From contig OY743170.1 of assembly GCA_963555705.1 (NCBI GenBank), forward strand, positions 12,873,096-12,937,095: a stretch of 64,000 nucleotides of DNA. The letters run 5' to 3'. This document shows positions 1 through 64,000 of the stretch, piece after piece. The notes beneath the pieces are model-generated. The model saw nothing but the letters and a program-made list of their open reading frames with translations. It had not been told where the DNA came from and did not search any database. Position 1 is the first letter of the stretch. The number at the start of each line of letters is the position of its first letter. The DNA is from Ligustrum vulgare. Its lineage: Eukaryota > Streptophyta > Magnoliopsida > Lamiales > Oleaceae. Both the position numbers and the translations under genes were made by a program.

Positions 1-2036
1 ATATAAGATGACAACCTCATCAACATATATTTTCGCCAATCTGTCTAGTGAATAAGTAACATTAATAGGCAAAAATCTAGCATTCTTCGTTAATCTGTCA
101 ACAATAATCCAAATACCATCATGACCGCTTTGTGTACGAGGAAGTCCAAATAAGAAATCCATAGTGATATGTTCCCATTTCCATTCAGGAGTAGGAAAGG
201 TCTGTAATAACCCAGCTGTTTTTTGACGATCTGACTTTACCTGTTGGCAAATAAGATATCTGGATATAAATTCATCTATTTCTCTTTTCATTCCATGCCA
301 CCAATAATGTTCTTTGAGTACGCGATACATTTTAGTACTACCATGATGCATTACATAAGTTGAACTATGTGCTTCTTCTAGTATTTCTCTCTTCAACTTT
401 GAATCATCCGGGACACATAATCTTTTTCCAATAACAAAAGCTCCATCACCTCGAATGGTATAATCTGTATGCTTACCATTACTAACTTCCTCCTTCAATT
501 TATTCAATACTTGATCTTAAGTCTGAGCTTCGATAACTGTGTCAATCAAGGTAGGTCTTATTTGGAAATTAGCAAACAATGCTCCCAACCTGGTCACTGA
601 CAATTGAACATGTGAATTTTTGAACTCACTGAATAAAGAAGAACAAACTGCATTGGTCTGTATCATAGAACTAGATGTCTTTTTACTGAGAGCATCAGCA
701 ACTACATTGGCTTTCCCCGAATGATAATCAATCTTGTAGTCGTAATCTTTTATCAACTCTAACCATCTTCTTTGCCTTAAGTTCAATTCCTTCTGATCGA
801 AAATGTATTTCAAGCTCTTATGATATGTAAATATCTGACATCTCTCTCCATATAAGTAATGCCTCCAAATCTTCAATGCTAAACAATTGCGGCAAGCTCT
901 AAGTCATGTGTAGGATAATTCAATTCATGCTTCTTCAACTTCCTAGAAGTATAGGCTATAACCTTACCATTTTGCATCAAAACACAACCAAGGCCCTAAC
1001 GTGAAGCATCATTATATATTACAAATTCTTCTCCTGGAGATGGAAGAGTGAGAATTGGAGCTGAAACTAGTCGATTCTTCAATTCTAGAAAACTCTTTTC
1101 ACATTCTTCAGTCTACACAAATTTAGCATTCTTTCTAGTCAAACTAGTCAAAGGAAGAGCAAGTTTAGAAAATCCCTCCACAAAACGAAAGTAATAACCT
1201 GCTAATCCCAAAAAACTCCGTATTTCTGTCACACTAGTAGATCTTTCCCATTTCACAACTGCTTCTGTTTTCTGTGGGTTTATATATATTCCCTCAGCTG
1301 ATATGACATGTCCTAAAAATACCACTATGTCGAGCCAAAGTTCACATTTACTGAATTTAGCATATAACTTCTTGTCTCCCAAGGTTTGCAAAATGACTCT
1401 GAGATGTTCTATGTGCTAATCATGATCTCGAGAATACACCAATATGTCATCAATGAATACAATCACAAACATGTCTAAGTATGGGCGAAACACTCTGTTC
1501 ATTATATCCATGAATGCTGTTGGAGTATTGGTCAACCCAAACAGCATCACAAAAAATTCATAATGGCCATATCTTGTTCTAAAAGCAGTCTTTGGTACAT
1601 CACTATCTCTGATCTTCAGTTGGTGATATCTAGAACGCAAATCAATCTTTGAAAATACTGTAGCAGCCCGAAGCTAATCAAATAGATCATCAATACGTGG
1701 CAAATGATATTTATTGAGGATTGTCACCTTGTTCAACTGCCTATAATCAATACATAACCGCATAGTACCATCTTTCTTCTTCATGAATAAAACTAGTGCT
1801 CACCACAGAGATACACTAGGTCTGATAAAACCTTTGTCGACTAATTCCTGTTATTGGACTTTCAATTCTTTTAGTTCTGTTGGAGCCATTCTGTATGGTG
1901 CTCGTGAAATAGGTGCAATACTGGGAATCAAATTCATAGTAAATTCAATATCCCTGTCTGGTGGTAAACCTGGCAATTCTTCTGGAAATACATCTGAAAA
2001 TTCTCGAACCACTGGAATGTCTTCAAGTAACAATTA
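1..2036 (-). pseudogene. Ty3/gypsy (chromovirus, Tekay/Del-like) pol fragment: RT, RNase H, integrase
   Basis: On the minus strand the pol order can be read from high to low coordinates. The region before RT contains [11 protein letters not shown] (about 1851-2033). RT carries the catalytic FIDDILVYS (1416-1640). The RT thumb/connection contains [11 protein letters not shown] and SFLGLAGYY (1113-1391). RNase H ends in [10 protein letters not shown] (517-876). The integrase zinc-binding and core regions fill about 1-460, with DFLFGLP and DGIWIIVDRLTK. Stops and frameshifts split it into at least five pieces, so it is dead. One zinc-finger cysteine of integrase reads Tyr (RYLICQQ). The element runs off the left edge and is cut near 2036 on its protease side; no gag, protease or LTR is visible. 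The clade call rests on remembered pol motifs. Confidence 0.9.
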
Positions 2037-3437
2037 GAGATTTTGACAGCTACATGGTAATTAGGGTGAGTGAAGGGCATGAATCGCAGTAGTATAATTT
2101 TACGAATTGAAGAAGTCACCATTGTAGTTTGTTGAATAACACATTTGCAACGAGACTATTAATGGCTCGTGACTGTCGGACTCCAAGTGATTGATGACCT
2201 CATCAACATAATTATCCCACAGTGTACATGACAACTTATTTTTCCTACATGTTGTGAAATTAACATTAGAGAGTCTTATATAAGATACTTGACTAAAGAG
2301 TTCAAATACGTGACTCAAAAAATTTTAAAAATAAATATACAAACTCCAAGTCCTCAAGATGAATATCTATAACCTTGCGTGCCTTTTTCCCTAAAATCTT
2401 TGTGTAGCACATCACCTTTGCTAACAACCTCGCCAATTACATCTACAATTACAACGAAGACACACAATTCAATTAAATAGGAAATCAATCTTTACCCATG
2501 AGTAATTTAAATAGAATAAAAACAAAACAATAATCACATATTGTAGTTTGATTACTTTTTCGTACCAAACAATTCAGATTCATCGAGATTATCCGTCTCA
2601 ATAATTTCATGAAATGATCGAAATTTGTAGATTTTTTTTGGAAGGTCACTTCCTCAACAGCAACAATCTTTATCGTAGAAATGAACTGGATTCTGTTATT
2701 GCACGGTGAACCTTTGTTCTTCAGCTTATTTTTCTTAACCAAAAAAATGTCGAGTAGCGTACAACCGTCCTTCACGAAAGAGGGAGCTAAAGACACTTAT
2801 CAAGTGACCTTTAGCAGAAGCTTGTATCCGTCCGCCGTCAAGAAATCACGACCGCTAATAAACCAACTAAGGTAATCAAAAGAATAGCAAGTAACAAATC
2901 AAATATCAACAAAAATATTTAGACAATACATAATTAAAAAACAATTAAATAGGCAGCCAGTAATCACTGATTTATATTAAAAATGAGATAAAATAAAAAT
3001 TACAGTATTCGTCAATCATATTAGAAAAATTGAAACATCATGTTTAGAAAAATACCAATTCTAAGAATAAACGAAACATCATATTTAAGTATATAAAAAT
3101 TATATCAGCTTAATAATTAGAATAAACCAGATATTTAAGTTGTAATATCATTTTAAGAAAAATGCAAAGCTCTCAATTCTTAAAAAAGAAAACTTTGGGA
3201 CTTCAACTATAAAAAATCAAATTTATAAAACGAAAATCAAATTATAAGACGAAATATCATTAATAAAAATCAGTATTTGTAGCCTTTTCCTATTTTCACT
3301 ACAGTGTTTTCAACTGTTGATGCTGAATCTATAAGTGACGAAGATAGGGTGCTTCCATCCGTACAACTATTCCAAATGTTGGAAATTTTTTTTGGAGAAC
3401 TCTAAAAAAAAAAAAAAAAACCTCCTGAAATTTCGTT
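2037..3437. other. Intergenic stretch without recognised gene
   Basis: AT-rich sequence following the break of the gypsy element. Short ORFs of 60-100 codons exist on both strands (for example 2681-2875 + and 2485-2796 -), but they overlap each other and show no family motif or splice structure I recognise. An A-run lies at about 3404-3420. Confidence 0.4.
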
Positions 3438-3660
3438 AGAGTGTGTTTGATAGCCATTGCGCGAATTCCATCGAAAATGTATTTTTCACTCAAATTTTTC
3501 ATATTCCAATCAAACATACTTTTATTTTCCATGGAATTTAAGTTTCACCCACTCACTATTTAACCACATTTTCCTTGAATTCAAGGATTTAGAATTCCTT
3601 AGGTGTTTATGGGAATTGAAATTTCATCTCATTTTTCACCCTCCAATTAAACACACAGAG
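3438..3660. mobile_element. MITE-like TIR element (about 220 bp)
   Basis: The left end reads AGAGTGTGTTTGATAG and the right end, reverse complemented, CTCTGTGTGTTTAATTGG; the shared core GTGTGTTTRAT makes short imperfect terminal inverted repeats. The interior is AT-rich and non-coding. Such GTTTGRT-bearing termini are common in plant Tourist- or hAT-type MITEs. No clear target duplication was seen. Confidence 0.5.
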
Positions 3661-4674
3661 AATGAGCAAATTCTACAAAATCTTTTGACGTGATTAAGAC
3701 TGTGGAACTTGACTTCGAAAGAATGAAGAGGGTAAATTATTTTTTCTAGGAGAAACGATTTACTTTCACAATTTCAATATTCTGAGTTCAACCATATTAC
3801 ATTTTGGAAAAATACCAGTAGTTCGATACATTCAGAAGAGACCTTGTAGCGTAGCTTGTTATTTAAGTACATTTCTAATCTGTGATCATCTTCCTTGATA
3901 AACATTATTAGATTTTTGCAAAATGTAATATTATTATTTTTAGAACGCAAATGAGGCTCAATCGCAAGTCAATGACCTAGTAAAATTTCGTTCATATCTC
4001 ATGAACTATACTTCGATCTAAAGAGTACAAAATTCCCAACATAATAACGTGAAAAATTATCAAAACAATTGGATATACTACATTAATCACTGACTAGTAA
4101 TTTTTTCCTTTTTTTTGTACGATAAGCTAAGTGGTCAAACTCCATTTTCAATTATATATTTTATGGATTGTTCTATCTGTACAGATAATTAAGGATAGAA
4201 AGAGTTACGGGAACATATAAATATGTATACAAAGAGTACAGAGCTGCTATAACTCTTTCAATACATATTTATCTGTACATGTAGCAAAACTCATATTTTA
4301 ATAGATTAACACATGTTACGCACTAATGTCCACTCAATTTTATCTATTTATAACTTATATTGTTTATTCTATAACTATTGTTTGTATAACGAAGAAAAAC
4401 ATGGGTGCTTTTCTATTTATGAACATCATTGAGTGAAGGTTGAGGTTAGTGAGGGAGACATGGATAGAGTTATCTCACTTTCTCACACAGTACGACGCAC
4501 TCTTGTACCCTGATGGAACTATATACATGCGTTGATTTGTTATGATAAAATAGATGAATGTCTCTTTTTCCCCCCGCCAATCGATGTTTTTAATTTCTTC
4601 CCAAATGAACCACCTAATTTGGCAATAAATTTGATTGATTAGTAGAATTAGACTTACACGATTTAGGAACATTA
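3661..4674. other. AT-rich intergenic sequence, no feature recognised
   Basis: No ORF with recognisable homology and no clear repeat structure was seen. Short poly-T and poly-A runs are present. Confidence 0.4.
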
Positions 4675-5064
4675 AGCCCCTGTTTGATGTCAATTTTAAA
4701 GAGAAAGTGAGTTTTTGAATAGTGAAATTTTGGATTTACGTACAAAATATTTTATTGTGTGAATGTGTGGTTCAAAATGAGCGTGAGAAAAAAAAAAGAT
4801 GTTTGAAATAATGGCAATTTTAAAGAGAAAGTGAGTTTTTGAATAGTGAAATTTTGGAGAATTGTGATTGAAAAGTAGAGAAATTTTGGATTTACGTACA
4901 AAATATTTTATTGTGTGAATGTGTGGTTCAAAATGAGCGTGAGAAAAAAAAAAGATGTTTGAAATAATGGCAATTGTGCAGAATATTTGATTGGGCAAAT
5001 GCATGATTGAAAATGTATGTTAGAAAAAATGAGGTTTGAAATAAAGGTAAATTAAACAGGGGCT
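4675..5064. mobile_element. MITE-like TIR element with internal tandem duplication
   Basis: The perfect terminal inverted repeat AGCCCCTGTTT / AAACAGGGGCT bounds about 390 bp. Inside, about 124-160 bp is duplicated in tandem (4690-4813 and 4814-4975). The second copy has about 31 extra bases that the first lacks. The minus-strand ORF at 4696-5004 simply repeats itself across this duplication and is not a gene. The flanks give no convincing target duplication. Confidence 0.6.
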
Positions 5065-6300
5065 GAACAAAGGCAAATGTCACAACTTAGTATGCGTCTC
5101 ATGTCTGATTATACACCCCGACGACCACGAAGTCATAACTTATCATTGTCACCCACCTCTAAAATTAAATAATGGTCTTTACCATTTATCCCTATTGCTA
5201 TAGAATTTTGAACTTATTTGAAGATTCCATCACCAAATTTCTTAATATTCGTTCCTTCTAGAACATTGTCGTCAACATATGATTTTCAACTGATAAAAAT
5301 ATCTCTCTCTAAATCTATTAATTAAAATAAGTCATAAATAATTAGTTGTAAACATATGTCTTGCACGTCTGTACGCATGTGATGAATGATATACTTAATA
5401 TTTTTGAAGTAATAATACTGTTTTTGAATGTAATTGAAATAATTTATAATGTTAGAATAAATTTATAATTATAATAATTGCAGTTCGATAAATTAATATT
5501 TTATTGAGAATTTTCATCGAATTCCTCGAAATATATATTAGCCAATCATTTAAAATGTCAATTTAATAAATAAATCACGTGTGATCATTAAGTAACCCGA
5601 TATCATAAAATTTAGGCGAATTAAAACTAGATTTATAAGTATTTTACGATAAGTAGCATAAAAAAAATATAAAAAGTTGTGCATAGAAAAATCGAATTAA
5701 TTTAAGAGCATATTTGATAATAAAGAAAATAACGTTAGGTAAATTTAACAAAAAATTTAAATTTAATTTTGTTTTGTTTTTCCCAAAAAAAATTGAAATT
5801 ATTTATTTTATATTCTTGATTAGAATATAATTTAAAAAATAAATTTCTTTTTATATGAATTAATTAATGGTTTTAATAGGAATTTAAGATTGTTATTGAA
5901 AAAAGAGAAAAATATTTGGATGTATTGTAGATGAATATCAATAACTAATAATAATTGTATTTATTGAAAATAAATTAAGTATTAAGTTAATATTGACCGA
6001 AAACATAAAAGTTTAAAGGTAGAATGAGAAATTATCAGTATCACACTCATCTCCACTTTTAATATATTATGGATGGATGTAGATTGTATATGTAAACGAG
6101 GGCTTGCATATATAAATGAATTTTACATTAAATCCTGCTTTGAAAAATGGTTATTCTTAAAGTTTCAGTTATTTTGCTAATGTTGTATGAAATTCTACTG
6201 GGAATCTCAAGTGGTCGAGAGAGAAGGAATTCCAAGGCTCAAGATACTGTGTGCGTGACTTAATAAAATTTCATGAACCTAACTACTCAGTAATCACTTT
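5065..6300. other. AT-rich intergenic sequence
   Basis: Very AT-rich, with no recognisable coding sequence, RNA gene or bounded element. Confidence 0.4.
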
Positions 6301-6574
6301 AACACCGACTTACAGTATGAGATTTGCATCCAGCTTCTAAATTGCACATCTCAATTAACATGATCGAACTTGAGCATAATCTCATAATCAATGCTCCCGA
6401 TCCAATTTTTGTGCATGAGGTTAGTCTCAACTCTAGATTCCAATATGGACAAGAGTCTCCAACCACTATCAAGACTTTAAAATCAACAATTTTTTACCAA
6501 TTTTTTTAGATAAATTCCAATCGCAAAATTCAACAAATTCTTGATCCCAACATAAGACTCTATATTCAAATCAC

Positions 6575-6590
6575 AAGGCTCTGATACCAC
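6575..6590 (-). promoter_or_regulatory. LTR-retrotransposon primer-binding site (tRNA-iMet type)
   Basis: On the minus strand the sequence reads AACAGTGGTATCAGAGCC. TGGTATCAGAGC is the usual initiator-Met tRNA primer site of plant copia elements, and it directly follows an LTR end in AACA. It marks the 5' LTR/internal boundary of a minus-strand element. Internal leader-like sequence extends to lower coordinates, but no gag or pol is recognisable. Confidence 0.7.
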
Positions 6591-7050
6591 TGTTGGATCG
6601 ATTTGAACAATAGAACAAAAATAATTAAAATGTAAATACAAGAACAATAATATTTTCTGGTCCAAAGTTTTTACATAAGACCGAGAAAGAATTTTTTCTT
6701 TCCTACACGTATAGGGTTGACAAAAAAATGTTTTTAAAACTCCCATAGTCGACTAGCTAGTCTTCTTGATGAATTGAATGCTATATATTTTTTCCTTGCC
6801 GTGTCTTGTTGTGAATGGTATGGAATTTTTGTCATGTCAACCATTACTCCCGATGCCGTATGGAAAATCCTCTACAAGAATACAAACATTGCCGTCTTTG
6901 TTTACTTTAATATAATATATAAGAATATACCCTAATTGAATTGAGGGTCACCACTCTTTTTCTCCCATAAGAAATAAGAACATAATATAAGGTTATTGGT
7001 TCAATTATAGGATAGTTATAATTAATTGTAAGCTTATGTTAGTTAACTTA
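6591..7050 (-). mobile_element. Partial LTR adjoining the primer-binding site
   Basis: The plus strand begins TGTTGGATCG next to the primer-binding site, as expected for the 3' border of a minus-strand 5' LTR. I could not fix the outer LTR end or a target duplication, so the right coordinate is only an upper limit. No coding sequence lies in it. Confidence 0.4.
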
Positions 7051-7053
7051 AGG

Positions 7054-7688
7054 CCCATTTGGCAGAGTTTTTGAAGACTCAGTTCAATAATTTTTTTAAA
7101 AATACCCCATTTTGCTAGAAGATATTTTACATGAAGCTGATCTAAAGAAACTTAATTGGGAGTTTTTTTATACAAGATGTAAATCAAAAGCAAAAATTAT
7201 GTCAAACAGGCATCGGTGTCTATCTACGAAAAGAAAATAAATTAAAAATGAATTTTTTTTTTTTTTTATATTATTCTGGCCGGTTAGGTACAGGAAGGTT
7301 TGGTACTTGGTTTGATTATTCTTCCCCTAATATATATATATTTTAAAAAATAAAAATAAAAATTAGTAGTTTAGATTCTTTCAGCCCAACCAATTATTTT
7401 TTATTTTTTTCTTTTTCTTTTCTTTTCTTCTTTTTTTGGGAGAAGTAATTGATAAGTGATAACCCCCCCCCCCCCCCCCCCCCCGGAAATATCTACTTTT
7501 TTGCTCCATTTTCTATTTTTGGATATTTTATTTCTTAGTCCCTATGTGATAGAGATTAAAATAAAAATTTTAGTAGATTTGGATAAAAAATGATAAAAGT
7601 TGTGAATCTCATAAAATGTGTAGTTAAAATTAATTATTTTCTTTTACTTGAATTAAAATTTTGGTTTTAATTTTCACCAAACAGGAGC
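7054..7688. mobile_element. Tourist-like non-autonomous TIR element containing a C22 tract
   Basis: The left end GGCCCATTTGG and the right end GCTCCTGTTTGG (reverse complement) are flanked by TTAA on both sides, which fits PIF/Harbinger-type TTA/TAA target duplications. The interior is non-coding and holds poly-T runs and the 22-base C tract at 7463-7484. Confidence 0.5.
7463..7484 (+). repeat. Poly-C tract, 22 bases
   Basis: Uninterrupted C run after GATAA in AT-rich DNA; one of three such tracts in the window. Confidence 0.95.
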
Positions 7689-7814
7689 TTAATGTTTCGT
7701 AAATCGCAATCTCACAAAAAAAATCTACATTTTTGCTTGGGTGATTTTTTATGGGTATGTTATTTCTTAATGCATATATGAAACAGTAACAAATAAATTC
7801 CACTTACAAGATGT

Positions 7815-7820
7815 TGTCTC
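7815..7820 (+). promoter_or_regulatory. Candidate auxin response element TGTCTC upstream of SAUR
   Basis: TGTCTC, the classical ARF-binding core, lies about 210 bp upstream of the SAUR TATA box. A six-base match can occur by chance; the position in an auxin-responsive gene family makes it plausible. Confidence 0.4.
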
Positions 7821-8026
7821 TTCGTTTGTTATTGTGATATATTTAATTTAATTGCTCTTAACTATTGATAAGTAGTAAATAAATAAATCCTATTGATAAG
7901 TCAACGTAAATGAATAAAATCTCTTGATAGAAATAAAGCATTATTACAAGCTCTCAACTATTTCAAGAGCCACAACTGACTCTTTGAAAATTCCACCCCA
8001 CCCTCACCCCACCCATAAAACGACAC

Positions 8027-8033
8027 TATAAAA
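8027..8033 (+). promoter_or_regulatory. TATA box of the SAUR gene
   Basis: TATAAAA lies 92 bp upstream of the ATG in a locally C-rich stretch of CCACCC-type sequence. This predicts a transcription start near 8060 and a 5' leader of about 65 nt. Confidence 0.65.
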
Positions 8034-8124
8034 CCACTCCCACCCACCATTTCCTCAATCACAATGCAACAGTCAAGTTCTTCCTCTCCGGCTCTTCCAC
8101 CCACCCTACTCTCAATTCAACAAA

Positions 8125-8508
8125 ATGCTGGGAAAGAAGCTTGGTTCAATGAAGAAACTAGCCAAGAAGGTTAAGGTAATTGGCAATGCCGACCGCCAGC
8201 TATCACAAATATACGAGTGTTTGCTCAGGGACGACGCCTCTCCAACTGCCGCCACCACCACCACAACCACAGGTACTTTTGCCGTGTACGTAGGCGAGGA
8301 TCGTCAAAGATTCGTAGTCCCAACATGTTATCTCTCCCACCCTCTGTTCAAGATTTTGCTAGAGAAGGCTTACAATGAGTTTGGGTTTCAGCAAAGCAAT
8401 GGCCTTGTTGTACCCTGCAGTGTCACTGTATTTCAAGAAGTGATGAGTGCAGTTGAATGCTGCAATGGAAAATTTGATTTTCGAGACTGGGTAGAGGAGT
8501 TTGTTTAG
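8125..8508 (+). CDS. SAUR family small auxin-up RNA protein
   Basis: A 127-residue intronless ORF, the normal size and structure for SAURs. Residues about 1-40 form a basic N-terminus rich in Lys. A short Ala/Thr run (about 42-50) follows, then the SAUR domain (about 50-113) with the hallmark FAVYVGEDRQRFVVP, YLSHPLFKILLEKA, EFGF and GLVVPC segments, and a short acidic tail. SAURs are small regulatory proteins; many bind and inhibit PP2C.D phosphatases, which keeps plasma-membrane H+-ATPase active and promotes cell expansion. The ATG at 8125 is the first in frame behind a good TATA box, and a second Met at residue 9 is less likely. The gene looks intact. A 222-bp tandem duplication lies about 70 bp past the stop. 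Which SAUR subgroup it belongs to cannot be fixed here. Confidence 0.93.
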   Translation: MLGKKLGSMKKLAKKVKVIGNADRQLSQIYECLLRDDASPTAATTTTTTGTFAVYVGEDRQRFVVPTCYLSHPLFKILLEKAYNEFGFQQSNGLVVPCSVTVFQEVMSAVECCNGKFDFRDWVEEFV

Positions 8509-8577
8509 GCAATACAGCATATATTATATATAGGAGCCAGCTGTAAAATACGTGCAGTTCATCAAATAGGACCAGCA

Positions 8578-9024
8578 GATTGTTTAATTAAGACGCTGTC
8601 AAGTTAAAATAACATAAGGATGAAATTTCTTTAATACTTTATTACAAGCGCCTTTTGCATAATTATTGGTAAAAAGTTAACGTGCATAATTATATTCTAA
8701 TAACGTACTTTTTACATGTATAAAGTTTGACAGAATTCCGACTTATCGAATAAGAATATAATGAAATAGAAAATAAAAAATGCATGAAAATGAATTTCTG
8801 ATTGTTTAATTAAGACACTGTCAAGTTAAAGTAACATAACAAGGATGAAATTTCTTTAATACTTTATTATAAGCGCCTTTTGCATAATTACTGTTGGTAA
8901 AAAGTTAACGTGCATAATTATATTTTAATAACGTACCTTTTACATGCATAAAGTTTGACAGAATTCCGACTTACCGAATAAGAATATATGAAGTAGAAAA
9001 TAAAAAATGCATGAAAATGAATTT
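8578..9024. repeat. Tandem duplication (two copies of about 222 bp) in the SAUR 3' region
   Basis: Copy 1 is 8578-8799 and copy 2 is 8800-9024. Both begin GATTGTTTAATTAAGAC and end ATGAAAATGAATTT. A few substitutions and short indels separate them, so the event is not brand new. It may include the SAUR 3' UTR or poly(A) region. Related text recurs near 20520-20690. Confidence 0.9.
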
Positions 9025-9700
9025 GGTCGAGGCAAGAGTTTGACTCTTTGTCCTTAAAACGATAATGCCCCGCACGGGTGCTAACGATTTTCCAGCATTC
9101 GTCTCCCAAGATACAACGACCACGTCCCGCAATAGAAGAACTCCAAATTACGAAGACCAACGAATCTTACTTATACTTTGCACTCTCTTCATATGAAACT
9201 CGACTCCAACTAAACGAAAAATTATTTTGGAGTGAATATGCATTAGTATGATAATGCAATCATGAAAAATAAATGAATGATAAATTGATGAAAATGAATG
9301 AATAATCCAAGCATGTGGGGTCTATGTAAAGATGTTGAAAAGTTGTGTTTCAAAAGACACAACCCTTTCAAATGACACATCCTTTCAAATTTGTCTCTAA
9401 TTGAAGAGACACAATTATTGGAAAATATTAATTCAAAAAGTCACAATCTTTTATATGAAAAGACACATCTTTTCATTTGAATTAATTCTAGAATATTTTA
9501 TAATATTCTACTAATTTTCCAATATTGCCACAAATTTAAGTGACTTAATTTTTCATTCATCAACTAATGGTTCCACTAAAATAATCACATAAATTGGTCA
9601 AAATCAATTTTTCCAACAATTACATCATCATTGTCAATCTAGTCAAATACATCATTCTAAATATAGACAAGCACTCCTCATGATGAACGTGGGATGAAGA
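9025..9700. repeat. Dispersed repeat related to 20515-21200
   Basis: The segment 9051-9124 (CCTTAAAACG..., GGTGCTAACG..., CCAAGATACAACGA) is a diverged copy of 20714-20793. Flanking sequence is also similar, including GTGCATAATTATATTC at 8681 and 20521. This is probably part of an LTR or other interspersed element; its ends were not found and no ORF is conserved. Confidence 0.5.
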
Positions 9701-9896
9701 TCGTAGATTTAGGTTTTACATTTGTAGGTATAGGGATTTAGCTTTGAATTTTAGGGCAAAATTGAATTGAGAGAAAATGAAGCTAGGCTGTGGAACACTT
9801 GTTTTCTCTATATCAGATATATGAAAATTATATAGGGCCCACTGGGAGCGCGTGGTGGCCCCCCTATATAACGTTGCTTATAATAAAATATTTTTT

Positions 9897-10365
9897 GGGA
9901 TAAATACACAAATCTGGTGGTTACAACACTACATTTCAAAGGTAAGGAAATAAGTTTAAAATTCCAAAAATCAGGTTGTAAATAAAATGAATAAATAAAT
10001 AATTAATATATTATATAAATTTCATGACCCACCTACCCCAATTCAAACAATATGTACCTCACCACCTCCACCACCACCACGTCCACCATCACCACCACCA
10101 CCACCAATCACCGCCAATGTCGTCGCCAACCACTGTTGTCATCACCACCTTCGACTCATCTCCACTACCACCACCTCCGACGTACCACTTCCACCACCAC
10201 CCACCTCCACTGCCACCACCGCCACCACCCGTCGTCGTCGCCTTCGCCGCCACCACCACCACCCGCCATCACCGCCAGAATCCAAAATCCAGAAGAAGAA
10301 GAAGACTAGAACATTTTTGAACGTGTGACTTAATACGTCATATGTGACCCATGACCTAAGGCGTC
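9897..10365. repeat. Left part of a CCACCA / TGTGACC low-complexity complex
   Basis: The segment begins with GGGATAAATACA, which recurs reverse complemented at the right edge of the window. It passes into CCACCA/CACCAT microsatellite-like DNA (about 10050-10280) and then TGTGACCCATGACC repeats. The overlapping plus-strand ORFs here (about 10024-10320) are His/Pro or Thr/His runs made by the repeat and show no domain. Confidence 0.6.
10361..10365 (+). repeat. Target-site duplication GCGTC, left
   Basis: GCGTC lies immediately before the LTR start TGATAAG and is repeated exactly after the LTR end at 11983-11987. Confidence 0.9.
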
Positions 10366-11982
10366 TGATAAGTGCTTTATTAGCACGTATCTAATTCACT
10401 TATTATCTTATTTTGTTATTGGTTTGATCCTATTGAAGCATCGTTTAATGCATTTTCACTTATTGTGTTATGTAAGGTCAAAAAGAAGAAAAAGAAAGGA
10501 TATAGGACCAAAGAAATACAAAAAAAATCAAGAAGTGAGGTTCAAGGGCATATTCAAAGAGCTCCAAATTAATAATGACATGTGGGAAGAAGATTAGATG
10601 CAAAAATTATGGTCAAAGAAGGTTTGGGGTGAAGTTAGAAATCAAAAACCCGCAAGGATTGTAATCATGAATTTTAGTCATAGATTGAAGCTCAATTTTG
10701 TCATAGAAGACTTTCGAATTTGGGAAGAGCTATTTCACAAAAAAATTGTATATATTTGAGTTTTCTTTCCAATGCAACTTGAATCACCACAATCTGACTT
10801 CGGAAGAGAAAGTTATGACCAAAACATCGAACAGAGGCGCTTCTCGACAGAAATGCACTTACGGCCGTAAATGTTAAAGTTACGGCCGTAAATTCCAAAT
10901 TTCGAAAATTTTCAGTAGCTTACTTACGTCCGTAATAAGGAAAGTTACGGCCGTAACTTTCTCGCGAAGAAATTTCCTTATCTGATTCAAGGTCTATCTT
11001 TGGTATATCTTTGGGGTAAAGTTAGGGCACGATTTTGAGAGTACTAAATGAGCAAAATCACCACAAAAAGGAGGCTGGACATTGAGGAAAATTGAGAGAA
11101 AAATATAGAGCATTCTTGAAAGATTTTCAAGCGCAAGAATATCAACGACAATGGAATTCATGAAGCAACTTGAAGAATCTACCACAATCATGCTAGGCTA
11201 AATTCCATATCTTGTTCAAAGGGGAAGTTGTGTTACCTTAATTATGTTATTTTCTTTTCCTACAAATTAGTAGCGTGAATTTATTATTTTATTTCAATTG
11301 TTGGATTATTATGTTTTGAATGTTCATTGAGTTTATTTGATTAATAGTTTAATTTGGCCAATTGGATTATTGATCTTTGGATTCATGAATATGCTATGTT
11401 TAGATTCTTGATCCGTAATTGTCATTGAATCTTTACTTTAGTAGCAAATAAATCTCGTGCAGGTTTAGTAATAATTCAACTTGGATTGATTAATTCGAGC
11501 TTGTGAAATTAACGATCCAATTCAATCCATTCTTCTAGATTTTCATACTAGTCGTGTATTAAATCCTAAGAGCTTGTTTAGGATTGTCCGTGGCTAGAAT
11601 TGGTTCGAAGAGCTTATTTTGAATCAATATACATAAGGAAGAATTTAGATAATTAGAGCTTGTTGATTATTTATGATTGATAATTGAATAGGGATATAAA
11701 CACGTTACAAGGAAATGTATAACATTAATTGGTGGTACAACCGAACCCGAGAACAAGATTTCTTCTCATATTATTTCTCTAGTCATATTTAATGATTTAT
11801 TTTTATGCATATTTTCATTAAAGCAATTTCAAACAACAAACCCCTCATTCCATTCTATTTGATCATACAACTAAACTTTCTGTTCCTCGTGGGATCGACC
11901 CTTACTCTCGCTACTACATTATTAATTAACATTTAGCGAGTAAGGAACTATTTATTATTTTGGTGCATTGCGACACGCATCA
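10366..11982 (+). mobile_element. Solo LTR (1617 bp), Ty3/gypsy Tat/Athila-like
   Basis: It starts TGATAAGTGC and ends GACACGCATCA, flanked by the perfect 5-bp duplication GCGTC. No internal region, primer-binding site or polypurine tract is present, so it is a solo LTR left by LTR-LTR recombination. The 3' part contains a CTCGTGGGATCGACCC segment typical of Athila/Tat-type LTRs. Four copies of the palindrome TTACGGCCGTAA (one with a mismatch) lie at 10859-10956. Removing it rejoins the surrounding TGTGACCTAAGGCGTC/ATATGTGACC minisatellite. A truncated second copy is at 39424-40272 on the opposite strand. Confidence 0.92.
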
Positions 11983-12640
11983 GCGTCATATGTGACCTAA
12001 TGCATCAAATGTAACTTGAACATGTATGTGTGTGTGACTTGTGACTTAATGCATTAACTATTATATGTGACCTGAAAATTTGAAGTGTGACCCGTGCTTA
12101 AAGCATCAAATTTTGACATGTGACATAATTCATCAAATGCATCAATTACAATATGTGACTCAACATGTATAGTGTGACATGTGACTTAGTGCATCAAATA
12201 TGACTTGTGACGTGAACATTTTGAAGTGTGACTTGCGACCTTATGATATGTGACATAATTCAGATCAAATGTGACTTGTGACCTTGTGACATGTGACCTA
12301 ATGCACCATATGTGACTTAATGTATCAAATGTGAATTGAACATGTGTGTTTGACTTGTGACTCAATGTATCAACTTGTAACCAGTGACTTAGTGCATTAA
12401 GTGTGACTTGTGACCTAATGCATCAAATGTGACTCAACATGTATAGTGTGATCTTTGACTTAGTGCATCAAATATGACTTGTGACCTGAACATTTTGAAG
12501 TGTGACCTGTCACCTTGTGATATGTGACCTAATTCAGATCAAATGTGACTCGTGACCTTGTAACATGTGACCTAATGCGCCATGTGAAGTAAACTATTAC
12601 TTGTGACCTCTGACGTATTAATTGACATGTGACCAATGCA
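11983..12640 (+). repeat. TGTGACC-type minisatellite
   Basis: Degenerate tandem repeats of about 25-35 bp built from TGTGACCTAATGCATCAAA and TGTGACTTG blocks, starting with the right GCGTC duplication (11983-11987). Higher-order repeats are visible: a block around 12170-12300 recurs around 12445-12570. No coding potential. Confidence 0.85.
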
Positions 12641-13250
12641 TTAGGAGTCGGATTCAGGCATACCAATGCCAAAAGTATCCTTCAACCACTTGATACAAAC
12701 AACCAGCCTGCACCATCCCCGCCTCACCACCACAACCTCCAATCAATCACCACTCACCACCACCACTACGACGTCACCTGCAACCCTGAAGAAGGAGCGT
12801 CGACACCTATTATGGCCGAGCAATGAGATGCTGTAACACTGACGTAAATAGAAAATCGGCCCACAACAATCACCACATCACCATCAATCACTTCCACCAC
12901 CAAAAAATTCCCAAAATTCGGTGAAAAAATGAAGGTCGTTGTGAAGATCGGAGCTCATGGTGACGTCGATAAACAGATTGTCGACTGTTGACCGAGGCTC
13001 TGAGAAGGAAACACTCGCAGCACTGGTCATGATTGTTAGTGCAACAGCATTTGAGAGTAGATATTGTGGGTGTGATTTTCCGAGTTGCCACCACCATCTG
13101 TCGTCATCGCCCAGAGTCGTCGCCACCGTCGTGGTTTGGTCGACCGAATCTCTTTGATTTAAAATGTCAATTGAAACCAAAACGGGTTGGGTGAGTTTTG
13201 GGTAGATAGGATGTGGGGGTAATATTATTAATTAATATTTTAAAGTTGAA
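12641..13250. repeat. Right part of the CCACCA complex
   Basis: CACCAC-rich and GTCGTCGCC-rich sequence. ORFs of 65-98 codons exist on both strands (12629-12826 +, 12884-13180 -, 12957-13157 +) and overlap one another; none has a recognisable domain. This looks like the second arm of the low-complexity complex that starts at 9897. Confidence 0.45.
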
Positions 13251-13522
13251 TTAACACCTGATTGATTGTTGTATTATAAACTTATAAACTTGTTTTTTGA
13301 ATTGTCAATTTTTAAAACTAGGTGTAATTTCCTCATTTTTTTAGGGGCCTTTTTGTCGGGTATTGACCCAAAATTAAAGGGAAAAATGGCGCAGGGTCTC
13401 TCTTAGTTGTTTTTTTTTTTTTTTTCAAACGTTGGTTTATGAATAATGGCCCATTAGGGGCACTATCTTAATTTGGAAGAAAGCCAGTCGTCCTTTTTGT
13501 TTTGGAGGAAAAGAAAAGTTTT

Positions 13523-13683
13523 AGAGCCCGTTTGGTCTAAGTAAAATTTTTACAACAACTTTTCAAACTCTATCTCAACCATTCATCTTCAGTCAAACCT
13601 ACAATTATTGACTTTTCAAATCAATTTAAACCACACATCCATTAAAAAAAATACCAAATCTTTCCATACATCAAGCAAGCTCT
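13523..13683. mobile_element. MITE family A, copy 1
   Basis: Ends AGAGCCCGTTTGGT and, reverse complemented, AGAGCTTGCTTGATG. The interior shares TCTCAACC, CTTTTCAAA and CACACATCCATTAAAAA blocks with copy 2 at 29145-29284. Non-coding, about 160 bp. Confidence 0.65.
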
Positions 13684-13695
13684 AAGGCAGCCCAC

Positions 13696-14192
13696 TGTTT
13701 AGGTCAACAATTGAAAAAGGAGTTACTTTGGGCTCAAGTCAGCAGCTATCTCCACGGTAAACAAGGAAAAGATCTCCTTGTTGGACACAAACTCTACATG
13801 TTTTTGGGTTATCTTTACCTATAAATATGTATATTGAGTAGTCAATAAATTGTACATCAAGAGTGTCATATTGTGACCAAATATAGAGAAAATTAGTGAG
13901 CTTTATCTTTGTAGTTTCTTGCAACTTCTTGTGGAAAAATTCAAATGGTAGAAACTTATTGTTATATAGAAGTTCTTTATTAGTATTTTCTCTATGGTCT
14001 GTAAGATTGGTATTGAGTTGGTGAGTGAGAAAATTCTATATAATTGTAACAATTTATTATATAGTGAAAGGTTTTGGTGATCCGAAATTTTTCCATTGTT
14101 GTTATTTATTTTCTCATTTACTTATTTTAATTTGAACATCAAAAGACCCTAGTGGGTTAAAGAAGAGGGAATAAACGTGTAATTCCCAACAC
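13696..14192 (+). mobile_element. Copia LTR of the 44.2-47.5 kb family
   Basis: Bounded by TGTT at 13696 and GTGTAATTCCCAACA at 14192. The interior matches, in reverse orientation, the LTRs at 44210-44749 and 45805-47452: ACCTATAAATATGTAT, a TATATAG segment, and the terminal GTAATTCCCAACA. No internal region follows and no matching 5-bp target duplication was found. It is therefore a solo or fragmentary LTR. Confidence 0.7.
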
Positions 14193-15030
14193 TTTTCTTT
14201 GTGCAAGAGAGTTGAGGAAAACTTGTATTCTTTTTCTGCATTATAGTTTAAACTTGCATCGACGAGCCGATCACATAAATATCTGACACAGGTCTCACAC
14301 AGGTTATTTTTTTTATTAAATCTTTTGTGTTTAAAAACATATTTTTTATGTATTCTAGTTAAATATGTGGTTAAAAATGGAGAGATAAACTATGTGTGGT
14401 TAAAGAGTGATTTAAGAAATTGTATTTTTAAAAATATGTTTAAAAACACTTTTGCCTCACTTTTGGTGATGATTAAAATTATATTTTTAGTAGGAGGAAT
14501 TATTCTATTTGAATAATGTCCTTCACAATGAGCATGGAAAAATCTCTCACGGTGGTGTGTGGGGTCCACACGCCACATGTAGACCCCTCACGCTACATGT
14601 GAGAACTTTTGTTAACCTCATTGTCAAGGGTATTATGAGAGTATACTTATTATTTTATTCTGATAATAATGTGTGGTTGAAAAGTTCTGGATCTCATGAA
14701 ATATGTGATTAAAATTAATTATTGATTTTGACTTGATTAGAAGTCAACTACCTCAAATTTTTCAAGTTTTGTTAGAACTTGGTCCTGGACTTCCTAATTT
14801 CCTTTTTTTTAAAAAAAAAAACTTTAATTTAAATTTTAAACAATTAGAAATTCGGCTCATTATAACAAAATTGAAATAACTCAGACCCAATTTAGGAATT
14901 AACCCCCCCCCCCCCCCCCGAGCTGTAGCCGAAATACATGTCTCAAGCCCAAAACCTTTAACCCTTATCCTTTGACCATAAGTTCAAAACATAATATAGA
15001 AGTCAAGCAACGCAACTTGTGGAATCACCA
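14193..15030. other. AT-rich DNA with MITE-like fragments and a C17 tract
   Basis: Contains repeats of the TGTGGTTAAAAAGTG type and a GTGTGGGGTCCACACGCC / CACATGTAGACCCCTCACG near-palindromic stretch (about 14550-14605). A right-end segment GATTAAAATTAATTATTGA is shared with 7620 and 18130. The 17-base poly-C run is at 14903-14919. No gene seen. Confidence 0.4.
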
Positions 15031-16763
15031 GTGCAGATGGACCCATTTGCGTCGATTGTTCTAGACAATACGCATCGGTTGTAAAATGGATGCATTTGGG
15101 GGCGTTGACGCGTAAAGTCTGGATAATACGCGTCAGTTGTTAAACAATAACCGATGCATTATTTTATTTTTTCCACCAAATCACCTATATCTACTATATT
15201 CTCCACATTCACATCACCAAATCTATCATCACCCAACATAATCGACATATGCTTACATAAATTTAAATATATCAACAAACTGATGAATAACAAATTAGTT
15301 TTATATTTACAATATTGTTAATTAGTGCTTGTTTGCTAACGTGGAAATTTGCAAAAAATTAGAAAATTTATACCAAAAATCATGGACCCCACATACATAT
15401 ATAATCTGACTTACAGAATTTTAAAACTCATCAACAGTTACTCCGAAAAATCCATATCTACCATTTGCTTTTTGAAATTTTTACACCGAGGCCAAAAGTC
15501 ATGCGTACATATGGAAGAGTTAAAGAAGGATATAATTGTTCGCTTTTGAAAAATTCCTACAAGCTCCTGACAGCCACTCACCTTTTGCAATTTTTTATCG
15601 CCTTTCAATCTCTTAGGTCCTAGGATTTGGTAAAGATTTTCCACTTCTGCAAAATTTTCACTTTAGCAAATAGCCTCTTAGTTTGGAATATCATCAATTT
15701 TCTCCGTTAAATAGTATTCTTTAAATGCTTACAAATAATTAAAATAAATTATTAATTATCTATTAATAAAATTTAAATTTATAATTAATTAATTTTTAGT
15801 ATTCAGTAACTTATACCATATATAAAGTAATGCGTTGAAAATATCTAACATGTTTATCATAATATAGTAACCACACTCAGAACCTTTGATTGCTGAGGAC
15901 ATTGAAATTTACACATTGAAAATTAATTATAGTAATAATCTAACTAAATGGAATATGAAACTAATTCAAAAATTTGTGCTAACTTATAAATTTTTATTTT
16001 CATACCGAAACTCTTTTCCAATTTAAAAGGCATTTTGTCCTCTTACCTCCACATGTCCAAAACGTTCTAAAAGCCCTAAAGTTTCAATAAATATAAACAT
16101 GTTATAAAATAATAATAAAACTTAAAATTCCTACAGAAATTTTGATAGAGTTTCTCCAATAAATTGAACTTATCCAACCTATAGAGAGATCCTGCTATTT
16201 AAAATTATCACAACTCCTCAATAATTACAACACAAAAACATCAATTTCAACTCCTCAATAATTATTCCTTGAAAACTATCACAACTTATCCACCATTCAC
16301 TAAACAAAAAAGTATGATCAAGGCAATAATTACTTAGATATTCAATGACGCCTTGATATCTACGTTACGGCGCCTACTTGATATATACACAGTATTGGAT
16401 TGATAACAAATTACAATCAACGTCCAATAATTCCTACGTATTATGAACGTGCATGTAAATGCACCTTTAAATATCAAATGATTCAAATTAAGTAAAAAAA
16501 AAATATATATATTAATGATCTTACTCCTAAAAGTACGGTGCTGGAATGAATTACAGTGTCCCCAAGGTCTCAGCCATGTAAGTCACAACGCTATTTGTAT
16601 TAGGTTTTACCATAATTGATGCAATTTGTGACGGACAATAAACACAATCGACTTAACACCGAATTACTCACACAACGCATTGAAGAACTTAAAAATAATT
16701 AAACCCATAAATAAAAATAAAATTTAAATTTAAATGGAAGTTATAAATTTATGTTTAGTAGTC

Positions 16764-17012
16764 TTACATTATGAATATTTGCAAGATAGATACATTCAAC
16801 CATTGCATTGTAAGAAAGTCGGTGATGTCATCAACGGTAACATAAAATACTTCCCTCGTTCTATAATGAAACACAGTCGCTTCTAGAGGCAAATGGAAGT
16901 ACTCAATACCAACGGGAAATCTGAAGACCAGAGTGTGTAATTTCTTGCAATCAACACCTAAAAGTTGTAACATTACATCATCAACGAGTGGGGATCGTCT
17001 GGTAGATGACAT
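16764..17012 (-). pseudogene. CACTA accessory ORF fragment, possibly N-terminal to a Ulp1-like protease region
   Basis: An 82-codon fragment whose C-terminal part (FYVTVDDITDFLTMQWLNVS) resembles the segment that precedes the Ulp1/C48-like domain often carried by plant CACTA elements. No catalytic His-Asp-Cys triad is present in the fragment, and the reading stops at both ends. The family call is from memory of that motif and needs a profile search. Confidence 0.45.
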
Positions 17013-17549
17013 TTCAAAACTCTTGGCCTTTTTTTCCTGTATATTAGATTTTTTTGCCGGTTTCAGTTACTCTTCCTACAATTAGAAAATGTTTATCATT
17101 ATAATACACCTAATATAAATTTAAAAGTAATTAATATTGAAAGAAACTTTTATATAACTATAAATTATTAACTCTCCTAAAATCACAAAATCTTTAAGCC
17201 ATTGATTGAAGCTTCCAATAACTTCCCCCACCATAGTGTAGTATTAAGATGACACTGGAAGAAGAGACTCTTCTGCACCACATATAACATCATCAACCAC
17301 ACCTTAACATGATCAGTCAAGAATGGTTAATGGTGCACCACAGTCTCAGGTCTAGATGGAAAAACCATCTCTCTCGCCACTATTTGATACTCACCATTAC
17401 AACTTACGGGGAGATGACAATGAATCGGCTTCTATTGTTTAACATGATTGAAAATCAATGTTAGCCCTTACATTTTAAATAAAATCAATAATATCCAAAA
17501 ACTAAATAATTTAACATTAAATACCTGAAGTCCATCAAATGGATCTGGA

Positions 17550-18080
17550 TTAACAGAGTGGCAACTGCTGTAAGTTGGAGGTTGGCGATGTAGTTATGTC
17601 AACCTCGACATCAAGATTCACACTCATGCACTGAAGGATAGCATCGTATCTATGCTGCATACAATCGAACTTACTCTCCATCTCAGACATAGTATGTTGC
17701 CTGAACCTCTCGGGGATACCAGCCTCCACCTCCTTCTTGATCATCTCCCTAAGGTCCTCTACCGACATGACCCCACTCAATCGTCTGCTGAAATCATCAG
17801 GTCTACAATAAACATCACTTACTGTGACATAGAAATCATACCCCCTCACCTAACCAGGATAATCCTCCTTGCCAATGGCTTCTAATAAGACATCGTGGTG
17901 TCTCTTTGGGACAGATATCCCTTGAGTGGCTTCTTTAAAGTTTTCAAAATAGTTCTAAAAAAACTAAATATAAGTATTTAAGTGAACTTTAATTCACAGT
18001 ATAAAAAAATGGGAGGATATACTTACAATTTTTTCATACACTCCTCTCGTTTTTTCGTTGGAGATGAAATAAATTCCATC
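17550..18080 (-). pseudogene. Ptta/En/Spm-type plant transposase fragment with one intron
   Basis: On the minus strand a short exon (about 18080-18027, SNEKTRGVYEKI) ends at a GTAAGT donor. The next exon opens at 17954 after TTTTTTTAG, giving a 72-bp intron, and continues in frame through HHDVLLEAIG and a YPG-stop-VRG segment, where an in-frame TAG interrupts the usual HPGRVRG-like motif. It then runs to about 17550 with a coiled, charged tail (EDLREMIKKEVE). This matches the C-terminal region of plant Ptta/En/Spm transposases (Transposase_24). The internal stop and the missing remainder make it a pseudogene. Confidence 0.65.
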
Positions 18081-18579
18081 TTCTTTAATAAAAGGTTGAA
18101 AAATTGTGGATCCGATGAAATGTATTGTTAAAATTAATTGTTGACTTTGACTTGAATTAAAATCTTATTAATCTCCCAAACATGAGCATAATATTAAACA
18201 TTTTTTCATTTTAAAAATATGCTCTCAAATTAATTTAATTTATCTATGCACATTTTTTTCACATTTTTCACGACTTGTCATAAATATTTTATAAACAATT
18301 AATGATTTGTCTAATAGTATATGATATCAGATTACTTCTTAATATATCGTACGCTTTATTTATTAAGCTGACATTTTAAACAATTATCTAATATATTTCG
18401 AAGAAAGGATGAAATTTTTTAATAAAATATTAATATATTAAGAATTGAAGTCAATTTACCGTTTACAATTTTCCTCTAACAATATCATTACGTCAACTAC
18501 TTTCAAAAATAGTATTAGTATTTAAAACATATTACTTTGACATTCATCATATATATAAGAGGTGCCAAGCACGTGCTTA

Positions 18580-20515
18580 CTACTAGTGGAGATAAATGTA
18601 GGTTACACTTTGGAGTGGTTAGTAATGGCAACGTGGAGATTTTAGATCGACCCCTATCAGTATCGGTCCCTTGATATAGAACCAATGTGAAGAAGTATAA
18701 ATTAAATTACACTACTAATCAAGGAAATCAATGGGATAATATGCAACTTGCTGAGGTGATACCACATAACATCATACAGGTGGTTCTCACCATGTATCTA
18801 AATCAAGAAGAGGACCAAATCTTCTAGAAACTCTCCTACAGGTGTTTTCAATGCTAAGAGCTGTATTGAACAATTAAGAGAGATTAAGGTAACACAACTA
18901 CCTTATAAATAAATTCATATGGAATAAATGGCTTCCTCATAAAATTGCTATATTTATCTGGAGAATTTGGGAAAAGACAAATTTATCCAAAAACGATTCA
19001 ATATATAGCTTGCATCTAAATGGGAATGTTGCAGGGGTGAAGAGACCATTGAACACTTGTTTGTTCAAGGGGATATAGCAAAGGAGGTTTGGAGGAAAAT
19101 TTGTACTAAAGCTGGTATTAATTTTACATCTAAAAGTAATCCTAGAACGATTATCACCTCTTGGATATCATAGACAAAAGCCAAACTCGGTGATCTTATT
19201 TCCTTGGTTCCATCCTGTTTCACTCGAAACAATTAAAAGGGGTAGAATCTCGTACATACAATGATCTAGTACATACCTTAGCTTCCTAATAAGAGAGAAG
19301 AGATCGCTCGGGCTCGAGACAAAGTCTCAACAAGGGGCGTTTATTCACGAAGAGTACAACGAAAGCGAAGAAAGGCCTCCAAGAGGCGCAAGCACACGAA
19401 CTAACCTAGGATTTGACAAGGAAAATAAAGATAAAGAAAATTACATGTTCTCTATTTGAGAGTTGATTTATTGATTTTCTAAACATCTAAGTTTCTACTA
19501 TATATAAAATTGAAAAGAAACTAAAGATAATTGCTTTCCATTATTTGAATCTTTACTTTGCTGCTTCAACTTGTAACTTGCAAGAGATAACCATAACTTA
19601 TCATGTTGCATAACTGATGTTCACTTCCTTACATAACCGCTGCCCACTTCGTTGCTTCAAATAACTTCCATGATCTTTTTCCACTACCCATAACAACTAA
19701 CTGAATTGTGAAATGAGTTGTATTCTGGCTTGATTGTCTAATTACCCTTGCAATCGCACTATCGCCCAAAGCATTCCAATAATCGCTATGATGACCTTCA
19801 CATCTCCCTTTGATCCATAATGGACTATCATGTTTTGGGTCTTTATGCTGAGCCTTCGAATTGGGTATTTTTAAGTGTCAACACATTCATAATCCTTTGG
19901 TTTATATGGACCAACAGAAATAATGCCAAGCACAATGGTAGAAAAATGCAAGCTCACAACATCATCGGCTGAACTCAATACTTAATAAACATCCTGGTTA
20001 TGGCTGGAAGTCCTCTTATATATTAAGAAGATGGAATGCAGGAGACATATTATGGTGAAATGGAATAAACCTCAAGAGGGATGGATTAAACTCAATACAG
20101 ATGGTTCTCTCAAACATGATGGGCTATCTTCTGGAGGTGGAGTGTCCAGAAATCACAATGGCCAAGTTATCTTGGGATTTCATGATTATTATGGGAAAGT
20201 CTCGATTCTGGAGGCCGAAATAAGAGTAATTGACAAAGGCTTACAAATTTGTGTTGATCAAAGGTATAAAAAAATATGGATTGAAATATGTCTGCTTATC
20301 TACTCTGTATCTATAACAACAAGGGGCCTTGGCATAGTCAATACAATCTTGAATCCATTAGAACTAATTTGAAGCGTACTGAGGTGGAAGTTACCCATAT
20401 ATGGAGAGAAGGGAATGGAGTTGCTAATTGGTTAGCATCTTTGGGCCACAAGGAGAAGTGCTTCAAGCTAATTAAGGAAGAGGAGTCTACCAGGATTGTA
20501 AAAGGTGTTGGATAA
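18580..20515 (+). pseudogene. Non-LTR retrotransposon (LINE) 3' pol fragment: zinc-binding RT region and RNase H
   Basis: About 18731-19200 encodes the zf-RVT-type region seen downstream of plant LINE reverse transcriptases (WNKWLPHKIAIFIWRIW, EETIEHLFVQGD, EVWRKICTKAG). After a solo-LTR insertion (19216-19883) the frame resumes with LWFIWTNRNNAKHNG. An RNase H-like domain follows (20031-20515; KLNTDGS, EAEIR, HIWREGNGVANWLA). There is an in-frame TAG near 19170 and a frameshift near 20290, so it is inactive. The RNase H active-site order D-E-(D)-D is only partly visible. The 5' part (ORF1, endonuclease, RT) is absent, as expected for a 5'-truncated LINE. Confidence 0.85.
19216..19883 (-). 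mobile_element. Solo LTR (668 bp) inside the LINE
   Basis: Bounded by TGTTTCACTCG and GTGTCAACA (TGTT...AACA). It is flanked by CATCC (19211-19215) and CATTC (19884-19888), a 4/5 target duplication. Removing it plus one duplication restores the LINE reading frame across the junction (SLVPSIILWFIWTN). Copia-like by its TGTT/AACA ends and size; orientation is uncertain, and minus is suggested by the TGTTGACAC start. Confidence 0.85.
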
Positions 20516-21210
20516 AATTAGTGCATAATTATATTCTTTTATCAAAAAAAAAAAAATACTTGCATACAAAGACGATTAAATAACGATTTACACTTGTAAA
20601 ATATCAAATATATTTGACTTACCGAAATCATGATATACACATATAATTTCGACTTACTAACATGGAGAAATTCGAAGGAGATAAAATGAAGCGAGGTATG
20701 CGAATGCAAATCTCCTTAAGACGGATTTTGCCCCCTGCACTGGTGCTAACAGGATCAAATGGACGTTCATCTTCCAAGATAAAACGATTCTTCCAAAATT
20801 AATATAGCACATTATTAATTTTGTCGGGCGAACCAACGCTTGACTATACTCTTCAAGAACGGAATTGACATCGAATAATAAATATCGAATACGAAACTAA
20901 AAATAATTTGAAAATTATTTTGACCGAATTTGGAGAAAGAAAGAATTAGAAATCAATTATATGGAATTAACTTGTTTGAATTAAATGGACTTAGGATGGT
21001 CCAATTTATAGATTTTAATGTGTCTCTTCGAATGGTCATGTCAACCATTAGATCGCACCATTTCATTATTGATGGTGTATATTGCATCCTATCAAAATTC
21101 ATGACTCATTATGCACATTTTGCATTTTGAAAAGTCACGCACAATCAACACACATATTGGAGATTTATTCCAATTCACACATTTAATCATTAATTAACCC
21201 TAAATTCCAA
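20516..21210. repeat. Dispersed repeat related to 8650-9700
   Basis: Shares GTGCATAATTATATTC and the block near 20714-20793 (CCTTAAGACGG, GGTGCTAACAGG, CCAAGATAAAACGA) with 8681 and 9051-9124. No ORF is conserved between the copies. Ends not determined. Confidence 0.45.
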
Positions 21211-21384
21211 CAAAAGGAATCATCAGATTAGATAAAATGGTATTACCTCTGATTCGAATTATATAATTTTGTACTATTGGATTGTAATAGTTGTTTGAAC
21301 GCAAGTCTTTTAAGCACTTCTTGTTTAGGTGTTTGGATAGACAATCTTACTTGATATTTTAATCTTGTAATGTGTGGAGATAAG

Positions 21385-21404
21385 CCCCCCCCCCCCCCCC
21401 CCCC
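21385..21404 (+). repeat. Poly-C tract, 20 bases
   Basis: Twenty C followed by TTCCCCCTCCCCCGGG, after GATAAG. This is the third long C run in the window. Confidence 0.95.
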
Positions 21405-21727
21405 TTCCCCCTCCCCCGGGTCCCGTGTAATTTTGTTGAAATCTAATAAAATCTTATCCTATGTTTAGATTTTCAAGTTAGAGTAATTCTTCAAAATAAT
21501 AATAATAATAATAATAATTCTATGACCTAAGGCCAAACTTTAATATTTGTATAAATCATAATAGTCATCCATCTAGTGGAACTTAATAATACAGTAATCT
21601 TATTGTTCCAAATAAAGTGAACCCTAAACTTTCTTGGAATGCATTTGATTCAAATCCAATGCGTCACAAGAAGAAACAATTTGATGAAGAAATGACATTT
21701 TATGAGGTTGGCTAGATTCATCAACAA

Positions 21728-22281
21728 TCAGGCAATCAAACTTGCATCAATCAAAACCCTCTTCATATGATCAACAAGTTCATCGATCTGCTCCCTTGAA
21801 TGCAATGGTGATGGATAAACACAAACACAATCTAATTCACCACCTCGTACCGTGTCAAAAATGGCGATGGAAGGTCCAATTCCATGGACAGAAGCACATC
21901 CCATATAGTCCTCTACTCCAAGCTCCGTCTGCATTTCATTAGAATTATCGAAAACGGGATCCTCAAATACCGAGATGAACGAAGTTCTAAGTGAAGATGA
22001 TGCAGTTAAGCTAGGATTTTCAATGGCTTTGCACATCAGGAAGTTTAAATCAGCCATGTCTGAAAAATGTTTGTTGCATTTCTTGTATTCTGCAAAGGCC
22101 ATGTAACTCTTTTTTGCCAAATCCCACAGATTTTCAGTTCCTTTGACAGTGTGTATGTTAAGGACTGCAGAATGGTAGAATCCTGGAACACAAAGTTTAC
22201 ACAATGTAATTAATTAATCTAAACATTGTCACGCTAAAAAGTGACCGTTTTACCCTACGACCTCATCTAAAAGTTTTATTT

Positions 22282-22312
<31 letters not shown>

Positions 22313-23425
22313 CCATCAAAGGTTTTTTATGAGCCTAGGAGGGGAAACGGGTTTTCTTTTCTTACCAAAATGGTGACTAGAAAGAGGTGGTTCAAGAATG
22401 GAGCGGCAATCGGTAAGAGTCACCACTCCATATTTCTTCTTTGTTTGATCAGGATTGGCTTTAGAAGAATGCGCCGCGATTAATCCAGCAGCTGCTAGAG
22501 CTCCACACAGTTTAATGCCTCTAGATTTGCAACCCTGGATAGATTTACAAAGTTGAAGTTTCCTTAAAAGGAAAAATATTGTTACATATGCTAAACAGAT
22601 TAAACAAAGACTTACGACAAGAATCCTGTCGGTGTCCTGCGTGTTCATTTGTAGCCTCACAACCTCGGAACACCTGGGCCACTTCACATTCTTAAACTTC
22701 AAATTTGTAAGTCTCAATGAATTCACTGAATATCCCAACATGTCCATGCCATGAACCCAGAATGTTTTCTTTGCCAACCCACTTGGAATGAGATCCTCAA
22801 TTCCCAAATTACCCTCCTTATCATTCTCTATTCCTTTCTTCACCTCGCCTTTCTCACCGTCCTTCGCCAGTTCCATCAGCTCCCTGAGCAAGGACACGGC
22901 CGTGGTCCGGTCGCATATCACGGTGTGAAACCGAAGCATGATGACACATTTTGCATCAGGCAATGTGTATACACTAGCAAACATTACATCAATGCCATTG
23001 GGTGGGAAAGAACTGGGATCGGACCATTTGTTGCTGTTCAGTTCATGCTGCAAGAGTAAATGAAATGGAGAAAGATTTTTATAGTTTCCATTGTCGCTTA
23101 GGTTTTTAAGGAGCTCTAAGGTTGATGACGGATCGAACGACTTGATTTTTACAGGCGGAGCAGCCTTGGAGTTGAGGAATGAAAACTCTTTCGTTGTGGT
23201 GTTATAGTGAAGTTTGGAGCGGAGGAGAGGGTGGCTACTTTGGAGCTTAGCAAGTACTTTATGCATAACCGAGATCACGAATGATGGCTTACTCATTTGC
23301 AGCCCCAATACCGTGATGCCTGTGTGACATGTCACTGCACGACACCAACTATGTTCAGTTCTACTCAGTACTCTGGATTCAGGTTCTAACATTTTAGCCT
23401 TCTGGTCTACATGAGCTCCTGCCAT
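21728..23425 (-). CDS. Acyltransferase-fold (CAT/condensation superfamily, PapA5-like plant subgroup) protein, three exons
   Basis: Exons are 23425-22616, 22534-22366 and 22182-21728, giving 477 residues in one frame. Intron 1 (22535-22615, 81 bp) is GTAAGT...ATCCAG. Intron 2 (22183-22365, 183 bp) is GTAAGA...TTCCAG and splits a Gly codon. The start is the ATG at 23425; the three codons before it begin with GTG. N-terminal SRTEHSWCRA (about 21-30), SHPLLRSKLHY (64-74) and the central RFHTVICDR (165-173) are hallmarks of the condensation/alcohol-acetyltransferase type fold. GIKLCGALAAAGLIAAHS (276-293) and FYHSAVLNIHT (328-338) belong to the C-terminal half. The protein probably transfers or binds acyl groups in the cytosol, but substrate and activity are unknown. 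The usual HHxxxDG motif reads H167-T-V-I-C-D172-R, so the catalytic His position is Thr. No frameshift is visible, so the gene looks intact. Confidence 0.85.
22183..22365 (-). other. Intron 2 of the acyltransferase-like gene, with an A-homopolymer
   Basis: GT...AG intron. A run of about 30 T on the plus strand (22279-22311) gives a long A run on the transcribed strand. The branch/polypyrimidine region before TTCCAG is normal. Confidence 0.8.
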
Positions 23426-23545
23426 CTCGTACACGACGGTCGGGTGGACAGACCGATGGACGAGCGAGACGGAGTTGGATAGTGGTTGTGTTCTAAAGAG
23501 AATGTATTAAAAAGCAATAAATGTTACGAGTACAAATAGAAATTA

Positions 23546-23557
23546 GCATGCATGCAT
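23546..23557. promoter_or_regulatory. RY-type CATGCATGCA motif upstream of the acyltransferase-like gene
   Basis: CATGCATGCA lies about 125 bp upstream of the ATG, next to CCAATTGG. CATGCA (RY) is bound by B3 factors of the ABI3/FUS3/LEC2 group and is common in seed-expressed promoters. A possible TATATA stretch (about 23577-23586) lies further upstream rather than downstream, so the promoter layout is uncertain. Confidence 0.3.
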
Positions 23558-23727
23558 TGGCCAATTGGGTGACACACATATATAAAGGAATTAGGAATGG
23601 ACCCCAGTGTGACACAAAGTAAATAGTGTTTATAATATTTCCCGAATTTATTCCTAGGTCTACAGGTTATGTTAAAGATAGTTGCGTGCCTTGAGTAAAT
23701 TGAATTTCAAACCCTAAAAAGTAAAAA

Positions 23728-24493
23728 GCCTGTTCGGCGGTATTTTCAAAGTAAATATTGGATTGAAAAGTTATTGGAAAAATATATTTTGTTAAAAATA
23801 ATTTTAAAAAATATGTTGTTTATAAATAAATATTGTTATGACAAAGCCTCGTTCTGATAAAATTGGTTTAAAGATTTGTTTATAGACGGTCTCATCTGAC
23901 AATTTTATTGAAAAGTTAATAATTTTGACTGATCAATAATTTTCGCCCATCCTTTTTTATATTTGTAAAAATGAACAAATAAAATATTTTCGCCCATCCT
24001 TTTTTACATTTGTAAAAATGAACAAATAAAATATTGACATGCGTATCGATATTTATAAACAATATTTATTTATAAAATATTCGAGTTCAAGTTTACCGAA
24101 CCAAGTGTTTACAGTACATACATTTCTAAACAGTAACATAACATGGACCGACGTGACCCATCTTTTAGGTATGGGGAAGAAAAGATCTTAAATGCCATTA
24201 AATTGTGGGTTTGAATATTTGCACCAGAAACCTGACACTCAAATCTCATTATTTTTTTATTTTTATTTTTATTTTTTTGTCCAGTATGGCCATAGCTATA
24301 CTTTGCTAGGGTGTTCTTTTAGATTTAATATGAAATATTTTATGTCAAATTAAGAAATTAAAATTATTTGTTGATATATTTGTGTTTTTTAGATAAGATG
24401 AAAGATTAAAAATTGAAGAGAGAAAATATAAATGATTAAAAAATGATATGAAAAATTGTGTAATTTAAATTTTCGTAATGATAGCGAACAGGC
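23728..24493. mobile_element. Non-autonomous TIR element (about 770 bp)
   Basis: Ends GCCTGTTCGGCGG and, reverse complemented, GCCTGTTCGCTATC. Inside, a CGCCCATCCTTTTTTA(T/C)ATTTG block of about 50 bp is tandemly repeated (23943-24030). Non-coding. Confidence 0.6.
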
Positions 24494-25139
24494 CTATTAA
24501 CTGCAAAGTCTGCAACTGAGAAGCAGATAAGATACGATGCTTGCTCAACCATTAACAGAGAGAGTTTATTGCCAGTTTAAATGCAGTGATTTCCTTGATA
24601 ACATTATTTAAATACACGACTTATTTTGATAAAAGTTTTTTATTTATAAATAAAGGATGTGATGTTTTAAAAGTAAAATATGATATTGAAAAGTAATTTC
24701 GAAAAATATGTATGGTTAAAAAGTGATTTGAAAAAATGTGATTTTCATAAACATGTTTCTAAATAAGATCAAATTTATTCAACACTCAATTTCAACCATC
24801 TATCTTATGTAATATTCGGTAATAGGTTCAGGATTTTTTTTTCTAGGTAAGATGTGTGATTGAAAAGCGGAGGGAGAAAATATATAAAGTTAAAAAGTGT
24901 TTTGAAAAATTGTGCAGATTATAATTATTTGATTCATAAACTAAAAGATTCCCTTTAACGAATACATGTCAAGTCTACCATTTTTTAATTTTCAAATATT
25001 TTTTAACCACATATTCTCAAAATCACAATTTTTTCCAAAAAATGGGGCTAAACATCAGTCAAAATTAAACATTAATCTCAACTAAATGTTCATAATTACT
25101 AGTCACTTTTAATTACACCCAATACTATTTCTCTTTGTA
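24494..25139. other. AT-rich DNA with dispersed MITE-type fragments
   Basis: Holds several diverged copies of a GTGTGRTTGAAAAGYGGAG / GGTTAAAAAGTGATTTG motif (24660-24760, 24840-24930, 24985-25040), shared with many other places in the window. No gene seen. Confidence 0.4.
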
Positions 25140-25255
25140 GCGTACCTAGTCCTCAAGGGCTGCCGGCCTTCTACTCATGATCTTTCCACTCCTCCCTGGT
25201 CGTCCTGCTCCTCAAGGGCTGGCAGCCTCGTTTCCAGGAAGTGGATTTTTGCCTC

Positions 25256-25313
25256 TCCAGGGATTCGAACCTTGTACCTAGGGGTTAAGTACAAACTTTA
25301 TGAAATCCCTGGT
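25256..25313. other. Hairpin with a pol III B-box match
   Basis: CCAGGGATT and AATCCCTGG form a 9-bp inverted repeat around about 37 bases. The minus strand contains AAGGTTCGAATCCC, a good tRNA B-box. No complete cloverleaf fits, so this is at most a tRNA- or SINE-derived remnant. Confidence 0.3.
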
Positions 25314-25878
25314 TTTAAAGTGCACGGACGAGACTACTCACACCCGATGATTTTAAAGAGCCTATGATTTTCAAAGAGAAGCCCCGTGCTTTAATGCACA
25401 AGAAGAGACTACCCACACCTTATGTTTCTAAAGAGCCTGCATTTATGTGTTCAATTATATTGTAGATTAATTAATGGGCGATGAGTCTACTGAGTATTTC
25501 TATGAAATGCTCATGTCTATTTTAACAACATTTGCAGATCTCGGAGAGGGTGGCAAGTGATGGATGATTGTGGCAATAGACGTTAAATAGTTGAAAACCT
25601 TATTTTAATGATTTCCGTATTTCCAAACATTTGATAATTTTGAGAATTTCAGTTATTTGAGAAATTATGACATTGTCAATTGATTTACAATATTAATGCC
25701 TCGATTTATTATGTCGAATTATTTCATAAATGTCTTCAATTTTATCGACCATAACCATTACAGTTTATTTAATGTTGCCAAAAATGAACTTCAGTTATTT
25801 CTTCCGCAAAAGTATTATTCGAAAAATTAGATCAGACGATGACATGGTGAACAGGGTATTTAGAACTCGGGGCGTTAC
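25314..25878 (+). mobile_element. 3' part of a gypsy LTR of the 35.4-38.2 kb family
   Basis: Colinear with 37681-38181: GTGCACGGACGAGACTACTC, GGCGATGAGTCTACTGAGTA, TTTGCAGATCTCGGAGA and the terminal ACTCGGGGCGTTACA. The 5' part of the LTR is missing. The shared TTTGCAG|ATCTCGGAG segment looks like a splice acceptor inside the LTR. Confidence 0.75.
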
Positions 25879-25984
25879 ACTCTTACTATTCCTAATGACA
25901 AAACATTAATAAATTTGTCAAAGGGTGGCTCATATTTAATTGATAAAAAGGATGTTTTAAAACATATTCATAGTTGACAAGGCC

Positions 25985-26836
25985 CTCTTCTCTATGCTGT
26001 TTCAAGGTCGTTTTCTATTTTTTATTTTCGAAAACACTAAAAACGCGTTCTCTTTACTATTTTCGAAAATGCATTTGAAAAACAAAAAAAAACAAAAAAA
26101 TTGTACACAAAACATAAAACGTCCAAAACCTCATTTTGAGCGTTTTAAGTGTATTTCAACAAAAAATATTCAAAACATGGAAAATGCGTTTTGGGATTTT
26201 TTTTTTTTTTTTTTTTAAAAGAATTATCCTAACTTGGAACAAAGCTTAATTTTATTTTATTTTATTTTATTTTTTTTTTGGAGAATTATCCAAGCTTGGA
26301 ACTAAACCTAAAAAAAGTTTTTTTTTTGTTTTTTTTAGAATTATCCTAATTTGGAACTAAATCTAAAATTAAGTTTTATTGAATTCAATATCAACATTAC
26401 GAAAAAAATTAAGTGGGAATTCTTGTTGTTATATTTCAAAAAAGTCTTGATAAATGGACTCTAGTAGTTTTGAAAGAACTTGCATTTTCTAGATTTTAAT
26501 AGAACTAGAGCTTCCTCAAATCCCGAAATAGACCAAGCTGTATTAATATAGATTTTTAGTGCTCATATTAGTGTGTTGTATGTAACCATTTTTTCAATGT
26601 ATTATGAAAGGAAATTTGAGTTTGAGTCAATGGTATTCTGCAAGCAAATTAATTAAAAATAATTTAAGTATTATTCTACAAAATTTCAAACGGAACTTGT
26701 TTTCCAGCTTTTCATTTTCAAAAAAAGTTTTCACAAATGACAAACCAAATACGTTTTCAACAAATTTGAAAACAAAAATAAAAACATAAAACATTTTCGA
26801 AAAATGAAAATACAAAATAAAATACGAACAGAACGC
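25985..26836. mobile_element. TIR element family B, diverged copy
   Basis: The left end GGCCCTCTTCTCTATGCTG and following CGTTTTC/AAAACGCG blocks match the ends of the elements at 46079 and 27126. The right end GAACAGAACGCC is the diverged partner. TTTTATT runs and TAATTTGGAACTAAAT-type repeats fill the interior, and no ORF is meaningful. Confidence 0.5.
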
Positions 26837-27125
26837 CAGATAAGTATTTATAAACAATTTAAGTTAAATACATAAAAAATGAGTGGTAAATAAGTTTCTA
26901 ATACTTATGAGTCTCTCAAAATATGTAGATAAACATTGGCTAATTACAACTCAAAGCTTTGGCTGAGGATTACCTTCCAACTTTTGAAACTAAGCAAATT
27001 TGAGAATTGAGTTATTGATAAGTGAATACTTATTACTTATAAGTCCAACAAAATATGTTAGTAAAAAATGATTTAAATTATTATAAACAAGAGGCAAACA
27101 ACGAACTAGATTACTCAAATGTTAA

Positions 27126-27938
27126 GTGGCCGTTCTCTTTGTATTTCGATTTTGGATTTTGAGTTTTGGATTTTGTTTTGAATTTTGAATTTTAGTTGTT
27201 TGTTTTGAGATTGCCAAAAATATGTTCTCTTTGTGATTTTGAAAAACTGTTTTAAAAATAGAAAACTGAAAAATGTATTTACTTTGTAATTTTTTGATAT
27301 ATTTATTTTGTAATATTTTATATGTAAAAAATGGTTGATTTGTTGAATTACATTAATTTTAATATTAATAAATCAGTTAGTTCTCTATGTCAATAAATTC
27401 ATCATTAATATTGTTTCAGCTAAACAAAAATTTAACTTCATACCAACAAAATCTTAACATGAATCTATATATAAAGGCAAAATAATATAAGAACTTTAAG
27501 TGAATGAAGTGTCTCACATTTAAAATAATAATAATAATAATAATAATGAAAAATAAAAAATTACAAAAAAAAAATCTTAACATGAATCTATATAATGGCA
27601 AAATAATATAAGAATTTCAAGTGAAGGAAGTGTCTCTTATTTTTACAAAAAAAAAAAAAAATCTTAAAATGAATCTATATATAATGGAAAAATAATATAA
27701 GAACTTCAAGTGAATGAAGTGTCTCACTTTTACAAAAATTACAAAAAAAAAACTTAACATGGATCTATATATATAATGACAAAATAATATAAGAACTTCA
27801 AGTGAATGAAGTGTTTCACTTTTACAAAAATAATAATAATAATAATAATAATAATTTACAAAAAAAAAAATCTTAGCATGGATCTATATATAATGACAAA
27901 ATAACATAAGAATTTCAAGTGAATGAAGTGTCTCACAT

Positions 27939-27997
<59 letters not shown>

Positions 27998-28304
27998 ATA
28001 CAAAAAAAAAAAAAAAAAATCTTAACGTGGTCTATATATAATGACAAAATAATATAAGAACTTCAAGTGAAGGAAGTGTCTCACATTTACAAAAAAAAAA
28101 AAAAATCCAAAATCATATTTTGGTTTTTTGGACTTTTTAACACAAAATATTCAAAACGCAATAAACTCATTTTGAGTTTTCTTTGTATTTTTTTGGTGTT
28201 TTGGAAAACGTGTTTTTGAAAATGGGCAAAGTGAACGTATTTTCGATATTTTCAAAAATCGAAAACTCAAAACAGGCTCAAAACAGCAAAGAGAACGGGG
28301 CTAA
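27126..28304 (-). mobile_element. TIR element family B, full copy with internal tandem repeats
   Basis: Ends GGCCGTTCTCTTTGTATTTCG and, reverse complemented, GCCCCGTTCTCTTTGCTG, with TAA on both sides as a possible 3-bp target duplication. The centre holds about six units of roughly 110 bp. Each contains TATATATAATGRCAAAATAAT, an ACTTCAAGTGAAGGAAGTG palindromic segment and a variable (TAA)n or A run. No transposase is encoded. Opposite orientation to 46079-47189. Confidence 0.8.
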
Positions 28305-29144
28305 GTTTTTACTTAATTTCTTTTTCTTGCTTCCAGTTGCATTTTTCAACACAAATATTTAAGGTTAATTAAGTAATGATATGAAGCTCAAATGGTATTC
28401 TAACATTTGGCACTATATGGTAAATATAATTAATGTAGTCACATAGCACTACATAATTTATTGGAATAATGTTGTGTCCAATGGAGATCATCCTCGCGCG
28501 TTTGGTGTGGTGGGCAATGAATATGTATGAAATAGTAAGACGGATAAATTTGTGGATATTTATTGATTATACCATTTAATGATATAATATCATATAGGAC
28601 AATCCTAGTGGGTACATTCAAAACATCACTATTTCTTTAAAATGCCATCAAAGAGGAGCAGAGTCTTCTTAACAATACCCCAACTTCAATTAAAAAAAAT
28701 CCACTCTGATGTTTGGGGTGGACTGTTGAAGAAGATGAGTTGCTTTTTTTTTATTTTTTTTATTTTCTCCTTTTATTTTTTTTGGAAAGACGAGAATACT
28801 CTCGCTTAACAAGCATTTTGATGGAAATTACGTTCCGCACAATAAAATATGGAATTGAGGGTGAAAATATAAAAGATTGAAAAGTAAGTACATTTTGCAC
28901 AATATATAAAAATGAAATGTAAAGACGTTTTATTCTAATAAAAGGTAAAACTAAGGGTGGAAATGTTAAAGATTGAAATGTATGGACTTTTTGCACAATA
29001 AAAGTAAAGGCGAAAATGTTTTGTACTAATTAACATTTATTTTCTCTTTTTCATTTTTTTGGAAAAACGAAAATACATTTTACTTAACAAGGCATTTGGA
29101 TGAAAATGATAAAATGACGTGTGTTGCAAAGCAAATTTGAATCA
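28305..29144. other. AT-rich intergenic sequence with small duplications
   Basis: A segment around 28780-28900 (TTTTTTTTGGAAAGACGAGAAT...AACAAGCATTT) recurs diverged at 29050-29100. No gene seen. Confidence 0.4.
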
Positions 29145-29284
29145 AGAGCCCATTTGGTAGTTGAAAATTTCTATCTCAACTTTTCAAATTCAATTTCAAC
29201 TATCTATTTTTAAATCACATATCCATTAAAAAGTTAAAAAAAAAATCATAAATACCAAAATTTTCATATTATCAAATAGGCTCT
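29145..29284. mobile_element. MITE family A, copy 2
   Basis: Ends AGAGCCCATTTGGTAG and, reverse complemented, AGAGCCTATTTGATAA, about 140 bp. The interior matches copy 1 at 13523-13683. Confidence 0.7.
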
Positions 29285-30218
29285 AAGAGCAAAAATACCA
29301 AAATAAAAGATTGAGACTTTTTGCACAAGATAAGTGAAAGATAATGATGTTTACTTTTGCACAAGACAAGTGATAGATAATGATGTTTTGTGCCAATTAT
29401 CCATAATTAAAATGAAAATTACAGCAAGAGTCCTACATCTATTCAAAATGAACAAGTAAGCCTGCTTCTCCAACTACTCGCCATTCCGACACAATACACC
29501 CCACACGGCCACACAAACCAACGTTTTCGAAAAGGTTGGGGACGAGTTTTACGACATTGTGAAGACTTCAACTGATCCTTTTACGACATTGTGAAGACTT
29601 CAACTGATCCACCAATTAAACACCTCTTTGACATCGTTGGGTTGACACGTGCCCCCATCCCCTTATTTATTTATTTTGCCCTTCTTATTTCTGAACTGAC
29701 ATTTGTGTCTCAGAATATTGCCATCTCTGGTAGGATGTGCTTTCATTTTCACTAGCTAGAATTATTTTTCCTTAGTTAGCCTTTGTCCAGCCATGTGAAC
29801 ATTAAGAGCTGCATGTGGTGGTACACACCGTTTATGGATCTTCTCTCCTCTTTTGAGTCCCATTATTTCTCATAAAATTTACCATTTTTTTTTACAGTAA
29901 TCAATCTCAATCATCCAAAAAAGTAAAGTCCACAATTTTTTACTTTTCAAACCACTTTTTAACCATTAAATTTTCAAAACTCAAATTATAAATTGAATTA
30001 ATGGGACTCGAACAAGGGCTTATTTATTTATTATTCGTTGAGAACTTCTCAAGTTTTCATAATGTGCTCGTAATATCAAGTTTTATCAAGTTACTTGTAT
30101 TTTTTAGTTTGGATCCGCACCTCAAAAATTGAAAGTAGACGTGTTTTTTACTTTTTATGTGAGGTATGGACAATTTTTTACGGTTGACTGGAAATAATTG
30201 TACATAAATATAAGCTGA
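29285..30218. other. Intergenic sequence, small direct duplication
   Basis: A 33-bp block (TTTTACGACATTGTGAAGAC...) is exactly repeated in tandem at about 29548-29611. Another copy of the CAAACCACTTTTTAACCA motif lies at 29949-29968. No gene recognised. Confidence 0.5.
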
Positions 30219-30769
30219 GACGGAGCTAGGGGTGGCGACAGCCCCTCAACATTGTCTGCTGATCAACTATCTTTAGTTAATTTGTAATGTATTTTTCAGT
30301 TTCGTCCCCTTAAAATTTTGATTTTTTTTTCCCATAATAAATATTGACTCAATAACCTACATTTTAAAATTCAACCATACAAAAAAATTAGACATAAATG
30401 AAAGATCCAATAGTATAGCACAAATCCAATACAAAATCATTTAAGCAAATGATGAGGACAAGGAGAGACCAATTTTAGATATCCAAGTCATCTATACCAT
30501 CTGTTATATAGATAGACAGTTTAATTTTTGACGTCCATCTAATATTTATGTTTTCAATTTGTATAGCGTTAAACACATAAATGAACAAATTATTTTTGTA
30601 TCGATAAATTGATTATTTTTTTGATCAGTCAATCTAACTTGCTTATTTTGATACTCAAAATCGTCGTTTTCAATCTCCTTAGTTAAAAATAATAATAATT
30701 CGGGGGGCTCCGCACCCCTCCACTCCTCGGATTTTCGCCCACTGCAACATCGAAAATCCTGGCTACGTC
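30219..30769. mobile_element. Non-autonomous TIR element (GACGGAGCTAGG / GACGTAGCCAGG ends)
   Basis: The left GACGGAGCTAGG and the right, reverse complemented, GACGTAGCCAGG bound 551 bp. This type of terminus (ACGGAGCCAGG) is widespread in plant hAT-like non-autonomous elements. Non-coding inside; the minus ORF at 30546-30887 runs across its border and is spurious. Confidence 0.6.
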
Positions 30770-30788
30770 CATGAATGTAAGGTATTAA

Positions 30789-31006
30789 GGCTATGTTTGA
30801 TTCAACATGTAAAAGGCAAAAGCATGCAAATTTTCTCACCAAAATTATGAGAAAATGTTTTTCAAAAAATTGGCTTAATTTGTGCATAAGATTATTGTAT
30901 CAAGAAAATAATTTTCAATCAAAATTTTCAGTCAAACGCAAAAAGATGGAAAATCTTTTCCTTCATATGACATTTTTCTAGAAAATTATTTCTAATCAAA
31001 CGTAGC
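30789..31006. mobile_element. Tourist-like MITE (about 218 bp)
   Basis: Ends GGCTATGTTTGATT and, reverse complemented, AGCTACGTTTGATTAG, with TTAA and TAAA flanks compatible with a TTA/TAA duplication. The interior is TTTTC/GAAAA-rich and foldback-like. Confidence 0.6.
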
Positions 31007-31317
31007 TAAAAAGAAAATATTGGGATTAAATTGATTATTTTTAATAGTTGAGGATCAAGTTGATAATCCAACAATAGATTAGACCATAACGCAATTCTTC
31101 TTTAATATGTTTATCATGGAATGGTCAAGAAAAAATGAAGGCTGGTAGATGTAATTTATTACAAGAATTCATTGCAACATGGTTGCAACATGGACTGTTA
31201 ATCATGGCCAATCGAAAAGTGTCACTATAGCGACTTTCATGGACCACCGCAAAGAATTAACGCAATGAATGCTTTGTTATGTGAATATATACCACTATTT
31301 TCAAATTAGGATCAGAA
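31007..31317. other. Intergenic sequence, nothing recognised
   Basis: No ORF, RNA gene or repeat border seen. Confidence 0.4.
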
Positions 31318-31573
31318 TTTGCGGGACGATCGAGAAACTCGTGATTCAGGAAAAAAATTAGGGTGGATAACCTCTAAAATTCAGTTTCGTCAAGTCTTGT
31401 TTACGACCCAGGGTCGACTCGGGAAACTCGACGACCCGGTTTTACTCGAGTTTTGTAATTTTTTAATACTTTTTAAATTTTACTTTAATGCCTGAGTCGA
31501 CGTCGAGTTGACCACCGAACCCTTCACCCGGTCCCTCGGTCAAGTCGATAGTCGGGCTGAGTCTGAAAACATT
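31318..31573 (+). repeat. Repeat family C, copy 1 (about 255 bp)
   Basis: GAAACTCG/GTCGACTCGG/GACCCGGTTT-rich left part, a TTTTAATACTTTTTAAATTTT spacer, a TCGGTCAAGTCGATAGTCGG block and the end CTGAAAACATTG. Homologous to 33285-33565 and, inverted, 33576-33838. Probably a MITE: CAATGTTTTCAAA termini are common in plants. Confidence 0.6.
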
Positions 31574-33284
31574 GAAGTATACTAGTATTTCACTCGTGCT
31601 ATTCGTAATTTCGATTTCGATAAATATTCGTAAAATTTTAATATTTATACGTAATCAACACAAAAATAAAAACAAAAAAGAATATTCTATTACCATAATT
31701 ATTAAACTCTAAAAAAACAACATAGTTAATCAAAATTATTAAAAATTTCTTTGAATGGTACATGTCAATTTATATATTCAAATAATAAAAGTCTATTGAT
31801 TTCAATAATTTTTATGAATTATTATTAACTTCATTGAAGATGAAAAATTAATAGTCTCTTAATGATGCATTATGTTTGATGTAATATTATGGATACGGAT
31901 ATAAAAGTATCTTGAAGGTATCAATATATTTCTCATAATTTTTGCATTTATCTCACGTATTTAACATTTTTTTTTCATTTTTTATTAAAAAAATCAATCA
32001 CAATAATTGTAAATGTGTACTTAGTATTAACCCGAGCAAATATTTGTATTTGACCAACATTCTTTTGACAAACAAAATAAACTGATTTATAAATTTCAAA
32101 TCATTTTTTAAACACACACATTTTCTCTCTCCAAATTTTAACTACTATTTTTTACCTCGAAATCACAAACAAACCAGTTTATAAACAAAATGATGTTAAC
32201 AAACAAATGTGATATCATACTTTGTCCTTATTTGGTAGAAACTAATATCAAGATTTTATTCCAAATCAATTGAATTGAATTGAATTAATTTTCATCAAAA
32301 TCTACTAGAAATTTGATTTTAATCCAATCAAACAAGGGGTTTTTTTTTTGACAAAAATCAAGTAGTTAAAATAATAATTAGTTAAATATCTCAATTACCA
32401 TGTCCAATAACTGACAACATTAAATATCAAGAAATTATACCGAAAATATTATTATCATATAATCTTTAAACAATTAATTAAGAATGAATAAAAAAATATT
32501 AATCGTTATTGACTATAATATTATTAACTAAAGAAAAAATAAAAATAGAAACTCTTCAACACTAGCTTATGTTCGATAATTTTGAATATAAATTTATTTA
32601 TGAACAACACATTTTTTAATCCGCCTTTTATCCATACAAATTTTTTGAACCCACTTTTGAACCACATCTTTTTACCTCGAAAATAATAATATTTTTGTTT
32701 ATCAAAAAGAAAAAAAAAATCTCCGAACGAGGGCCTCAATTATTAAAATAGTTAATAATTATAATATATATATATAGTATACATTTTAAATAATATGATT
32801 TATAATATTAAGGATAACAAATGACTTATCATTTAATAATTAAAACGTAATTTTAATACTGATAACTACACATGATTTATAATATTAAGAATAATAAATA
32901 AATAATTAAATATTAATAATTAAATAATAATTTTAATACCGATCATAGCTATAAATATTTTTTGAACTCATTCAACAATAGCATTAATAATAAAATAATA
33001 ATAATTACAATAAAAATATGCAAATAAAAATAACGGCATCTTAACTATTTACCATAATATATTACTCTAAAAAATAAGAACTAAATTCATACACGATTAA
33101 CTATATAATTTTAATCATATTAAATATGATACTCAAATCGAAATACTATTTGTATTCAAAAAAATTATTAATAATATAATAGATAAATACAAATGTCAAG
33201 AGAATAATAATTTAAAAAAACATAAAACGATAGAATTATATAGAAAGTTTACCGAAAAACTCTTTGTCTTTCAAATAATAGAAA
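31574..33284. other. Very AT-rich intergenic sequence with MITE fragments
   Basis: Fragments with AAATCATTTTTTAAACACACAC and GAACCCACTTTTGAACCACAT (about 32095-32180 and 32570-32720) belong to the dispersed AACCACTTTTTAACCACA family. The rest is simple AT-rich DNA. No gene seen. Confidence 0.4.
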
Positions 33285-33838
33285 AAGTGTAATCGTGACC
33301 CGGACAAAATATGGGTTGGTCAACCCCTAAAACCCAATCCTGTGAAATTCGATCAACGACCGGGAAACAAGGTCGACTCGGATTAGAATTTGACCAAGGT
33401 TTTGTATTTTTATGTATTTTTGTATTTTTTATATTTTTATATTTTTAAATATTATTTTAATGTTCAGGTCAACCTCGATACTGATGAGTTCACTCTGGGT
33501 TGACCCTCTGACCTTTGTTCTGATTCCTCAGCCAAGTGGATGGTCGGACCGAATCTGAAAACATTGGTTAAGATCAATGTTTTCAAATCCAACCTAGTCA
33601 TCGACTCGACTGAAAGATCGGATCAAGAGTCAGAAGGTCAACTCGAACATTAAAATAATATTTAAAAATATTAAAATTTAAAATAAAATACAAAATTCGG
33701 GTCAAACCCGAATTTCTCGAGTCGGCCAGGGGCGTTGATCGGATTTCACCAGGCTAGATTTTAGCCTTTTTGGGGTTGCTCATCCTTATTTTTTCCCTGG
33801 ATTGCAAGTTTCCGATCATTCTAGTCTGGGTTTGAAAA
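33285..33838. repeat. Repeat family C, two copies as a large inverted repeat
   Basis: Copy 2 (33285-33565) and copy 3 (33576-33838) are in opposite orientation and meet at their CTGAAAACATTG / CAATGTTTTCAAA ends with about 10 bp between them. A transcript would fold into a long hairpin with arms of about 260 bp. The arms are diverged, so pairing would be imperfect. Confidence 0.7.
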
Positions 33839-34423
33839 AAGTGGTCAAGATACGGAAATGCCTTTATTCGTAAAGATGGTCAAATTCTTTCTATGGATAA
33901 TATTGACTAGAGGGGGAAATGACTAGCTGGGAGTTGAGAAATTTTTAGGGTATTTTAATCCATTTTTTAAATAAATCGCCATGGGTGCAAACCTTTCAAT
34001 TTTTGGCCCTTTTCTGTTTGGACATTTCCCACAATTTCATCGATAAGTTTTGATTGAAATTAAAAAAAAAAAAAAAAAAAAATTACTTTCAAAATAGCCA
34101 TGATGAATGTGTTACACATGCCTTAAATGAATATTTAATAATATTACATATGTTTTATAAAAATAAAATACGTTTTATAGTACGATCTTTGATAGCAATT
34201 AATTTGTAAATCTCCATAACCAATTTCTACTTTAGTAAATGCATACTTAATTGCTTATTTTTCAGTTGAGTGTTTTTATATAACAAGTAAAGCGAATTAC
34301 CTTGAAAATTGAAATCTATAACAATTCCAAATTAACCCTAACTAAGAGGGAGTCGAGTAACACAATAAACAATTACTTGACATGTCTCCATCCTTTATTC
34401 AATATCTAATCATATTATGTACA

Positions 34424-34744
34424 ATGCATAGTGCTTTTTCTTTTCTTTTTTTTTTTAAAAAAAAAAAGTGTAACCCACACCTTGAGGGCTCGAACCGACC
34501 CTGTCCTGGGTCATTGGTTCGAGAGATAAGTCGCAAATTATACCTCCTAAAGTCAGGGTGGATGACACTCAGTAACGCCTCGCGGAGTAAGGTAACTCCC
34601 GCTTGCCACATGGAACGAATCTATTATTCAGCCGTCAGGGTTCGAACCCTGCACACTACTGACTACGCTTTGCACATTATCGACCACCCCATTTTGCCGC
34701 CGGAAGACGTGCCCTTGAGGGCATGCATAGTGCTTTTCTTTTGC
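34424..34744 (-). mobile_element. SINE copy 1 with about 20-bp target duplications
   Basis: Direct repeats ATGCATAGTGCTTTT(T)CTTTT lie at 34424-34444 and 34723-34742. The element (about 34446-34722) reads on the minus strand, from a tRNA-like head with the B-box GGGTTCGAACCC (about 34638-34649) to a body ending GTGTGGGTTACAC. A run of T and then A follows next to the left duplication. Long target duplications and a pol III-type head are diagnostic of a SINE. Homologous to the copy at 34821-35062. Overlapping ORFs on both strands are spurious. Confidence 0.8.
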
Positions 34745-34802
34745 TATATATCTAGATAAGACTAAAGAATAAATAAAAACATGTGCGGCAAAGACTCATA
34801 GT

Positions 34803-35080
34803 AATAATCAGTATTCTGAAGCTCCCATGGTATATCTCCTAGTGGCAAAGGGGATGTCAGAAAACTTACTTAACGCAGTCGGGTGTAGGGTTTGAATTCT
34901 GAAAAAATGGATTTGTACCCTGTAGCAAGCGGAATCACCACAATTCATAGGAGTTACTGATACCCTCCACTCTGACTCTGAAGGCAAAATCTGCAATTGA
35001 CCTCTTGAATCAATGGTCCAGGGCAAGATCGATTCGAACCTTCAAAGTGTTAGTTACAGCCCAATAATCAGTATTCTGAA
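34803..35080 (+). mobile_element. SINE copy 2 with perfect 18-bp target duplication
   Basis: AATAATCAGTATTCTGAA occurs at 34803-34820 and again at 35063-35080. The 242-bp element between them has an A-box-like TAGTGGCAAAGGGG (about 34840) and a B-box-like GGGTTTGAATTC (about 34887). It ends AGTTACAGCCC without a poly(A) tail. It aligns, in opposite orientation, with SINE copy 1 over most of its length at roughly two-thirds identity by eye. Confidence 0.85.
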
Positions 35081-35393
35081 TGTTCATCTCGACCCGGTTA
35101 AGCACACTAGACCGTAAGCTAAAAAATAAAAATATCATATCACTTACGCCTAGAAGGGAAAACTAGATAGCCAGCTCTATATTGATCGTCTAAGACGAGC
35201 ATCATATAAGAAGCACGTGCCTTTTTCAGTTATTGCTATTTTCTTTTTTTGAAATTCAATTGACCAAAATGTTCAACAATTGCTTTGCCAAAATAAAAAT
35301 GAAATAGTTTCAATAAAAAAAAAAAACTCACCATAGCTCAAACCCAATTACAAACATAGATTTCTCTGTCAATGATCAAAATATCATTCAATT

Positions 35394-38181
35394 TGTAGCG
35401 ACCGAGAATTTTTCCGTGACTTATTTAAATATTATTTAAAATGTGTCGCTACGACTTTGCCCATTTATTTTTAAACACATTTTCGTCTAGCTATTTTAAG
35501 TGAAAATAAATTAGTTTGAAATAAATATTAGTCAAATTACAATTTTTATTAAATAATATCCCAAGTCTATTTTATATTTTTAAAGTCCAATTTTTAATCT
35601 ATGTGGATTCAATCTATTATTATTATTATAATCCTCAATTCACGTTCATTCAAATTTAAACCCTAAATTCCCTCCCCAACTTCCATTTTTCATATTCAGC
35701 ACATTTTTTTCCCGTCCCCTCAATTTACGACCCATTGTTTCCTTTCCAAATTTGAATCCAAATTCAATCGTAAGGTATATTCCCTCACCCTTCAATACAC
35801 ATTTATGCCTTGAGAAAGTTTAGCTTCTTCCCCAATATTCTCAAGAAAAATTACAGCTTCCTTTTTCTTCCCCCATGATCACTCTTCAATTCCTTCCCCA
35901 GCTCCCTCAATTCTTCCCCTGTTTGGCCCCTCAACCTTGCACCCAAATTATCAGCATTTCCTACAATTCTTCTCTATCCCTTTCAATCAGCCGATCAACT
36001 CAAATTAATCCCAAATCCCTCCCAAGATTCAGTCCCTTGCTGACTTACCAAAGTTTAGTCCAGACACCTGCCTTTAACTCCTCTCCTCCCACCACCCTCA
36101 TCACTCACACGCCATTTATGCACCCCTAATCTCTCCCTCAATCCCCCCCATTCAGCCAATATTTCTCTACATTTCCCTCAACATTCCTAAACCAAAGGCT
36201 GCCACACATTAATCAAAGTGATATAATCCCCTCTCCCCAGCCTCATTCACGTACCCAAAGAAACAACTGCAAGGTACCTCCTTTCTTTTTCCAATTGTCA
36301 TTATCCCACAGCCAAAATACCACCGTAACACTGCCTACTTCACAACACATATATGCTGCCACACATCCTAACTCACGGCTCCAGACTGTAGGAAATTTCT
36401 CAGCATCACGACCACAAACCACCACCGAGCCACTGTCAAAACTTCAACCCAAATCTCCATTCCTGCTGAACCAAACCCAAACCTCCACCATTTTCCCAAC
36501 CAATTTCCCAAACTCCATATCCCCTACTCAAACCAGTACACAATCTGCAATGAATAACTTCCAGAACCTCGAACCACCACCAATTTCCCAAAAACACAAT
36601 CGAACCAATCTGCAACATCAAAACCACCAAGCTGCCAAGAAATTTAATCATTATCATCACGCAATCCACCACAGTCATCACCACGTCGAAACCATCGGAA
36701 CACCATCACCCCATTGCCCACAACACACCCAAACCAAAAAATCAATTACACAACTGCCAATCCACGCCACTCCCCGAACCACCGGAACCGCCACCACCAC
36801 ACGAGACCCGCCACTGCCCAACTTCAAATTCGCATCAATCGACACCCAAATCAAAATCCAAAAACCAAGAATAAACCCTCCAAATAACTTACCTCCGACC
36901 GCCGGCGATTTAGACCGGATTTTTCAACGGAAAATCATATCTTTGAGCCTCGGTGTACCTTCGTTTTTCACACCAAGAATACTCCTCTTTTCTTCACTGC
37001 ACCACTCCTACCGCCGCCATGTGTCGATGGCGCTATTTCCGCCTGAACCGCCGGAGGCGCCGAACCGGCGATGGAGCCTGTGCCGTCGCCAGCGCTCTCT
37101 TTTTCCCTCTATATCCTGAAAATGGAAATGAAGGAGAGAGAGGAGCGTTGATATTTATAAAATTTTGATAATTTGCACTTTAGTCCTCAAGTTTTAAAAG
37201 GTTTCAGATCAGTCCCTACAGCTTTAAATGTTTTAAATCGTACTTTAAATTTCAAAAGTTATTATTTTAGTCCCAAGATTTATGAACCGTTTATTTCAGT
37301 CCCTGCCGATTTAATTCATTTGATTATAAATCTCAAGTTTCAAAAGTATTCATTTTTGTCTCTCAATTTTCAAAGTATTCATTTTAGTCCTCCAAGTTTT
37401 AAAATAATCATTTCAGTCCTCAAATTTTAATAAACTATAAATTTCTAAAGGCTAATGTAACTTATGAGCTAGACGAGGCGCTTGGACATTTAGAAGAACA
37501 ACATGAACTTTCTTGCTCAACTTTCAGACTCGTGATTTGAGGTAGACTCGCCCCCACTAATTAGTTTAAATTATAATTGCATGTCTTATGTGAAATTACG
37601 TGATTTACATGCTTTGATGCATGAGACGAGAAAAGAATATCTCTTATGAGATAAATGAGAAATGATGATGTTATGCATAACTTATGTGCCTTAAGTGCAC
37701 GAGACGAGACTACCCACACCCTATGATTTTACGAGCCTTGATTTTGAAAATAAAATAGCCCAAGAATATGATGATGATGTCACTATATGATTGCATAATT
37801 ACGTGTTCAATTATTCTGTAAATTAATTATTGGCGATGAGTCTACTGAGTATTTCTCGAAATACTCATTCCATTATTTTAACAGTTTTTGCAGATCTCGG
37901 AGAAGGCGGCGAATGAAATGGGAGCGGTGGAAAATTAAATAAATGATGATGTTATTAGACAATTTTACAAATGTTACTCGTTAAATTATTTATCGTTAAT
38001 TTCATTTAAATAATTGAGACACAAGTTTTATGAATTGTTTTATATTTAAATTAATCAAATTTCCGCTGAAGTTTTCAAATGATGAATGTGATGCTTTGAA
38101 TTAAATTTATTTTCCGCAATAAAGTCAGTTTTAAAGGACGAAGTGGCGTCCCGGGCTCCGCATGGAATTCGGGGCGTTACA
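35394..38181 (+). mobile_element. Solo gypsy LTR, 2788 bp, with perfect CAATT target duplication
   Basis: Starts TGTAGCGACCG and ends TTCGGGGCGTTACA. CAATT occurs at 35389-35393 and 38182-38186. No internal region adjoins it. The middle (about 35640-37130) is a long CT-rich stretch containing plus-strand ORFs of 84 and 274 codons (35875-36129, 36295-37119) made mainly of Pro, Thr, His, Gln and Ser, with no domain. AAACCCTAAA (35658-35667) is typical near plant transcription starts, and TTTTTGCAG|ATCTCGGAG (about 37887) looks like a splice acceptor. The LTR may therefore carry a promoter, a long leader and a leader intron. A truncated relative is at 25314-25878. Confidence 0.9.
37175..37430 (+). 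repeat. TTTAGTCCTCAAGTTTTAAA repeats inside the LTR
   Basis: About seven degenerate units of 25-35 bp of the type TTTTAGTCCTCAAGTTTTAAA / TTTCAGTCCCT. They recall the subterminal repeats of some plant MULEs, so part of the LTR interior may come from another element. Confidence 0.6.
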
Positions 38182-38370
38182 CAATTGGAGACGTAATTAC
38201 GATTTTAAGAATTTCTTTCAGTTCGTATAAATTTTTAATATAAGCTAATTTATTTACCAGCTTAATCAAAATATTATTAAATATAAAAAATACATTATTG
38301 ATTATTCTTACATTTACCATTTACGCTCATGAAACTTGACATCGTCACATCCACGCCTTTTGCTTTTTTA

Positions 38371-38542
38371 AGAGTCAGTTTGATAATGTGAATTTTAGAA
38401 TTTATTTTTATTTTTTATTTTTTATTTTTTTTTTATGTATGATTTAAAAATGTTTGAAAAATCAAAAATTGTGGGTTTGACTAAAAATAAATGGTTGAGG
38501 TGATTTTGGAAAATTGAGAGATGAAGAAACATTATCAAAAAG
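38371..38542. mobile_element. MITE family A, copy 3, right end interrupted
   Basis: The left end AGAGTCAGTTTGATAA and the TTGAGGTGATTTTGGAAAATTGAGAGATG interior match family A. The right end stops at CATTATCAAAAAG, exactly where the next element begins. Confidence 0.55.
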
Positions 38543-39423
38543 TAGGGGTGGGCAAAAAAACCGGAACCGATATGACCGAACCGGAACCGAACCAAAAAAA
38601 TCGGAACCGTATGGTTTTAAAAAAATAAAATAGGAAATCGATTTTGGAACCGAGAACCGATTAGTTTTTGGTTCGGTTCTCGGTTCCGCCTTTAGAACCG
38701 AAAAATCGAACTTAGAACCGATCTTTGATCCTTACTTTTTTTTTTTTTTTTTAGGATCTTAATTGGTTGTCATAAAACTAAAAATTAAAAGAATTTGTAT
38801 TTTTTTGGATAAAGTGAAAATGATTAATTTCTTTTTATGAAATTTGTTACGTCTCCACCTCATTGTAACCTTTAACATCACACTTGGACTAAAATTATTA
38901 GTAAATGAAAATCGAATGACACTAACTTATTAATAAGCGAAGTTGTAAATGATCACGATGAAGTTAATTAAATATTTAAATACAAATATAAAATAATTAA
39001 TAATAATGCATTTAAAACTCATGATTCATCCCACAAGTTTACTATATTGTCATGCTTGAAAAACCTTCTAGGCCGTTTCCTATTTTTGTTTATGAATATC
39101 TTCCGTTTCATGGAGAATCCTATACTTTCTTTGTGGTGAAAGGATTTTTGAAATCCTTGATCTTAGTATATTCGGTAGAAATTTATTTCAGGTTATTGAC
39201 TCACTTCCTGAGACCTGATGCTCATCGATAAGGCTCTCGAAAAATATTTATTATTTTAAAACCGAATTAGAACCGAAACCAAACCAAAACCGAATGGTTT
39301 GGTTCTGGTTTGGTTCTTGCGATTCAATGGAACCGAATGGTTCCATTTTACAAGAACCGAAAAAATATGGTTCGGTTCCGGTTCTTGAGATACCCGAACC
39401 GAACCACCCGACGCCCACCCCTA
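38543..39423. mobile_element. TIR element with CCGAACCGAACC-rich subterminal arms
   Basis: The perfect 11-bp TIR TAGGGGTGGGC / GCCCACCCCTA bounds 881 bp. Both arms are made of GGAACCGA/GAACCGAACC and the complementary GGTTCGGTTC repeats, so each arm can fold back. The AGGGGTGGGCAA terminus is common in plant hAT-like non-autonomous elements. The centre is non-coding. The two flanks do not form a clean target duplication. Confidence 0.75.
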
Positions 39424-40272
39424 GAACAAGATATGGAATTTAGCCTAGCATGATTGTGGTAGATTCTTCAAGTTGCTTCATGAATTCCATTGTTGTTGAT
39501 ATTCTTGGCTTGAAAATCTCCCAAGAATGCTCTAAATTTTGCTCTCAATTTTCCTCAATGTCTAGCCTCCTTTTTGTGGCTATTTTGCTCCTTTAATATT
39601 CACAAAATCGTGCCATAACTTTACCCCAAAGATATATCAAAGATAGACCTTGAATCAGATAGGGAAATTTCTTCGCGAGAAAGTTACGGCCATAACTTTC
39701 ATTATTACGGTCGTAAGCAAGCTTCTGAAAATTTTCGAAATTTAGAAGTTACGGCCGTAACTTTACCATTTACGGCCGTGATTGTATTTCTGTCGAGAAG
39801 CGCCTGTGTTCGATGTTTTGGTCATAACTTTCTCTCCTGAAGTCCGATTATGGTGATTCAAGTTGCGTTGGAAAGAAAACTCAAATATCTACAATTCTTT
39901 GTGAAATAGCTCTTCCTAAATTCGAAAGTCTTCTATGACAAAATTGAGCTTCAATCTATGACTAAAATTCGTGATCACAATTCTTGCGGGTTTTTGATTT
40001 CTAACTTCACCCCAAACCTTCTTTGACCATAATTTTTGCATCTAATCTTCTTCCCACATGCCATTATTGATTTGGAGCTCTTTGAATATGCCCTTGAACC
40101 TCACTTCTTGATTTTTTTGTATTTCTTTGGTCATGTTTCCTTTCTTTTTCTTCTTCTTGACCTTACATAGCACAATAAATAAAAATGCATTAAACGATGC
40201 TTCAATAGGATCAAAACAATAGCAAAATAAGATAATAAGTGAATTAAATATGTGCTAATAAAGCACTTATCA
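39424..40272 (-). mobile_element. Truncated LTR of the 10.4-12.0 kb family
   Basis: Reads on the minus strand from TGATAAGTGCTTTATTAGCAC (ending 40272) and is colinear with the first about 855 bp of the solo LTR at 10366-11982. It breaks off inside GAACAAG, exactly at the border of the TIR element. It retains the TTACGGCCGTAA-type palindromes at 39684, 39705, 39749 and 39770. Confidence 0.85.
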
Positions 40273-42179
40273 ATACCCATTTAAGAAGAGGGGTCGGTGT
40301 GGGTCAGGACGGGGCGGGTATGTTTTTATACCAATTTAAAACTTGTTCGTATTTTAATTTTAATGATTTTTTTTTTCATCGATGAAGCTTCAAAATCACA
40401 CTCAACTGGCTGAGGATTATCTTCCACACGAGGACTAGACATCTTCAAAACACTTTTTACTTCTTTATGAAATTAAAAGACAAAGAAAATCTTACAAGAT
40501 AAATATAAGGCTATTCTACCTACAAACTTATTTTATGTGAAAAATATTATACATATTAGTTGAAAACAAAAAAGTTATATCCACATAGTAATAATACTGT
40601 AATAGGCATGTCTAAGAAGATAACTTCATTTAACAAAAACTCATCTATGGTTTATGTTGAATCAGTGATTAACAGATTAATAGATTATAGAGTATAGACT
40701 ATTAAAATAGAATTACTCTATTAAAATTTAAATACAATAATTTTTTTAAGGAAATTATTAATTAATGTGTATATGAGTCAGGTATGCATTTTTCTACAAT
40801 ATAAATATCCGACTCATACATATGTCGGGTTTTTAAATTTACACTCATACCCTACGCACAAACTCATTTAGTCGAGTAATCTCAGCTCATATGTATCGGA
40901 TATCCAACGATTTCGAGTTCGTATGTATTATTGTCATCCCTACCTAATATTTATGTTTTAAATATACAAAGCTGTGAATTGTGATAATCCCAAAGTTATT
41001 ATTTTGAAATGTTGAAGATTTATTTTAGCCAAATTATAAGATAATATAATTCTGAGTTGAGTTCTTAATTATTAATGTACCAACAAGCTCATAAAATAAC
41101 TAGAAACACATCCCCCTATACATATAAGGGGAGAAAAGGGCAATTTACAATTCATTTTTTTGTCCAATTTCGAGTAGCTGGCTGCTCGACTTTTTTTTTT
41201 TTAACTACACACTCAAAACATTCAATAATGGCCAAATTACACACAATGCATCGGTTGGCCAATTTTTTTTTTTTTTTTTTAAAAGAACTCAACATACTAT
41301 GTTAGAAATACAAAAAAACTCAATAACGACCAAATTATACTCAACGTGTATTCCATTGTATAGTAATTGAATAGAACACTCAAGGTTATACCCTTGATAA
41401 TGATGTGCCATAAGGGCGATGCAAGGCATTAATTGCGCACATGCATGCACATCGAAGTTTTTTCAAGTTATAATTACTGCATGAGCATGTATGGTTAACT
41501 AACAAGTAACAAACATGTTCTTTTAAACATAATAAAATAATAATAAAAAAAAATAAAATTATTTTTTTCTTAAATTTATTTTCAATTATACATTTAATGA
41601 TATTCACGACTTTTATTATTTTTTTAAATATACATTTCATTATTTTTATTAAGCCCATATTTCATACCCATTATTTTATCAAAAAAGTGCATGCGACCAA
41701 TTAAATTTCGACAAGGAATTTTTGAATTTATTACAAGCAACTACGACTTGTGTGCATCACTTAATTAAAATGGTACGTACATGGGCATATCGATACCTAC
41801 TTTTTTCCATGTGCAATAATTGTATAAGATCGTAACACTCTTTTGCCTAATTTTTTGTACGATGTTTTTTTTTGTATGTGATAACAAATAAAAAATTTAT
41901 ACGTCTCTTTGATTACGACGTTGGTCATCGAAGCATTGAAAAACTATGTCGATGGTCATTTAAGTTATTTTTTTACGATAATAGCCATTAAAGTTCACTG
42001 TTACACACCTACACTAATAATCACTCGGTTAAAAAAACATGACTATAAATCTTACACGACATCGTTAAATGCGAGCATGTGGCCCAAATAGTTTATTTAT
42101 AACAAGATACTATTTTGACGTCTTTTATGCAATTATATGAACTCTTCTGATTGATCAATTCCAACACAACTTATCGCTT
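40273..42179. other. AT-rich intergenic sequence with a MULE-like fragment
   Basis: About 41905-42020 has degenerate repeats of GTTGGTCATYRAAG / GATGGTCATTTAAGTTA / ATAGCCATTAAAGTT type, as seen at plant MULE ends. Poly-T runs lie near 41190 and 41265. No gene recognised. Confidence 0.35.
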
Positions 42180-43735
42180 TGAGCTAGCTACTTTCCTAAA
42201 AGAATAGTAGTTACTATTGCTTACCGCAAGTGTATGGATCGTGTAAGTAATAGAGTAAACTTTTGAGTCCGAATATCGTACTCACGTGAATTGCTTAAAT
42301 TGTATTTTAGATTAAATTCCTTAACCAGAATGAGGAAATTCAATTGAGAGTTTTTGGAATGAATCTAAACCTAGAATTAAACTAAGAAAATGATAAAGAT
42401 TTGATTTTTATAAAATAAATAAAAGCAAGTGTGTTGGAAATTGAGAATTCACTTTAACTCTATCCTCCATATTTTGACTAAATTGTTTAACTACAATTAA
42501 TGTGGTTTTGAAAATCCGTGTTCCTAATATTATTTAAGTCATCTCTCGATGATGCATCAAAAATCTTTTTTCTAATATGTAACCCGATTATATCTCTATC
42601 ACGAATTGAATACTAGTAAAATATTTTAGTTTTGAGAACACTTTAAAGGATAACAAAGACCTAAGTGATATATCTCTATCCCCTATCGGGCCTTGTGATA
42701 ATTAAATATGTCTAACATTCTCATACTCTCTCGATATAAGAAAATTCTACAACAATTGTACAATAGTAGGCCAGAATTTTGCATAAGATTAAAAGCACAA
42801 TTTAATAACTCAAACCCATGAATTAAATAAATTAAACAAGAGTCAAAACATATATTCAAGAAGTTAAAGCTTTATCACAACTCCAGCACTAAACGTTTAG
42901 CCTAAATACATGAATGAAAATAAATTTCAAGATAAATGAAAAGATGTCACCTCATTCATCTCCTTACTCTTCAATCTTACTTTTGCTTCGCATGGATCCT
43001 CGAGAAACCCATGAATTATATAAATTAAACAAGAGTCAAAACATAAATTCAAGAAATTAAAGCTTTATCACAACTCCAAAATTAAACGTTTAGCCTAAAT
43101 GCATGAACAAAAATAAATTACAAGATAAATGAAAAGAGGTCACCCTGTTCATTTCCCTCCTCTTCTATCTTCAATCTTGCTTTTCCTTCGCATGGATCCC
43201 CCGAGAATTGAACAACAATTTGGCATGAAAATATCACAAGTGTAAACCTTTAATTCGTGCAAGACAACATGTATATATAGGTTTAGGAAAAACCTAGGTG
43301 AACAAGGATAAAAGTTGTTGAATTTTGCGACAAAAAGCCTAACAGTCGGCCTAATAGAAAAGATGCGTCGTCGCATAGTACAACTTTACGTGGCCGCGCA
43401 GTTCACTGAATTCTGGATCTGTTGATTTCTGTTGATGGCGCCCGACCACACAGTACAATCAACGCGAGGCCACGTGGTTCACCTACTATTGTGCAATTTT
43501 CAGCTTTTGTTCTTGTTCAAGTTGGTCCTCATACTTTATTTGCATTCAAGTCCTCCAACTTTCAATTACGACAATTTTACCCCTATATTTCTGATTTCTT
43601 CTCTTGTCTTCCTTGTTCTCCTCAATTGGCTCCTTCCACTTCTTCATGTCCACAATTTAGCTCCATAATTCTATTAATTCATCCAATTCTTCAGTATTTA
43701 CTTCATTGCGTCGATTCCTCGACTTTGTGATGTTT
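42180..43735 (-). mobile_element. Athila/Tat-type LTR fragment with an internal tandem duplication
   Basis: Read on the minus strand, the segments GGAGGACTTGAATGCA, an AACCACGTGGCC block, GATAGAGATATA and TTCGGACTCAAAAGTTTAC...ACACTTGCGGTA follow the same order as in the LTR at 61025-62666. About 192 bp is duplicated in tandem (42815-43006 and 43007-43203; ACCCATGAATTA... to CGCATGGATCC). Neither end nor a target duplication could be fixed. Confidence 0.6.
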
Positions 43736-44204
43736 TTCTGAAATATAAACAAATAAGAAACGAATGAGTAGCGAATTTCTCAAACGAGCATATACAATTA
43801 TACTTCTGGCATATAATCAGTTACCTTCTTTCAAGGAGAGCCGGTAGATGCAAATAAAATGAGATTGAATATATTCAAATGAAATGAAATGTTATTTTAG
43901 TTTTGGTCACAGTTTTTACACATTTTAAACAATGATTATTGCTGGCTTCAATTAATATACATAATGCTGATAGGTAACATGTTTGCACCTAACGATGTTA
44001 TATAAGATGTTGACCTATGATTAACTTTGACCTTATTATTTTGATCGTAACAAAAAAGATTATCTTTTATTGTTCACAAGTGTGCTTCAAATGTTTTATG
44101 TAATGATAAATCTTCAATGCATTCAATATTCAAATCGTCTCTAAAATATATAGATTGAAGTTATATGATCAAACACATAAGACGAGAAGATCAAAGCAAA
44201 GTTA
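43736..44204. other. Intergenic sequence, nothing recognised
   Basis: AT-rich, no supported ORF or element border. Confidence 0.4.
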
Positions 44205-44839
44205 CTCAATGTTGAGAATTACACACAAATTCCCTCTCTAATTAACGCACAAGAATTTTGATCTTCAAGAAATAATTGAGCTAACAAGAAAATCAAACAA
44301 CAACGCAAAATTTACGGGCCGTTAAAGATTTTCATTATATAATAAATTGTTATAATTATATAGTATTTGCACTCACCAAATCCCCCAAGTATCGTAGGAA
44401 AAATAATCAAGCTTTACCACATCTATAAATTTCTACTTCTTTGTACAATCCACAAAGAATTCAAGAAAAATCAAGATGTTAGACTACAATTTTCCTCACC
44501 ATACTCTCTTATCAATGTGCAATTAATTTGCTCCTCAACATACATATTTATAGGTAAACATAACCTAAAAATGTGTATTACTTGTGCCCCAAGATGTTTC
44601 CTTGTTTAAGTAGAATAATCAGAATAAAGAAAGAAATTCACGTCAAAAAGATTATTTTCCTTTTCTTTTCACCTCTAACTTAGTCTCCATGTTAACCACT
44701 TTAACAAGAAAATCAATTGTCCAAGATATTTTTGGGTCAAAACCCAGCAATCTTCACCTTGACAAAAAAATTATTCCAAGCCAAAAAATTCAAATTCAAT
44801 CATTGGGTAAATAAGCAAGCATTTAACACTTTGACGATC

Positions 44840-45654
44840 TCATATTCCACCATATGTGTATAACCAGCACTCAGAATTATCAATGAACTCCGAGCTTTTT
44901 ATCGCCTCATGTCGAAATAAACATTGCTGAAAAATTATGGTGCAACTCCCATGTTTGGCTTTCCTTGGGAGCTCATCATGGCAACTGACTTCATGCCATA
45001 AGGAAGTCTTATTGTCCACCTCCGAGCAGTTAACCGAATCTGCTCCACATTTTGGACAATTTCTTCTCACATGACTAAATTTACCACCGTTCCAACACAT
45101 TATCTTCTTCTTCATGGAGTTACCTCTCTTCCACTTTTCAGTAACAACCAAAGTATTTTCAGATAAACTGTCACTTCAACCTAATCAACTTCACTTCTGA
45201 AAATTCCACAGTTTCCTTCCTGTACATCAAAATCAGCATGATGTACTCAAACGTGGATGGAAGAGACCAGATGAACATTATCCTCATCATCAATCTTAAC
45301 TCCAATAGATTGCAGTTCAGAAACAATCCCATTAAGAACACTAAGTTGATCTAAGATTTTCATACCTGCATTCATTCTTAAAGAATGAAACCGCTCATTC
45401 GGATACAAGTTATTTAACAAGCTCTTCATCTGAAACAATTCTTCCAGTTTTTACCACAGTTCCTTCATAGCAGATATCACATAAATATTTGCAAGAACAT
45501 TTTTTTCCAAACAAAGTTGTAATATGCTAGCAGCTTTCAAATCCAAATCTTCACAATCTTCATCACTTGTGCTGGATTCAGTTTCTTTGTCTGAATTCGG
45601 GGTTGGTTTTTCCTTCAAATATTTTAGCAGTCCCATCTGAATCAATACATCCAT
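44840..45654 (-). pseudogene. Copia gag remnant (UBN2-type gag and zinc knuckle)
   Basis: Three minus-strand pieces are in order. 45654-45451 contains DLKAASILQLCLEKNVLANI, the typical copia gag start of the LKAASxIxLxL type. 45438-45247 contains YPNERFHSLRMNAG with LLNNLYP. 45151-44840 contains a broken CCHC knuckle, CWNGGKFSHVRRNC, where the second Cys reads Gly. Stops and frameshifts separate the pieces. Gag would form the virus-like particle of the retrotransposon; this copy cannot. Confidence 0.75.
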
Positions 45655-46078
45655 GACATGTACTTACCACAAGCCAAAATTGACATTCCAGTCAAATTTC
45701 TCCACGTTGTACTTTCCAAACAAATTTTCTTTTGCTCCAAAAAAATCTTTAAACCATTTAATGCTTTGTTAATTAGATGTCGATTTACTTGTCCATGGAA
45801 CCACTGTTGGGAATTACACACAAATTTCCTCTCTAATTAACCCACATTAATTTTGATGTTCAAGAAATAATTGAGCCAACAAGAAAATCAAACAACGCGA
45901 AATTTACGGACCGTCAAAGCTTTTCACTATATAATAAATTGTTACAATTATATAGAATTTGCACTCACCAAAGCCCCTAGGTATTGTAGAAAAAATAATC
46001 AAACTTTACCACATCTACAAATTTCTACTTCTTTGTACAGTGCACAAAGAATCTAGGAAAAACCAAAATGCAAGAACT

Positions 46079-46390
46079 ACGGCCCCGTTCTCTTTGCTGT
46101 TTTGAGCTCGTTTTGAGTTTTCGATTTTTGGAAATATCGAAAACACGTTCACTTTGCTCATTTTCAGAAACGCGTTTTCCAAAACAAAAAAAAAAAAAAA
46201 TACAAAGGAAACTCAAAACGATTTTTTTTCGTTTTGGATATTTTGTATTAAAAAGTCCAAAACGACCAAAACGCGTGTTTTGGATTTTTTTTTTTTTTTT
46301 TTGTAAATGTGAAATACTTCCTTCACTTGAAGTTCTTATATTATTTTGTCATTATATATAGATCCATGTTAATATTTTTTTTTTGTAATT

Positions 46391-46424
<34 letters not shown>

Positions 46425-47189
46425 AATGTGAGACACTTCCTTCTCTTGAAATTCTTATATTATTTTGTCATTATATATAGTTCCATGTTATTATTTTTTT
46501 TTTTTGTAAATTATTTTTATTTTTACTTTTTGTAAAAGTGAGACACTTCCTTCACTTGAAGTTTTTTTTGTTATTTTGTCATTATATATATAGATCAATC
46601 TTAAGTTTTTTTTCTTGTAAATTTTTTATTTTTATTTTTATTTTATTTTTTTTTATTTTTTTTGTAAAAGTAAAACACTTCATTCATTTCAAGATCTTAT
46701 ATTATTTTGCTATTATATAGATCCATGTTAAGATTTTTTTTTTGTAATTATTATTATTATTATTTATTTATTTATTTTTATTTTTTTTGTAAATGTGAGA
46801 CACTTCCTTCACTTGAAGTTATTATATTATTTTGTCATTATATATAGATCCATGTTAAGATTTTATTGGTATGTGGTTAAATTTTTGTTTAGCTGAAACA
46901 ATATTAATGATGAATTTATTGACATAGAGAACTAACTGATTTATTAACATTAAAATTAATGTAATTCAACAAATTAACCATTTTTTACATATAAAATATC
47001 ACAAAATAAATATATCAAAAAATTACAAAGTAAACACATTTTTCAGTTTTCTATTTTTGAAAACAGTTTTCCAAAATCACAAAGAGAACATGTATTCAGC
47101 AATCCCAAAACAAACAACCAAAATTCAAAATTCAAAACAAAATCCAAAACTCAAAATCTAAAATCGAAATACAAAGAGAACGGCCCCTA
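46079..47189 (+). mobile_element. TIR element family B nested in the copia 5' LTR
   Basis: Ends GGCCCCGTTCTCTTTGCTG and, reverse complemented, GGGGCCGTTCTCTTTGTATT, flanked by TAC on both sides. The uninterrupted LTR at 44210-44749 shows the empty site (GACTACAATTTTCC). The interior has about five units of GTGAGACACTTCCTTCACTTG...TTATATTATTTTGTCATTATATATAGATCCATG with (TTA)n and T runs. No transposase. Confidence 0.88.
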
Positions 47190-47590
47190 CATTTTTCCTC
47201 ACAATACTCTCTAGTCAATGTGCAGTTAATTGGCTTCTCAACACACATATTTATAGGTAAACATAACTCAAAACGTATATTACTTGTACCCCCAAGATGT
47301 TTCCTTATTGAAGTAAAATAATCAGAATAAGGAAAGAAATTCATGTAAAAAAGATTATCTTCCTTTTCTTTTCACCTCTAACTTAGTCTCCAAGTTAACC
47401 ACTTTAACAAGAAAATCAATTGTCCAAGAAATTTTTTGGTCTAAGCCCAACACTCAAGATCAAAATAGAAGTGAAGATATTTAAGATCGAGATTCAAGAT
47501 GTAAAGAATGACACGAAGATCAAGAATTCAAACATACAAGATTAGAGTTAGAGTTTAAATTTGTTAGATAAATGTAAAGGTATAACGCTC

Positions 47591-48660
47591 GGGTTAATTT
47601 TACAAACGGTCACTGAAGTTCCATAATTTTAGTAATAGTCACTCAAGTTACAAAAAGTTTTGGCAAAAGTCACTCGTGGTAAAACTCGTCAAAAATAAAG
47701 ATTGAAGACTTAAAGTATAAGCTTGCATAGAAAAAAATTGCAGGGGAGGCCCATGTCCTCATCTCCTATACTGCCACCACCTAATCAGCCGCCCCCATCG
47801 CTGTCATTTCATAATCACAATTTGTACTGGAATCTGGTGCAATTTTACATAAAAAACTAATGCGATTTGGCACTAGATTTAGGGGAGGGAGGCTTCTCCC
47901 TTCATTTTTCCAGTGCAAAATCGCATCAAAATCTAGTGCGCCCCCTCGTTTTTTCGATTATAAACAGCACCAAAATCTGGTGTGATTTGGAACCAGTTGT
48001 TTGGGGGGGGGGGGGAGGTTTCTCCCCCCATTTTCGGTGTGATTTCGATTTCTTCTATTTGCACTCGTTTTCGTTCCTTTCTTCTAGTTTAGCTTCGAAT
48101 CACCAAGTTTTACCTAATAAATAATAAATACACAAGATTAAATCATAATTAATAAAAAAAATCATAAATATCTATATTTAAAGCAGGTCCCAAGCTAAAT
48201 TAAAAAAATGGCTTCTATAGTGAGTAAGTGACACTTTTTTTAAAAAAAAAAATATTAACCTGATTATAGGGCCGAAAAAATCGTTAAAAGTACTAACTAA
48301 TCAATACTAACCAAACAAAATAACTACTTAAGTTGTTGAATAAAAATAAAGTCAAACAACATAACCAATCAAGAATAATTGATTAAAAGATTAATATTCA
48401 AATGGGGGTGGGGGTGGGGGTGGGGGTGGGGGTGAGGAAGGAAATTGGGTATCCTGAATTTTTGAGCCCTAAGTTCATGCTTGTTGAGCCTACCATCTGG
48501 TACGACTTTGTTTTAACTTTTAAGGGTCTAAATAAGAGTATAAAATGCATTTATCAAGTATTACAATGAAAATTAACTTTAGCAAGTATTACAATGAAAA
48601 ATAACTTTAGCGATTATTGATGTAATTACTCAAAATTGCAGTGACCATTAATAGAACTAG
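47591..48660. mobile_element. Possible MULE-like non-autonomous element, partly inside triplication unit 1
   Basis: The left end GGGTTAATTTTACAAACGG is followed by GTCACTGAAGTT, AATAGTCACTCAAGTT and AAAAGTCACTC, typical of plant MULE-type termini. A diverged inverted counterpart (TTAATGGTCACTGCAATTTTG on the minus strand) ends near 48655. GCACTAGATTT/AAATCTAGTGCG stretches at 47866-47940 form an internal foldback. The assignment is tentative. Confidence 0.4.
48003..48030. repeat. G13 tract with adjoining C-tract palindrome at the triplication breakpoint
   Basis: GGGGGAGGTTTCTCCCCCC lies at the left edge of the tandem array. The C-rich half is retained at each unit start. Confidence 0.9.
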
Positions 48661-49591
48661 TGTTACACCCGTGCGATGCACGACCATTTATTATTCACAT
48701 ATATTAAATTTATATGTTAACATATGAAATGAATATTTAATTAAAAATGAGAAACGAAGGAAGACAATTAATTACAAAAAATGTACATTGCACATACCTT
48801 TTTTTTAAAAAAAAAAAATTGTTACGGTTCGTACGTTTATCGTTCCAGAAACTTCTTTAAATATTGTAATTTGAATTGATTTAAAACTTAAAATAGAAAC
48901 GAAAAATTACAGTTAAATAGAATTTGTAATAAGTAAAAAAATAGATATATATGTGATATAAGCTTATAATTTTATTAAAATAAAAAGAAAAATCAAAATT
49001 ATATAATTAAATTCTGTATAAACCGGTCTATAACGTGAAACCACCACAATGACAGAATTTAAAAAAATTAAAAAATTATTTATACAAACTATCAAAATAT
49101 TTAAAACTTATTCAATAATTTCCAATACAGCGTGACTTTTCATTTTCCACCGAGCATTCGAAGTGTTACGTTATAAAAAAAAAACTATTTTTATACGTTT
49201 TAAATAAATGTAAATACTACACCATATTTTGAAATATTATGAGTTTACTAACATGCATTTATTTTTATTTTGATAAAAATTAATTAAACTAATTGTTAAA
49301 GTCAATAATATTTTTATTATTTAGACTTAATATATTAAACATAAATAAATGAACAAAATGAATAAATAAATAAATAAAACTAATTAAATAAATAAATAAA
49401 CAAAATGAGTAAATAAATTAATAAGTGAACAAAATGAGCAATATAGCTGTCAATTCGAATTGAAATTAATTATTTATGACCAAATTAAATTTAGTTAAGA
49501 AATTATAAATATCATTACTTAAATAAAATAATTTTGAAATAGTGTGAAATGTGAAAAAATTAAAATGTACAAAATAAGATTTTTATATTGA

Positions 49592-50596
49592 GGGGGGTGT
49601 ATTCAATTATAACTTTTAAAGATTTTTGGAGACTTTTTTAAGTGAGTGACTTTTGTGGATTTCATGAACTTTCAAGCGGCTTCTACGAATTTGCTTAGAA
49701 TTAATAAAAAGTCATCCCGGATTTCTGTAGAGTACTTCTATATATTTTTTTAAAAACTTTCAGAGACTTCAAAGACTTTCCTTGTTTAAGAAAAACATGT
49801 AAAATATAATATTTTAAACAAATTCTTATATATCCAAACTATTCATGGAATGCAACGAAACAAACCATATCTTTCATATCAATAAAAAATTATTTTAAAA
49901 ATTTTTAAAAAAAATTATGTTAGATTAACAAAAATTAATAAAAATTCTTATTCGTTTTCATGGTCTCATACAATTTTTTAAATTTTTTTTTTTTAAGTTT
50001 GATTCAACATTTTTATGTTAGATTATCGAATAATATAATAATAAAAACTCATATTCACTTTCATGGTCTGATTCAAAAATTGTCCTTAAAAGAAATTCTT
50101 GGCAACCTTCTAAATCAACAACAGTAACTCCATCTAATGAACTCAATTTTTTTATTTTATTTTTTTAAAAAAAGAAAATTGCTGAATGGATTAGAATCCA
50201 TAAATCTGTGATGTTGAAATTGAGGGAAAAGATGATACGTTAGTTGTCAATGATTTGGTGCTACATGGGCTAGGTGAAAGTGGGATCGGGGTGGGGTGAT
50301 GTCTTGGAATCTTGGCAAATCTCAAGGTGGATAAGTGATTGTTTTCGAGATTAATTATGTGTAATTTCTAACCAAAAGTCTCTAAAAGTCACTCTCAATT
50401 GAATATACCGTGATTTTTATAGACTTTTTAAAACTCTACAAAAGTCTTATTGAATACATCTAAACTTTTAGAGAGTCTTTAAAATTCTCAATTCAGTAAA
50501 TCTAAATTTTTAGAGAGTCTTTAAAAGTTTCAATTGAATACACCTAAATTTTTAAAGTCTTCAAAAGTCTTTAAAAGTCTCAATTGAATATACCCC
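49592..50596. mobile_element. TIR element with GGGGTGTATTCAATT ends, present in each tandem unit
   Basis: The left GGGGGGTGTATTCAATT and the right, reverse complemented, GGGGTATATTCAATTGAGA bound about 1005 bp. ACTTTTAAAGACTTTT subterminal repeats are clustered near the right end. The same element is at 53207-54211 and 56821-57825 in the other units. Similar GTGTATTCAATT termini are common in plant non-autonomous elements. Non-coding. Confidence 0.75.
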
Positions 50597-50738
50597 TTTT
50601 ACTCTTTGATGTGATTTCAGAAAATGTGATTTTTAAATTATTTGACCATTAATAATAAAACACCATTTTTATATTGATGGCTACACATAGAATTTATACT
50701 ATTAAGAACAACAAATAAATAAAAATATTAATTGAACT

Positions 50739-50741
<3 letters not shown>

Positions 50742-50791
<50 letters not shown>
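50742..50791. repeat. (TA)25 microsatellite
   Basis: 25 TA units in unit 1. Unit 2 has 25 (54357-54406) and unit 3 has 27 (57971-58024), so it is a marker of divergence between the units. Confidence 0.95.
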
Positions 50792-50794
<3 letters not shown>

Positions 50795-51641
50795 GCTTTC
50801 ATATTTATCTAAATTTTATATTCACATTTAACACTAATACAATATGCATTCACACTAATCCACTTTGCATTCACACTGTTTAATTTTATGCGAACTTACT
50901 ATTTATTGAACGAAAAAGGGAGGAAATTTGCTTTTAAAAACTACCCAACTTTTATATATAAGGTTGACGTTGAGCAAGTGAATGTAAGTAGATGTGGAAA
51001 AAAGAACCAAAACCAATAGAATTGAACTGTTTTGTTCGAACTTTCTTTAATTTTTAATGGTTTTGGTGGTTAGAACCTAGAACATTCTAATTCTGATTAT
51101 GGTACCAGAACTGAGAATCGAGAGTCGACACTAAGAACCAAACCTTATTCAATTTCTAAAATACTATTATTTTACGCAATCATTATAAATTATAAACAAA
51201 TTTATAAATAACACAATTTTTCAAACTACTTTTTAACCACAAATTTCTCTCTTCAATTTTCATCCATATATTTTACCTAGAAAATACCAAAACAAAAAAC
51301 AAAAAAATGGAGGCAGAAAGCAGCCGAACACTCCGTAAATTATATGTTGAGCCATTTCATTTTATTTTTTAAAAAAGTTGCACTACAAAAAAAAAATAAA
51401 AAATGAATGCAATTTTCTTATTCCCAAGCTTCATCTAACTTATGAGTTTTTAGAGTCAACTTTTTGTATAGATTTTGAGCGTTTATTAATAGACCATTTA
51501 TAGTGGGTTTAGTAGCCAATTTAACAGGTCATTTGCACAAGAGGAAATTACTCACACGTGCTTTTGAACTACACAATTCAAAAATCATATTTAAAAGTAT
51601 TTGTACAAAAATCAGGTCCTCTATTCCCACAACAAACTATT

Positions 51642-54353
51642 TCTCCCCCCATTTTCGGTGTGATTTCGATTTCTTCTATTTGCACTCGTTTTCGTTCCTT
51701 TCTTCTAGTTTAGCTTCGAATCACCAAGTTTTACCTAATAAATAATAAATACACAAGATTAAATCATAATTAATAAAAAAAATCATAAATATCTATATTT
51801 AAAGCAGGTCCCAAGCTAAATTAAAAAAATGGCTTCTATAGTGAGTAAGTGACACTTTTTTTAAAAAAAAAAATATTAACCTGATTATAGGGCCGAAAAA
51901 ATCGTTAAAAGTACTAACTAATCAATACTAACCAAACAAAATAACTACTTAAGTTGTTGAATAAAAATAAAGTCAAACAACATAACCAATCAAGAATAAT
52001 TGATTAAAAGATTAATATTCAAATGGGGGTGGGGGTGGGGGTGGGGGTGAGGAAGGAAATTGGGTATCCTGAATTTTTGAGCCCTAAGTTCATGCTTGTT
52101 GAGCCTACCATCTGGTACGACTTTGTTTTAACTTTTAAGGGTCTAAATAAGAGTATAAAATGCATTTATCAAGTATTACAATGAAAATTAACTTTAGCAA
52201 GTATTACAATGAAAAATAACTTTAGCGATTATTGATGTAATTACTCAAAATTGCAGTGACCATTAATAGAACTAGTGTTACACCCGTGCGATGCACGACC
52301 ATTTATTATTCACATATATTAAATTTATATGTTAACATATGAAATGAATATTTAATTAAAAATGAGAAACGAAGGAAGACAATTAATTACAAAAAATGTA
52401 CATTGCACATACCTTTTTTTTAAAAAAAAAAAATTGTTACGGTTCGTACGTTTATCGTTCCAGAAACTTCTTTAAATATTGTAATTTGAATTGATTTAAA
52501 ACTTAAAATAGAAACGAAAAATTACAGTTAAATAGAATTTGTAATAAGTAAAAAAATAGATATATATGTGATATAAGCTTATAATTTTATTAAAATAAAA
52601 AGAAAAATCAAAATTATATAATTAAATTCTGTATAAACCGGTCTATAACGTGAAACCACCACAATGACAGAATTTAAAAAAATTAAAAAATTATTTATAC
52701 AAACTATCAAAATATTTAAAACTTATTCAATAATTTCCAATACAGCGTGACTTTTCATTTTCCACCGAGCATTCGAAGTGTTACGTTATCAAAAAAAAAC
52801 TATTTTTATACGTTTTAAATAAATGTAAATACTACACCATATTTTGAAATATTATGAGTTTACTAACATGCATTTATTTTTATTTTGATAAAAATTAATT
52901 AAACTAATTGTTAAAGTCAATAATATTTTTATTATTTAGACTTAATATATTAAACATAAATAAATGAACAAAATGAATAAATAAATAAATAAAACTAATT
53001 AAATAAATAAATAAACAAAATGAGTAAATAAATTAATAAGTGAACAAAATGAGCAATATAGCTGTCAATTCGAATTGAAATTAATTATTTATGACCAAAT
53101 TAAATTTAGTTAAGAAATTATAAATATCATTACTTAAATAAAATAATTTTGAAATAGTGTGAAATGTGAAAAAATTAAAATGTACAAAATAAGATTTTTA
53201 TATTGAGGGGGGTGTATTCAATTATAACTTTTAAAGATTTTTGGAGACTTTTTTAAGTGAGTGACTTTTGTGGATTTCATGAACTTTCAAGCGGCTTCTA
53301 CGAATTTGCTTAGAATTAATAAAAAGTCATCCCGGATTTCTGTAGAGTACTTCTATATATTTTTTTAAAAACTTTCAGAGACTTCAAAGACTTTCCTTGT
53401 TTAAGAAAAACATGTAAAATATAATATTTTAAACAAATTCTTATATATCCAAACTATTCATGGAATGCAACGAAACAAACCATATCTTTCATATCAATAA
53501 AAAATTATTTTAAAAATTTTTAAAAAAAATTATGTTAGATTAACAAAAATTAATAAAAATTCTTATTCGTTTTCATGGTCTCATACAATTTTTTAAATTT
53601 TTTTTTTTTAAGTTTGATTCAACATTTTTATGTTAGATTATCGAATAATATAATAATAAAAACTCATATTCACTTTCATGGTCTGATTCAAAAATTGTCC
53701 TTAAAAGAAATTCTTGGCAACCTTCTAAATCAACAACAGTAACTCCATCTAATGAACTCAATTTTTTTATTTTATTTTTTTAAAAAAAGAAAATTGCTGA
53801 ATGGATTAGAATCCATAAATCTGTGATGTTGAAATTGAGGGAAAAGATGATACGTTAGTTGTCAATGATTTGGTGCTACATGGGCTAGGTGAAAGTGGGA
53901 TCGGGGTGGGGTGATGTCTTGGAATCTTGGCAAATCTCAAGGTGGATAAGTGATTGTTTTCGAGATTAATTATGTGTAATTTCTAACCAAAAGTCTCTAA
54001 AAGTCACTCTCAATTGAATATACCGTGATTTTTATAGACTTTTTAAAACTCTACAAAAGTCTTATTGAATACATCTAAACTTTTAGAGAGTCTTTAAAAT
54101 TCTCAATTCAGTAAATCTAAATTTTTAGAGAGTCTTTAAAAGTTTCAATTGAATACACCTAAATTTTTAAAGTCTTCAAAAGTCTTTAAAAGTCTCAATT
54201 GAATATACCCCTTTTACTCTTTGATGTGATTTCAGAAAATGTGATTTTTAAATTATTTGACCATTAATAATAAAACACCATTTTTATATTGATGGCTACA
54301 CATAGAATTTATACTATTAAGAACAACAAATAAATAAAAATATTAATTGAACT

Positions 54354-54409
<56 letters not shown>

Positions 54410-55256
54410 GCTTTCATATTTATCTAAATTTTATATTCACATTTAACACTAATACAATATGCATTCACACTAATCCACTTTGCATTCACACTGTTTAATT
54501 TTATGCGAACTTACTATTTATTGAACGAAAAAGGGAGGAAATTTGCTTTTAAAAACTACCCAACTTTTATATATAAGGTTGACGTTGAGCAAGTGAATGT
54601 AAGTAGATGTGGAAAAAAGAACCAAAACCAATAGAATTGAACTGTTTTGTTCGAACTTTCTTTAATTTTTAATGGTTTTGGTGGTTAGAACCTAGAACAT
54701 TCTAATTCTGATTATGGTACCAGAACTGAGAATCGAGAGTCGACACTAAGAACCAAACCTTATTCAATTTCTAAAATACTATTATTTTACGCAATCATTA
54801 TAAATTATAAACAAATTTATAAATAACACAATTTTTCAAACTACTTTTTAACCACAAATTTCTCTCTTCAATTTTCATCCATATATTTTACCTAGAAAAT
54901 ACCAAAACAAAAAACAAAAAAATGGAGGCAGAAAGCAGCCGAACACTCCGTAAATTATATGTTGAGCCATTTCATTTTATTTTTTAAAAAAGTTGCACTA
55001 CAAAAAAAAAATAAAAAATGAATGCAATTTTCTTATTCCCAAGCTTCATCTAACTTATGAGTTTTTAGAGTCAACTTTTTGTATAGATTTTGAGCGTTTA
55101 TTAATAGACCATTTATAGTGGGTTTAGTAGCCAATTTAACAGGTCATTTGCACAAGAGGAAATTACTCACACGTGCTTTTGAACTACACAATTCAAAAAT
55201 CATATTTAAAAGTATTTGTACAAAAATCAGGTCCTCTATTCCCACAACAAACTATT
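51642..55256. repeat. Tandem unit 2 of 3 (3615 bp)
   Basis: Head-to-tail copy of unit 1. The junction CAACAAACTATTT|CTCCCCCC is identical to the unit 2/3 junction. An 80-codon ORF (51503-51745) exists only because it reads across this junction. Confidence 0.95.
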
Positions 55257-57967
55257 TCTCCCCCCATTTTCGGTGTGATTTCGATTTCTTCTATTTGCAC
55301 TCGTTTTCGTTCCTTTCTTCTAGTTTAGCTTCGAATCACCAAGTTTTACCTAATAAATAATAAATACACAAGATTAAATCATAATTAATAAAAAAAATCA
55401 TAAATATCTATATTTAAAGCAGGTCCCAAGCTAAATTAAAAAAATGGCTTCTATAGTGAGTAAGTGACACTTTTTTTAAAAAAAAAATATTAACCTGATT
55501 ATAGGGCCGAAAAAATCGTTAAAAGTACTAACTAATCAATACTAACCAAACAAAATAACTACTTAAGTTGTTGAATAAAAATAAAGTCAAACAACATAAC
55601 CAATCAAGAATAATTGATTAAAAGATTAATATTCAAATGGGGGTGGGGGTGGGGGTGGGGGTGAGGAAGGAAATTGGGTATCCTGAATTTTTGAGCCCTA
55701 AGTTCATGCTTGTTGAGCCTACCATCTGGTACGACTTTGTTTTAACTTTTAAGGGTCTAAATAAGAGTATAAAATGCATTTATCAAGTATTACAATGAAA
55801 ATTAACTTTAGCAAGTATTACAATGAAAAATAACTTTAGCGATTATTGATGTAATTACTCAAAATTGCAGTGACCATTAATAGAACTAGTGTTACACCCG
55901 TGCGATGCACGACCATTTATTATTCACATATATTAAATTTATATGTTAACATATGAAATGAATATTTAATTAAAAATGAGAAACGAAGGAAGACAATTAA
56001 TTACAAAAAATGTACATTGCACATACCTTTTTTTTAAAAAAAAAAAATTGTTACGGTTCGTACGTTTATCGTTCCAGAAACTTCTTTAAATATTGTAATT
56101 TGAATTGATTTAAAACTTAAAATAGAAACGAAAAATTACAGTTAAATAGAATTTGTAATAAGTAAAAAAATAGATATATATGTGATATAAGCTTATAATT
56201 TTATTAAAATAAAAAGAAAAATCAAAATTATATAATTAAATTCTGTATAAACCGGTCTATAACGTGAAACCACCACAATGACAGAATTTAAAAAAATTAA
56301 AAAATTATTTATACAAACTATCAAAATATTTAAAACTTATTCAATAATTTCCAATACAGCGTGACTTTTCATTTTCCACCGAGCATTCGAAGTGTTACGT
56401 TATCAAAAAAAAACTATTTTTATACGTTTTAAATAAATGTAAATACTACACCATATTTTGAAATATTATGAGTTTACTAACATGCATTTATTTTTATTTT
56501 GATAAAAATTAATTAAACTAATTGTTAAAGTCAATAATATTTTTATTATTTAGACTTAATATATTAAACATAAATAAATGAACAAAATGAATAAATAAAT
56601 AAATAAAACTAATTAAATAAATAAATAAACAAAATGAGTAAATAAATTAATAAGTGAACAAAATGAGCAATATAGCTGTCAATTCGAATTGAAATTAATT
56701 ATTTATGACCAAATTAAATTTAGTTAAGAAATTATAAATATCATTACTTAAATAAAATAATTTTGAAATAGTGTGAAATGTGAAAAAATTAAAATGTACA
56801 AAATAAGATTTTTATATTGAGGGGGGTGTATTCAATTATAACTTTTAAAGATTTTTGGAGACTTTTTTAAGTGAGTGACTTTTGTGGATTTCATGAACTT
56901 TCAAGCGGCTTCTACGAATTTGCTTAGAATTAATAAAAAGTCATCCCGGATTTCTGTAGAGTACTTCTATATATTTTTTTAAAAACTTTCAGAGACTTCA
57001 AAGACTTTCCTTGTTTAAGAAAAACATGTAAAATATAATATTTTAAACAAATTCTTATATATCCAAACTATTCATGGAATGCAACGAAACAAACCATATC
57101 TTTCATATCAATAAAAAATTATTTTAAAAATTTTTAAAAAAAATTATGTTAGATTAACAAAAATTAATAAAAATTCTTATTCGTTTTCATGGTCTCATAC
57201 AATTTTTTAAATTTTTTTTTTTTAAGTTTGATTCAACATTTTTATGTTAGATTATCGAATAATATAATAATAAAAACTCATATTCACTTTCATGGTCTGA
57301 TTCAAAAATTGTCCTTAAAAGAAATTCTTGGCAACCTTCTAAATCAACAACAGTAACTCCATCTAATGAACTCAATTTTTTTATTTTATTTTTTTAAAAA
57401 AAGAAAATTGCTGAATGGATTAGAATCCATAAATCTGTGATGTTGAAATTGAGGGAAAAGATGATACGTTAGTTGTCAATGATTTGGTGCTACATGGGCT
57501 AGGTGAAAGTGGGATCGGGGTGGGGTGATGTCTTGGAATCTTGGCAAATCTCAAGGTGGATAAGTGATTGTTTTCGAGATTAATTATGTGTAATTTCTAA
57601 CCAAAAGTCTCTAAAAGTCACTCTCAATTGAATATACCGTGATTTTTATAGACTTTTTAAAACTCTACAAAAGTCTTATTGAATACATCTAAACTTTTAG
57701 AGAGTCTTTAAAATTCTCAATTCAGTAAATCTAAATTTTTAGAGAGTCTTTAAAAGTTTCAATTGAATACACCTAAATTTTTAAAGTCTTCAAAAGTCTT
57801 TAAAAGTCTCAATTGAATATACCCCTTTTACTCTTTGATGTGATTTCAGAAAATGTGATTTTTAAATTATTTGACCATTAATAATAAAACACCATTTTTA
57901 TATTGATGGCTACACATAGAATTTATACTATTAAGAACAACAAATAAATAAAAATATTAATTGAACT

Positions 57968-58026
<59 letters not shown>

Positions 58027-58874
58027 GCTTTCATATTTATCTAAATTTTATATTCACATTTAACACTAATACAATATGCATTCACACTAATCCACTTTGC
58101 ATTCACACTGTTTAATTTTATGCGAACTTACTATTTATTGAACGAAAAAGGGAGGAAATTTGCTTTTAAAAACTACCCAACTTTTATATATAAGGTTGAC
58201 GTTGAGCAAGTGAATGTAAGTAGATGTGGAAAAAAGAACCAAAACCAATAGAATTGAACTGTTTTGTTCGAACTTTCTTTAATTTTTAATGGTTTTGGTG
58301 GTTAGAACCTAGAACATTCTAATTCTGATTATGGTACCAGAACTGAGAATCGAGAGTCGACACTAAGAACCAAACCTTATTCAATTTCTAAAATACTATT
58401 ATTTTACGCAATCATTATAAATTATAAACAAATTTATAAATAACACAATTTTTCAAACTACTTTTTAACCACAAATTTCTCTCTTCAATTTTCATCCATA
58501 TATTTTACCTAGAAAATACCAAAACAAAAAACAAAAAAATGGAGGCAGAAAGCAGCCGAACACTCCGTAAATTATATGTTGAGCCATTTCATTTTATTTT
58601 TTAAAAAAGTTGCACTACAAAAAAAAAATAAAAAATGAATGCAATTTTCTTATTCCCAAGCTTCATCTAACTTATGAGTTTTTAGAGTCAACTTTTTGTA
58701 TAGATTTTGAGCGTTTATTAATAGACCATTTATAGTGGGTTTAGTAGCCAATTTAACAGGTCATTTGCACAAGAGGAAATTACTCACACGTGCTTTTGAA
58801 CTACACAATTCAAAAATCATATTTAAAAGTATTTGTACAAAAATCAGGTCCTCTATTCCCACAACAAACTATTT
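55257..58874. repeat. Tandem unit 3 of 3 (3618 bp)
   Basis: Third copy. It shares C at the position that is A in unit 1 (56404) and the shorter GGGGGT run with unit 2, but has 27 TA repeats. It ends at CAACAAACTATTT, after which unique sequence (TTAAACCCTAATAATTTTC) begins. Confidence 0.95.
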
Positions 58875-59060
58875 TTAAACCCTAATAATTTTCATCCACC
58901 ATATCCTTCTCTTCTCTCGCACAACCACCATATCCACCATATACCTCTTTTCTCTCACACAACCACCACTCCGACGCCGTCTCCAACACCTTTCGTTGGA
59001 TCTCCGCCATGACTTCCCCTCCCCCGAACCTCCGCAGCGATGCCGCGGCTTCCATGGAAG

Positions 59061-60798
59061 TGTTAAGGAATTAGATTAACATGGAAATATATTGTTATAT
59101 TATATATTCTTATCATTAAAGATTTTATATTTAGATTGATTTAGCCAAAGATTGTATTGGATTATATTTAGATGATTTAGATTAGATTGATTTAGTTTCC
59201 TTTGTCTTCAAAATCCTTGTATTATATATATTTGTCAAAGATCATTAATAAAAGTGTACATTCGCTTATATTCTTTTTTATATGGTATCAGAGCTAGTGT
59301 AAGACTCTCACGAGCAACTCTAGTTTTTCTTCTCCTTCTTGGCCGTTTTTGACATGTACCAATCTGCCTCTTCCCTCACATATTCTTCCCCTCCTCTTCC
59401 AGCAGCCTACAATCTGTTTCAACAATTTTTTTAACAACCTTGATAAACTCATTCCAACAACTGATTATTCTTTCTAGCTTCCTCCTTTTTCTTTCCAACG
59501 ATTTGACTAAATCAATCTAAATATAAAATCTTTAATGATAAGATTATATAATATAAAAACATATTTCCATGTTAATCTAATTCCTTAACATGCCCCCCCC
59601 CCCGAAAGATAGAGTTTCCGTCGGAAACTGTAATCTTGGAACGAAAATAAATTGATGGAGCTGTAGACATAATATTGTAGTGGAAAGGCTGAAAGAATTG
59701 TAGATGAAAGAATTTACTGAAGATAATAAACGATGAAGGTAAAGGGAAGAATATTGGGAGAGGAAAGATTGAAAATTCATGAGGTAGCGAAGGAAGAAAA
59801 GCAAAGAAACTAGAGGCCAAGTAGGGGCCAAAAACTGAGCAGCAGTAGGTGGCACATGGATGGCTAGGAGGAGCAGCGGGTCAACACCGATGAAAGAAGT
59901 GAAGCATCCGGAAGCACGGATAACTGAGCAGAAGAATTGAAGAGGCCGCTGGAGATTTGTGAAAAAAAATTGGGAAGAGTTCGAAAGAGTTGGGGCTAGA
60001 AAGTGTGAGGAAGAAAATAGGAAAGAAAGAAGAAGAATTGGCAGGAGCCAGCCAATGAGAAGAAAATAAATATAAGGGATATGAAAGGCTAAAAATTCAT
60101 TAGGAAATGAAGGAAGAAAAGAAAAGAAATTGAAGGAAATATAAGATGAAGGAAAAAGTGGAGATAATGTGGAGAAGGGATGGAGACAAGGGCTACTGGA
60201 AGCTGTTTGATGTAAGACAAAAGATATGAGGGGGAAAGAAAAAAGAAAAGAGGAGAAATGCCGAGATGAAGTTTGGCCGAGAGGAGATTGTTGAGGTTAA
60301 AGGAAGACTGCTAGAGAAAAAAATGCTGGACAGAATAACGGACTGCTGGAATGAGGTTAAGGAAGACCGATGGAAAGAAAAAGGAGGAAGAATAACTGGT
60401 TGCTGGAATAAGTTTATCGAGGCCATTAAAAAAATTGTTGAGACAAATTGTAGGCTGCTGGAAGAGGAGGAGAATAATATGTGAGAGAGGAGGCTGAGTG
60501 GTGCATGTGAAAAATGGCCAAGAAGGAGAAGAAAAACTAGGATTGCTCATGAGAGTCTTACACTAGCTTTATACCATATAGAAAAGAATATAAGAGAATG
60601 CACACTTTTATTAATGCTCTTTGAAAAGTATATATAGTACAAGAGTTTTGAATAGAAAAGAAACTAAATCATTCTAATCTAAATCATCTAAATAAAATCC
60701 AATACAATCTTTGGCTAAATCAATCTAAATATAAAATCTTTAATGATAAGAATATATAATATAAGAATATATTTTCATGTTAATCTAATTCCTTTACA
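59061..60798. mobile_element. Palindromic TRIM-like LTR element
   Basis: The left arm has a 222-bp LTR (59061-59282, starting TGTTAAGGAATTAG), the primer site TGGTATCAGAGC (59283-59294) and a leader to about 59500. The right arm is the same sequence inverted: LTR 60577-60798, degraded primer site 60566-60576 and leader down to about 60340. The minus-strand element continues through a purine-rich non-coding interior to an 11-G polypurine tract (59593-59603) and the first about 85 bp of a 3' LTR (59590 to about 59505), where it switches into the left arm. Flanks are GGAAG (59056-59060) and AGAAG (60799-60803). It encodes no proteins; ORFs inside are short and unsupported. Confidence 0.85.
59283..59294 (+). 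promoter_or_regulatory. Primer-binding site TGGTATCAGAGC
   Basis: Intact 12-base initiator-Met tRNA primer site directly after the left LTR. The right-arm copy reads TGGTATAAAGC. Confidence 0.85.
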
Positions 60799-60803
60799 AG
60801 AAG

Positions 60804-61024
60804 TAACGCCTTCGCTGCTGAGGTGTGACTATGGCAGTGATGCTACTGGTAATGGTGGTCCTGACCGTAGTGATGGTGCTGGGCGATTTAGTGGTGGAGT
60901 GGCGGCTGTAGTTGTGGTGCAGGTGATTGAAGATAATGGTGGTGGGTGGCTATGGTGGTGAGGTGATTCTGGACTGGATGTGGTGGTGGTAGTTAGGGTG
61001 CCATCGGGTGGTGGTGATGGCTGT
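60804..61024 (+). repeat. GGTGGT-rich low-complexity DNA
   Basis: GGTGGT/GTGGTG-type sequence. The last about 45 bp (GGTAGTTAGGGTGCCATC...) recur just after the LTR/primer site at 62690. Confidence 0.7.
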
Positions 61025-62666
61025 TGTTGAGTGCATTTTACATGCATATTTCATATATTTTTTGTGATACTTTTTGAGTCATTTGGACAAATATCTATTT
61101 AATTGTGCATATTTTGTGATTGATTCAACATTCAATTACATGGAGAAAACACAAGAAAGGAGATAAATGAATGAATAATTGAAGAAATTGAGGAGAAAAG
61201 AGTCAAATCATTCAAAGAGTTAAAGTTTGGGGACCAAATTGTCACTTCCTTAAAGTTCTGGATCACGTGTGCAAGTGATCGAAGGACTAAATTGCAAGTT
61301 TTCAAAGTTGAAGGACTCGAATGCACTTTTGGAATGACTTAATTGAAAGAAATCGAAAACTTTGAGGACCAAGTTGATTGACATCGAAAGTTGGAGGACC
61401 TCAGTTGCAATTACAAGAAGGATCAAGCTGCAAGACATTAACCAGGTGAACCACACGAACGCGTGGTTCGAACCAGGACGCATTCGCGACTAGAGCACAA
61501 AATTGGACCCGAGACTGGAGAAGTCTACCATGTGATTGCGCAGCCTTCAGGCGCGAGATCGCGCGGTCAAAAAAATTAAACAATATTCTGGGCCGACCCG
61601 ATTCGGCCCAAACGCTGTTAGACAGGGTTTACGTGATTTGGGTGTTTTTTATTGAGTTTTGGCTAGGGTTTGGGGCATTATTACACTTGGGAAGTTCAAA
61701 AACAAGTTTCCTCTCATTTTTCTCTCAATTTTATCTTGTAATTTCTCTTGCATTTGTTTAATTTTGTTGATGAATGTTGATTTGGGGAGAAATACCAACA
61801 TTATTGTGGAAGAATAGTGATATTTAGAAGCAAGAATCATTGGTGAAGAGAAACATTATTGCTTAATCTTCATATTTCTCTATTTACTTTACTTTATAGT
61901 TGAAATGATGCATTTAATTCTTGAATTTTATTATTATTTCACTATGAGTTAAGTTATTTAGTATTGGGATGATTGATGAAGCTTGACCTAACTTAGTTGA
62001 TTTTAATGCTTATATTAAGAATTTAAGCTATTTATTGTCTTATACATTTATTGTTGTATTTATTGACTTATATTTATTGTGGCCACATTTATGCTTGGAT
62101 TTCATGGGATGTGCAATTATTGAGAAACTGTTGTGTATTCTAGATCAATACAATATTTGCTCTAAGTTTTTGTTTAGGATAGAGATATACCTAAAATCCT
62201 AGATGATCCATTGAGTTATTTTCACAAATGTTTAATACAATTGGTGTGTTTTTAATCAACATAAAGATATAGTATGTTAATTCCACTAATTAGGGTTGAT
62301 TTCACTCGAGATAGGTAATTGATTAAGCTTGAAAAATCGGATCTAACATGATTAATAAATTGCATTTCTATTTACTTGTTGAGAATTCAATTATGTAATG
62401 CTCAAGTGGAATCAAGAATCCCAACACTCCTTTATCATCAAGTCATTACCATTTTTCTAGTTATTTATTTACAATTGTGACTTTTATTTTAGTATTAAAA
62501 CATTTTCAAAACCAGAACTTTATTGTGTGTATGTCTTGTTTAAATTGATTAACTAGAGTGTAATTGAAATAGTCAATCCTTGCGAGGTCGATAAATCGGA
62601 CTCATTTAGTCCACTATCAAGTGTATGCGATACGTGCACTTGTGGTACATATTATTTTAGCGAACA
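61025..62666 (+). mobile_element. Athila/Tat-type LTR (1642 bp)
   Basis: Bounded by TGTTGAGTGC and TAGCGAACA (TGTT...AACA). A primer-binding-site-like sequence follows immediately. The interior resembles, in the opposite orientation, the LTR fragment at 42180-43735 (GGAGGAC...GAATGCA, GAACGCGTGGTTCGAACC, GATAGAGATATA). No gag or pol follows; low-complexity DNA resumes 24 bp after the LTR, so the body of the element is lost. Confidence 0.8.
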
Positions 62667-62670
62667 AGTT

Positions 62671-62689
62671 TTTGGCTCCGTTGTCGGGA
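62671..62689 (+). promoter_or_regulatory. Athila/Tat-type primer-binding site
   Basis: TTTGGCTCCGTTGTCGGGA is a two-mismatch version of the TTTGGCGCCGTTGCCGGGGA segment that follows Athila/Tat LTRs. It fixes the LTR orientation as plus. Confidence 0.8.
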
Positions 62690-62965
62690 ATGGTGGTAGT
62701 TGGGGTGCCATCTAGTGGTGGTGGTGGTGGTGGTGATGGCTGTGGTAGTGGAGGATTGGGGGTAGAGTAGGGTGGTTCATGTGGTTATGGTGGCTGGTGT
62801 GGTGGTGGCAGTTGTGTTGGTTGGTGGTGAGGTGAGGTTAGGTGTGGTGGTGGTGGTGTTTGCTCTAGTCAATAATGGTGTTGGTAGGGGTGGTTGGTGG
62901 TGGCGGTGATCAATATGGTGGTGTTGGAGGTCGATGGTGCTGATGATGATGATGTGCGATCAATA
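62690..62965 (+). repeat. GGTGGT-rich low-complexity DNA, second segment
   Basis: Starts with a near-copy of 60982-61024 (GGTAGTTGGGGTGCCATC, GATGGCTGTGGTAG) and continues as GGTGGT repeats. ORFs are not credible. Confidence 0.7.
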
Positions 62966-63890
62966 TTACGTAATTTGTAACTAGTAAATAGTATGTGACC
63001 TAAATTTTTTGATAATTTGTGACCTTTAATTGAATTATTGTGACCTAATAATTTGATAATTGTGACTCAAAAATAAGTTGTGACCATAATTTGTGACATA
63101 TAAGATTTGTGGCTTGTGATTGAGAAAATAGATTGTGTCCAATCTAATTGATAATTTGTGACCAAAAAATGAGTCGTGACAAATTTTTTTATAAATTGTG
63201 ACATATAAAATTTGTGACATGTGATCGAGAAAGCTTATGATTTGTGAAAATTGTGGCCTAAAAAATTCATGATTTGTTCACGAGAAAAAATTGTAACCTA
63301 TGAAATTTGTGATTTATAACCAATGAAAAAATTGTGACTCCTAATTTGGTAAGTTGTGACCAATTAATTTGAGATTTTCGATCGAGTAAAAATTGTGATT
63401 TACAAAATTTGAGATTTGTGACCGAGAAATAATTATTACGATCGCAAATTCTAAAAATTAAGGCCAGGTTTTATTAAATTTGTGATTTGTGACCCAAAAA
63501 AGTATTTGTAACCCTTATTTTCATAAATTATGATCGAGAAATAAGTTGTGACCAATAGATTTGTAATTTGTGACCAAGAATAAGTCGTGAAGTATGAATT
63601 TTTAATTTGTGACCGAAAAATAAGTCGTAACCAAATATTTGTGACCGAGAAATAAGTCGTGACATTTTTTATGTGATTTGGGATCGTTGTGAGTCTGTGA
63701 CCGGTTAATTTGATAATTTCTATTCGAAATTAACTCGAGACCTATAAATTTATTATTTGTGATCGAGAATTAAGTCGTCACCAAACTATTCTATAATTTG
63801 TGACTGAAAAATTTCATAATTTGTGATCTATAAAATTTGGGGTTTGTGTATGTGACCATAAATTGTATAATTGTGACATCAACCTATTTA
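62966..63890 (+). repeat. TTTGTGACC-type minisatellite
   Basis: Degenerate tandem repeats of about 20-40 bp with AATTTGTGACC, GAGAAATAAGTCGTGACC and TAAATTTGTGATTTGTGACC blocks. Same TGTGACC theme as 11983-12640. The window ends with TGTATTTATCCC, the inverse of GGGATAAATACA at 9897. Confidence 0.8.
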
Positions 63891-64000
63891 ATTACCTATT
63901 TTTTAAATAAAAACTTGATTTTTTTTTTTGTATTAAAACCACAAGTTTTTTTAATTTTAAATTACATCTTCTAAACTCCTTATCCATGTATTTATCCCTT

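Follow-up and report, generated by a model that had tools for sequence, protein, structure and literature searches.

A mirror-image TRIM block with U3 at both outer ends in Ligustrum vulgare, a highly probable single insertion through two like ends

The window, a 64,000-nucleotide stretch of Ligustrum vulgare DNA, lies at C3:12873096-12937095 of a 1.385-Gb genome in 51 contigs. Near its right end, a block at 59061-60798 carries a U3 start at each outer edge, and inward of each edge follow an LTR, a primer site and a leader (Table 1). An ordinary LTR insertion pairs a U3 outer end with a U5 one; here both are U3. Elsewhere in the window, a long inverted repeat (10366-11223 and 39418-40272, about 28–30 kb apart) consists of pieces of 90–393 nt that are 92–97% complementary, perhaps two copies of another transposon. 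A 372-aa open reading frame on the minus strand (22316-23434) resembles, by eye, a BAHD/condensation-type acyltransferase.

The two arms of the block were aligned with each other, the right one inverted, as the sequence-only reading of this DNA had suggested. Positions 59061-59288 and 60571-60798 were 93% complementary over 228 nt, and 59292-59475 and 60385-60568 were 87% complementary over 184 nt; a separate comparison gave a 90% match between the arms across about 410 nt. The arms differ at 17 of 222 LTR sites (7.7%) and 24 of 206 leader sites, with 9 gap columns in addition. This alignment bore out that reading's coordinates and its assignment of both outer ends to U3, the right primer binding site (PBS) being degraded. 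Between the arms stands a third, partial LTR, 93% identical to 60710-60798 and 96% complementary to 59061-59149. The minus-strand copy, described earlier as a small TRIM (terminal-repeat retrotransposon in miniature; the name is expanded in an excerpt of PMC6934838) with a G11 polypurine tract (PPT), is a nearly complete one and has that tract. Its LTRs are short, it has a PBS, and its PPT lies beside the U3 start. TRIM LTRs are about 100–400 bp in size. The copy does switch into the inverted leader within its 3′ LTR, as had been proposed, at 89 bp rather than at about 85 bp. The joint falls at about 59498-59511, where an 11-bp stretch partly resembles both parents. No open reading frame of 150 aa or more was found within the block, a blastn search of the whole block against the window returned no further copy and just short weak matches, and Rfam gave no family at gathering score.

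Table 1. Features of the mirror-image block, its target site and the two other candidate same-end insertions
Feature	Position	Strand	Remark
Left part of multicopy host repeat (target)	58772-59060	+	
Left target duplication copy, GGAAG	59056-59060	+	Once in 24 of 27 paralogous sites (GGAAG 23, CGAAG 1)
Left-arm LTR, 222 bp	59061-59282	+	Outer end is U3 start TGTTAAGG; inner end ...TATA (U5 end)
Left-arm PBS, TGGTATCAGAGC	59283-59294	+	Like the motif after the 5′ LTR in ordinary copies; presumably of the initiator-tRNA-Met type
Left-arm leader, up to the joint	59295-59500	+	
Partial 3′ LTR of minus-strand copy	59502-59590	-	First 89 bp of U3, starting at 59590
Polypurine tract, G11	59593-59603	-	Then CA and U3 start; C11 on the plus strand
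Minus-strand TRIM body and leader	59604-60565	-	No long reading frame
Right-arm PBS, TGGTATAAAGC	60566-60576	-	Degraded
Right-arm LTR, 222 bp	60577-60798	-	Outer end is the inverted U3 start, ending at 60798
Right target duplication copy, AGAAG	60799-60803	+	One base different from the left copy
Right part of host repeat (target)	60804-61020	+	Lacks a stretch present in paralogs
Candidate U3/U3 insertion	C6:24144151-24144723		AGGAG on either side; assigned on the duplication
Candidate U5/U5 insertion (L046)	C4:6353982-6355641		AGGAT on either side

Ordinary copies of the element, which the sequence-only reading had proposed to look for, were found in the genome with U3-to-U5 ends and 5-bp duplications. 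The 222-bp LTR had at least 42 genome matches (40 of 184 first-look candidates scored) and the TRIM body at least 90 (40 of 95 candidates scored). These copies run from TGTTAAGG to ...TATA, then PBS, leader, body, ...GGGGCA and LTR; in one example ...GGGGGCA passes directly into TGTTAAGG. Other subfamilies start differently. A script could place the ends of 28 copies; the 5-bp duplication was perfect in 11 of these 28 and matched at four or more bases in 13, and the remainder of the 28 are truncated, partial, nested or, like L046 below, were given a mis-set end. Copies with a perfect duplication and two LTRs measure about 1.0–1.9 kb and have direct-repeat LTR pairs. AAAAC flanks the nearest ordinary copy (C4:61722078-61723965) on both sides, and the 5′ LTR of this copy holds an insertion of about 215 bp (L035, C4:61723524-61723965).

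The block interrupts a multicopy host repeat with a GC-rich, possibly coding stretch; when the window flanks were joined and translated, one frame was open through the junction, though comparison with the repeat copies tests the site better. This repeat overlaps the right edge of a tandem array (48019-58874) of about three copies of a ~3.6-kb unit (spacing 3614–3621) with 100% identical stretches of 300 nt and 414 nt; the array arose very recently or else was produced by the assembly. A genome search with the left-flank repeat gave at least 46 matches, with 40 of 45 candidates scored, and we examined 27 paralogs (L058-L084), seven from search loci and 20 fetched. In 24 of them the target 5-mer is followed directly by 12 bases resembling the right flank, 7 to 10 of the 12 being identical to the window sequence after AGAAG (TAACGCCTTCGC); 12-mers drawn at random from these loci attain at least 7 in 1.1% of cases. 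Three paralogs are off this pattern, L066 (6 of 12), L067 (no GGAAG) and L068 (0 of 12), and count against it. Since right-flank-like bases directly follow the 5-mer in 24 of 27 paralogs, both U3 ends edge one 5-bp target; two like ends bordering one empty target is thus what the window presents beside these 24 paralogous sites. The target duplication and the empty site left on removal of the block, both expected from the sequence-only reading, are matched by these intact sites within one genome. Its count of four matching bases out of five between the flanks also agreed with ours. Matches of at least four bases occur in 2.8% of random 5-mer pairs from the window, and a duplication of 4/5 rather than 5/5 counts against the reading that we prefer. 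Judged from its ends and flanks, the block is very probably a single integration with a 5-bp duplication.

The right flank is short of paralog sequence by 138 bp relative to L062 and by 169 bp relative to L060; the alignment took in seven paralogs, and gap size was measurable in these two, where both sides of the gap could be aligned. Two independent insertions in opposite orientation, with later deletion of the DNA between them, would yield the same block, and that stretch of host repeat is truly missing at the right. The missing stretch begins 12–17 bp inside the flank, beyond the duplication and away from the element, which does not suit such a history. The bases adjoining the duplication are kept, so the gap is better read as a separate deletion, and the need for a separate deletion of 138–169 bp near the insertion itself counts against a single integration. 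Furthermore, because the start of the right flank resembles the bases after the 5-mer in 24 of the 27 paralogs, two insertions would have to share an identical 5-bp site, hit twice by chance. We consider the two-insertion history very improbable, also in view of the following counts.

A genome screen was made with patterns for the U3 start, which covers the start of one subfamily (50 matches; 1 in the reversed control), and for the U5 end (78 matches; 0 in the reversed control). Linking matches within 3 kb gave 79 loci, copies with more than three mismatches at both ends falling outside this count; 33 loci had two or more motifs and 46 a single one, so many of the 79 are fragments or diverged copies. 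Motifs on both strands occurred at three of the 79 loci (the window and one locus each on C6 and C4), where 0.007 would be expected under independent insertion. The joint chance of the duplication matches at all three is about 1.6e-7, given the window base composition. Both figures argue against paired independent insertions. From the arrangement of their ends, all three mixed-strand loci appear to be same-end insertions. Thus the search for more inverted copies, also proposed at the outset, yielded two further candidate same-end insertions, both with perfect 5-bp duplications (Table 1).

At the C6 locus the left arm is 149 bp of U3, and the inverted right arm comprises a full LTR, PBS, leader and part of the body. 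The arms differ at 8 of 149 sites (5.4%), and the parents overlap by 2 bp at the joint. The C4 locus, L046, begins on the left with 46 bp of the inverted LTR 3′ end (positions 222 to 177) and has a normal U5 on the right. Its interior holds a 449-nt slice of TRIM body followed by U5, PBS, leader, body, PPT and LTR. The slice has 16 further genome matches, at least two of which lie, by coordinates, within other TRIM copies (C23:27042003 and C1:23720118). When the L046 flanks were joined with one AGGAT, all 40 scored places (of 2562 candidates) aligned unbroken across the junction; the host sequence was taken for a gypsy-type element from reading its translation by eye. Same-end insertion of this TRIM looks like a recurring accident of element copying. 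A further U3/U3 candidate, L039 (C16:5752204-5756933), was not counted; its 5′ LTR is truncated, with a match that starts at position 35. At 2740-2828 of that locus a PPT is followed by 10 bp of U3 and then by inverted U3, which again puts a U3 start at the outer end, and inspection of the flanks by eye showed no clean duplication.

Inverted structures are a known artefact of long reads, and a folded-back read or a collapsed repeat could in principle have produced the block. A folded-back read would give near-identical arms, which disfavours this origin: divergence between the window arms is 7.7% in the LTR and higher in the leader. The target duplication is present, and the other cases carry duplications of their own. 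We regard an assembly or read artefact as scarcely credible, the least probable of the explanations weighed here. The LTR pairs of ordinary copies differ by 1.4–11.9% (18 pairs); the two LTRs of the L045 pair begin differently and may be separate insertions, and the range is the same without them. Because the values for the window and C6 arms fall inside this range, the divergence of the arms is like that of the LTRs of one insertion.

In an LTR tree the left- and right-arm LTRs were sisters (support 0.83). The 89-bp internal LTR fell outside this two-arm group, which counts against the explanation that we favour. All three window LTRs have T at a site that is C in most of the 50 U3 starts; seven of these 50 carry T, the window's three among them, and the four carriers outside the window likewise count against it. 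Leader differences amounted to 25 of 190 sites between the arms, and to 23 of 199 and 20 of 190 between the arms and the C4:61722078 copy. As the arm leaders are no closer to each other than to that copy, one RNA or two co-packaged RNAs are both possible sources. Uneven divergence along the arms had at first suggested to us that two co-packaged RNAs were involved. Over their initial 139 bp the LTR arms have 5 differences, against 36 in 289 elsewhere (Fisher p 0.003, with a cut chosen post hoc). A test of even distribution gave p 0.055 over the whole arm and 0.028 within the LTR, and the family mean pairwise difference is 0.113 in the first LTR part and 0.139 in the rest. The claim was dropped in view of the post hoc cut, the p of 0.055 and the lower first-part divergence across the family.

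Concerted integration through two like ends is almost certainly how the window block arose. The palindromic cDNA joined through two U3 ends that was suggested at the outset is supported by the paralogous empty sites and by the C6 and C4 cases, and the strand switch that was to have made it is an inference. We think it probable, on balance, that a strand switch during reverse transcription made the cDNA. In reverse transcription as set out in PMC3187697, the minus strand is started beside the PBS (the U5 end) and the plus strand at U3. Plus strands, primed at the polypurine tract, begin at U3, and this would account for U3 at both ends of the product. Once beyond the polypurine tract and 89 nt into the 3′ U3, a growing plus strand would switch onto another plus strand at the leader, copying it to its 5′ end. 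The resulting mirror-image TRIM cDNA would be joined to the chromosome via its two U3 ends, with a 5-bp duplication. By the same logic, a minus-onto-minus switch would give a U5/U5 molecule such as may have been inserted at C4. There the third piece, the 449-nt slice, means that a single switch is insufficient, and one more would be required. In both clean U3/U3 cases the joint partner lies inside U3, at 89 in the window and at 132 in C6. Two plus strands may coexist in U3 during displacement synthesis. The joints are equally compatible with end joining, which counts against the strand-switch reading.

Two explanations built on end joining were weighed. Integrase may instead have paired the U3 ends of two cDNAs at one target, their trimmed inner ends being end-joined afterwards. 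The outcome would be indistinguishable in its outer ends and duplication, with short microhomology where the inner ends meet, and this route covers U3/U3 and U5/U5 cases alike. It has an in vitro precedent: in PMC10209032, Rous sarcoma virus integrase is used in a concerted-integration assay with short gain-of-function U3 DNAs alone (GU3 18R). It also requires a chromosome break mended with little loss, and random trimming disfavours a joint partner inside U3 (89 and 132, just two cases). We consider pairing of two molecules at the target unlikely, if a serious contender. Alternatively, two broken cDNAs may have been end-joined before integration, the linear two-U3 molecule then being integrated normally. 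The 2-bp overlap at C6 and the partly shared 11-bp stretch in the window suit microhomology joining, and the three-piece C4 case resembles serial joining. Such joining requires two suitably broken cDNAs, whereas template switching during reverse transcription is, according to excerpts of PMC3187697, frequent in retroviruses. Joining before integration therefore seems to us rather improbable, and a strand switch remains our preferred source of the cDNA.

Because annotation of LTR elements usually looks for a U3 end paired with a U5 end, it will probably miss same-end insertions or call them nested debris. If they are recurrent, they would be fossil evidence, from in vivo events, that a plant retroelement integrase takes two like ends, and they would record strand switching between DNA strands of the same sense. 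The inverted LTR promoters at such loci could give hairpin RNA and silence the family. We put forward, tentatively and with slightly less than even confidence, the wider proposal that TRIM copying regularly gives rise to same-end integration (three of the 79 loci here), in which the kind of end marks the strand that switched, that its products form a distinct class missed by annotation, and that they are natural sources of LTR hairpin RNA.

No U3/U3 or U5/U5 chromosomal insertion was recognised in a literature search limited to open-licence papers and in part to excerpts of them, which makes this a weak negative. In autointegration a cDNA end joins the same cDNA; inverted circle products result, and there is no free end pair to produce a chromosomal target duplication. 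The likeness of the window block to retroviral autointegration (PMC2644782) is that integrase works on retroelement DNA in an unusual arrangement. The block is like a TRIM in its short LTRs, PBS, PPT and short interior, and the ordinary copies in this genome have 5-bp duplications; ordinary TRIM copies, unlike the block, begin with U3 and end with U5. Mu killer of maize, an inverted duplication of a transposon, silences its own transposon family (cited in PMC11624286). It too is a natural inverted copy, and the block could similarly be transcribed into a hairpin. Mu killer derives from a DNA transposon, whereas the block is an LTR element whose silencing role is conjectural. Head-to-head or nested LTR insertions are suggested as possible LTR hairpin sources in the same paper (PMC11624286). 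The grass complexes of Sabot and Schulman (2007; PMC1950507) share 5-bp duplications and similar outer LTRs with the block, and for these abnormal template switching was proposed, with the fused cDNA integrated once. In those complexes three LTRs follow one another in direct order, the internal one being shared, and the outer ends are the ordinary pair, with U3 at the left and U5 at the right. The window block has a single duplication as they do, and it differs from them in its inverted arms, its like outer ends and its internal LTR cut to 89 bp.
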